A stretch of 38,394 bases of DNA from Desulfobulbaceae bacterium (GTDB lineage: Bacteria; Desulfobacterota; Desulfobulbia; Desulfobulbales; Desulfocapsaceae), in assembly GCA_019163335.1 (NCBI GenBank), contig JAFLKM010000078.1, forward strand, positions 1 to 38,394. The letters run 5' to 3'. Shown here one piece after another: positions 1 to 38,394 of the stretch. Every line of letters begins with the position of its first letter. The first letter of the stretch is position 1. The notes beneath the pieces are model-generated. The model saw only the letters and a program-made list of their open reading frames with translations, was not told where the DNA came from and ran no database searches. Made by a program: the position numbers and the translations under genes.

Positions 1-35
1 GACATGGACAGGAATCTTCTCCTGCTGATTTTCAT
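1..35 (-). CDS. Tat-exported protein, N-terminal fragment only
   Basis: Only the first 11 codons lie in the window. They read MKISRRRFLSM, a good twin-arginine (S-R-R-x-F-L) signal start, so the product is probably folded with a cofactor in the cytoplasm and exported by Tat. The start ATG at 35-33 has a GGAG-type ribosome binding site (41-45 on the opposite strand) at 5-6 nt. It lies 123 nt downstream of the molybdopterin-binding protein gene on the same strand, so a molybdenum or tungsten oxidoreductase subunit is a natural guess. The enzyme itself is outside the window and cannot be identified. Confidence 0.7.
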   Translation of the reverse strand, partial: MKISRRRFLSM

Positions 36-158
36 ACGGTCTCCTTTTTCTGTGAAATGGATGTTGCAAGGGAAACAGTCGATTGCACGATGGAAAGACC
101 CAGCGGACGCACCTTCTGTTTTCCGGTTTCAGCCTGTGCTACAGACATTGGAATATAT

Positions 159-1127
159 TTATGACAGCCCTGAGAGGTGAACATCATCTCCACGAAAGGC
201 ATCAACGTCTTCTTGAGTAATCTCGATCCCTGCCAGAAAGCGGGGAATGGCCTGGTCAACAAGCAATTCCATATTCTTTTGCGGAACAGAGGCGTCAAAC
301 CGCAGAACGGGAATGGGGCCAAACCAGGAACAGGAAAAGAGCTTTCCTGAATAAACACGGGGATTACGTGTGCTGTTTTTGCCGTGTTGACTCTTCAGGG
401 CATTCAGCAGGGCAGTGCATTGTTCAGGCTCAAAACTGTTCACCAGAACAACCATGTCGGCGCCGTAATGGATACTGTTGTGGATAGCTGCAAGGGTGGC
501 GGCAATATCTGCGGCGACGTATTCCAGGCGAAGAATGGAACTGCCGAATTCTTTGAATTTTTCGCTGAGAAGGGGTGTTGTGGTATCATTTTTCCAGTTG
601 CCTGACGCATTGATACCGGCAGTTACTATCGCGACACGGAATTGTTTGAAGGGGTAAACGTCAATGATCGGGCGGTGTTGGTGACAGATGTTTTCGACGT
701 GTTGCAGTTTGTCATCGTTGAGTTTGGTTGAAACTCTATGCAGCCTGGCCACAACCTGGCTTTTCAGCACAACTTCATTGTTCGGCAAGGTATGACAAAT
801 GATGGCGTCAAGGCCATGAATGAGGCGGATCGCCTGATCATTCACCCTGAGTAATCCATCCTGGGCAGCCCGCAAGCTGACGACGCCTTTTCCGGACTCA
901 GGCATCGCGATGCCGCTGCCGGCTGCTGCCTCTCCAGCCATTAAGAAGGAATCATAGCCGGAAGAAATCCCGTCTTCAAAGCTGAGCACACAGACATGCT
1001 CTCTCCCGATATTAATCACCTGTCCGTTATCCCTGGTTGCATGACGCGAACCGGCAGAGGCGGGAGAAGGCAGCGCATGACCAGAAAGAAGACTTTGGTA
1101 TTCTTTCTCCGGTATAAAATCGATCAT
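159..1127 (-). CDS. MoeA-like molybdopterin-binding protein, degenerate
   Basis: About 322 aa, soluble. It resembles the molybdopterin-binding proteins of anaerobes that carry an N-terminal SAF/MoeA-like half and a C-terminal MoCF-type Rossmann domain. An N-terminal segment runs around residues 35-55 (GREHVCVLSFEDG), then a conserved-looking block SLRAAQDGLL (85-94). The MoCF-like domain starts near 163 (FRVAIVTAGINASG). The family's TGGxSxGxxD cofactor-binding loop is replaced by NSFEPEQC at about 231-238, so catalysis as in MoeA (molybdate insertion) is doubtful and a binding, chaperone or sensory role is possible. ATG at 1127 is preferred over GTG at 1130 because an AAGG site sits 7 nt upstream. 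The next gene on the strand encodes a Tat substrate, which fits cofactor handling for an exported enzyme. Family assignment is from memory of sequence patterns. Confidence 0.65.
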   Translation of the reverse strand: MIDFIPEKEYQSLLSGHALPSPASAGSRHATRDNGQVINIGREHVCVLSFEDGISSGYDSFLMAGEAAAGSGIAMPESGKGVVSLRAAQDGLLRVNDQAIRLIHGLDAIICHTLPNNEVVLKSQVVARLHRVSTKLNDDKLQHVENICHQHRPIIDVYPFKQFRVAIVTAGINASGNWKNDTTTPLLSEKFKEFGSSILRLEYVAADIAATLAAIHNSIHYGADMVVLVNSFEPEQCTALLNALKSQHGKNSTRNPRVYSGKLFSCSWFGPIPVLRFDASVPQKNMELLVDQAIPRFLAGIEITQEDVDAFRGDDVHLSGLS

Positions 1128-1174
1128 CACAGAACCTTCTCATGAAAAACAGACTGATTTTTTGAGTAAAAAAC

Positions 1175-1208
1175 AAAAGTTTATGGATGCAAATATTCAT
1201 AAACTTTT
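1175..1208. repeat. 11-bp perfect inverted repeat, operator-like
   Basis: AAAAGTTTATG (1175-1185) and CATAAACTTTT (1198-1208) are perfect inverted arms around a 12-nt centre. The repeat lies immediately downstream of the -10 box, about 48 nt before the start of the MoeA-like gene. That is where a repressor dimer would block initiation or early elongation. An AT-rich RNA hairpin is the alternative. Confidence 0.5.
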
Positions 1209-1214
1209 TAAGAC

Positions 1215-1242
1215 GGTATAATTTTTATTCCGGCGAAGACAA
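1215..1242 (-). promoter_or_regulatory. sigma70-like promoter of the MoeA-like gene
   Basis: On the minus strand, TTGTCT (1242-1237) and TATACC (1220-1215) are separated by 16 nt and face the MoeA-like gene. Its start is about 90 nt downstream. The transcription start should fall at the edge of the inverted repeat at 1175-1208. Confidence 0.5.
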
Positions 1243-1416
1243 TGAATTTCCTTTCGACAACGAATAACAACCTATACGGATATGTACCTTGTCTTATTCG
1301 GTTTTTTTTGTAGGTAAAGGGCCTACAGCGGTGTAGGGAAGCATGCTACAAGATGGGGTGTAGGACGGAAGAAACTAAGGAAATATCTCTGGATGGGGAC
1401 AGCTAAGTTTGTTGGA

Positions 1417-2871
1417 CTAACCTTGATGAACGGGATAATTGTCTTCCGCAGATATCGGGGACCCCTCTTCTCCTTTGACCAAGGTAATAAGGGTGATTTC
1501 GCCGGGGCAGTGGAAGCGCAGGGGGATGCTGGAGGCGCCGGCGCCCCGGCTGGTGTAGCCAGCCATTTTCTGATACTGCCATGTTCCGGAGGCGGTATAT
1601 CGGGGCGCTCTGGAGTTGGTGAAGATGGGGCGTTGATTCGGCAGGCAGATCTGTCCGCCGTGGGTATGGCCGCAGAGGTAGAGATTGGCGTTACACTGTG
1701 AAGCTTCTTTGTATGCCTCCGGGGAATGGGCAAGAAAAACGGTGAAGGCCTGGGCCGGGACATCCCGGAAGGCGCACTCGGCATTGGCCATCTTGTAGAA
1801 ATGAGGATCATCGACGCCGACGATCCAGATGCGTTCTCCATTGCGTTCGATCGGCCAGGATTCGTTGATAAGCATGATCAGGCCGGTCTCCTCAAAGTCA
1901 GGAGCCATTTCCAGGCAGTCATGGTTGCCGAGCACACCCAGGATGCCGTTGTGTGAGCGGACGTGCGGCAATAGGCGGCGCAGATGGCGAATACAGGGGG
2001 CAATGGGGCCGTAGATCTGCATCCGGATATCGCCGCCAATCAGGCAGAGATCGACGTCGATGTCACGCAGCAAGTCGATGAGGGTGTCGGTCAGGCACTC
2101 GATTCCATCCAGGTGCAGATCGCTGAGGAAGAGGATTCGAAACTGGTCGAAGGCATCAGGGAGTGCCGAAAAGTGGAAGGTCTTTTCTTCCACACGAATG
2201 TTGAGGGCATTGGCGACACCTTTATCATACAGGCCGGTGATCTTGAACAGCGGGGCAAGGACGACCAGATCAGTAAAAAAGCTGGTCAGGTTAAAGATGG
2301 TCTGCCATCTGGCCAGAGGTGTGTGGCAGGCACGCCATTCACGGAGGCGAACCGTCGAGCGGATCTGGCGGGGGTAATTTTTCAGGGGTGGACGAAAAAT
2401 GATAAAGTGCCAGAAACGGGAGCTCCAGTAAGCAACAACGATAAACAGGAACAGGATTGCGGTCATCCGTCCCCAGCTGAGATCTGTGACCAGGGCAAAC
2501 AGCAGGGTGGGAAAGAGGGATTCGAAAAGTTGGTCGAGAATCACGATCTCCGTGCCGCTGCTCAAGGTGCGGCGACGTTTGATAAAGCTTGAGAGCAGAT
2601 CACCGGCCATGGCCAGCAAGGCGCAGGCGGCACCCAGCCACCAGTCCAGGCCGATCAGAGGAGCGGCCAGGGTGCCGCCGATAAGGCTTGCGATGACGCC
2701 GCGGATGGTCTTGTGCGGCCCGAAGACGGGCTGTTGATCCCGCCAGAGTTTGCCGCTGTCTAAGGGCTGGCTCCAGCGCTCGCCGCAGAGCATGCTGGCG
2801 AGGGGCGGCAGCGCGTTGATCCAGAGCAGAAAGAAAACAAACGAGAGAACAGGCAGAGCCGCCGCGATCAT
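1417..2871 (-). CDS. CDP-archaeol-synthase-like domain fused to a metallophosphoesterase
   Basis: This 484-aa protein joins two enzymes. Residues 1 to about 180 are a multi-pass membrane domain with CarS/DUF46 hallmarks: PLDSGKLWRD, FGPHKTIRG, then AGDLLSSFIKRR followed by LDQ. Known CarS proteins make CDP-activated archaeol from CTP; CdsA-type enzymes do the same with phosphatidate. Residues from about 240 to the end are a calcineurin-like phosphoesterase of the YkuE/YaeI sort, with metal ligands in SDLHLD, GGDIR, LGNHD, LAHSPE and CGHTHGGQ. It ends the run sppA, GATE protein, CDP-alcohol phosphatidyltransferase. The neighbour that consumes CDP-lipids argues that the fusion makes an activated lipid and hydrolyses a phosphoester or pyrophosphate in the same pathway. 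Substrate is unknown. The frame is continuous, so the fusion is not a frameshift product. Confidence 0.8.
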   Translation of the reverse strand: MIAAALPVLSFVFFLLWINALPPLASMLCGERWSQPLDSGKLWRDQQPVFGPHKTIRGVIASLIGGTLAAPLIGLDWWLGAACALLAMAGDLLSSFIKRRRTLSSGTEIVILDQLFESLFPTLLFALVTDLSWGRMTAILFLFIVVAYWSSRFWHFIIFRPPLKNYPRQIRSTVRLREWRACHTPLARWQTIFNLTSFFTDLVVLAPLFKITGLYDKGVANALNIRVEEKTFHFSALPDAFDQFRILFLSDLHLDGIECLTDTLIDLLRDIDVDLCLIGGDIRMQIYGPIAPCIRHLRRLLPHVRSHNGILGVLGNHDCLEMAPDFEETGLIMLINESWPIERNGERIWIVGVDDPHFYKMANAECAFRDVPAQAFTVFLAHSPEAYKEASQCNANLYLCGHTHGGQICLPNQRPIFTNSRAPRYTASGTWQYQKMAGYTSRGAGASSIPLRFHCPGEITLITLVKGEEGSPISAEDNYPVHQG

Positions 2872-2961
2872 GTGGGGTTTCCTCCTCGTAGGGACAATTG
2901 GCTTGGGGTCAAATCCCGATGGCAGGTGCTGAAGAAAAAATCAAAAGTCAGAACTGGGACG

Positions 2962-3498
2962 TCAATCCCCGGCCTTTCTCCGGCGCAGGGCCTGGTAAAA
3001 AAGCAGACCGTAATCGCCGGCTGCAAAGGCACTGCAGAGGACGGTGAGAATAAGAATAATCGGAATTAAAGCTGGTATGACGGCAACGGTGAGGAGAAGG
3101 AGGAATTGCCCGGCGGTGGCAAGCTTCCCTGACCAGCGCGCCCCCATATCCCGGAATGAACCCCAGGAGCCGATGGCTGCCGTGTATCCAGCGGCAACGG
3201 CGACGGTCAGATCCCGTGAGATCACCGCCAGAATCCACCAGACCGGGAATTTGCCGGCCATGGCAAAGGTGAACAGGGCGGAGAGCATGAACATCTTGTC
3301 AGCCACAGCGTCAATCAATCCTCCCTGCCAGCTTGTGACCTTCCATCGTCTGGCGCACCAGCCATCGAGAAAATCACTGGTGCCGCTGCCAAGAATAAGC
3401 CAGACCCACATTTCCTCTGGAACAAAAGGAAAGAGGCAGGCAAGGGCCAGTCGCAAAGCGGACAGGATATTGGGAATCAGGGCAAGAAAGCGATTCAT
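2962..3498 (-). CDS. CDP-alcohol phosphatidyltransferase family membrane protein
   Basis: About 178 aa with several hydrophobic segments. It carries the full family signature D-x2-DG-x2-AR-x8-G-x3-D-x3-D, visible as SDFLDGWCARR then GGLIDAVAD, which binds metal and the CDP-alcohol. Enzymes of this family (PgsA, PssA, cardiolipin and inositol-phosphate synthases) move a phosphatidyl group from a CDP-alcohol to a second alcohol in the inner membrane. The acceptor cannot be read from the sequence. ATG at 3498 was taken; a TTG two codons upstream is closer to the AAGGA site and may be used instead. It sits 90 nt upstream of the CarS-like/phosphoesterase fusion, which could supply its CDP-lipid. 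Confidence 0.85.
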   Translation of the reverse strand: MNRFLALIPNILSALRLALACLFPFVPEEMWVWLILGSGTSDFLDGWCARRWKVTSWQGGLIDAVADKMFMLSALFTFAMAGKFPVWWILAVISRDLTVAVAAGYTAAIGSWGSFRDMGARWSGKLATAGQFLLLLTVAVIPALIPIILILTVLCSAFAAGDYGLLFYQALRRRKAGD

Positions 3499-3564
3499 TG
3501 ACAAATTTTCCTTATCGTGAAAGGGAGAAAGACATTTCGTGGTTAAGGGGGTGCCAGGCTGTCA

Positions 3565-4536
3565 TTATGACAGAAAATAATAGAGGCATCCCATGAGCAT
3601 AAGGCTGCCGACCCGAAAGAACTGATTATAAAAGATCAGCTCAGCGGCCACCTTTGGCGGGAATATTCCAGCATAATAGGGGAATTGATGACGAATAGCC
3701 CTGATTGGCGAAGAGAGAATGTTGCCGACTAAAAGCGCCAGAATAATTTCCCGTGAACTCATGTCGCCTGCTTCCAGCAGGGCACCGGCCGCCGCCAGGC
3801 TGGCGGTGAACTCGGCAGCAAGCTGCAGGGTAATAATTCCCATGGATTGGGGAGTAAGCCAGGGCAGAAAGGAAAAATAGATGGCCATGAACCTTTCCAT
3901 GGCGTCAAAAATTCCTCCCCTGTGCAGCAGGTAGAAGAGAATGTAGATCGGGATGGTAAAATGAACGACGCTGCGGATGCGTTTCTGAAAGCGAACCCAG
4001 CTTTTTAGCAGAATGCTGTTCCAGCCACCTCCGGCCTCTCTGGGGCCTTTTACCTGCACCGCTTCCTGACGATCCGGACTGGGAAGGATGAAACGGCTGA
4101 GCAGGAGGATGAGAACGGTGCGGAGGATGGCTGCGCCGAAGGTCAGGCCCACATAGATGACCGCCGCACCTTTGATCATGGGCACGGCGATAAAAGAGAC
4201 TGTGGGCAGATGGAGAAAATAGGTGGGCAGGGAGTTGAAAAGGTTGGCCAGAATCAGTTCTTTTCGAGAGATCCTTTGCTGCTCATAGGCCTCTGCCAGC
4301 ATGGTGTTGGCGCTGATTCCTGAAAACATCGCCATGGTGAAGGAGGCGCTGGAGGTGTCGGAGAGGTTGCCGATGCGAAGCAAGGGCCGGGCCAGAGCGG
4401 CAATGCGGCTGGTCCAGTTGAGGGATTCAATTAGATTAGCGACAAAGAGGCTGATGGAGAGGATGCCAATCAGCCGGATCAGTGGCCAGAGCAGATGATG
4501 CCAGAGTGAAGAGAGGGTGTCAGCCGAAAGGGACAT
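3565..4536 (-). CDS. nucleoside-recognition (GATE) domain membrane protein
   Basis: 323 aa with about eight hydrophobic segments. It resembles the Gate/nucleoside-recognition family, which includes spore maturation proteins SpmA/SpmB and YjiH-like proteins and is related to nucleoside transporters. Typical stretches are NLIESLNWTSRIAAL near the N-terminus, the SGISANTMLAEAY segment with small residues, and NLFNSLPTYFLH. Transported substrate is unknown. It lies between sppA and the phosphatidyltransferase on one strand with gaps of 60-66 nt, so co-transcription is likely. No strong ribosome binding site is visible before the ATG at 4536, and the start is less certain than the family. Confidence 0.7.
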   Translation of the reverse strand: MSLSADTLSSLWHHLLWPLIRLIGILSISLFVANLIESLNWTSRIAALARPLLRIGNLSDTSSASFTMAMFSGISANTMLAEAYEQQRISRKELILANLFNSLPTYFLHLPTVSFIAVPMIKGAAVIYVGLTFGAAILRTVLILLLSRFILPSPDRQEAVQVKGPREAGGGWNSILLKSWVRFQKRIRSVVHFTIPIYILFYLLHRGGIFDAMERFMAIYFSFLPWLTPQSMGIITLQLAAEFTASLAAAGALLEAGDMSSREIILALLVGNILSSPIRAIRHQFPYYAGIFPPKVAAELIFYNQFFRVGSLMLMGCLYYFLS

Positions 4537-4596
4537 GGTTGCTTTTCAGTCCGGTCATTCCTGAGTCTTGATAGGGTGGATATTTTGCAGACGTCA

Positions 4597-6462
4597 TCAA
4601 GGCTCCAGCAATGACGGCCCGTGAATCAGGGAGTGGGCGTACAGACCGGCCGGATCATTGAAAAGGAGAAACTCTTTGACGGGGGCGGCCAGGCGAGCAA
4701 GCTGTTGCGCCAGCGGTTGCGAAAGCAGGTGAGGGAGCAGGGCGGCTGTGACCTTGCCACTGAAAAGCTCCATCATCTCTTCACTGAGGGTTCGAGGTCT
4801 TTCAATATAACTGGCGGTGTAGGTGTCAACTTTCGCAAGCTTGGCTGCTGAGGCAATGGCGTCTTCAAGGCTTCCGATTTTATCCACCAGTCCCAGCTGC
4901 TGCGCCTCTGTGCCGACAAAAACCCGTCCTTCGGCCACATTGCGGACTTTATCCATGCTCAGATTACGGCCGTTGGACACAAGGGTCAGAAACTGCCGGT
5001 ACCCATGCTCAAGGGTCATCTGGAGGGCCTCTTTCAAGGGGGGAGCCAGGGGGCGGCTCAGGTTCAGGCCGGAGGCCAGTTGGGTGGTGCCGATGCCGTC
5101 ACTGTGCACCCCAAGGTTGGCCAGGGTGTTTTCAAAGGTGGGGATGGCGGCAAAGATGCCGATGGAGCCGGTGACAGTGGCAGGCGATGCCCAGATTTCA
5201 TTGGCATCGGCGGCGATCCAGTACCCGCCTGAGGCGGCAGTGGAGCCCATGGAAATAACCAGGGGTTTGTTACTTTTTTTCAGCTCCAGGATCTCCTGGC
5301 GGATGATTTCAGAGGCAAAGGCGGAGCCTCCGCCTGAGTTGACACGCAGGGTCACGGCCTTGACCGTCGGGTCAAGACGGGCCTTGCGGATCAGGGCCGC
5401 CAGGGAGTTGCCGCCAATGGTGCCGGATGGTTGCGTGCCGTCGAGGATCATGCCCTCGGCGATGATGACGCCGATGGTGTTGTCGGCTGCCACCAGCGGT
5501 GGTTGGTAGGAAGGGGTGATCGTGTGCAGATACGTCTGCAGGGGAATCTGGCTGAAACCGGTTTCTGTAGAGACCGCAGTCTGTTGGGCCAGGTAGTCAC
5601 GGAGCTCTGCTCTGTCTTTGAGGCCATCCACCAGCTTGAAGTCCAGGGCTAACTGGGCGGTATCCCCACCTGAAGCCGCCAGTTTGTTGGATATGTCATT
5701 GGCATACTGGTCAATGGCATCGGCAGGGAGTGCGCGTTGTCGAGTGATATCAGAGGTGAAGATAGTCCACAGGGAGGTGAGTAGTCCCCGCATCTGGTCT
5801 TTGGCCTCCATGGACATGGAGTCACGGATAATCGGCTCCACGGCTGATTTGTAGGTACCGACACGGAAGACGTGATAGTTGACCCGTAATTTTTCCAGGG
5901 CCTCCCGAAAAAAAAGCTGGAAGGAGCCAAAGCCGTGCAGATCGACGCCGCCCATGGGGTTGAGGTAAATCTCCGAGGCGAAGGAGGCGAGATAATAGGT
6001 TTTCTGCCGGTAAAAGTCTTCTGCCGCGATCACCTTTTTCCCGCTTTTCTTAAACTGGTTCAGGGCCTCACCAATGGTCTGCATCTGGTCAAGGCCAATA
6101 GAACCCAGATCTTTCAGATCTAAAAGGATACATTTAATCTGGGTGTCGGTAGCAGCGTGATGGATGGCATCGAGGACATCCTGGAGCAGGGTTTCAGTCG
6201 GTGCCTGTTGAGCCGGGGTCATTTCGGCGAGCAGTTCCGTGAGCGGATTGACGGTTTGTTTTTCTTCTACAATATCGCCGGAAAGAGAGAGGATGAGAGC
6301 GGCATTCTGGATAATAGCCACCTTCTTTTGGGAGAAAAATGTGGCAAAAAGTGCAAAGATGAGTATCAAAAAGATGAGGTTTCCAAGGATGCTGCGAGTT
6401 ACAGTTAAAAATTTGCTGATCCAGCGGAACAGGGTGGCGAGTGCGGAGAAAATTTTTTTCAT
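4597..6462 (-). CDS. sppA: signal peptide peptidase SppA, 67K type
   Basis: 621 aa, close to the 618 aa of E. coli SppA and with the same duplicated two-domain layout. It is a membrane-anchored serine protease that degrades signal peptides after cleavage by signal peptidase. One transmembrane anchor (RSILGNLIFLILIFALF) follows a basic start, MKKIF. The Ser/Lys dyad is visible: lysine in VGTYKSAVEP of the N-terminal domain and serine in STAASGGYWIA of the C-terminal domain. The frame stays open 83 codons further upstream, but that extension has no membrane-protein character, and family length supports ATG at 6462. It is the first gene of a minus-strand run of four and is divergent from copA. 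Confidence 0.92.
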   Translation of the reverse strand: MKKIFSALATLFRWISKFLTVTRSILGNLIFLILIFALFATFFSQKKVAIIQNAALILSLSGDIVEEKQTVNPLTELLAEMTPAQQAPTETLLQDVLDAIHHAATDTQIKCILLDLKDLGSIGLDQMQTIGEALNQFKKSGKKVIAAEDFYRQKTYYLASFASEIYLNPMGGVDLHGFGSFQLFFREALEKLRVNYHVFRVGTYKSAVEPIIRDSMSMEAKDQMRGLLTSLWTIFTSDITRQRALPADAIDQYANDISNKLAASGGDTAQLALDFKLVDGLKDRAELRDYLAQQTAVSTETGFSQIPLQTYLHTITPSYQPPLVAADNTIGVIIAEGMILDGTQPSGTIGGNSLAALIRKARLDPTVKAVTLRVNSGGGSAFASEIIRQEILELKKSNKPLVISMGSTAASGGYWIAADANEIWASPATVTGSIGIFAAIPTFENTLANLGVHSDGIGTTQLASGLNLSRPLAPPLKEALQMTLEHGYRQFLTLVSNGRNLSMDKVRNVAEGRVFVGTEAQQLGLVDKIGSLEDAIASAAKLAKVDTYTASYIERPRTLSEEMMELFSGKVTAALLPHLLSQPLAQQLARLAAPVKEFLLFNDPAGLYAHSLIHGPSLLEP

Positions 6463-6698
6463 GGAAGTGTTATCAGGGTAAAAGAAGAAGAGGTTCTGGT
6501 TCTGGAGGTTCGGAAACGATTTTTTAGTCCATAAGTTCGTAATAATAACAATCCCGATGCTGGAAGTAAACCATCTTGCTGTTGAAGGTTCTTGCAAAAT
6601 GACCAGGATCTCATTCTCGTGGAGACGGGAATGACAGAGGATAGGCTTCATTGTGCACTTTGCAAGACGCTCTGCCTGGAAAAAATCAAAATGCGGTG

Positions 6699-9221
6699 AT
6701 GAGAATGCCATCTATCCAAAAAAAAACGGTTGCGGTCAAAGGGATGCATTGTGCTGCCTGCTCCAGCCGCATCGAGAAGGTGTTGCAGAGTCTTGATGGC
6801 GTAGAGCATGTGGCGGTTAACCTGGCGACGGAGAGCATGGAGCTGGCCTGGAAGGCGGATGTCATCTCTTTTGAAGCGATTGTCGGTCGGGTCAAGGATT
6901 TGGGCTTTGAGCTTGAACAGGAAAATGCCAACGAGGAGCTGGTTCTTGAGCTTGCAATCAGCGGTATGCACTGCGCAGCCTGTTCGACCCGGATAGAAAA
7001 AGTCGTCTCCGCCATGACCGGGGTGAGCGCGGTGCGGATCAACCTGCTGACCGAAGCAGGGCTTGTGACTTATCGTCGTGGGCTGGTCAGCCAGCGCCAG
7101 ATCCGTGCGGCCATTGCCGGCTTAGGTTTTGAGAGCAGGCCTGTGACCGCGAGAGTCGACCAGTTTGCCAGGAAGCGACAGGAGACCAATCAGCGCCTCG
7201 CGATCATGAAAACCCGGCTTATCTGGTCGTTGGGCCTGGCCTTGCTCCTGCTCTGTTTCTCCATGGGGGAAATGTTGGGACTGCCGCTTCCAGGGGCTAT
7301 CAAGCCTCATTTGCACCCCTTGCGATTTGCCCTGATCCAGTTTGCTCTGGTGGTGCCCATTATGCTGCTCGGCCGCAGTTTTTATCTTATTGGGATTCCA
7401 GCTCTTCTGCGGCGGGCTCCGAATATGGACTCCTTGATTGCCATTGGTACCGGCGCCGCCTTTATCTATTCCACCTGGAATATGGTGGAGATTGTGCTGA
7501 GCACAGATCCACACCGGCAGGCCATGCTGGCCATGGACCTCTATTTTGAGTCGGCAGGGGTGTTGATTGCCCTCGTCTCGCTGGGAAAATTTATGGAGAC
7601 CCGCTCCAAATCACATACCTCGGACGCCATTGCCGGCCTGATGCAGTTGACCCCGGATCGTGCGATTCTGTTAAGAAGAAAGGATGATGGTGATGGCGAG
7701 ATGGACCAGGTTGACATCCTGGTGGAAGAGATTGAGGCCGGAGATCTGCTTCTGGTGCGGCCTGGTGAACGCATTCCCGTTGACGGCGTAATCACCGGCG
7801 GGCGTACGGTGGTTGATGAATCCATGCTCACCGGTGAAAGTTTGCCTGTCACCAAGGCCGAGGGAGACCGGGTTACCTGCGGGACTCTCAATAAAAGTGG
7901 GGCGGTACGGGTCAAAACCGAGCAGGTTGGTCAGGATACTATTCTGGCCCGCATTGTCAGGACAGTGCAGGAGGCGCAGGGCTCAAAGGCCCCCATTGCA
8001 GCCCTTGCGGATCGAGTAAGTCTCTACTTTGTGCCGGTGGTGATGATCGTTGCGGTGCTCACAGGCCTTGCCTGGTATTTTGCCGGCGGGGCAGAGTTCA
8101 CGCTTGCCCTCCGTTATTTTATTGCGGTCATGGTAATTGCCTGTCCCTGTGCCATGGGGCTGGCCACTCCCACATCAATCATGGTGGGAACCGGGCGCGG
8201 CGCCCAGCTTGGGGTGCTTATCAAGAGCGGTGCGGCCCTGGAGATTGCGGAAAAGGTGACAGTGCTGGTCTTTGATAAGACTGGAACCCTGACCCATGGC
8301 CGGCCGGAGCTAACGGATCTTGTCAATGTGAGCGCCGGGCAGAGCGATGAACGGCTGTTGTATCTGGTTGCATCCCTTGAGCAGTCTTCGGAACATCCCT
8401 TGGCGGAGGCCCTGGTTAGGGAGGCTCAGTCAAAAGGTATTGCATTAATTCAGCCGGAGAATTTTGTTGCGATCATTGGTCGTGGAGTCTCCGGCCGGGT
8501 GGATGGACAGGAGATTTTGTTTGGCAATCGTCAACTTTTAGAAGACCGAAGCCTTGCTGTCGAAGGGGTAAAAGAAGAGGTTTTCCATCTTTCAGGGCAA
8601 GGAAAGACGGTGTTGTTTCTTGCCATCGATGGCCGTTTAGCCGCTCTTGTCGCCATCGCCGACAAGTTGAAGCCAGAGGTGCCGGCGGCAGTGTCGCGGC
8701 TAAAACAGATGGGCTTGCGACTAATCATGCTGACCGGTGATCAGGAAATGACGGCGAAGGCCATTGCCGCTCAGGCTGGCATTGACGAGGTCATTGCCCA
8801 GGTCCTTCCGGATAAAAAGGCAGACACGATTAGAGAATTGCGCCAGCAGGGATTGTGTACGGCCATGGTAGGCGATGGGATTAACGATGCACCGGCCCTG
8901 GCCGTTGCCGATGTGGGGATCGCCATGGGGACAGGAACCGATATTGCCATCGAGTCCGGTGACATTGTTCTCATGCAGGGCAATCTGGACGGGGTAATCG
9001 TCGCCCTGCGCTTATCCCGGGCGGTGATGCGCAATATTCGCCAGAATCTTTTCTGGGCATTTGCCTATAACGTGATTGGTATCCCGGTGGCTGCCGGTCT
9101 GCTTGTCCTGTTCGGTGGCCCCAGCTTAAATCCAATGATTGCCGGAGCGGCCATGGCCATGAGTTCGGTGTCGGTTGTAGGGAACGCCCTGCGATTGAGA
9201 CGATTTAATGGCGTTCTATAA
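6699..9221 (+). CDS. copA: Cu(+)-exporting P-type ATPase
   Basis: About 840 aa, a P1B-1 ATPase that pumps Cu(I) out of the cytoplasm. Two N-terminal heavy-metal domains carry GMHCAAC (first pair C18/C21, second near residue 95). Eight membrane segments are expected. The transmembrane metal site is C482-P-C484 ([13 protein letters not shown]), the phosphorylated Asp is D526 in DKTGT, the nucleotide domain has SEHPLAEAL, and the hinge is GDGINDAPA. The last two helices have [12 protein letters not shown] and [10 protein letters not shown], the YN and MSSS-type motifs that define Cu(I) specificity. ATG 6699 (or 6705) is chosen because the conserved metal domain begins within ten codons; a TTG at 6651 would add 16 unrelated residues. 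No copper chaperone or CueR-like regulator is adjacent. Confidence 0.93.
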
Positions 9222-9346
9222 AAAAAACGATGGCTGAACGGCTCATTTTGGCGCAATGAGAAAGGAGGACTGTCCCGCAGCTTATCGGGTCTGAGGAGAG
9301 ATTTGAAAGGCGTAAAAAAGATGCTTTCTTCATCCCTTTTTTCTTC

Positions 9347-9374
9347 TTGACATTTCCTTGAAAAGCTTTAAATA
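9347..9374 (+). promoter_or_regulatory. sat promoter
   Basis: A perfect -35 box TTGACA (9347-9352) and TAAATA (9369-9374) are spaced by 16 nt. Transcription should start near 9381, giving a leader of about 95 nt before sat. The rest of the 250-nt gap after copA holds a small CCCG/CGGG hairpin near 9275 and nothing else I recognise. Confidence 0.6.
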
Positions 9375-9474
9375 TGGTGATGCTTAAGTGAATGGTTGTT
9401 CATTAAGTTGCTGCTCCAGTGTTGGGGTCAGCATTTTTTATTCACATAAAAAAAATCAACAAAAGAGGGGTCCT

Positions 9475-10755
9475 ATGTCTTCAAAATTGGTAGCACCACA
9501 TGGCGGAAAAGGTTTAGTTTGTGCTTTGCTCGAGGGAAAAGAGCGTGAAGCAGAGCTTGCAGTAGCAAAAGGCTTGAAGCAGATTGAGATTTCTGCTCGC
9601 GCCAAAGGCGATCTGATCATGATGGGCATTGGTGGTTTCAGCCCCCTTAATGGCTTTATGAAGAAAGCTGACTGGAAGGGTGTTTGTGAGAATTTTCAGA
9701 TGGCAGACGGAACCTTCTGGCCCGTGCCCATCACCCTGGACGTATCTGCCGCTGATGCTGCCGGTATTAAAGAAGGCGACAGCATTGCCCTGGTAAAAGA
9801 CGGCGAGACCTTTGCCACCATGAAAGTTACCGAGAAATACGAGATGACCGATGCTGACAAGCGTTGGGAGTCAGAGAAAGTTTTTATCGGCGAGGGCGAG
9901 GAGTCTGTTGGTGGTAAGTTCTGGGAGATCGCTCCTAAAGATCATCCAGGCGTTATTATGGTTATGGCTCAGAAAGAGTTCAACCTTGCCGGTCCTGTAA
10001 AGGTTCTCTCTCAGGGCGAGTATCCTGTTGAGTATCCTGGTGTTTTCCTGACCCCTGCTGAGACCCGTGCTATGTTTGACGAGCGTGGTTGGGCCAATGT
10101 TGCTGCTCTGCAGTTGCGTAACCCTATGCATCGTTCCCATGAGTATCTGGCCAAAATCGCTGTTGAGGTATGTGACGGTGTTTTGATCCACTCTCTCATC
10201 GGTAACCTGAAGGCTGGCGATATTCCTGCCAACGTTCGCGTGAAAGCCATTGATATCCTGATTAATCATTATTTTGTTAAGGCAAACGTCATCAACGCTG
10301 GGTATCCTCTGGATATGCGTTATGCCGGTCCTCGTGAGGCCCTGCTTCATGCCACCTTCCGTCAGAACTATGGCGTCAACAGCATGTTGATTGGTCGTGA
10401 TCATGCTGGTGTTGGTGACTTCTATGGCCTGTTCGAGGCTCAGGAGATTTTTGATCGTATTCCCAAGACCGGTGATGACAGCAAAGACCTTCTGTGCAAG
10501 CCAATGAAGATCGATTGGACCTTCTATTGTAAAGAGTGTGATGGTATGGCTTCCCTGCGTACCTGCCCACATGACAAGTCTTCCCGCGTAATCCTTTCCG
10601 GTACCAAACTGCGTAAGGCCCTTTCCGCTGGCGAGGAGATCGTTGATCACTTTGGCCGTAACGAAGTTCTTGACCTGCTGAAAGAATACTATGCCGGTCT
10701 GACTGAGAAGGTTGAAGTTAAAATGCAGGGTGCTGCCTCTGGCTCTGCCATGTAA
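9475..10755 (+). CDS. sat: sulfate adenylyltransferase (ATP sulfurylase)
   Basis: 426 aa, a homo-oligomeric bacterial/archaeal-type Sat. It activates sulfate with ATP to adenosine 5'-phosphosulfate plus pyrophosphate, the first cytoplasmic step of dissimilatory sulfate reduction; in sulfur disproportionators it runs in reverse to make ATP. The active-site motifs [24 protein letters not shown] and ILSGTKLR are intact. A Cys cluster, [17 protein letters not shown], is the zinc site found in this type. ATG 9475 is chosen for its GAGGGG ribosome binding site and because homologues begin close to the following PHGG. Codon use is strongly biased (GGT, CGT, GTT, GCT) compared with both neighbours, a sign of high expression. 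No APS kinase is fused or adjacent, so a dissimilatory role is most likely. Confidence 0.95.
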
Positions 10756-10788
10756 TACGCTGTTAAGACTGTTTTTCTGAGTCTGTGA

Positions 10789-10826
10789 AAGGAGCTCTTA
10801 CCCTCGGGTAGGAGCTCCTTTTTTTA
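10789..10826 (+). terminator. rho-independent terminator of sat
   Basis: AAGGAGCTCTTACCC pairs with GGGTAGGAGCTCCTT (one G-U pair) over about 15 bp with a very small loop, followed by a run of T residues. It ends sat transcription 34 nt after the stop and separates it from aroB. Confidence 0.9.
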
Positions 10827-10860
10827 TTCCATTTCTTTCCATTCAGGCAAGTATCTTATT

Positions 10861-11943
10861 ATGACCCATACACTTAATGTCGGTCTTGGTGACCGCAGTT
10901 ATCCGATTTTTATTGAAGATGGCATCATGGTCAATATCGGCGCTGATCTTGCAAAACGTAAGATTGCCAAGCGCTATGCCGTCATTGCCGATGACAAGGT
11001 CGCCAGATTGTATGGCAGTACTCTCATGCGTTCTTTGAGCGAAGCTGGAATAGCTGCCGAAATTTTGACATTTCCGCAGGGAGAGGCGAGCAAGAACCTT
11101 TCTGTTTTTGCTGAACTGGCAAGTCGCCTTGCTCAACGGGGATTTGATCGCAAGGATGGATTGATTGCCCTGGGCGGCGGAGTGACGGGTGATCTCACCG
11201 GATTCTTAGCGGCTTCGTATCTGCGCGGGATTCCATTTGTTCAGGTGCCCACCACCCTGCTCTCGCAGGTTGACAGTTCGGTGGGTGGAAAAACCGGTGT
11301 TGATATTCCCGAGGGAAAAAATCTGGTTGGGGCATTTTATCAGCCAAAGGCCGTCTATATCGATACCGCAGTCTTGACAACTCTGCCGCAGATTGAGCTC
11401 CTTGGGGGCCTGGCAGAGGTGATTAAGTATGGGGTGATCAGAGATTTTGACTTTTTTGTCTTTCTTGAGCGTCATTTGGATAAGATCCTCTGCCTTGATT
11501 GCGAGAGTATCCAGGAGATGATTCTGACCTGCTGCCGGATCAAGGCAGAGGTCGTGGCCTCCGATGAGCGGGAGGCTGACCTGCGCCGGATTCTCAATTT
11601 TGGTCACACCATTGGCCATGCCGTTGAAGCCGCCTCTGATTTCACCATTATCCATGGTCTGGCCGTGGCCATCGGGATGGTTGCTGCGTTGAGGCTTGCG
11701 GTGGCGTGTGAGCTCTGTAAGAGAAATGATGCCGGTCGGGTTGCAGCGCTGATCAACGCCTATGGTCTGCCGACCGAAATTCCTGCGGATCTGGATCGGG
11801 AGCGGATTAAGAATTATCTGCTCACCGACAAGAAGACGGTGGCAGGTTCTGTGTTTTATGTTCTCCCCACCGCGATCGGGAGTGTGATGATCACCAATGA
11901 AGTGACGGATGCGCAGGTCGATGCGGTCCTGCGCCGGCGGTGA
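10861..11943 (+). CDS. aroB: 3-dehydroquinate synthase
   Basis: 360 aa, the usual length. It converts DAHP to 3-dehydroquinate, step two of the shikimate pathway, using NAD and a divalent metal in the cytoplasm. The NAD-binding loop GGGVTGDLTGF is followed by QVPTTLLSQVDSSVGGKTG and the metal ligands around LAEVIKYGVI and ILNFGHTIGHAVE. It starts at ATG 10861, 105 nt after the end of sat and beyond the sat terminator, so it probably has its own promoter. It is an ordinary housekeeping copy with no visible damage. Confidence 0.95.
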   Translation: MTHTLNVGLGDRSYPIFIEDGIMVNIGADLAKRKIAKRYAVIADDKVARLYGSTLMRSLSEAGIAAEILTFPQGEASKNLSVFAELASRLAQRGFDRKDGLIALGGGVTGDLTGFLAASYLRGIPFVQVPTTLLSQVDSSVGGKTGVDIPEGKNLVGAFYQPKAVYIDTAVLTTLPQIELLGGLAEVIKYGVIRDFDFFVFLERHLDKILCLDCESIQEMILTCCRIKAEVVASDEREADLRRILNFGHTIGHAVEAASDFTIIHGLAVAIGMVAALRLAVACELCKRNDAGRVAALINAYGLPTEIPADLDRERIKNYLLTDKKTVAGSVFYVLPTAIGSVMITNEVTDAQVDAVLRRR

Positions 11944-12040
11944 TTGTCTATGGGAAATTATCCCGTTCATTTGGTAAGTTTGTGTTCCCAAAAGTGCTGT
12001 TCATTCTTTATTGTCTCTGTTCGCAGGGATGGAGGTTGAT

Positions 12041-12283
12041 GTGGATCAGATAGCTATTGCGTTAACTGGAGCTACGGCTATCTGGTTGAGTCAGGATGAA
12101 CGCTCTGAATGGAGGAAATGGGCCTGTATCTTTGGTCTGTGTGGCCAGCCTTTCTGGTTTTACTCGGCTTGGGTTGCCAGTCAATGGGGCATCTTTGCGC
12201 TGAGCTTTCTCTATACCGTTGCCTGGATGCGCGGATTTCGGTATCATTGGATGCGTGAGAAAACTTTTCTGGATAAGAAATAA
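12041..12283 (+). CDS. small conserved-looking membrane protein of unknown function
   Basis: About 80 aa (84 if the ATG at 12029 is used). One hydrophobic region starts at the N-terminus (AIALTGATAIWLS) and another is rich in Trp and Phe (QPFWFYSAWVASQWG), followed by a basic tail. I recall similar short proteins of unknown function in phages and proteobacteria with the phrase CGQPFWF, but I cannot name a role. GTG at 12041 is preferred because a GGAGG site lies 5 nt upstream; ATG 12029 has no good site. It follows aroB by about 100 nt with no visible terminator. Confidence 0.6.
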   Translation: MDQIAIALTGATAIWLSQDERSEWRKWACIFGLCGQPFWFYSAWVASQWGIFALSFLYTVAWMRGFRYHWMREKTFLDKK

Positions 12284-12490
12284 TATCTTCTCGTACGCGC
12301 CTTTTCAGCCCTCTTCATTTTCATTCCATAAGCATTAGCCAAGCCCTGTTGAAGCGTTACCTCGAAAGCTTTTTCAACCGCCATGCTTGCTCACTTGTGC
12401 CAACAAATATTCATGAGTAAAACCCTGAACTATGGTATAAAGTGACTCCGTTCGCTACTTTCATGTAGAACATCTGAGGGGATGAAAACA

Positions 12491-13708
12491 ATGACCACCA
12501 ATCCAAAACCATGTTGGCCTCCCTGGTCAGGCATCATTGTCATTCTGTTGACAATCCTCTTGTCTCCCCTTCATTCCCGAGCTGATGAAACCATCAAAAA
12601 ACCGGTCATCATAGGTTTTGATGCTGAGCAGGGGAACCTCACAAGCACCTCGGACGATGCCATCCGCATTGGTATTCTGACTGCCATCCATGAAATCAAT
12701 GCGGCGGGCGGGGTATTGGGGGGCAGACCTCTGGAACTTGTAGTCAAGGATAACCGTTCTGTGCCGGCGCGGGGGATTCGCAATATCGAGGAGTTCGCTG
12801 AAATCCCTGATCTGGTTGCGGTGATGACGGGCAAATTTTCTCCAGTCGTTCTGGATGAAATTCCCGTCGTGCATGGAAAAAAGATCATTCTCCTTGATCC
12901 CTGGGCTGCTGCTGACCCGATCATTGAAAATGGGCAAAATCCGAATTACATTTTTCGCCTGTCCCTGACAGACAGTTGGGCCATAGCGACCATGCTCAAT
13001 TATGCCGTTAAGAAAGGCGCCAAAAAACTGGCCGTTTTGCTCCCCACCACCGGCTGGGGGCGCAGCTGTGAAAAGGCTATTCAGGCATTTCTCCTTACCC
13101 ATCCGGAACTTACTATTACCACCACCCAGTGGTATATGTGGGGTTCGAAATTCCTGACCGATAAGTACGACGTTGCCCGCAAATCAGGAGCTGAAGTTAT
13201 CATCCTTGTGGCCAATGAGGTTGAGGGGTCAATTCTTGTTCAGGAAATTGCCGCACTTCCACTGGATCAGCGCCTTCCCGTTATCAGTCATTGGGGTGTT
13301 GCCGGAGGAGATTTCCCCAGGATGTGTGGGGACGCTCTCAACCAGATCGATTTTACCGTGGTTCAGTCCTACAGTTTTTTTGACAACCGAAGGGAGCAAA
13401 AACTCAGACAGTTTTACCAGACGGCCGGTCAACTTTTCAATATCAACACGGCCAGGGATGTCTTTTCGCCGGTGGGCGTTGCCCATGCCTATGACTTGAC
13501 CCATATTCTCGCCCTTGCCATCAATCAAGCAGGCACTACAGAGAGAAGCCTGATACGTGATGCCCTGGAACAGCTGCAGAACTATGACGGCCTGATTAAG
13601 AACTATCCCCGGCCATTCACCCCGGATCGGCATGAGGCCCTGGAAGCGGATGATATCTTTATGTGCCGTTTTCAAGGCAATGGCGACATTCTGCGGATCA
13701 AGGAATAG
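12491..13708 (+). CDS. periplasmic ABC-type substrate-binding protein (branched-chain amino acid/urea type)
   Basis: 405 aa with an N-terminal signal sequence (hydrophobic IIVILLTILLSPLHS, then a likely cleavage before DETIKK). The mature part is a type I periplasmic binding fold of the LivJ/AmiC sort: IGILTAIHEINAAGGVLGG near the N-terminus, and VGVAHAYDLTHILALAINQ near the C-terminus. It binds an unknown small molecule outside the inner membrane. ATG 12491 is preferred over ATG 12482 because GAGGGG (12476-12481) abuts the earlier codon but sits 9 nt before the later one. No permease or ATPase genes are near. It ends 6 nt before a membrane histidine kinase, so it probably serves as a ligand receptor for signalling and not for uptake. 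Confidence 0.85.
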   Translation: MTTNPKPCWPPWSGIIVILLTILLSPLHSRADETIKKPVIIGFDAEQGNLTSTSDDAIRIGILTAIHEINAAGGVLGGRPLELVVKDNRSVPARGIRNIEEFAEIPDLVAVMTGKFSPVVLDEIPVVHGKKIILLDPWAAADPIIENGQNPNYIFRLSLTDSWAIATMLNYAVKKGAKKLAVLLPTTGWGRSCEKAIQAFLLTHPELTITTTQWYMWGSKFLTDKYDVARKSGAEVIILVANEVEGSILVQEIAALPLDQRLPVISHWGVAGGDFPRMCGDALNQIDFTVVQSYSFFDNRREQKLRQFYQTAGQLFNINTARDVFSPVGVAHAYDLTHILALAINQAGTTERSLIRDALEQLQNYDGLIKNYPRPFTPDRHEALEADDIFMCRFQGNGDILRIKE

Positions 13709-13714
13709 AACCTC

Positions 13715-16700
13715 ATGGCGAGAAACATAGCCACCAGAATTTCCTTAGGCGCGCTTACCCTCACCATGGCGGTTGCCTTGATTCTCGGAGTTGCGAGCTA
13801 CCTCTTCAGCCGCCACACACTCAAGACCCAGATTCAGGATGGACTCGCCTTTAAGACCTCCATTGTCGGAAATCGCCTTGAGGCTGCCCTGAATAACATT
13901 AATAATGACATGCACATCATGTCGGGAAACCTCATCGTCACCAATGCCCTCCTGGACTCAGCAGGAAGAGAGGCTTATGTCGAACCCTTTCTCCGCAGTT
14001 TTCAGCTTCCCCACCAGATTCCCTTCATTCTCACCCTGAGTGATTTTACCGGTAAACCTATTCTCTCCAGCAAGGGACCGAAGAACCTACGATATTTCAA
14101 CGATGAAGTTTTGCTGGCCCAGGTGATAGCCAGGCAGCAGTCTCTGGCAAGAATAGAAACAGCCGGGGATGAAACGACCCTGCTTATTGCCTACCCGGTA
14201 TTGTATACTGCCACCGGTATGGCTGAAGGCATGCTGGTGATTGAAGTCCCGCTTATTCCTTTTATTACTGACTTCCTGGCAGACATCATCAGGAATGAAG
14301 GGATACTCTGTACGCTCTCAAGCGATACCAAGGAAATGTGGACTACCCTGAAGGATCGCGCCACTCCATTGTCGAGTACCACAACCGCTCTCACGCTTCC
14401 ACCTCCCCTTGCTCATCTGGCATTGAATCTGACGGTCAGCCAGAGCACGGCGCAGGTTCATTCATCTTTGTCTATTCTGGCCGTAATCTATCTGGTCATT
14501 GGCGCCTGCGTTCTCCTGCTTGTTGTTATCCAGTCGAGGTTGATGGGAAGAAGGCTGGCCGCCCCTCTTATTGCCTTAACCCAGACTGCCAATCAGATTG
14601 TACAGGCTGGTGTTGCCGGCAGCCACGTTCCTAATACCGACGGTGATGAAATCTCCCAGCTCACCACCTCGTTCAACACCATGCTGAATCATTTGCAGGA
14701 GGCTCAGGCCAACTTGGAAGTCAGGGTGGAGGAGCGAACCGCTGAGCTCGCCCAGACCATGATGGTGCTGGACACTATCCTGGAGAATTCACCCATCGGG
14801 ATCGCCAAGGTTGTCGACCGAAAACTGGTGTGGTTGAACCGCAGGGCAAAGGACATCTTCCAGTATGCAAAAGAAGAAGTGGTATTTCAGACGACAAGAA
14901 TACTGTTCCCATCCGATGAAGCATTTGAGAATTTTGGAAGGGTGGCCTACCCGTTACTGAGTAAAGGTCTTGTGTTTGAAACAGATCAGGACTCAGTCAG
15001 AAAGGACGGTACTCATCTCCTGATCCGGTATATCGGCAAGGCTCTGGTTCCACAAGATCTGGGGCAGGGCATCATATGGTTGCTTGAGGACATCACCAAG
15101 CGTAAACAAGCGGAGCAGGCGCTTCAGAGAAGTGAGGAGAAGTTTCGTACTATTGCTAATCACACCTTTGCCTGGGAGATATGGGAGAGTCCGGCGGGGG
15201 ACTATCTGTATTGCTCACCCTCTTGCGAGCGGCTCACCGGGTACACGGACAAGATTTTTATGAATGAATCCGGCTTTCTGGAAAAGTTGATTCACCCCAA
15301 AGATTTAGGGCATTGGCTGGCGCACCATGCAGAGGTTCATGGTACGTCGGAAGAGCACATTTCTTTGGCTGAAGTCGTCGTCGATGAATTTGAGTTCAGA
15401 ATACTGCATGCCGATGGAGACGTCCGCTGGATCAGCCATACCTGTTATCCCATCCATGATGAGGAGGGCTGCAGTCTTGGGCGTCGAATTTCGAACCGTG
15501 ACATAACGGATCGAAAAAAAGTTGAAGATGCCTTGCACTGGAGTGAAGAGACCCTCAGGCGTGCGCAGGCGGTGTCTGAAATTGGAAGTTGGCAGCTCGA
15601 CATCCCGACAAATCATGTTACATGGTCCGAAGAGACCTATCGCTTGTTTGGTGTCCCACCAGAGCAGGGCGTCAACATAAAGACCCTGATGGCTATCATT
15701 CATCCTGATGACCGGAAGATGTTTCTGGCTGCCTGGAATGCAGCACTGGATGGTGCCTTTTACGATATAACCCATCGGATCGTGGTTGGCGGAAACATCC
15801 TGTGGGTACGAGAACGGGCTGAGATTGAACGGGATGCCGACGGTAAACCCTTGCTAGGCATAGGCACGGTGCAGAATGTCACCGAGCGGAAACATTCACA
15901 TGATCAGATTGTAAAGCTTGCGCAGGAACTTCAGACAATTCTCGCCACTCTGACTGTGGGTGTAACATTTGTTAAGAATCGACGGGTGCAGTGGGCCAAT
16001 ACAGCCCATGAGATTCTATACGGTTATTCGTATGGACAGACCGTCGGCCAGGATACTTCGATATTTTTCGCGAATGAAAATGGATACAAACGTGTTGGTG
16101 CCGGCTATGCCGAACTTGCCCGCGGTGCCGCGTTTAACACGGAAGTGGAAATGATAACGAAGGATGGGCGTCCCTTCTGGTGCAGCCTGAGCGGGCGGGC
16201 GGTAAATCCGGAACAACCGGATGCCGGATCAATCTGGGTGTTTCAGGATGTCTCTGAGCGAAGAGCTGCGGAGGACAAGCTGCACGCCTATGCAGAGATG
16301 CAGGCGGTGCTCCTGCGTGAGGTGAACCACCGGGTGAAGAATAATCTGGTCGCCATTATCAGCATGCTCCATCAAGAAGAAGACCTGGCTCTGGAAAAAG
16401 GTATAACCGAAGAACAATGGCGCATTCAGGAGGTGGTTGGACGGGTATCAGGCCTGCTTACCGTCCATCGACTTCTCTCTTCCTCGGAATGGAAACCCTT
16501 GCCCTTGAGCCGGCTTTGTGCCACAGTGATTCAGGAGACGATCAAGGGCCTGGGTATTGGCCGGACCATCCATTTGAACATTGCACCTTCTTCAATCCAG
16601 GTGGATAGTGATCAAGCCCACTCCTTGGCCATGGTTCTGAACGAGTTGAGCACCAATGTCTTGAAATATGCGATTCCTGAGGGCGATGCCGCAAATATTT

Positions 16701-16960
16701 TCGTTTCCTTCCAGCAGCGGGAAGGCATCATTGAACTTCTCTTCCAGGATGATGGACCCGGCTTCCCGGAAGCACTTCTGCAAAACCATCAGGTCGCCGC
16801 TAAGAGTAGCAGTATCGGCATGAGCCTCATGAAAGGTCTGGTGACAAGAAATCTGCGTGGAACACTAACCTTACAAAACAATAACGGAGCGATGGCCCGT
16901 ATCACCTTCCCGGCAATGATGATTGTGGGAAAAAATCTGTTTGAAGGAGAAACAAAATGA
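13715..16960 (+). CDS. membrane multi-PAS histidine kinase, HisKA_2 type
   Basis: 1081 aa. A transmembrane helix (about 9-31), a periplasmic sensor of roughly 215 aa, a second helix (about 249-271), HAMP (272-325) with a short coiled coil, then four PAS units: about 348-455 (ILENSPIGIAKV), 470-600 (CSPSCERLTGY), 605-725 (WSEETYRLFGV) and 730-855 (WANTAHEILYGY), each closed by a PAC-like block such as ITKRKQ or VSERRA. The dimerisation/phosphoacceptor part is HisKA_2 with His872 in NHRVKNNL. The ATPase domain follows with NELSTNVLKYA, DDGPGFPE and SIGMSLMKGLV. It sits 6 nt after the binding-protein gene and overlaps the response-regulator start by 4 nt, so the three form one translationally coupled unit. 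The periplasmic domain may read out the ligand-bound binding protein; that is inference. Confidence 0.9.
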   Translation: MARNIATRISLGALTLTMAVALILGVASYLFSRHTLKTQIQDGLAFKTSIVGNRLEAALNNINNDMHIMSGNLIVTNALLDSAGREAYVEPFLRSFQLPHQIPFILTLSDFTGKPILSSKGPKNLRYFNDEVLLAQVIARQQSLARIETAGDETTLLIAYPVLYTATGMAEGMLVIEVPLIPFITDFLADIIRNEGILCTLSSDTKEMWTTLKDRATPLSSTTTALTLPPPLAHLALNLTVSQSTAQVHSSLSILAVIYLVIGACVLLLVVIQSRLMGRRLAAPLIALTQTANQIVQAGVAGSHVPNTDGDEISQLTTSFNTMLNHLQEAQANLEVRVEERTAELAQTMMVLDTILENSPIGIAKVVDRKLVWLNRRAKDIFQYAKEEVVFQTTRILFPSDEAFENFGRVAYPLLSKGLVFETDQDSVRKDGTHLLIRYIGKALVPQDLGQGIIWLLEDITKRKQAEQALQRSEEKFRTIANHTFAWEIWESPAGDYLYCSPSCERLTGYTDKIFMNESGFLEKLIHPKDLGHWLAHHAEVHGTSEEHISLAEVVVDEFEFRILHADGDVRWISHTCYPIHDEEGCSLGRRISNRDITDRKKVEDALHWSEETLRRAQAVSEIGSWQLDIPTNHVTWSEETYRLFGVPPEQGVNIKTLMAIIHPDDRKMFLAAWNAALDGAFYDITHRIVVGGNILWVRERAEIERDADGKPLLGIGTVQNVTERKHSHDQIVKLAQELQTILATLTVGVTFVKNRRVQWANTAHEILYGYSYGQTVGQDTSIFFANENGYKRVGAGYAELARGAAFNTEVEMITKDGRPFWCSLSGRAVNPEQPDAGSIWVFQDVSERRAAEDKLHAYAEMQAVLLREVNHRVKNNLVAIISMLHQEEDLALEKGITEEQWRIQEVVGRVSGLLTVHRLLSSSEWKPLPLSRLCATVIQETIKGLGIGRTIHLNIAPSSIQVDSDQAHSLAMVLNELSTNVLKYAIPEGDAANIFVSFQQREGIIELLFQDDGPGFPEALLQNHQVAAKSSSIGMSLMKGLVTRNLRGTLTLQNNNGAMARITFPAMMIVGKNLFEGETK

Positions 16961-17583
16961 GTATCCCGACTGTCCAACCTGTCCGCCTGGTGATCGCCGA
17001 AGATGATTTTCTGGTCTGCGAGGAGATCAAACGTATTCTTCGAAATACAGTGTATGAAGTGGTGGGCGAGGCAGGTAACGGCAGCGAGGCAATCCGTCTG
17101 GTTTTAGAATTACGCCCCGATGTTGTGCTTATGGACATCAGGATGCCGGAAATGGATGGCCTTGAAGCCTCGCGCCGGATTACCGAAGAGTGTCCGACTC
17201 CCATTGTTATCATGACCGCGTATGAGGCTGCTGATTTGGTTGAAACCGCAAGCCGGGCCGGGGTTGCGGCATTTTTGACCAAGCCGCCCCAGTTGGCGGA
17301 AATCGACCGTGCAATAACCATCGCCCGGGCCCGGCATGCAGATCTGATGGAGTTGCGGCGGGTAAATGATGAACTCCAGGCAGCCCTTGCCGAAATCAAG
17401 ACCCTGCGGGGGATTTTGCCGATGTGCAGCTACTGCCATAAAATTCGGGCGGAGGATGATAGCTGGGTCGATGTCGCCACCTATATTTACAAAAATACCG
17501 AGGCAGATGTCAGTCACGGAATCTGTCCTGACTGCCTGAGAGAACATTTTCCGAAAGTCCATGCTTCCATGGTTATCGATTGA
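16957..17583 (+). CDS. response regulator with C-terminal Cys-rich tail
   Basis: 208 aa. An N-terminal receiver has the acidic pair E15-D16-D17, phosphoacceptor D60 in VVLMDIRMPEMDG, T87 and K109-P110. A coiled coil (about 125-150) follows. The tail holds two CxxC pairs: C157/C160 in MCSYCHKIR and C190/C193 in ICPDCLREH. I know this tail from many uncharacterised receivers and PAS proteins of delta-proteobacteria; it looks like a zinc or metal ribbon and is not a DNA-binding domain. It overlaps the upstream kinase gene by 4 nt (ATGA), which pairs it with that kinase. The output is therefore likely protein-protein interaction or RNA binding (ANTAR-like receivers share the long helix), not a classic promoter switch. 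Confidence 0.88.
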   Translation: MSIPTVQPVRLVIAEDDFLVCEEIKRILRNTVYEVVGEAGNGSEAIRLVLELRPDVVLMDIRMPEMDGLEASRRITEECPTPIVIMTAYEAADLVETASRAGVAAFLTKPPQLAEIDRAITIARARHADLMELRRVNDELQAALAEIKTLRGILPMCSYCHKIRAEDDSWVDVATYIYKNTEADVSHGICPDCLREHFPKVHASMVID

Positions 17584-17692
17584 TTTTCTGGAGCAGGAGG
17601 AACATGCAGAGCGGTTTGCCGGTAAGTCCTATTTTTTTGTCGTATCATGGATCGTGCCTCATAATTATTAGAGAACACACGCAGGGGGAATT

Positions 17693-18055
17693 ATGAAAAA
17701 TAAACGTAAAAACAGCCGGGTTCCGTTTCAGGTGAAGACCAATCTTGAGTTTGCGGGAAAGAGCCATACGGACCGTGAAACTGCGGATTTGAGCCTCAAG
17801 GGAGTCTTTGTCCCTGGTGTTGCCGGACACAAGGTTGGTGAAAATTGTCAGGTCTCCCTGCGGCTTACCGGTTCAACCAGTCAACTCAGTCTGGAGATCA
17901 AGGGGACGGTGGTGCGGGTGGAAGAGGACGGTTTGGCCCTGCATTTTTATGAGATGGATCTGGACAGTTTCTTCCATCTGAAAAACATCCTCTACTATAA
18001 CTCCGAAGATCCGGACGTGCTGGACAAGGAACTTGCTGTTGAGGGGAGGTCGTGA
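17693..18055 (+). CDS. PilZ domain protein, c-di-GMP binding
   Basis: 120 aa, one PilZ domain. The binding residues are visible: R-x3-R in KRKNSRVPF near the N-terminus and D-x-S-x2-G in DLSLKGVFV, about 30 residues on. PilZ proteins change conformation on cyclic di-GMP and act on motility, adhesion or polysaccharide synthesis. ATG 17693 has an AGGGGGA site 4 nt upstream. It stands 109 nt after the response regulator on the same strand; no GGDEF or EAL gene is in the window. Confidence 0.85.
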   Translation: MKNKRKNSRVPFQVKTNLEFAGKSHTDRETADLSLKGVFVPGVAGHKVGENCQVSLRLTGSTSQLSLEIKGTVVRVEEDGLALHFYEMDLDSFFHLKNILYYNSEDPDVLDKELAVEGRS

Positions 18056-18507
18056 AATAACCTCCTCTGTTCTGTGCATTTCTTTTTAAACCCTTAGTTC
18101 CATTGTGGCCTCTTATGCTGCCCGGGTGTTTTTTGGGGTGGCCCAGCCATTTTTTGTTGGCTGGAAAATATTTTTTCTGTGTCATTTTTCCTCTGGCTCA
18201 GCAAAATCTCAAGTAGAATGCGGCATTGCGGTGAATGCGGAGAAAATTATTGACTGGAGCTTCGTGAATCCTTAAAAGATAAAGAGATGAAGTCGTTGGC
18301 ATATTTTCCGATTGCATAGGGAGAGGTCAGGCTGGTCAAGGTGTGCGTGTTTTCCTTCTCAGGTGGGGCATGGTACTCCAGATGGTCGATGCGATGTATA
18401 ATACCCCGATAAACGGGATAAGTGCTTTTCGCAGACTATTTTCTTTTAAAAAAGAACAAGAAAATAATCTGTACGGCACTAACTCATTCAACAAGGAAGA
18501 GATGACA
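18056..18507. other. 452-nt gap between the PilZ and phasin genes
   Basis: No gene is supported here. Near the PilZ end, CCAGCCA (18143-18149) and TGGCTGG (18158-18164) form a perfect 7-bp stem with an 8-nt loop, followed by AAAATATTTTTT, a possible weak terminator on the plus strand. A TATAAT box at 18397-18402 with only a weak -35 partner could start the phasin transcript, and a small CCCG/CGGG hairpin lies just downstream of it. Confidence 0.5.
18397..18402 (+). promoter_or_regulatory. possible -10 box of the phasin gene
   Basis: A consensus TATAAT at 18397-18402 lies about 105 nt before the phasin start. The expected -35 position (around 18374) does not match TTGACA well, so this is a candidate only. 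Confidence 0.35.
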
Positions 18508-18780
18508 ATGCTTAAAGAAATGTTTTACACCGGCATGGGTGCGGCAGCTTTTTTGAAGGAAAAAGTCGAAGAAGAAATGAAAAAAATGGAAGAAAAAGGG
18601 AAGATCAAGAGCGAAGATGCAAAGTGTTTTCTGGACACCATCGAACAGAAAGGTAAGGAAGAAGACGCTAAAATAAAAGACAAGATGAAAACAATCCTGA
18701 AAGAGGTTATTGACGAGTTGGGGCTTGCAACCAAAGACGATTTGCAAAAGCTCAAAGAGGATCTCCAATCAAAAATCTAA
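18508..18780 (+). CDS. phasin-like coiled-coil protein
   Basis: 90 aa, nearly all helix and very rich in Lys and Glu. A short hydrophobic N-terminus (MLKEMFYTGMGAAAFLKE) leads into a long amphipathic coiled coil (KVEEEMKKMEEKGKI), and the end KDDLQKLKEDLQSKI looks like a trimerising or leucine-heptad tail. It matches the short proteins annotated as phasins or polyhydroxyalkanoate synthesis regulators in Geobacter and relatives, which commonly precede an ABC1 kinase gene as here. A direct role in polyester granules is not established by the sequence; no PHA synthase is in the window. The start is ATG 18508 or 18502; AAGGAAG just upstream serves either. Confidence 0.7.
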   Translation: MLKEMFYTGMGAAAFLKEKVEEEMKKMEEKGKIKSEDAKCFLDTIEQKGKEEDAKIKDKMKTILKEVIDELGLATKDDLQKLKEDLQSKI

Positions 18781-20315
18781 ACTATTATCACCCGCGTAGA
18801 GTCTACGCGGTCTTTATTTTTTTACTGACTGTCTATTTAATTATCAAGAAAAAGCCTGGCTTTTTATGGCTCCGACCACTCTCTCCCGAAGGATTAAAGC
18901 AGAGCGTCATCACGCTTGGGGCAAGTTTTATAAAGCTCGCGCAGGTCTTGGCGACACGTTCTGATTTTTTTCCTACCCCGTACCTTCTCCAGCTCAAGGA
19001 ACTGCACGACCAGTTGCCGCCCATGAAGGCGGAGGAGTTTACAAAAGTCTATCAAGCATCCTTTGCCAATCCCAAAGTATTCAGTCGGTTTGAACCGATT
19101 CCCATTGCTTCCGCGTCCATCGGGCAAGTACATTTAGCCTATCTGCAAGAGGGGCCCAAGGTCGCGGTCAAGCTTCGACGATACGACATTCAAAATCTGG
19201 TTAAAGCTGATATCCATATCATCTCTCTGTTTAACCGTGTCTTTGCCCCGTTTTTTTCTGTCTATACCAAGAACTCCATCGAAGCCGTGATCAGCGAGTT
19301 TTCCAAGGTGATTCAGGAAGAGGTTTCTTTTCGTACCGAACTGCAGAATCTGACCAGTTTTTCAGAGATCTACGCCAAGAGCGGCATTAAATTTCCCACA
19401 GCCTATCCTGACTTGTGCAACGATGATGTGCTGGTAATGAGTTTTGAAGAGGGCTTTCGTTTTGACGATAAGGAAAACTTAAGCAGGTATGATATTGATT
19501 TTAAAAAACTTATAGCGAAACTTGTTAACTTCTATACCGATCAAATGCTTATCACCGGATATTTCCACGCCGATCCCCATCCTGGGAATTTGCTGGTTAA
19601 TCCTCAAGGCGAACTCATCCTCCTTGATTTCGGGATGGTTAAAAGGATTCCCAACGACACCAGAATCGCGATCATTGAATTGATCAAGGCTGCCAATGAA
19701 CAGGATTATGAGCTTTATATCAGCGCCAATAAACGGCTGGGAACCATAGCCTACGAGGCTCCAACGGCAGAACTGGCTGAATTTACAGCGAAGATGTTTG
19801 CAATCTTTTCGGATAACAATCTGAGCAGCGAATCGATGCAGCAACTCGCCTATGAAGTGCTGGAATCTACCAAGGATCTTCCTTTCAAGCTTCCCAGCGA
19901 TGTGATTTATATCCTCAGGGTGAGCGCTATCATTGAAGGCCTTGGGACAACCTACATCGAAAACTTCAATGGCATTAAGGACATTCTGCCAATTTTAAAA
20001 AGTAATCTTTTAAAGGCTTTAGGCGCCAAAGACGGGGTGCTGGAGATGGTGAAAGAGACCATCAAAGATATCCCGTTTTTTGTCCAGGACTTGAAAACCT
20101 CCATGACCAGGATAAGTCAGGGGAGTGTTACCGTCGAGCTTTCAAGGGGGCAACTGGGGTGGCTGCAACAGGTGATGCAGCAAAGAATAAAGTCATACGC
20201 CATTTCCTTTGGACTTATTTTTTCAGGTATGTTTACCCTTTTGTATGATCGTGAGCTTAAAGAGCTGGCCCTGTTTCTGCTGGCGTTGGGTGTGGTCAGG
20301 ATTCTTTATAAGTAA
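18780..20315 (+). CDS. ABC1/UbiB-family atypical kinase, start codon unresolved
   Basis: ABC1 (AarF/UbiB/ADCK) family. Motifs in order: the family KxGQ element as FIKLAQ, the small-residue nucleotide loop ASASIGQVHLA, lysine in VAVKLRR, catalytic HADPHPGN, metal-binding LLDFGMV, and a hydrophobic C-terminus (about two helices) for membrane association. Members support ubiquinone or other isoprenoid-lipid metabolism as ATPases. Key oddity: the frame is open from 18714, and conserved sequence (PLSPEGLKQSVITLGASF) starts well before the first TTG (18948), yet there is no ATG, GTG or TTG between 18714 and 18948. The left coordinate given here is nominal. Expression would need a rare start (ATC, ATT or CTG), a -1 slip from the phasin gene, or the gene has lost its start. 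The rest of the frame is intact and shows no decay. Confidence 0.8.
   Translation, partial: NYYHPRRVYAVFIFLLTVYLIIKKKPGFLWLRPLSPEGLKQSVITLGASFIKLAQVLATRSDFFPTPYLLQLKELHDQLPPMKAEEFTKVYQASFANPKVFSRFEPIPIASASIGQVHLAYLQEGPKVAVKLRRYDIQNLVKADIHIISLFNRVFAPFFSVYTKNSIEAVISEFSKVIQEEVSFRTELQNLTSFSEIYAKSGIKFPTAYPDLCNDDVLVMSFEEGFRFDDKENLSRYDIDFKKLIAKLVNFYTDQMLITGYFHADPHPGNLLVNPQGELILLDFGMVKRIPNDTRIAIIELIKAANEQDYELYISANKRLGTIAYEAPTAELAEFTAKMFAIFSDNNLSSESMQQLAYEVLESTKDLPFKLPSDVIYILRVSAIIEGLGTTYIENFNGIKDILPILKSNLLKALGAKDGVLEMVKETIKDIPFFVQDLKTSMTRISQGSVTVELSRGQLGWLQQVMQQRIKSYAISFGLIFSGMFTLLYDRELKELALFLLALGVVRILYK
18792..18823 (+). terminator. hairpin plus T-tract between phasin and ABC1 kinase
   Basis: CCGCGTAGA and TCTACGCGG form a perfect 9-bp stem around a single central base (18792-18810), followed by TCTTTATTTTTTT. 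It begins 12 nt after the phasin stop and looks like an intrinsic terminator or attenuator. It also lies inside the open frame that leads into the ABC1 kinase. Confidence 0.7.
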
Positions 20316-20349
20316 GGTTCGGAGTACGTATGAAATTTTCAGTGAAGCC

Positions 20350-20550
20350 ATGACAGAATATTCGGAAGTAAAATGTCGGAAATGTGGGCAGCAGCTACGC
20401 ATCCCAAACAATATCGGGGGGATGCTTATGGCCTGTCCTACCTGTGGGAGCAAGTTCTATTCTGACTTCAAACTGGCTGTCCCTGGACAACCAAGTCTGC
20501 GCGATGGAGTAGTAACTAAAGTCCATGAGATGCTCGAAAAATTCTGGTAA
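20350..20550 (+). CDS. small zinc-ribbon protein
   Basis: 66 aa. Two CxxC knuckles, CRKC and CPTC, are 22 residues apart with KCGQQLRIPNN between, a typical MJ0042-like or rubredoxin-type zinc ribbon. The C-terminal third is unrelated and ends in an aromatic residue. It begins 35 nt after the ABC1 kinase stop and precedes the cobalamin-binding protein on the same strand. Function is unknown; such ribbons often recruit partners. The ATG has only a weak ribosome binding site, so the start is uncertain. Confidence 0.65.
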   Translation: MTEYSEVKCRKCGQQLRIPNNIGGMLMACPTCGSKFYSDFKLAVPGQPSLRDGVVTKVHEMLEKFW

Positions 20551-20628
20551 CTTCTCAATTATCTGTTTTTTTTGGGGACGGTGTGAGGAATCATTCAGCG
20601 TCATATAGCAGGAGTGGCAGGAGGCATA

Positions 20629-21267
20629 ATGGTTATCAGTGAAACTGTGTATGGAGATTATCTGGCCTTTCTCTTGTCAGGTAAAAAAGCTGAGTGTGTG
20701 ACCATTGTGCAAGGTTTAATTGACCAGAAAATCTTTGTAAAAGACCTCTACCTTGAGTTGTTTCAACGATCGATGTATCAGGTGGGAAAGCTTTGGGAGG
20801 AAAATAAGGTTTCCGTGGCCACAGAGCATATGGCTACAGCCATTACCGAAGGACTTTTGCAGTTGGTCTATCCCATGTTGTTTTCTGCAGACCATGTTGG
20901 CAAAAGTGCGATTATTGCCTGTGTGCCGCAGGAATATCATCAACTGGGGGCTAAAATGGTTGCGGATATTTTTGAACTCAATGGCTGGGATGGCTATTTT
21001 GTCGGGGCAAATACGCCTACGGAAGACCTTCTTGGAAATATTCATGAGAAGAAGCCCGATCTTGTAGCCCTATCCATGAGCCTTTATGTTAGCCTCAAGG
21101 GCATGGATGAAATGTTGCAGGGCTTGACGTCCACCTTTCCCCAGCTGGATATTATTGTTGGAGGCCAAGGATTTTTATGGGGAGGGGTTGAGGTCGTCAA
21201 GAGTTATCCGAATGTCCAGTATGTCAAATCCCTCGACTCTCTGGTCCAAATTATCAAAACCTACTGA
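20629..21267 (+). CDS. free-standing cobalamin-binding protein with CarH-type photosensor motifs
   Basis: 212 aa. Residues 1 to about 85 form the four-helix B12 cap, and the rest is a Rossmann-like B12-binding domain. The cap has W56 followed by exactly nine residues and E66-H67 (W-x9-EH), the signature of CarH-type adenosylcobalamin photoreceptors. The lower domain has E102-x-H104-x2-G107, so His104 should be the lower axial cobalt ligand, plus GANTPTEDLL, SMSLYVS and GGQGF where the nucleotide loop sits. There is no MerR DNA-binding domain as in CarH, and no methyltransferase partner gene. ATG 20629 has AGGAGG 4 nt upstream; the GTG at 20614 does not. A PAS histidine kinase starts 9 nt after the stop, so the protein probably signals to it. 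Light response is an inference from the motifs; a cobalamin-level sensor is the main alternative. Confidence 0.85.
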   Translation: MVISETVYGDYLAFLLSGKKAECVTIVQGLIDQKIFVKDLYLELFQRSMYQVGKLWEENKVSVATEHMATAITEGLLQLVYPMLFSADHVGKSAIIACVPQEYHQLGAKMVADIFELNGWDGYFVGANTPTEDLLGNIHEKKPDLVALSMSLYVSLKGMDEMLQGLTSTFPQLDIIVGGQGFLWGGVEVVKSYPNVQYVKSLDSLVQIIKTY

Positions 21268-21276
21268 TTTGTTGAT

Positions 21277-22818
21277 ATGTCCGAAAGAGATTGTCACGAG
21301 ATCATCTATCACTACATGATGCAGGATGCCTCGGTTTTTTTCATGCATCTTGATTGCCAGGGAACTATTCTGTCAGTAAACAGCTATACTGAAATGCTTA
21401 TCGGATCAGGCTTTAGCCATGGGAAAGCGAATCTCTTTGATGTCGTGGTTAATTTTGGCCATGTTCCTTCCCTCGTTGAATTATTCTCTCTTAATGATAA
21501 GCCGAGACTATTAAATATCAGTACTCAATCCGGCATGCCTCAGTCATTCTATTTTAAGTTTTTTCCCCTGAACGATGACTTCTTGATGATCGGACAGCAG
21601 GATAGCGAAGAGATTGAAAACCTGCGTGTGAATCTCCTCTCGGCAGTCGATGAGGCTAATAATCTGTCTCGCGAGTTACAGAAAAAAAATGTGCAATTAA
21701 CCCGGCTCAATGGTTTGAAAAATCAGTTTATGGGGATGGCTGCCCACGATTTGAGAAATCCACTTGCTATTATTCTGGCCTACAGCGAGTTTTTATTTGA
21801 AGACACCAAAAACGTGTTAAGTGACAAAAGCGCAAGCCTGATCTTAAAAATAAAAAACTCCAGTAAATTTATGCTGAACCTGTTGAATGATTTGCTCGAT
21901 GTCTCAAAGATCGAATCCGGAAATCTGGGTTTGCGACTGGAATTGACGGACATCCAACCATTAATTCAAGATTATATTGATTTGAATCAGGTGGTTGCGT
22001 CAACGAAAAAGATTGAGTTGCGGTATCATCGAAATGACAATCTTCCCCAGGTCAATATTGATCCTCCCAGGATAGAACAGGTTCTCAATAATTTATTGTC
22101 CAATGCGGTGAAGTATTCTTTGTGTGAGACTGTTGTCAATGTTGATATAGTTCATCGGGATACCCACGTGGTCGTGGCTGTTCGGGACCAGGGACAGGGG
22201 ATTCCCCCTGAGGAGTTGCAAAGGATCTTCCAACCATTTCAAACCGTAGCTATCAAGGGAACCGCCGGTGAGAAAAGTACGGGGTTAGGGCTGATGATTG
22301 CCCAGAAAATTGTTACCGCCCATGGTGGTGAGTTATGGGTTGAAAGTTCAGTGGGGAAAGGGACAAGCTTTTTCTTCAGCCTTCCTGCTGCCGGTAAGAC
22401 GGCGGCTCAACAGACGATTTCCCCGGAGAGAGTTTCAGAACATCGGCAAGATGAAAAAGAAAGTGAATCTTATTTCTGGCCTTTACTCAATGCCTCTGTG
22501 ATCAAGGAATACAAGGCCCTTGATCACGATTTTTTTAAAGAATTGCTTGAGATGTTTTTCGCTGAGACCCCTGTTTTAATAGAGGAAATCAAAGCTTTAA
22601 TTGCCAAAAAAAATCTTGATCAATTAAAGTTGTCACTCGCCCAACTTCGTGGTTCCTGCTCAAGTATTGGGGCCAGCTACCTTTCCGGGTTGTGTGATTC
22701 GTTGCTGAATTTTCCCGATGAAGAGCTATTAAGCAGCGCTTTCGATTTTCCCGAACAGTTTGAAAATCTGTATGAACAGACAAAACAGGCTCTCATTGCT
22801 GCACAGAATATTCAGTAA
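21277..22818 (+). CDS. soluble PAS histidine kinase with degenerate HPt-like tail
   Basis: 513 aa, no membrane segment. An N-terminal PAS-like domain (about 12-108), a coiled coil (113-150), HisKA with His157 in AAHDLRNPLA, and a HATPase with NNLLSNAVKYS, DQGQGIPPEE and STGLGLMIAQ. From about residue 405 comes an alpha-helical domain that aligns by eye with histidine phosphotransfer domains, except that the H-x-L-K-G element reads AQLRG: the phospho-histidine is alanine (about A455). The tail may dock a receiver without carrying phosphate. The gene starts 9 nt after the cobalamin-binding protein gene and is followed by a REC protein. With no membrane helix, its input must be cytoplasmic, which fits the cobalamin protein as partner. 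Confidence 0.88.
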   Translation: MSERDCHEIIYHYMMQDASVFFMHLDCQGTILSVNSYTEMLIGSGFSHGKANLFDVVVNFGHVPSLVELFSLNDKPRLLNISTQSGMPQSFYFKFFPLNDDFLMIGQQDSEEIENLRVNLLSAVDEANNLSRELQKKNVQLTRLNGLKNQFMGMAAHDLRNPLAIILAYSEFLFEDTKNVLSDKSASLILKIKNSSKFMLNLLNDLLDVSKIESGNLGLRLELTDIQPLIQDYIDLNQVVASTKKIELRYHRNDNLPQVNIDPPRIEQVLNNLLSNAVKYSLCETVVNVDIVHRDTHVVVAVRDQGQGIPPEELQRIFQPFQTVAIKGTAGEKSTGLGLMIAQKIVTAHGGELWVESSVGKGTSFFFSLPAAGKTAAQQTISPERVSEHRQDEKESESYFWPLLNASVIKEYKALDHDFFKELLEMFFAETPVLIEEIKALIAKKNLDQLKLSLAQLRGSCSSIGASYLSGLCDSLLNFPDEELLSSAFDFPEQFENLYEQTKQALIAAQNIQ

Positions 22819-22984
22819 TAGTCAGCTGCCGTGAGATTGCAGGCTGTTTTTTATCGTATTACGAAAATTGTTTTGCACCTGGCATTTGAAGAGACGTTAA
22901 GAGAAACGGGGTTGAAAGAACAAGGCACTTATCCCGCTTATCGGGGTTTGCTTAATGGCTTGAATTTGGAAAAGGAGTTCTTGC

Positions 22985-23827
22985 ATGGAAAATGCAGTAA
23001 AACCAGCCATTCTGATTGTTGATGATGATCAGGATCAGCTTGATATTGTAAAGCAGATACTCGTTAATTTTGACGTTCAGTGCACCCTTGTTCTGTCGGG
23101 AGTGGATGCCGTCAAGGTTGCAAAGCACAATGAATTTGCTGTTATTCTGATGGATGTGCAGATGCCGGGCATGGGCGGGGTGAAGACATTGGAGCTCATT
23201 CGTAACTTTGGTTCTTCAAAAAAGACGCCGATTATTCTTATGACCGCTCTGGCATTTGACAGTGAGATGATCAAGAAAGCGTATCAGAGTGGCGGGGTGG
23301 ATTATCTTTTTAAACCCTTGGATCCTGTGATTTTGCAGTCTAAAGTGCAGGTTTTTATAGAGATGTATGAACAGAAGCAACTGATTAGCAAACAGCAGGA
23401 GATTTTGAATCAGCACGCGACCGAACTGGAAGATGCCAATTTGCAACTGCGGCAGGAAATTTCGCAACATCGACTTTTCTATAAAACATTGAAAGAATGC
23501 CAGCACTTGCTGGTCGAGAGATTCAACAAACTTAATCAGTGTCCACCGAATGACACGAAGCTGATTCTGGAGGAAGTTGAAAGTTTTGTTAAAGAATATC
23601 TTGCGTTTATGGATAAACTTCAGTCGGTGGAGTTGTTATCTGTTGATTCCATCGAGTCCGTTGATCAGGCCTTTCGAATTTCCAACCGGCTCATGACCCT
23701 CTCGACCAGAAATGTAACCTTATTACAGAGCATTGAAGGGTTGAGATTAGAGAATAAGGATCTGAAAAATCGTCTTAATTTGGCCATCCATGAGAAAAAA
23801 TCAAACTGTCTTGATCAAGAGGAGTGA
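22985..23827 (+). CDS. response regulator: receiver plus coiled-coil, no known output
   Basis: 280 aa. A receiver domain (about 6-125) has D13-D14-D15, phosphoacceptor D57 in VILMDVQMPGMGG, T and K at the usual switch positions (MTALAF and LFKPLDP). After it comes a long coiled coil (EQKQLISKQQEILNQ onward) and a helical C-terminus that I do not recognise, ending in a second coiled coil. No DNA-binding, GGDEF or HD domain is present. ATG 22985 has an AAGGAG site. It follows the PAS kinase by 166 nt, a gap that holds no convincing gene. It is the natural phosphate acceptor for that kinase and may act by binding another protein. Confidence 0.85.
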   Translation: MENAVKPAILIVDDDQDQLDIVKQILVNFDVQCTLVLSGVDAVKVAKHNEFAVILMDVQMPGMGGVKTLELIRNFGSSKKTPIILMTALAFDSEMIKKAYQSGGVDYLFKPLDPVILQSKVQVFIEMYEQKQLISKQQEILNQHATELEDANLQLRQEISQHRLFYKTLKECQHLLVERFNKLNQCPPNDTKLILEEVESFVKEYLAFMDKLQSVELLSVDSIESVDQAFRISNRLMTLSTRNVTLLQSIEGLRLENKDLKNRLNLAIHEKKSNCLDQEE

Positions 23828-23973
23828 TTCTCGAGGAGTAGAGACGGCTTGAAGTTACGCTCTTGTATCATTCCTGATTTTTAGACAATTCTTTAACCAT
23901 TCCTTAGCCCTACAGCCTGACAAGCGGCTTCTCTTTGTGGGACACTTTTTAATTGCCTTAACTGTACATTCTG

Positions 23974-25305
23974 ATGCTTTCTCCTGGAAACAAGGGTGCC
24001 AAAAAAACGCGTGTCCGTCATCTTTTGCGAGCTCTTCGTTCTCGGAACTACCGATTTTTTGTTTTAGGGCAAGGCGTGTCTCTGGTGGGAACGTGGATGC
24101 AGCAGGTTGCCATGAGCTGGCTTGTGTATCGTCTGACCGGTTCTGCGATGCTGCTCGGGGTGATCGGCTTTATCAGTCAACTCCCGACCCTTTTTATCGC
24201 CCCTGTCGCCGGCGTGCTGGCTGACCGCTGGGATCGGCGGCGTCTGCTCTTTGTCACCCAGACCCTTGCCATGGTGCAGGCGAGTATTCTAGCCTTTGTC
24301 GTGTTGACCGGCATTGTTCAGGTCTGGCAGATTATCCTCCTGAGTTTGATTCTGGGGATTGTGAATGCCAGTGATATTCCAATCCGCCAATCCTTTGTTG
24401 TTGAAATGGTCGAACATCGGGAGGATCTGGGCAATGCCATAGCCCTGAATTCATCCCTGGTGAACGGCGCCAGGCTGATTGGTCCGTCCATCGCCGGGCT
24501 GCTTGTGGCCACTGTGGGTGAGGGTATCTGTTTTGTCCTCAATGCCATCAGCTATCTGGCCGTTATCCTGGCCCTTATGGCCATGCGTATTCCGCCTGCA
24601 TCTCATCCTCGTCGGAACAGGCTCCCCATCCTGCAGGAACTCCATGCAGGGTTTGTCTATGCCTATGAATTCGGCCCGATCAGAAGCATTCTCCTCCTGC
24701 TGGCCCTGGTAAGCCTTATGGGGATGCCGTATTCAGTGCTGGCGCCGGTCTTTGCCAAAGAGATCCTGCATGGTGGTGCGCACACTTTCGGTTTTCTGAT
24801 GGGGGCAGCTGGCTGCGGTGCCCTCATAGGTACCCTCTATCTTGCCTCACGCCACAGTGTTCTTGGCCTTGACCGGATGATTGTGATGGCGACGGTTTTA
24901 TTTGCTTTCGGGATCGCCACGTTTGCCGTTTCCAGCAATTTCATCCTCTCAATGTCGGCATTGGCGGTGGCAGGATTTGGAGGAATGACGCTGTTTGCCT
25001 CATGCAATACAGTTTTACAAACCATCCTTGATGAAGATAAACGTGGCCGGGTTATGAGTTTTTTCACCGTGTCGTTTATGGGAGTGGCCCCTTTTGGAAG
25101 TCTTGCGGCGGGTTCATTGGCCGGGAGTATCGGCCCATGTGCTACTTTGCTTCTGGGAAGTGTCGGCTGTCTTGTCGGCGCAGCTGTTTTTGCACGATCT
25201 CTTCCTCAGTTCAGGGAGAAAATACGGCCAATCTATCTCCGCATGGGGATTATTCAGGAAGGTGCCGGTGGCACGGAGACCGCCATTGAAGAACTCAAAC
25301 AGTGA
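23974..25305 (+). CDS. MFS exporter of the EntS-like (MFS_3) family
   Basis: 443 aa with about 12 hydrophobic segments. It starts with the family pattern LRSRNYRFFVLGQGVSLVG and TWMQQVAMSWLVYRLTGSA, then LADRWDRRRLL between helices 2 and 3, the MFS loop motif. Relatives export enterobactin or other small molecules, and many are uncharacterised. No siderophore genes are nearby, so the substrate is open. No ribosome binding site is seen before ATG 23974. It is transcribed away from the signalling cluster and converges on the YchJ-like gene, 56 nt apart. Confidence 0.85.
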   Translation: MLSPGNKGAKKTRVRHLLRALRSRNYRFFVLGQGVSLVGTWMQQVAMSWLVYRLTGSAMLLGVIGFISQLPTLFIAPVAGVLADRWDRRRLLFVTQTLAMVQASILAFVVLTGIVQVWQIILLSLILGIVNASDIPIRQSFVVEMVEHREDLGNAIALNSSLVNGARLIGPSIAGLLVATVGEGICFVLNAISYLAVILALMAMRIPPASHPRRNRLPILQELHAGFVYAYEFGPIRSILLLLALVSLMGMPYSVLAPVFAKEILHGGAHTFGFLMGAAGCGALIGTLYLASRHSVLGLDRMIVMATVLFAFGIATFAVSSNFILSMSALAVAGFGGMTLFASCNTVLQTILDEDKRGRVMSFFTVSFMGVAPFGSLAAGSLAGSIGPCATLLLGSVGCLVGAAVFARSLPQFREKIRPIYLRMGIIQEGAGGTETAIEELKQ

Positions 25306-25361
25306 GAAGCAGGGCCAACTGCCTCATTACAACAAAACCATACTTCCAGTTCAGCCAGAAA

Positions 25362-25847
25362 TTAACGCCCGCAGCACTTTTTGAATTTCCTGCCGCTGCC
25401 ACAAGGACAAGGAGAGTTGCGGCCAACCTTTGGTTCATGCCCTTCAACCGGATGGCTGTCGTCCTTGATCTCGCCATCGACATAGAACCATTGATTATTT
25501 TCTTTCACAAACCGACTGACTTCGTGAAGGCGCAAAATGTTCTTCTGGGAAAAAGCAGCGGCCTGGAATTCGACAACACCTTCATTGTCGGTCTCTTGTC
25601 CCTTTTCAGTGTGAATAATAATAAGCTCATACCATGCAGGGATGGCCACAGGGTCAATTTTGTCGGGTCTGGTCGAGGGATGCCATGACCGGAGCAGGTA
25701 GGCGATATCCCGGACGACATAGGCAGAGTAGCGTGATCGCATTAGGGCCTCAGCAGTGTCGGCAAGACGGATACCAGACAGCAAAGGCCCACAGCATTCT
25801 GTGTATGGTTTATGAGAGTTACAGGGGCAAGTATCGGTGTCGGTCAT
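25362..25847 (-). CDS. YchJ/UPF0225 family protein with two SEC-C-type metal motifs
   Basis: 161 aa, soluble. It begins [15 protein letters not shown] and ends with a C-terminal SEC-C motif, [17 protein letters not shown], the zinc-binding sequence also found at the SecA C-terminus. The middle has the family block [27 protein letters not shown] and a cystatin/NTF2-like fold. YchJ proteins are widespread but their role is not known; a link to protein quality control is suggested for the SEC-C motif. It stands alone on the minus strand. The upstream region on that strand is AT-rich. Confidence 0.88.
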
Positions 25848-26421
25848 GGCCTAAGATTCCGAATTTGTTTATTTTAAAAAAAAATAGTAAGAAAATTTTA
25901 TTTGGCAACTTCTGTTGTTACATGGGGCTTAACAGTCAGGTTTGGATCATTTTAGACTTAAAAATAGGCGTTAAGTTTCATGAGTTGATAAGCAATAAAG
26001 TCCAGCTAAATTTTTATTCAAATGTTGAAAACCACGCCCTATGGGCGTGGTCAGAGTTCAACGGCTTTGCCAGTTGAACAGCCAAGTGTAATGGCTTCTC
26101 AAAAATCAAGTTCAATAATCTCTACCCTAATGATGCCAGAATATTGAGTTGGAGAAAATCGGATTTCTTGCAAGACCGTCAAAGCTGCCATTTAGGAATA
26201 GGAAAATTTGAAGCAAGGTCTAAAAATTGAGAGATTGGCTTTTCTTTATACAGTATGAACGGCCAGTTTCTTCAATCGCTAGTAAACAAATGCCCTCTGG
26301 GCTTAACTCAATACCACCCCCTCAGGGGGTGGATCCTTTATATATAGCTTTTGTGGAGAATAGTCTGGGTATTTGACCGGTGATGACCGGAATGGCATGG
26401 GAATTCCAGCGCTGGCTGGCA
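25848..26421. other. 574-nt gap containing a palindrome-bounded remnant
   Basis: No intact gene. The first 180 nt are AT-rich and hold the upstream region of the YchJ-like gene. From 26031 to 26332 there is a segment bounded by strong hairpins and described separately; the last 90 nt before the ABC exporter stop show nothing I recognise. Confidence 0.6.
26031..26332. mobile_element. possible IS200/IS605-type non-autonomous remnant
   Basis: About 0.3 kb with a hairpin at each end. The left one is ACCACGCCC/GGGCGTGGT around TAT (26031-26051); the right one is CCACCCCC/GGGGGTGG around TCA (26314-26332). Just inside the left end is a second hairpin, GTTCAAC...GTTGAAC with inner GGC/GCC (26056-26079), and GCCC/GGGC lies near 26292. 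Subterminal hairpins of this kind, without terminal inverted repeats, are typical of IS200/IS605 transposon ends. No TnpA or TnpB frame is present, so this would be a deletion derivative. Family assignment is from structure only. Confidence 0.4.
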
Positions 26422-28230
26422 TCAGGCCGTCCGGTGGTTGCCGTTGTTACTTTGCAGGATCTGCAAGCGCTGATAGATACCGGGACTCGCCATTAACTCC
26501 TCGTGGTTTCCTTCCTCTGCCAACCTGCCGTGCTCCATGACCAGAATACGGTCAGCCCTCCGGATGGTGGAGAGCCGGTGGGCGATGACCACACTGGTGC
26601 GGTTGGCCAGGGTAGCGGCCATGGCTTTCTCGATGAGCATTTCCGTCTCGGTGTCAATGGAGGCGGTGGCCTCATCGAGTACCAGAATGCGTGGGTCGCG
26701 CGCCAGCACCCGCGCCAGAGCAAGGAGCTGTCGCTGTCCGGCGGAAAAATCAAGACCTGCCTCACCGATACGGGTTTCAAGGCCCTCCGGCAGTCCTTCG
26801 ATCAGGGTGGTGAGCTGGGCGGTGGCGATAACCTCGTTCAATCGTGCTTCACTCAACTCTCGGCCGAGAACGATATTCTCCCGAACCGAGGCCGGGAAAA
26901 GATACACCTCCTGCATAACCAGACCAATCTGCCCGCGTAAAAAGAGGGTGTCAAGATTACGAAGGTCAATCCCGTCCAGTTTCACCATTCCTTTGTCGGG
27001 GTCGTAGAATCTTTCGAGAAGGCTGATGATGGTGGTTTTTCCGGCACCGGTGGCCCCGACAATGGCCAGGGTTTCGCCCGGAGCAACCTTAAACGTCAGA
27101 TCACGCAGCACCGGTCGTTCCAGGCTGTAGCCGAAAGTCACCCCGGAAAATTCGATTTCACCGAGCAACCGTGCCGGGCGGAACGGATTTTCGGAGATGG
27201 TCAGGGTGTTTTCGGTGTCTAAAAGCTGGAAAATCCGCTCCGCCGAGGCCAAGGCAGATTGCACCACCGAATACTTCTGGGAAAGCTCCCGCAACGGCTG
27301 AAAAAATAAACGCATATAGGAGAGAAAGGCGACCAGCATGCCGATGGTCATCTGGTTCTGGATAATCTGGCCGCCGCCGTACCAGATGATCAGCGCAATC
27401 GCAAGAGAGCTTAAGACCTCGAGAAGCGGCATGAATATGCCGAAGATCTTGATCTGATAGAGGCTCCGTTCCAGATAGGCTTCGTTTAAATCCTCAAATC
27501 GGGCGCAGGTATACTCTTCTCTGGAGAAGAGCTGGATGATGCTGATACCGCCGATGGCCTCCTGCAGAAATGAATTGAGCCGGGCCAGCTGGGTGCGGAT
27601 GTCGCGGAAGGCCAGACGGGCAAGGCGGCTGAAGAGCAGGGTGTTTAAAAAGACAATCGGTACCAGCACCAGCATCATCAGGGCCAGTCGCCAATTCATT
27701 AGGAGCAGGATTACCAGAATCCCCACCAACCGCACCATGTCATTGAAAAGGGTGACAATTACCGAGGTGAACATCTCATACATGTTCTGGATATCGTTGG
27801 TGAGGCGGGTAACCAGCTTGCCCACCGGATTGCGGTTAAAGAAAGGATTGGCAAGGCCAATCAGGTGACGGAAGAGGTCCTGGCGCAGGGCGTGCATGAT
27901 CCGCTGCCCGGCCCATTCCAGCACCACCACCTGGAGAAAGTTGGCAAAAAAATCGACTACCATGAAAATGAGGAAGAAGCCGGCAAGTCCAGTCACCCCG
28001 CTCAGCCGTTCTCCCAGATCTGGTGTCAGATTGGTGATAAAACCGTCCACCCCTAGCCGCATCAGATACGGCAGAGCCAGGCTGCACCCGGTGATGATCA
28101 GCGACAGAACAATCGCCAAGGTTACCGCCTTCCAGTAGGGCAGGATGTATCTCGCGATCCGTTGCCAGAGATGGCGGTCGCCGGCCTTCCGGAGTCGATC
28201 TTCCTCGAAATATCCAAAGCCGTTCTGCAT
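26422..28230 (-). CDS. heterodimeric ABC exporter subunit, canonical ATPase half
   Basis: 602 aa, one half of a type IV (B-family) exporter: six transmembrane helices then an ATP-binding domain. Walker A is GATGAGKTT, Q-loop LVMQEVYLF, Walker B ILVLDEATASID with catalytic Glu, and H-loop IAHRLSTI. The signature is altered to FSAGQ. Its partner next door has a normal LSGGQ but Asp for the catalytic Glu, so the pair has one active and one degenerate ATP site like TM287/288 or LmrCD. The start ATG (28230) overlaps the partner's stop as TGATG, so translation is coupled. A longer frame of 63 more codons upstream lies wholly inside the partner gene and is not the start. Substrate unknown; drugs or lipids are usual for the family. 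Confidence 0.92.
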   Translation of the reverse strand: MQNGFGYFEEDRLRKAGDRHLWQRIARYILPYWKAVTLAIVLSLIITGCSLALPYLMRLGVDGFITNLTPDLGERLSGVTGLAGFFLIFMVVDFFANFLQVVVLEWAGQRIMHALRQDLFRHLIGLANPFFNRNPVGKLVTRLTNDIQNMYEMFTSVIVTLFNDMVRLVGILVILLLMNWRLALMMLVLVPIVFLNTLLFSRLARLAFRDIRTQLARLNSFLQEAIGGISIIQLFSREEYTCARFEDLNEAYLERSLYQIKIFGIFMPLLEVLSSLAIALIIWYGGGQIIQNQMTIGMLVAFLSYMRLFFQPLRELSQKYSVVQSALASAERIFQLLDTENTLTISENPFRPARLLGEIEFSGVTFGYSLERPVLRDLTFKVAPGETLAIVGATGAGKTTIISLLERFYDPDKGMVKLDGIDLRNLDTLFLRGQIGLVMQEVYLFPASVRENIVLGRELSEARLNEVIATAQLTTLIEGLPEGLETRIGEAGLDFSAGQRQLLALARVLARDPRILVLDEATASIDTETEMLIEKAMAATLANRTSVVIAHRLSTIRRADRILVMEHGRLAEEGNHEELMASPGIYQRLQILQSNNGNHRTA

Positions 28231-29945
28231 CAGACTTTCGCCTCCCCGGCCGTGGTCTGGTGCTGATAAATGGTGCGATAGAAGGGGCTTGTTTCCAGCA
28301 GTTGCAGGTGTGACCCTTGGGCAGCAATGCTCCCCTTCTCCATAACGATGATCCGTTCGGCTGCAAGGAGCGGGGCAACCCGGTGTGAGACCAGGATACA
28401 GATTCGGCCCGGCAGCCAACTATCAAAATTCTTGATTATCTGGTGCTCAGTATCGGTATCGACGGCGGAGAGTCCGTCGTCGATGATGACGACAGGGCGG
28501 TCCAGCAGCAGGGCCCGGGCCAAAGCGATGCGCTGGCGCTGGCCGCCGGAGAGGAGCAGCCCTTTTTCACCCACCAGGGACTGGTAACCATCCTTGAAGG
28601 CCGCAATCTCTTCATGGATTCCCGCCGCCCTGGCCGCCTGGGCAATCTCGGCATCACTTGCATCGGGACGTCCGAAGGCGATGTTGGTGCGGATGGTATC
28701 GGAGAAGAGGATCGTCTCCTGGGGCACATAGGCGATCTTTTCCCGCAGTTCTGCCAGGGGGAGTTGATTGTAATCGATCCCGGCCATAAACAACCTGTCG
28801 TCCGGCACGGGATAAAGACGGGCCAGAAGCTGGCAAAGTGTCGATTTGCCGGAGCCGGTACGGCCGACGATGCCCAGCAGGCCGGGTGATATATCGAGAC
28901 TCAGGTCGTTGAGGGCCATGGCCTTTCGACCGGAGTATTGGAAAGAGAGATTACGGACGGACAGACTGGTGACGACCGGCAGCGGCAATGGGTTCTGAGG
29001 CTCGCGCAACAGCGGCTCCTCTTCCATCACTTTGCTGATGCGATACAGTGAGGTGACCCCGCGCTGGAAGAGGTTGGCTACCCAACCCATGGCCATCATC
29101 GGCCAGGTTAATAGTCCCAGATACGTCATAAAGGCCACAAAGTCACCGATGGAAATGGTGCCGGCAATGGTCAGTCGCCCACCGAAATAGAGAACCAGAA
29201 GCAGGCTGGTGCTCGCAATCAAGGTGGAAAAGGGAGTGAGTATTCCCTGGACCATGGCCAGGCGGATATTGTTGCGAACAAAATCCTTCCCCAGTCGGTC
29301 GAAGTGCTCCGTCTGCCGCTGTTCCTGGGTATAGGCCTTTATCAGCCGGATAGCCATAAGGGTGGAACGGGCAAATTCGGTCAAATCGGAGAACTGTTCC
29401 TGAACCAGTTTGTAACGTTTATGGAGCATGGCCGAGAGCAACCCGGTCGAGATGGCCAGTACCGGCATGGGCGCCAGGGCCAGGAAGGTGAGGCCGGGAT
29501 GGATGTAGGCCATGAAAACAACGGCAGCTGCAGTCATCATAAAGGCGTCAATAAAAGAGACGATGCCAATGCCGCAGGCCATCTGGACGTTGGTAAGGTC
29601 ATTGCCGGAGAGCGCCATAATCTCACCCGCCGGGCGACGATTGAAAAAGGGGCGATCCATCCGCACCAGACGGCTCAGGAGCAGGTTCCGCAGGTCGCGC
29701 TCCAAGAGGCGGGAAAACCCCAGAACCAGATATCTCCAGGTGAAGCGAAAGAAGGCGATGCCAATGGCAAAGGAGAGGATCAGGCCACCCTGGCCAAGGA
29801 GGGAGGCGGAAGTGGCCTGGCCGAGTTGCAGGGCGTCCACCGCCTGTTTGATTACCCGGGGGATGTAGAGCTGGAGAAGATCAACGGTCAGCAGGGCAAG
29901 GATTCCCCAGAACAGCCGCTGCCAGTATTTCTTGAAATACGGCAC
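28230..29945 (-). CDS. heterodimeric ABC exporter subunit, degenerate ATPase half
   Basis: 571 aa or a little more. Six transmembrane helices, then Walker A GRTGSGKSTL, Q-loop YVPQETILF, normal signature LLLSGGQRQR, and Walker B VVIIDDGLSAVD in which the catalytic Glu is Asp. It should form the inactive composite site with the partner's FSAGQ and supply the good signature to the partner's active site. The start is unclear: GTG 29945 has no ribosome binding site, and the frame stays open upstream to 30044 with plausible sequence (QARETIRLLVPYFKKYW) but no ATG, GTG or TTG. It is the first gene of the pair. Confidence 0.88.
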   Translation of the reverse strand: MPYFKKYWQRLFWGILALLTVDLLQLYIPRVIKQAVDALQLGQATSASLLGQGGLILSFAIGIAFFRFTWRYLVLGFSRLLERDLRNLLLSRLVRMDRPFFNRRPAGEIMALSGNDLTNVQMACGIGIVSFIDAFMMTAAAVVFMAYIHPGLTFLALAPMPVLAISTGLLSAMLHKRYKLVQEQFSDLTEFARSTLMAIRLIKAYTQEQRQTEHFDRLGKDFVRNNIRLAMVQGILTPFSTLIASTSLLLVLYFGGRLTIAGTISIGDFVAFMTYLGLLTWPMMAMGWVANLFQRGVTSLYRISKVMEEEPLLREPQNPLPLPVVTSLSVRNLSFQYSGRKAMALNDLSLDISPGLLGIVGRTGSGKSTLCQLLARLYPVPDDRLFMAGIDYNQLPLAELREKIAYVPQETILFSDTIRTNIAFGRPDASDAEIAQAARAAGIHEEIAAFKDGYQSLVGEKGLLLSGGQRQRIALARALLLDRPVVIIDDGLSAVDTDTEHQIIKNFDSWLPGRICILVSHRVAPLLAAERIIVMEKGSIAAQGSHLQLLETSPFYRTIYQHQTTAGEAKV

Positions 29946-30064
29946 CAGCAGCCGGATGGTCTCGCGGGCCTGGATCAGCTGAGTAATGGTAGGAAAGAGT
30001 TTAATGTTGAAACCTTTTGCTTGGGAATAAGGTGTAGCGGTTCAGACCTGATTTAAACCACTAC

Positions 30065-30114
30065 ATTTATGATAAACGTGGTTTGTCCCCGATTGTTCCT
30101 CGTTTATCATAAAT
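30065..30114. repeat. 14-bp perfect inverted repeat
   Basis: ATTTATGATAAACG (30065-30078) and CGTTTATCATAAAT (30101-30114) are perfect inverted arms around 22 nt. The repeat lies between the divergent ABC exporter and P-loop ATPase genes, about 200 nt before the latter. No T-tract follows, so it is more likely a protein-binding site or element end than a terminator. Confidence 0.7.
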
Positions 30115-30311
30115 CATTCCCAATTATTTTATTTTATTGAAGATATTGTTTTTGGATACCGCATCAGGTATGCTCAAAAAATTACGTGAATATGCCGGGA
30201 AAATAGAGATTATATGATATTCAAGAAAAATACTGGACAGAATATCAATGCCACCATATTGGTCCATTTTGTTTAATAGACTATTATGTCAAAAAATAGA
30301 TTGAGGACATC

Positions 30312-31556
30312 ATGACTAAGATAAATCCATTCAAACCAAATAGTCCTGTACCAACTGGAATGTTTGCTGGTCGCTACGATGAACTTGATGAGCTAGAAAA
30401 AGGATTATTCCAAACCAAAAACGGACATAGCACTCATTATCTTATTACAGGTGAAAGAGGTATTGGTAAGTCATCTTTGATGATGTATTTGAAATTTGTA
30501 TCAACAGGCGATATTGACAGCATAAAATATGGAAAATTTAACTTTTTGACAATTAATATTGTTTTATCCGACAGAACAGACCTCGTAACTTTAATTAAAT
30601 TAATAGAAAAAAATATTTCAAGAGAACTGGGAAAGGTTGAAAAAGTAAGAAAGTTTTTGAGTGATACATGGGAATTCGTTCAACGAATTAAAGTAATGGA
30701 TTCATCTATTGATAAAGCTCAAAATGATTCTGACGTAGATTTGCTAATTGACGATTTTTCATATTCTTTATCTGAAACATGCAAAAGAATAATTGTCCCT
30801 AAGAAAGATGAAGAGCAAAACGCTAGAGATGGAATTGTTTTTTTTATCGATGAAGCTGATAATGCTTCACCTAATCTTCGTATTGGTTATTTTTTTAAGG
30901 TAGTAACTGAATTGCTTCAACAACATAGTTGCAACAATATAATGTTTGTCGTTGCTGGCCTTCCTGAACTTATTGAAAAACTTTCAATTTCACATGAATC
31001 ATCAATACGACTTTTCAATCAGTTATTGATTAAAGAATTAAGCACATTAGAGAGAGAATATGTGATCGATAAGGGAATTGAAAGTGGAAATAAAATAAAT
31101 CAGGAAAAAACAACAATATCAGGTGCAGCAAAAACCGTCATTTCTAATATTTCTGAAGGGTATCCTCATTTTATACAACAGTTTTCCTATTCAGCTTTTG
31201 ATCATGATAGCGACGGGGAAATATCAGAAGATGATGCAATACAATCAGCTTTTAAAACAGGTGGAGCATTAGATGCCATTGGAGATCGTTACTATTCTAG
31301 CTATTTTTATGAAAAAATAAAATCAGATGAATATAGGCAAGTCCTTAGTATTATGGCAGAAAAGATGAACTCGTGGATTAAGAAGAGTGAAATTAGAGCA
31401 AAATTCACAGGTGATGACAAAACATTATCTAATGCACTTGTTGCATTAACCAAACGGAAAATAATATTAAAAAATCATTCTAGAATTGGTGAATATAGGC
31501 TACAGCAAAGAGGGTTTGCGTTTTGGATTAAATTATTTGGGAACAGAAAGAAATAG
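30312..31556 (+). CDS. orphan P-loop ATPase (AAA/ORC-like), AT-rich
   Basis: 414 aa. Walker A GERGIGKSS (about residue 48) and Walker B VFFIDEAD (about 176-183) with a sensor-like VVAGLPELIEKL after it; this is the AAA_16/Orc1-Cdc6-like STAND-related type. The C-terminus (from about 345, MNSWIKKSEIRAKF) looks like a winged-helix domain, so it may bind DNA. Base composition is clearly more AT-rich than the flanking genes, which suggests recent transfer. It is alone, with a 14-bp inverted repeat upstream and a RAYT transposase downstream. Similar lone ATPases occur in defence islands and next to mobile elements; I see no partner effector. Function unknown. Confidence 0.75.
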   Translation: MTKINPFKPNSPVPTGMFAGRYDELDELEKGLFQTKNGHSTHYLITGERGIGKSSLMMYLKFVSTGDIDSIKYGKFNFLTINIVLSDRTDLVTLIKLIEKNISRELGKVEKVRKFLSDTWEFVQRIKVMDSSIDKAQNDSDVDLLIDDFSYSLSETCKRIIVPKKDEEQNARDGIVFFIDEADNASPNLRIGYFFKVVTELLQQHSCNNIMFVVAGLPELIEKLSISHESSIRLFNQLLIKELSTLEREYVIDKGIESGNKINQEKTTISGAAKTVISNISEGYPHFIQQFSYSAFDHDSDGEISEDDAIQSAFKTGGALDAIGDRYYSSYFYEKIKSDEYRQVLSIMAEKMNSWIKKSEIRAKFTGDDKTLSNALVALTKRKIILKNHSRIGEYRLQQRGFAFWIKLFGNRKK

Positions 31557-31619
31557 TTTAAGAAAAACTCGGGGTCAGGTCTGAGAGTAATAGGCATAAT
31601 AGGCATAGAATAGAGGGTA

Positions 31620-31786
31620 GGTCTTGCAATCCAACATTGACCCTTTTTGATAAATTCATGGCAAGACCTTTGAGAATAGAACTGGCGGGTGGCCTTTACC
31701 ATGTGACCTCTCGCGGTGATCGGCGCGAGGATATTTTTCTCTGCGAGACGGACCGGTATGTTTGGCTGGAAATCTTGGGTGAGGTG
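31620..31786. repeat. direct repeat, left copy (RAYT 5' end)
   Basis: 167 nt that recur at 31819-31986 with about eight substitutions and one indel. It carries the leader and first 43 codons of the RAYT transposase. Three of the four coding differences are synonymous, so the copies diverged as functional genes before they met here. Confidence 0.85.
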
Positions 31787-31840
31787 GAGCTAATAGGGGT
31801 CAGAACTAAAAGGGGTCAGGTCTTGCAATCCAACAATTAA
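31658..31840 (+). pseudogene. truncated RAYT transposase
   Basis: 60 codons. The first 43 match the start of the full transposase 200 nt downstream (MARPLRIELAGGLYHVTSRG), then the frame runs into unrelated sequence (ELIGVRTKRG) and stops. It lacks the HUH histidine pair and the catalytic tyrosine region, so it is not a working enzyme. It is probably what remained of one element after a second inserted or recombined into it. Confidence 0.85.
31812..31830 (+). repeat. left 19-bp inverted repeat of the RAYT element
   Basis: GGGGTCAGGTCTTGCAATC, exactly the reverse complement of 32707-32725. A partial copy (GGGGTCAGGTCT) is at 31571-31582 and the remaining half precedes the truncated copy. Confidence 0.85.
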
Positions 31841-31986
31841 CCCTTTATGATAAATTCATGGCAAGACCTTTGAGAATAGAACTGGCGGGTGGCCTCTACC
31901 ATGTGACCTCTCGCGGTGATCGGCGCGAGGATATTTTCCTCTGCGAGATGGACCGATATGTTTGGCTGGAAATCTTGGGTGAGGTG
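31819..31986. repeat. direct repeat, right copy (RAYT 5' end)
   Basis: Second copy of the 167-nt repeat at 31620-31786. It belongs to the intact transposase gene and overlaps the left 19-bp inverted repeat of the element. Confidence 0.85.
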
Positions 31987-32691
31987 TGTAAAAGGTTTAA
32001 TTGGATCTGTCATGCCTGGTGTCAGCTGACCAATCACTATCATCTTGTGGTGGAGACGGTCGAAGGTAATCTATCTCAAGGCATGCGACATCTCAATGGG
32101 GTGTACACCCAGAAACTCAACCGTACTCATCATAGAGTTGGTCATGTTTTTCAGGGACGCTACCGGGCAATCATGGTGGAAAAGGATTCGCACCTCCTGG
32201 AATTGATGCGGTATGTGGTACTTAATCCCGTACGGGCTGGAATGGTCAGTGTTGCAGGGGATTGGCCGTGGAGTTCCTATGGCGCCATGGTTGGTATGGC
32301 CAGTCGGCCTGACTGGCTACAGACTGACTGGGTGTTGGGACAGTTTGGGAGTACTCACGACAAGGCTGTAACGGGCTATATGGATTTTGTTCAGGCTGGA
32401 GTGGGCCAGCCTGGTGTGTGGGAATCCTTGCGCGGCCAGATTTATCTCGGCTCTGAGGCGTTTGTTGAGCGAATGCAAATGCTAGTTGCGGACCGATCTG
32501 TAATGACCGAAATTCCTCGCGCCCAACGTCGGCCGCAGGCCAAGCCACTTGAACACTACCGCGATACCATATCAGATAAAAAATCTGCCATGGTTGCTGC
32601 GTATGCCACCGGCGATTATACCATGCAGGAAATCGCGACGTGTTTCAGCGTTCATTATTCAACTGTAAGCCGGGCTGTAAGACAAATGTAA
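31858..32691 (+). CDS. REP-associated tyrosine transposase (RAYT, Y1 HUH family)
   Basis: 277 aa, a normal length for a RAYT protein. The N-terminal Y1/HUH nuclease has GLYHVTSRGDRRE and the metal-binding HUH motif NHYHLVVET; the tyrosine region follows around RHLNGVYTQKLNR, then GHVFQGRYRAIMV and LNPVRAGM. The C-terminus has a helix-turn-helix (ATGDYTMQEIATCFSVHYST). RAYTs cut single-stranded DNA at short palindromes and spread REP sequences. The gene is flanked by perfect 19-bp inverted repeats (31812-31830 and 32707-32725). Its leader and first 43 codons are repeated just upstream. The frame is intact. Confidence 0.92.
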   Translation: MARPLRIELAGGLYHVTSRGDRREDIFLCEMDRYVWLEILGEVCKRFNWICHAWCQLTNHYHLVVETVEGNLSQGMRHLNGVYTQKLNRTHHRVGHVFQGRYRAIMVEKDSHLLELMRYVVLNPVRAGMVSVAGDWPWSSYGAMVGMASRPDWLQTDWVLGQFGSTHDKAVTGYMDFVQAGVGQPGVWESLRGQIYLGSEAFVERMQMLVADRSVMTEIPRAQRRPQAKPLEHYRDTISDKKSAMVAAYATGDYTMQEIATCFSVHYSTVSRAVRQM

Positions 32692-32706
32692 AAGATGCCG
32701 ATGCTT

Positions 32707-32725
32707 GATTGCAAGACCTGACCCC
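32707..32725 (-). repeat. right 19-bp inverted repeat of the RAYT element
   Basis: GATTGCAAGACCTGACCCC, the exact reverse complement of 31812-31830, 15 nt after the transposase stop. A short tandem of GACCCCACTCATTCT follows (twice). Confidence 0.85.
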
Positions 32726-32783
32726 ACTCATTCTTGACCCCACTCATTCTCATTCCTCATTCTCTAATTAAAAAAGACAAACT

Positions 32784-34217
32784 ATGACTGATTCTAACTT
32801 CTCAAGCCTTCCTCTTTCCAAGGCAATGCTCCATAACCTCGATGAAATTGGGTTTAAAGCAATGACCCCTGTTCAGGCCGAAAGCCTTCCGCATATTTTA
32901 AAAAATTGTGATGTTATTGTCCAGGCCAAGACAGGTAGCGGGAAAACAGCCGCCTTTGGACTTGGGGTACTACACAAACTTCATGTTAAAAAATTTAAAG
33001 TTCAATCTCTTATTCTCTGTCCAACCCGAGAACTGGCGGACCAAGTAGCCAAAGAATTACGTCGTTTAGCCCAAGCTACCCATAATGTTAAGATACTGAC
33101 TCTTTGCGGCGGGGCTGCCTTTGCCCCTCAATATGAATCGATACTGCATGGGGCTCATATCATTGTGGGAACTCCCGGGCGGGTGTTACAGCATCTGGAT
33201 AAAGAACATCTTTCTTTAAAAGATCTAGAGACACTGGTCCTTGACGAAGCTGATCGTATGCTCGATATGGGATTTATTGACGACATTCATAGAGTTATTG
33301 CCCATACGCCTGAAAATCGTCAGACCTTGCTCTTTTCAGCCACCTATCCTGATAAGATTATGAAATTAAGTTCTGCCATTCAAAAAAACGCCCTTAACAT
33401 TCAAACCATTTCTGGGGAACAAGCTAATAAGATTACAGAATATTTCTACGAAGTGGCCTACGACAAGAAGACTTCAATGCTTATTAAGGCTATTGCCCAT
33501 CACAAGCCCCAAAATATTCTGGTTTTTTGCAATACAAAAGTAGAGACACAAGATGTTGCTGATGGTTTATCGGCTGCCGGGATTGATGCCCTGGCAATTC
33601 ACGGCGATTTGGAACAATATCAACGAAACGATGTTCTTGTCCGCTTTGCTAACAAAAGTTGTTCCGTACTGGTGGCAACAGATGTGGCGGCTAGAGGGCT
33701 TGATATTAAAGAACTTGAAATGGTGGTTAATTACGACATACCCCAAGATGAAGAGACGTACATCCACCGTATTGGCAGAACAGGACGTGCCGGCAAAGAG
33801 GGCTTGGCAGTTACCCTCTTTACAAGCTTTCAAGCATTTGCAATGGGAGCCTATCGCAATGGGACGCGCAGGTTTGATGATATTAACAAGCTGAATAAGG
33901 TTGAAGATTTCACACTGACCCCACCAAATGTCACTATTGTTTTAGAGGGCGGGAAAAAGGACAGAATGCGGCCTGGCGATATTCTTGGAGCACTCACGGG
34001 TGAAGCAGGTATTGAAGGTAAATATGTGGGTAAAATAGATATCTATGACCGGCAAAGCTATGTTGCAATTGAGCGCAGCAGGCTTAAGCAGGCATATTCT
34101 TATCTAAAAAACGGTAAGATTAAAGGACGCACATTTCCAGTCTGGATATTTTCTGAAAAAAAATCAGGCGAGGGTGATAAGAAAAAAAAGGCCAAGCCCC
34201 CCAGACAGCAATATTAA
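32784..34217 (+). CDS. dbpA: ATP-dependent RNA helicase DbpA
   Basis: 477 aa, a DEAD-box helicase. Motifs: Q-motif MTPVQAESLP, I AKTGSGKTAA, Ia PTRELADQ, II VLDEADRMLD, III FSATYPD, V ATDVAARGLDI, VI HRIGRTGRAG. The C-terminal 75 residues form the DbpA RNA-binding domain (GDILGALTGEAGIEG, then YVAIERSRLKQAY), which in E. coli DbpA binds hairpin 92 of 23S rRNA and directs late large-subunit assembly. A basic tail ends it. The gene follows the RAYT element by 90 nt and precedes rlmN. Confidence 0.9.
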   Translation: MTDSNFSSLPLSKAMLHNLDEIGFKAMTPVQAESLPHILKNCDVIVQAKTGSGKTAAFGLGVLHKLHVKKFKVQSLILCPTRELADQVAKELRRLAQATHNVKILTLCGGAAFAPQYESILHGAHIIVGTPGRVLQHLDKEHLSLKDLETLVLDEADRMLDMGFIDDIHRVIAHTPENRQTLLFSATYPDKIMKLSSAIQKNALNIQTISGEQANKITEYFYEVAYDKKTSMLIKAIAHHKPQNILVFCNTKVETQDVADGLSAAGIDALAIHGDLEQYQRNDVLVRFANKSCSVLVATDVAARGLDIKELEMVVNYDIPQDEETYIHRIGRTGRAGKEGLAVTLFTSFQAFAMGAYRNGTRRFDDINKLNKVEDFTLTPPNVTIVLEGGKKDRMRPGDILGALTGEAGIEGKYVGKIDIYDRQSYVAIERSRLKQAYSYLKNGKIKGRTFPVWIFSEKKSGEGDKKKKAKPPRQQY

Positions 34218-34313
34218 GTCAGGTATCATAGAGTTCACTTTCAGTTTTCCTCCCCGACACGATACAAAACTACAATCCAAGCCAGTTGGGGACTGGATAT
34301 GCTAACTGATTGA

Positions 34314-34319
34314 TATAAT
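34314..34319 (+). promoter_or_regulatory. possible -10 box of rlmN
   Basis: TATAAT at 34314-34319, 134 nt before the rlmN start, with no good -35 partner. The dbpA-rlmN gap otherwise shows no gene. Confidence 0.3.
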
Positions 34320-34452
34320 AGCGTGAAAGTTTTGACAGTTTTGTTTTTCGTTGTAAACCAACCGGCAAAAAAAACGCTCAACCAGACGCTTTCGCCGATT
34401 GCGTTGAGCTGCTTATTTTTATCTGAATTGATATTCTCCAAAGAGACATTTC

Positions 34453-35487
34453 TTGAAGCAATCCTTTTATGATCTCAATCATTCTGATTTAGAACTGGTT
34501 CTCAATCAGAATGATTTAAACCAGTCAGCAGCGGCAATTCTTTTTAATTGGCATTATAAGAAAAAAGAAGAGGCCCAGTGTTACGAGAAAATTGCAAAAG
34601 GGTCATTGGCTTTTTTTCAGAATAATTTCGACTTTTCTCTCCCTGAAATCGATACGGTTCATGAGTCAGAAGATCGAACCGTCAAATTTCTTTTCAAGCT
34701 TCAAGATGATCACACAATTGAAACCGTTCTTCTTCCGTTTCATAATAAATATTCCATTTGCCTTTCATCACAGGTTGGCTGTGCGATGAATTGTTCTTTT
34801 TGTTCTACCGGAACACAAGGATTTACAAGAAATTTGGCTACAAGTGAAATTGTTGGCCAGTTTCTCCAGGCTTGGCGTTGGCTCGCGAAAAACCGGCCGG
34901 GAGAAGAGAGAATTTTGAATATTGTTTTTATGGGACAGGGCGAACCGTTACATAATTTTGATGCCGTCAAAAAAGCCTGCGAAATATTTTTATCACAACA
35001 CGGAATGTCCATTGGTGTTCAAAAAATTACTGTTTCAACGGCTGGTTATATTCCTGGACTTAAAAGATGGAGACAGGAAATTCCCGGAGTGAACCTTGCG
35101 TTATCACTTCATTCGCCCTTTGAAGAAAAGAGGAATGAACTCATGCCCATCAATATAAAGTATCCACTCGATGAAGTGTTGACCTGTATTGACCAGATCC
35201 CTTTAAGTAAAAAACAATTTATTACCTATGAATACCTTCTGATAAAAGATTTTAATGATTCTCCAGATGATGCTCAAAAATTGGGAACGATGCTGGCTGG
35301 TAAAAGCGCTTATATAAACCTGATTCCTTTTAACTCATTCCCAGGATCACACTATAAGCGTCCGAACCTGGATACAATTGAGAAGTTTAAAGAAGTTTTA
35401 GATACTTATAAAATTCCAACGTTAATAAGAAGTGCCAAAGGCGACGATGTATTAGCCGCATGCGGACAACTCAATTCTAAAAATTAA
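34453..35487 (+). CDS. rlmN: 23S rRNA (adenine-C2)-methyltransferase RlmN
   Basis: 344 aa, a radical SAM enzyme that methylates C2 of A2503 in 23S rRNA and of A37 in some tRNAs. The iron-sulfur cysteines are C110, C114 and C117 (GCAMNCSFCSTG). C103 and the methyl-carrying C337 (AACGQL) match the two mechanistic cysteines of RlmN. Other marks: FMGQGEPLHN (GQGEP where most have GMGEP), STAG, NLALSLHSP and NLIPFN. The Cys pattern and GFTRNL exclude Cfr. It is shorter than E. coli RlmN (384 aa), mainly at the N-terminus. The start is a TTG at 34453; no in-frame ATG precedes the conserved core nearby. A second, more typical rlmN may exist elsewhere. Confidence 0.88.
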   Translation: MKQSFYDLNHSDLELVLNQNDLNQSAAAILFNWHYKKKEEAQCYEKIAKGSLAFFQNNFDFSLPEIDTVHESEDRTVKFLFKLQDDHTIETVLLPFHNKYSICLSSQVGCAMNCSFCSTGTQGFTRNLATSEIVGQFLQAWRWLAKNRPGEERILNIVFMGQGEPLHNFDAVKKACEIFLSQHGMSIGVQKITVSTAGYIPGLKRWRQEIPGVNLALSLHSPFEEKRNELMPINIKYPLDEVLTCIDQIPLSKKQFITYEYLLIKDFNDSPDDAQKLGTMLAGKSAYINLIPFNSFPGSHYKRPNLDTIEKFKEVLDTYKIPTLIRSAKGDDVLAACGQLNSKN

Positions 35488-35529
35488 AGAGCTATCCAGT
35501 GCAAGTGCATGGGGTCGGATTACAAAACA

Positions 35530-36171
35530 ATGAAATTAGCATTATTCAGCGATACCCATGCGTTACATGGCAAAATCAACATTCCGGACGCAGATATTTT
35601 AATTTTTGCCGGCGACATGACCCATTGCAGAACCGCAAGGGATGTTTCGGACTTTAATAATTTTCTAGGATCTCTTCCTCATAAGCATAAAATCGTTATT
35701 GGTGGCAACCACGATCATAGGCTTGCGCATGATCCGGTAAAAGCCAGACTGCAACTCTCGGAAGCGGTCTATCTTCTGGATGAATTTGTTGTCATCTCCG
35801 GGATAAAAATCTACGGAGCACCCTGGCAGCCGTTATTTAACGACTGGGCCTGTGATGCCTTTGCCTTGCCGCGAGGAAAAGCCCTTAAAGAAAAATGGGA
35901 TATGATCCCGCCTGATGTCGATATTTTAGTAACTCACGCTCCTCCGTCCGGCATTCTCGATCAAGATGGCCCTGTCTCCCATGGCTGTTCAGACCTCACT
36001 GACGCTGTGGCCGCACTCAAACCCAAGTATCATATTTTTGGCCATATCCACAGCAATCACGGAATGATTAAACATGGCCCCACAATGTATATAAATTGCA
36101 ACGTACAAGGAGAGAATGGTGCATTAAGACCCGCGCTCCTGCTTGACTACAGCGCAGGTGAACTCCTGTAA
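35530..36171 (+). CDS. calcineurin-like metallophosphoesterase
   Basis: 213 aa, cytoplasmic. The dinuclear metal site is complete: SDTHALHG, FAGDMTH, GGNHDHR, THAPP and GHIHSNHG. It resembles the short UPF/MPPED-type phosphohydrolases, whose substrates (cyclic nucleotides, phospholipids or nucleic acids) vary. ATG 35530 is used because the conserved strand MKLALFSDTH starts there; an ATG at 35509 would add seven residues. It follows rlmN by about 40 nt on the same strand and may share its transcript. It is unrelated in sequence context to the fused phosphoesterase at 1417. Confidence 0.85.
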   Translation: MKLALFSDTHALHGKINIPDADILIFAGDMTHCRTARDVSDFNNFLGSLPHKHKIVIGGNHDHRLAHDPVKARLQLSEAVYLLDEFVVISGIKIYGAPWQPLFNDWACDAFALPRGKALKEKWDMIPPDVDILVTHAPPSGILDQDGPVSHGCSDLTDAVAALKPKYHIFGHIHSNHGMIKHGPTMYINCNVQGENGALRPALLLDYSAGELL

Positions 36172-36425
36172 TTCAACGTTAAGGGGAGAGTATGTGGAAC
36201 TAACAGAAAAAGGGAGGCGCAAAAGAAAGGAGACACAAACCAATCAGCCGCTTTTCAATGCGTCCGCAGGGAACCATCGAATGCACAGTGGATGTACTCA
36301 CCTGGAGCGGCGATGTCCGCCGGAGGGCTGGAGTGTTGCTATATGCTGCTTCCAGCAAGCGCAGCCTTCGTTCGTGCCTTGATGCTGGACGGATAAAAAC
36401 AATGTGGACAAATTGAAATAAAAAA

Positions 36426-36451
36426 GGGCTACAGAAAAAGCTCTGTAACCC
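36426..36451 (-). terminator. terminator downstream of the tRNA-Arg fragment
   Basis: On the minus strand GGGTTACAGA pairs with TCTGTAGCCC (one mismatch) around a short T-rich loop and is followed by TTTTTATTTC. It is placed just after the CCA end of the tRNA fragment, as the native terminator of the tRNA gene would be. Confidence 0.75.
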
Positions 36452-36461
36452 TTGATTTTAT

Positions 36462-36509
36462 TGGTGCGCCCGGAGGGATTCGGACCCCCGACACCCGGAT
36501 TAGAAGTCT
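36462..36509 (-). other. tRNA-Arg(TCT) 3' fragment, attachment site
   Basis: Read on the minus strand, this is the 3' half of a tRNA: anticodon loop CTTCTAA (anticodon TCT), a variable loop, T-arm GGGGG/CCCTC with loop TCCGAAT, the acceptor strand CGGGCGC, discriminator A and CCA. No D-arm or 5' acceptor strand (GCGCCCG) lies to the right; the sequence turns AT-rich there. So it is a partial tRNA duplicated by integration, not a gene. The integrase begins 230 nt away. Confidence 0.85.
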
Positions 36510-36517
36510 GTGTTTCT

Positions 36518-36551
36518 GGTAAATACCTAAAAGTATCATTTAATATTTACC
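36518..36551. repeat. 8-bp inverted repeat at the element edge
   Basis: GGTAAATA (36518-36525) and TATTTACC (36544-36551) are perfect inverted arms directly beside the tRNA fragment, at the presumed crossover edge. Confidence 0.5.
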
Positions 36552-36632
36552 TTGCTTTATCAGTTATTTATCCTTGACCATTCCTCACGTTGTAGTATAT
36601 TCTTGTATCAAATAACCCCTGTTTTCCCGTTC

Positions 36633-36710
36633 AAAATATAACTGGCATATAACCGAGAACCCACAGAATAAGGGGAATATGCTCTAAAATATGGGTTTAA
36701 AATATAACTG
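36633..36710. repeat. 12-bp direct repeat upstream of the integrase
   Basis: AAAATATAACTG occurs at 36633-36644 and 36699-36710, 66 bp apart. Short direct repeats between an attachment site and its integrase are often arm-type integrase binding sites. Confidence 0.5.
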
Positions 36711-36742
36711 AGCGGCATAAATTAAAAAAAAAGGAGGCGATC

Positions 36743-37936
36743 ATGGGCAAGGAAAACACTTTCAATTTCACTGAAGACCGATTGAGAAATATTTTACTTC
36801 CGGAATCTGGCAAGCGAGAATATTACAACGACACCACCGAAAAAGGGTTACGCCTGGCAGTGTCCGGAACCGGCATGAAGTCCTTCCAGTTTCAAAGATG
36901 GAGCCCTGAGAAGCAAAGGCCCGTTATTGTCACCCTGGGCAAGTGGCCCGACCTGCCCTTGAATTTGGCAAGAGCTAAAACCAATGCCATGCGGCAAGAG
37001 GTCAGCAAGGGCAATGATCCACAAGCAGAGAAAAAAGCTCTCCGCGACACCATGACCGTGGCTGAACTCCTTGACCGCTACTTAACCGAACACTCAATAC
37101 CACACAAGCGATCCGCCAAAGATGACCAGGCAATAGTCCGCCTTCACCTCAAGCCAACATTCGGCACCCGGCGCGTCAACGAGCTGGCACCTGAAGCTGT
37201 ACGATCCTGGCACAACGGCCTGACCAAGACCATGAAACCAGCATCAGCAAATAGGCGCCTGGCATTGTTGCGATCCGTTTATAACGTCATGATGCCCGAC
37301 CTTCCCAATCCATGCCGTGGCGTCAAGATGTTCAAGGAATATTCCCGCGACCGATTCTTACAACCAGAAGAGCTTGAAAGATTCTTCCTGGCCATCGAGC
37401 ATGAACGCGCAACCGGGAATCCGGATATTGCCGACTACTTGCTGTTGAGTATCTTCTCTGGTGCAAGGCGCGCCAATGTGCTGGCTATGCAATGGAAGGA
37501 TGTTGATTTTAGCCGGGAACAGTGGCGCATTGCTGGCGAGGACTCGAAAAATAAGAGCATCATGCTTGTTCCTCTGGTTGGTGAAGTCCTGGAGATTTTG
37601 ACCAGGCGGCGGCTGACTGCTTCCAGTGTTTTTGTCTTTCCGAGTTATGGGAAGACCGGGCACCTGGCAGAACCCCGGAAAGGATGGGACAGGATAAAAA
37701 AGACCGCTGGCCTTGCTGATGTCCGCCTTCACGATCTGCGTCGAACCATGGGCAGTTATCAGACGATCAGCGGCGCGTCAACGGCCGTCGTCGGCAAGAC
37801 CCTGGGACATAAGAACCCGGCAAGTACGGCCGTATATGCAAGAATGACCCTTGATCCTGTTCGAGAAGCAATGGAAAAGGCAGTCCAATTAATGAAAACC
37901 CCGGTTGAGAAGAAGGTTGTTAATATCAAAAAGTGA
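36743..37936 (+). CDS. tyrosine recombinase integrase of a tRNA-Arg element
   Basis: 397 aa, P4-like layout. The N-terminal arm-binding domain (about 10-95: EYYNDTTEKGLRLAVSGTG) is followed by a core-binding SAM-like domain (105-190) and the catalytic domain. Catalytic residues: Arg in SGARRANVLAM, His-x-x-Arg in LHDLRRTMG, His in LGHKNPAS, and the nucleophile Tyr in STAVYARM. It excises and inserts an element at the tRNA-Arg 3' end next door. A strong GGAGG ribosome site precedes ATG 36743. It reads away from the attachment site and is followed at once by two small coiled-coil genes. Confidence 0.93.
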   Translation: MGKENTFNFTEDRLRNILLPESGKREYYNDTTEKGLRLAVSGTGMKSFQFQRWSPEKQRPVIVTLGKWPDLPLNLARAKTNAMRQEVSKGNDPQAEKKALRDTMTVAELLDRYLTEHSIPHKRSAKDDQAIVRLHLKPTFGTRRVNELAPEAVRSWHNGLTKTMKPASANRRLALLRSVYNVMMPDLPNPCRGVKMFKEYSRDRFLQPEELERFFLAIEHERATGNPDIADYLLLSIFSGARRANVLAMQWKDVDFSREQWRIAGEDSKNKSIMLVPLVGEVLEILTRRRLTASSVFVFPSYGKTGHLAEPRKGWDRIKKTAGLADVRLHDLRRTMGSYQTISGASTAVVGKTLGHKNPASTAVYARMTLDPVREAMEKAVQLMKTPVEKKVVNIKK

Positions 37937-37952
37937 GGAGGAGGTGAAGAAA

Positions 37953-38213
37953 ATGGACGCGGATAAAAAAAGACTGTCAGACTCATCTCTGGATGAGCTC
38001 AAAGAAATGTTACGGGAGGCAAAGCAAGGAGCGAGAGAGGCAGAGCGTGAAGCGAGGGAGGCAGAACGCGATCTTGAAGCGTTGAAACGAAGGCAAAGCA
38101 TTGAATATGGTTGGTGGAAACCTGAACTTAAACTGGTTCATTCTCAACGACAAGACGCAATCAGGAAAAAACAGGACCATGCGCGGCCTCTGCTTGCGAT
38201 TGTTCCAAGATGA
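37953..38213 (+). CDS. small charged coiled-coil protein
   Basis: 86 aa. Residues about 8-50 are a highly charged helix with a repeated AREAERE pattern, then an unrelated C-terminus containing YGWWKPELKL. ATG 37953 follows a GAGGAGGAGGTG site and starts 17 nt after the integrase stop, so it is co-transcribed with it. I do not recognise it; integrative elements often carry such short helical proteins beside the integrase. Confidence 0.6.
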   Translation: MDADKKRLSDSSLDELKEMLREAKQGAREAEREAREAERDLEALKRRQSIEYGWWKPELKLVHSQRQDAIRKKQDHARPLLAIVPR

Positions 38214-38245
38214 TGAACCTCAAGAGGTGACAAGGAGATGCAGAA

Positions 38246-38394
38246 ATGGACATGAAATCGATGGAAATGAGGATTGAATACCTAGAGAGGATGAACGGGC
38301 GATTAGAAGCCTTGATAGCTAGCCAAGAACGCCATGTAGCTCTCCTTGAAGACCGGCTTGCCAGATATGAAGAGCCAAAGCCCCGGCTTGCGAT
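38246..38394 (+). CDS. coiled-coil protein, cut by the window end
   Basis: 49 codons are visible and no stop is reached. The N-terminus is helical and charged (RIEYLERMNGRLEAL and ALLEDRLARYEE). AAGGAG sits 9 nt before ATG 38246. It is the third gene of the integrase transcript. Function unknown. Confidence 0.55.
   Translation, partial: MDMKSMEMRIEYLERMNGRLEALIASQERHVALLEDRLARYEEPKPRLA

Follow-up and report, generated by a model that had tools for sequence, protein, structure and literature searches.

The window, i.e. the whole 38,394-nt stretch analysed here (contig JAFLKM010000078.1 of a Desulfobulbaceae bacterium), comes from a sediment bacterium. Three neighbouring genes of its forward strand concern us: one for a B12 protein, one for a soluble histidine kinase that starts 9 nt 3' of it, and one for a receiver protein that begins 166 nt after the kinase gene (Table 1).

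Table 1. Features of the locus, in window positions
Feature	Position	Strand	Details and basis
Shine-Dalgarno-like AGGAGG	20619..20624	+	4 nt 5' of the ATG at 20629; read from sequence
Stand-alone cobalamin-binding protein of putative photoreceptor type	20629..21267	+	212 aa counted from the ATG; frame 20614/20629-21267; Pfam and phmmer
W56 codon	20794..20796	+	conserved 77/77; counterpart of SasPcob W61
E66-H67 codons	20824..20829	+	E 76/77, H 77/77; counterparts of SasPcob E71-H72
E102-x-H104-x2-G107 codons	20932..20949	+	E102, H104 and G107 each 77/77
Soluble histidine kinase, PAS - coiled coil - HisKA - HATPase_c - degenerate Hpt	21277..22818	+	513 aa; Pfam
Predicted PAS domain and signalling helix	21277..21699	+	AlphaFold2 pLDDT 86.5; Foldseek matches PAS structures
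HisKA (aa 148-215) to HATPase_c (aa 262-371)	21718..22389	+	Pfam; H-box AAHDLRNP present
Hpt-like domain (aa 422-504)	22540..22788	+	PF01627 8.8e-10
Response-regulator receiver (aa 9-121) and C-terminal tail	22985..23827	+	280 aa; PF00072 2.1e-23

Pfam recognises a four-helix B12-binding_2 domain (PF02607, 2.9e-12) and a Rossmann B12-binding domain (PF02310, 6.4e-16) in the B12 protein and, as the first-pass annotation had claimed, no DNA-binding domain. Its top matches in the PDB are the photocobilins 8j2x/8j2w (phmmer, E 1.2e-21), and of the four highest-ranking distinct PDB sequences, three are photocobilin chains (E 1.2e-21 to 4.6e-13). CarH is matched at 4.1e-7 and AerR (7te2) shows weak similarity (E 0.11). 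Among NCBIfam models, the CarH equivalog scores 50.9 bits (cut-off 400) and pyl_corrinoid 36.9 bits (2.4e-9; cut-off 215.3).

The adjoining frame had been read as that of a PAS kinase, and this stands, with the PAS domain coming from structure prediction: Pfam gives no PAS match in the window kinase, and the assignment follows the model of the N-terminal domain, among whose fold matches (Foldseek) are PAS domains with heme or flavin (FixL, NifL) and the PAS of PpsR. Together with a HisKA carrying its His and a HATPase_c, this makes up the definition of a PAS sensor histidine kinase. The Hpt-like domain, overlooked in the first-pass annotation, has no His at the place that we take to be that of the phospho-acceptor in any of the 5 aligned kinase copies; in three of them (L004-L006) a His lies three residues earlier. 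The C-terminal tail of the receiver protein has no recognised output domain. The claim that the receiver is the partner of the kinase is weakened: the Response_reg protein is indeed present in the window, but none is flagged beside the kinase of the closest relative (L003).

Residues of the B12 protein

The residues on which the comparison with CarH had been built, W56, E66-H67 and E102-x-H104-x2-G107, can be read in the protein as described, and each is conserved in at least 76 of 77 sequences (75 homologous loci, the window and its own paralogue). In SasPcob, W61 stacks on the adenosyl ribose and E71-H72 form a dimer-interface network over the adenosine (PMC10979010). H104 is the predicted lower ligand of the cobalt. 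The sole departure from W-EH in the set is L060, which has Q for E66 and keeps W and H. A bare W-x9-EH is not rare, with 3 matches in the 42,189 residues of the window's stop-to-stop frames; by sequence comparison, what goes beyond chance is the position of W-EH within the aligned B12-binding domain, and its conservation. We could also rule out that this invariance is an artefact of the search. The W-EH motif was not selected for, because 74 of the 77 sequences have the scan peptide KMVADIFE and neither of the motif-bearing scan peptides.

Does this make the protein a sensor of the CarH kind? In part. The likeness to CarH as an adenosylcobalamin-type sensor holds (four-helix bundle plus Rossmann B12 domain, W-x9-EH, ExHxxG), but the nearest structures are photocobilins, and where CarH has a His beside the Trp, used in its light state, the window protein has E57 (E in 75/77, A in 2/77). 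The bis-His light state of CarH is therefore not available to it. Photocobilins and CtMerR likewise lack this His. Furthermore, CarH is a MerR-type repressor with a DNA-binding domain, whereas none is found by Pfam here. The signature published for light-responsive cobalamin-binding domains consists of GxxW, EH, GxxH and GxxxP (PMC11796333). Three of these four elements are in the window protein, GxxxP with its P in 73/77 sequences, and the GxxH element is not, as Q101 replaces a Gly that just 6/77 sequences have.

Partners among relatives and in the window genome

Judging from sequence, the B12 gene and the kinase gene are in one operon, and their pairing is conserved and is met from both search directions. 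In 61/75 loci there is, within 3 kb, a protein that shares this PAS N-terminus, usually a kinase; this N-terminus or a kinase core is found downstream in 68/75, and a single frame with both, at most 5 kb downstream, in 59/75 (60 rows including the window). Neither this PAS nor a kinase core occurs downstream within these limits in the 7/75 that remain from the 68. In three of these (L040, L055, L061) the contig ends early. L060 has a kinase just upstream and no window-type PAS protein within 3 kb, L077 a kinase 4.3 kb away, L038 an upstream fragment alone and L064 none. Starting from the kinase, we found 15 places in 10/297 genomes, with a W-EH B12 protein near 14 of them, or 12 of 13 once the window genome's own two places are set aside. 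The survey of homologues proposed in the first-pass annotation thus finds both W-EH and the kinase neighbour conserved, and no clear case of a kinase kept where W-EH was lost: L060 is without the PAS family within 3 kb, and a distant B12 protein (L120, 23% identity) that lacks EH adjoins a kinase core without the PAS family of the window kinase. A PAS-GGDEF protein directly follows the B12 gene in the three loci examined (L017, L021, L024). By sequence, the B12 protein's conserved partner is the PAS N-terminus, which stays constant among relatives whose outputs vary. These relatives belong to the sulfate reducers, Bacteroidota, Spirochaetota and Verrucomicrobiota, among other groups, and many are sediment organisms.

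The first-pass annotation also missed a third partner in relatives. A gene for a globin of about 150 aa lies within 4.5 kb in 41/75 loci (42/75 anywhere in the locus), and a heme-oxygenase-linked domain in 11 others of the 75, the 41 and the 11 being counts of same-strand neighbours, so that the opposite-strand heme oxygenase of L027 is outside the 11. The two occur together in none of the neighbourhoods, and four genomes (G001, G002, G004, G054) have both somewhere. The tree excludes L046, whose reading frame is split, and L001, a shorter version of L078, and its heme-oxygenase label for L015 comes from a 48-codon fragment alone. Searches of the globin sequence against PDB, Pfam and NCBIfam gave nothing convincing, and its fold was revealed by the model alone (pLDDT 93.2). 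Of the 50 PDB matches listed by Foldseek, 40 are phycobiliproteins or smURFP, which also take ranks 1 to 7 (TM 0.65/0.74 against smURFP); all 50 have E of at least 0.02, heme globins are 10 of them, the best at rank 8, and no photocobilin is among the 50. The third protein may hence be called a phycobiliprotein-type globin as a statement about its predicted fold. D59 and W86 of the globin might be likened to D270 and W296 of SasPcob by their spacing (27 vs 26), a lead from unaligned sequences. Some genomes encode the globin and the B12 domain as one fusion protein, a photocobilin-like architecture, and a search that started from the globin found it in 13/395 genomes, of which 12 have it near a W-EH B12 domain or joined to one.

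A recognised heme oxygenase occurs in 3 of the 42 globin-bearing genomes, a soft absence in the others given that genomes were reached through loci and their completeness is not given. Anaerobilin synthase was rejected as a general source of bilin: HutW is above cut-off in 2/44 genomes, and the matches below cut-off, found also in 9/14 control genomes, are probably generic radical-SAM relatives. Homology between the C-terminal domain of the heme-oxygenase proteins and the globin was not supported, as hhalign returned one aligned stretch (E 0.16, probability 0.4%) and its global run nothing. Because this alignment is without significance, the equivalence of the two domains is drawn from their partner exchange only.

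Neither a globin nor a heme-oxygenase partner lies near the window copy or near that of its closest relative, and a profile search found no globin beside the window B12 gene nor elsewhere in its genome. The window copy is thus probably a B12-only form, and the absence of these partners nearby makes the analogy with photocobilins weaker for it. The same genome has a CobA-type adenosyltransferase, which could supply adenosylcobalamin, and a second B12-kinase operon, in which the B12 protein adjoins a heme-oxygenase fusion and a kinase of the same PAS family comes next. Heme oxygenases of this family need O2. The suggestion that the host is a strict anaerobe is hence unsupported, its genome encoding such an enzyme beside the second B12 sensor, and we found no evidence for the suggested roles in light avoidance or in protection of B12-dependent enzymes.

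A probable split photoreceptor and its alternatives

We think it probable that the 212-aa protein serves as the light-sensing subunit of a B12 photoreceptor split between separate proteins, and that it signals to the PAS kinase. The domains, conserved residues, gene pairing and partner exchange come from sequence, and the PAS and globin folds from models; from these we infer the steps that run from cofactor binding and photochemistry, through PAS contact, to the direction of signalling and output. Adenosylcobalamin would be bound with H104 below the cobalt and W56 and E66-H67 round the adenosyl group. Under light in the green range the Co-C bond would be cleaved, and the four-helix bundle would rearrange around E66-H67 and the dimer. 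The altered B12 subunit would then bind or release the kinase PAS in trans, changing autophosphorylation, and a response regulator, for which the receiver protein at 22985 is a plausible candidate, would take up the signal. Many relatives add a phycobiliprotein-type globin, on its own or as a fusion, or else a heme-oxygenase-linked domain, which would make a split or fused photocobilin. More tentatively, the family might consist of separate, interchangeable B12, second-pigment and PAS-output subunits, with repeated exchange of globin and heme-oxygenase domain, the globin carrying a pigment made by an O2-independent route in those lineages that have no heme oxygenase, many of which are anaerobic.

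The residues that point to a photoreceptor all serve adenosylcobalamin binding too. The protein might thus report to the kinase whether it is in its apo or holo form, light being incidental. The window genome has the CobA that forms the cofactor, and the PpaA-PpsR contact requires B12 itself, as two-hybrid assays in D. shibae showed (PMC10890935). Yet the family has bilin-type partners, though the window copy has neither, and a phycobiliprotein-like globin or a heme oxygenase is of no evident use to a vitamin sensor, which leads us to regard this explanation as unlikely. We give still less credit to a redox or oxygen sensor, in which cobalamin or the PAS senses O2 or redox state and the B12 protein tunes the PAS; FixL and NifL are indeed among the PAS fold matches, but the conserved W-EH, with its published role in holding the adenosyl group, fits photolysis of adenosylcobalamin better. 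Finally, a metabolic corrinoid protein of a methyltransferase might lie beside the kinase by chance, given the common B12-binding fold and the weak similarity to pyl_corrinoid. Corrinoid proteins of methyltransferases have DxH. The window protein has ExH, W-EH is conserved, the pairing with PAS is kept across phyla and the best matches are the CarH model and photocobilin structures, all of which makes such a coincidence highly improbable.

The proposed split photoreceptor shares features with several known systems. Photocobilins (SasPcob, AbDPcob) have, like the window protein, the W-EH and ExH motifs and no His after the W, and when lit they act in trans on a separate enzyme domain (PMC10979010). 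They carry the globin on the same protein, whereas the window protein has none and its PAS kinase output is encoded by a separate gene. Relatives with a B12 domain fused or adjacent to a phycobiliprotein-type globin come closer; the fusions examined among them have the order globin-B12, against B12-globin in SasPcob, and photocobilins occur in both orders (PMC10979010). According to PMC10890935, AerR/PpaA are also stand-alone B12 proteins, transcriptionally linked to the target on which they act, the repressor PpsR/CrtJ, whose PAS is a fold match of the window kinase PAS. Their target binds DNA, whereas that of the window protein would be a histidine kinase. Photoglobins and BBAG-2 bilin-binding globins (PMC10151467) also have a B12-binding protein and a globin encoded together, as in our relatives, whose third gene has a predicted phycobiliprotein-type fold; most globin-bearing genomes of relatives differ from them in having no recognised heme oxygenase. 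The term "histidine kinase" has 0 occurrences in the main text of PMC10151467, as far as it is available, and we found no experiments on the split B12-kinase family in the literature.

This family appears to be a widely distributed form of a known two-pigment light sensor, with separate subunits. If so, B12 photoreception, which acts by binding DNA directly or through fused enzymes, would also serve two-component signalling by way of a detachable sensor, and the separate subunits might be convenient optogenetic parts. Should the globin hold a bilin where the genome lacks heme oxygenase, the origin of that pigment would become a directly testable question. Elsewhere in the order there are candidate CarH genes (L114, L117), whose HTH-like N-terminus and W-EH B12 domain were judged by eye.

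A separate B12 protein with conserved photoreceptor residues

Three adjacent genes encode a B12-binding protein, a histidine kinase and a receiver protein (table below). The photoreceptor residues that the first-pass annotation named in the 212-aa protein are correct as given. The annotation was also right that this protein lacks a DNA-binding domain (Pfam finds none in any of the three) and that the kinase gene begins immediately behind it. The receiver said to follow the kinase is present in the window, but none is flagged beside the kinase of the closest relative (L003).

Coordinates of the genes and domains discussed, in the window and in other loci
Feature	Sequence	Position	Strand	Remarks
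B12-binding protein, 212 aa	window	20629-21267	+	Pfam B12-binding_2 and B12-binding
Histidine kinase, 513 aa	window	21277-22818	+	Pfam HisKA, HATPase_c, Hpt; start 9 nt after B12 gene
Hpt domain of the kinase	window	22540-22788		
Receiver protein, 280 aa	window	22985-23827	+	Pfam Response_reg
IS200-like transposase	window	31858-32691		
Phage-type integrase	window	36743-37936		
Second B12 sensor locus of the window's genome	L078 (G000 contig 61)	8313-13553		
Second B12 protein	L078	8313-8990		
48-codon open frame	L015	7810-7935		
Heme-oxygenase C-terminal domain	L034	7297-7986		
Heme-oxygenase C-terminal domain	L091	2603-3400		
Globin (example)	L067	8632-9093		

Taken alone, W-x9-EH is no evidence, since it occurs three times in the 42,189 residues of the window's stop-to-stop frames; its evidential weight is its position inside the aligned B12 domain. 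Scanning one genome per species gave 75 loci, hence 77 sequences with the window's protein and its paralogue. W56, H67, E102, H104 and G107 are each present in 77/77 and E66 in 76/77, the exception (L060) having Gln. The scan peptide KMVADIFE is present, and both motif-bearing peptides are absent, in 74 of the 77. According to record titles and lineages, the loci span numerous phyla, including Thermodesulfobacteriota, SAR324, Bacteroidota, Spirochaetota, Verrucomicrobiota, Fibrobacterota, Riflebacteria, Myxococcota, Acidobacteriota and Pseudomonadota. Matches to the B12 protein at E<=1e-10, distant ones included, occur in 13/193 genomes of the order, and in 2 of the 11 listed for the window's genus, its own included.

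Among PDB sequences, phmmer places photocobilins at the top (8j2x and 8j2w, 1.2e-21; 8j2y, 4.6e-13), followed by 8jbs (9.2e-10), methionine synthase and others, with CarH from 4.1e-7. In SasPcob, a Trp stacks on the adenosyl ribose and a Glu-His link spans the dimer interface (PMC10979010). The light signature of B12 domains is given elsewhere as GxxW, EH, GxxH and GxxxP (PMC11796333). The window protein has all but GxxH, where Q101 replaces Gly; this position is Asn in 52/77 sequences and Gly in 6/77. The light-state His of CarH corresponds to E57 in the window protein, and to Gln, Tyr and Arg in SasPcob, AbDPcob and CtMerR, respectively (PMC11796333).

Pairing with a PAS domain

The N-terminal 141 aa of the kinase have no PAS match in Pfam. 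Their model (pLDDT 86.5) has 24 PDB PAS-domain matches at E<=0.001. In 61/75 loci, a gene no more than 3 kb from the B12 gene encodes a protein that begins with this domain. The homologue survey proposed in the first-pass annotation bears out the W-EH pair and, in most loci, the kinase neighbour. The PAS N-terminus or a kinase core is downstream of the B12 gene in 68/75 loci, and a single frame holds both within 5 kb downstream in 59/75. Searching from the kinase with an N-terminus profile, we found matches in 10/297 genomes of the phylum, at 15 places, with only 13 candidates scored where a genome had many. W-EH B12 proteins neighbour 14 of these places, two in the window's own genome (L095 was extended as L121, L101 as L078); at the remaining place, L103/L122, the 10 kb examined contain no such protein. 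This search is not wholly independent, because the profile came from kinases near B12 proteins.

In three loci examined of seven similar ones (L017, L021, L024), a PAS of the same family is fused to GGDEF instead of a kinase. This suggests that the B12 protein's partner is the PAS and not the kinase core. In all five aligned copies of the Hpt domain (window, L003-L006), a His is missing where the phospho-acceptor would be expected; L004-L006 have a His three residues earlier. This degenerate Hpt is perhaps a docking domain. Receivers near other members end in a LuxR-type HTH (L029, L030) or SpoIIE (L004, L005), and 6 of the 10 scanned have no recognised output domain.

Changes of globin and heme-oxygenase partners

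In relatives, the genes beside the B12 gene include one for a protein of ~150 aa that bears a DNHxNH motif and that searches of Pfam, NCBIfam and PDB sequences did not identify convincingly. Its model, built on a 31-sequence alignment (pLDDT 93.2), has a globin fold closest to phycobiliproteins: among the 50 matches listed, these hold ranks 1-7 and, with smURFP (TM 0.65/0.74), make up 40. A firm assignment is tempered by E-values that are all 0.02 or above, by the 10 heme globins in the list (best at rank 8) and by the lack of any photocobilin in it. Searching from the globin gave matches in 13/395 genomes, eight fused to a W-EH B12 domain, four near one, and one (G591) beside a window-type kinase where the locus ends. 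Globin-first fusions were seen in L089, L096-L098, L104, L128-L132, L134, L135, L138 and L140, some being the same place represented twice. In all of them but L089 and L135, the short locus examined also encodes a protein that carries the PAS family of the window kinase. Because these fusions, L089 included, have a photocobilin-like architecture, we infer that the separate B12 and globin genes are a split photocobilin with putative bilin binding.

Counting the same strand only (which leaves out the opposite-strand heme oxygenase of L027), the globin gene is found no further than 4.5 kb from the B12 gene in 41/75 loci and a heme-oxygenase-linked C-terminal domain in 11 further loci; 23 have neither and none has both, although at least four genomes have both globin and heme oxygenase. 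On the B12-protein tree, which leaves out L046 (split frame) and L001 (a shorter copy of L078), supported branches force at least 9 changes of the globin label and 7 of the heme-oxygenase label, that of L015 being a 48-codon fragment only. Partners have thus been repeatedly gained, lost or exchanged. The L015 frame, directly upstream of the B12 gene, resembles a piece of heme oxygenase and is perhaps a remnant. The C-terminal domain stands beside the B12 gene with no heme oxygenase part detected in L034 and L091, and is perhaps therefore a functional unit of its own.

A recognised heme oxygenase occurs in 3/42 globin-bearing genomes versus 13/32 searched genomes among the others, and HutW reaches its cut-off in 2/44. 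The remaining 39 of the 42 have no recognised heme oxygenase. The globin may bind a pigment made in a different way or no pigment at all, or else the genomes may be incomplete.

The window's genome and its sister G043 lack the globin by profile search, in which positive controls matched. A second B12 protein in the window's genome is 34% identical to the first and retains W-EH. Behind its gene come a fusion of heme oxygenase (PF01126, 6.5e-15) and the C-terminal domain, a same-family PAS kinase and a PAS-kinase-receiver hybrid. The position that corresponds to the heme-binding proximal His is occupied by His in 12/12 aligned heme oxygenases with the C-terminal domain. Heme oxygenases of this family require O2, which weakens the earlier description of the organism as a likely strict anaerobe.

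A candidate light-signalling route

Beyond the observed domains, residues, gene pairing, folds and partner changes, published photocobilin and CarH work suggests how the system might operate. Photolysis of AdoCbl in the B12 protein would remodel the region of E66-H67, and the protein would signal in trans to the PAS, altering kinase output. There are precedents: photocobilins mixed with a separate diguanylate cyclase domain change its activity (PMC10979010), and in a two-hybrid test B12 enables PpaA to bind PpsR (PMC10890935). In the literature covered, we found no account that pairs a separate W-EH B12 protein with a histidine kinase. The abstract of the photoglobin paper reportedly describes photoglobin-B12 associations with signal-transduction domains, so part of these findings may already be in print.

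As for adenosyltransferases, the window's genome has a CobA-type enzyme (2.3e-65), and none of the PduO type was found. Mobile DNA, a transposase and an integrase, lies near the window's right end.
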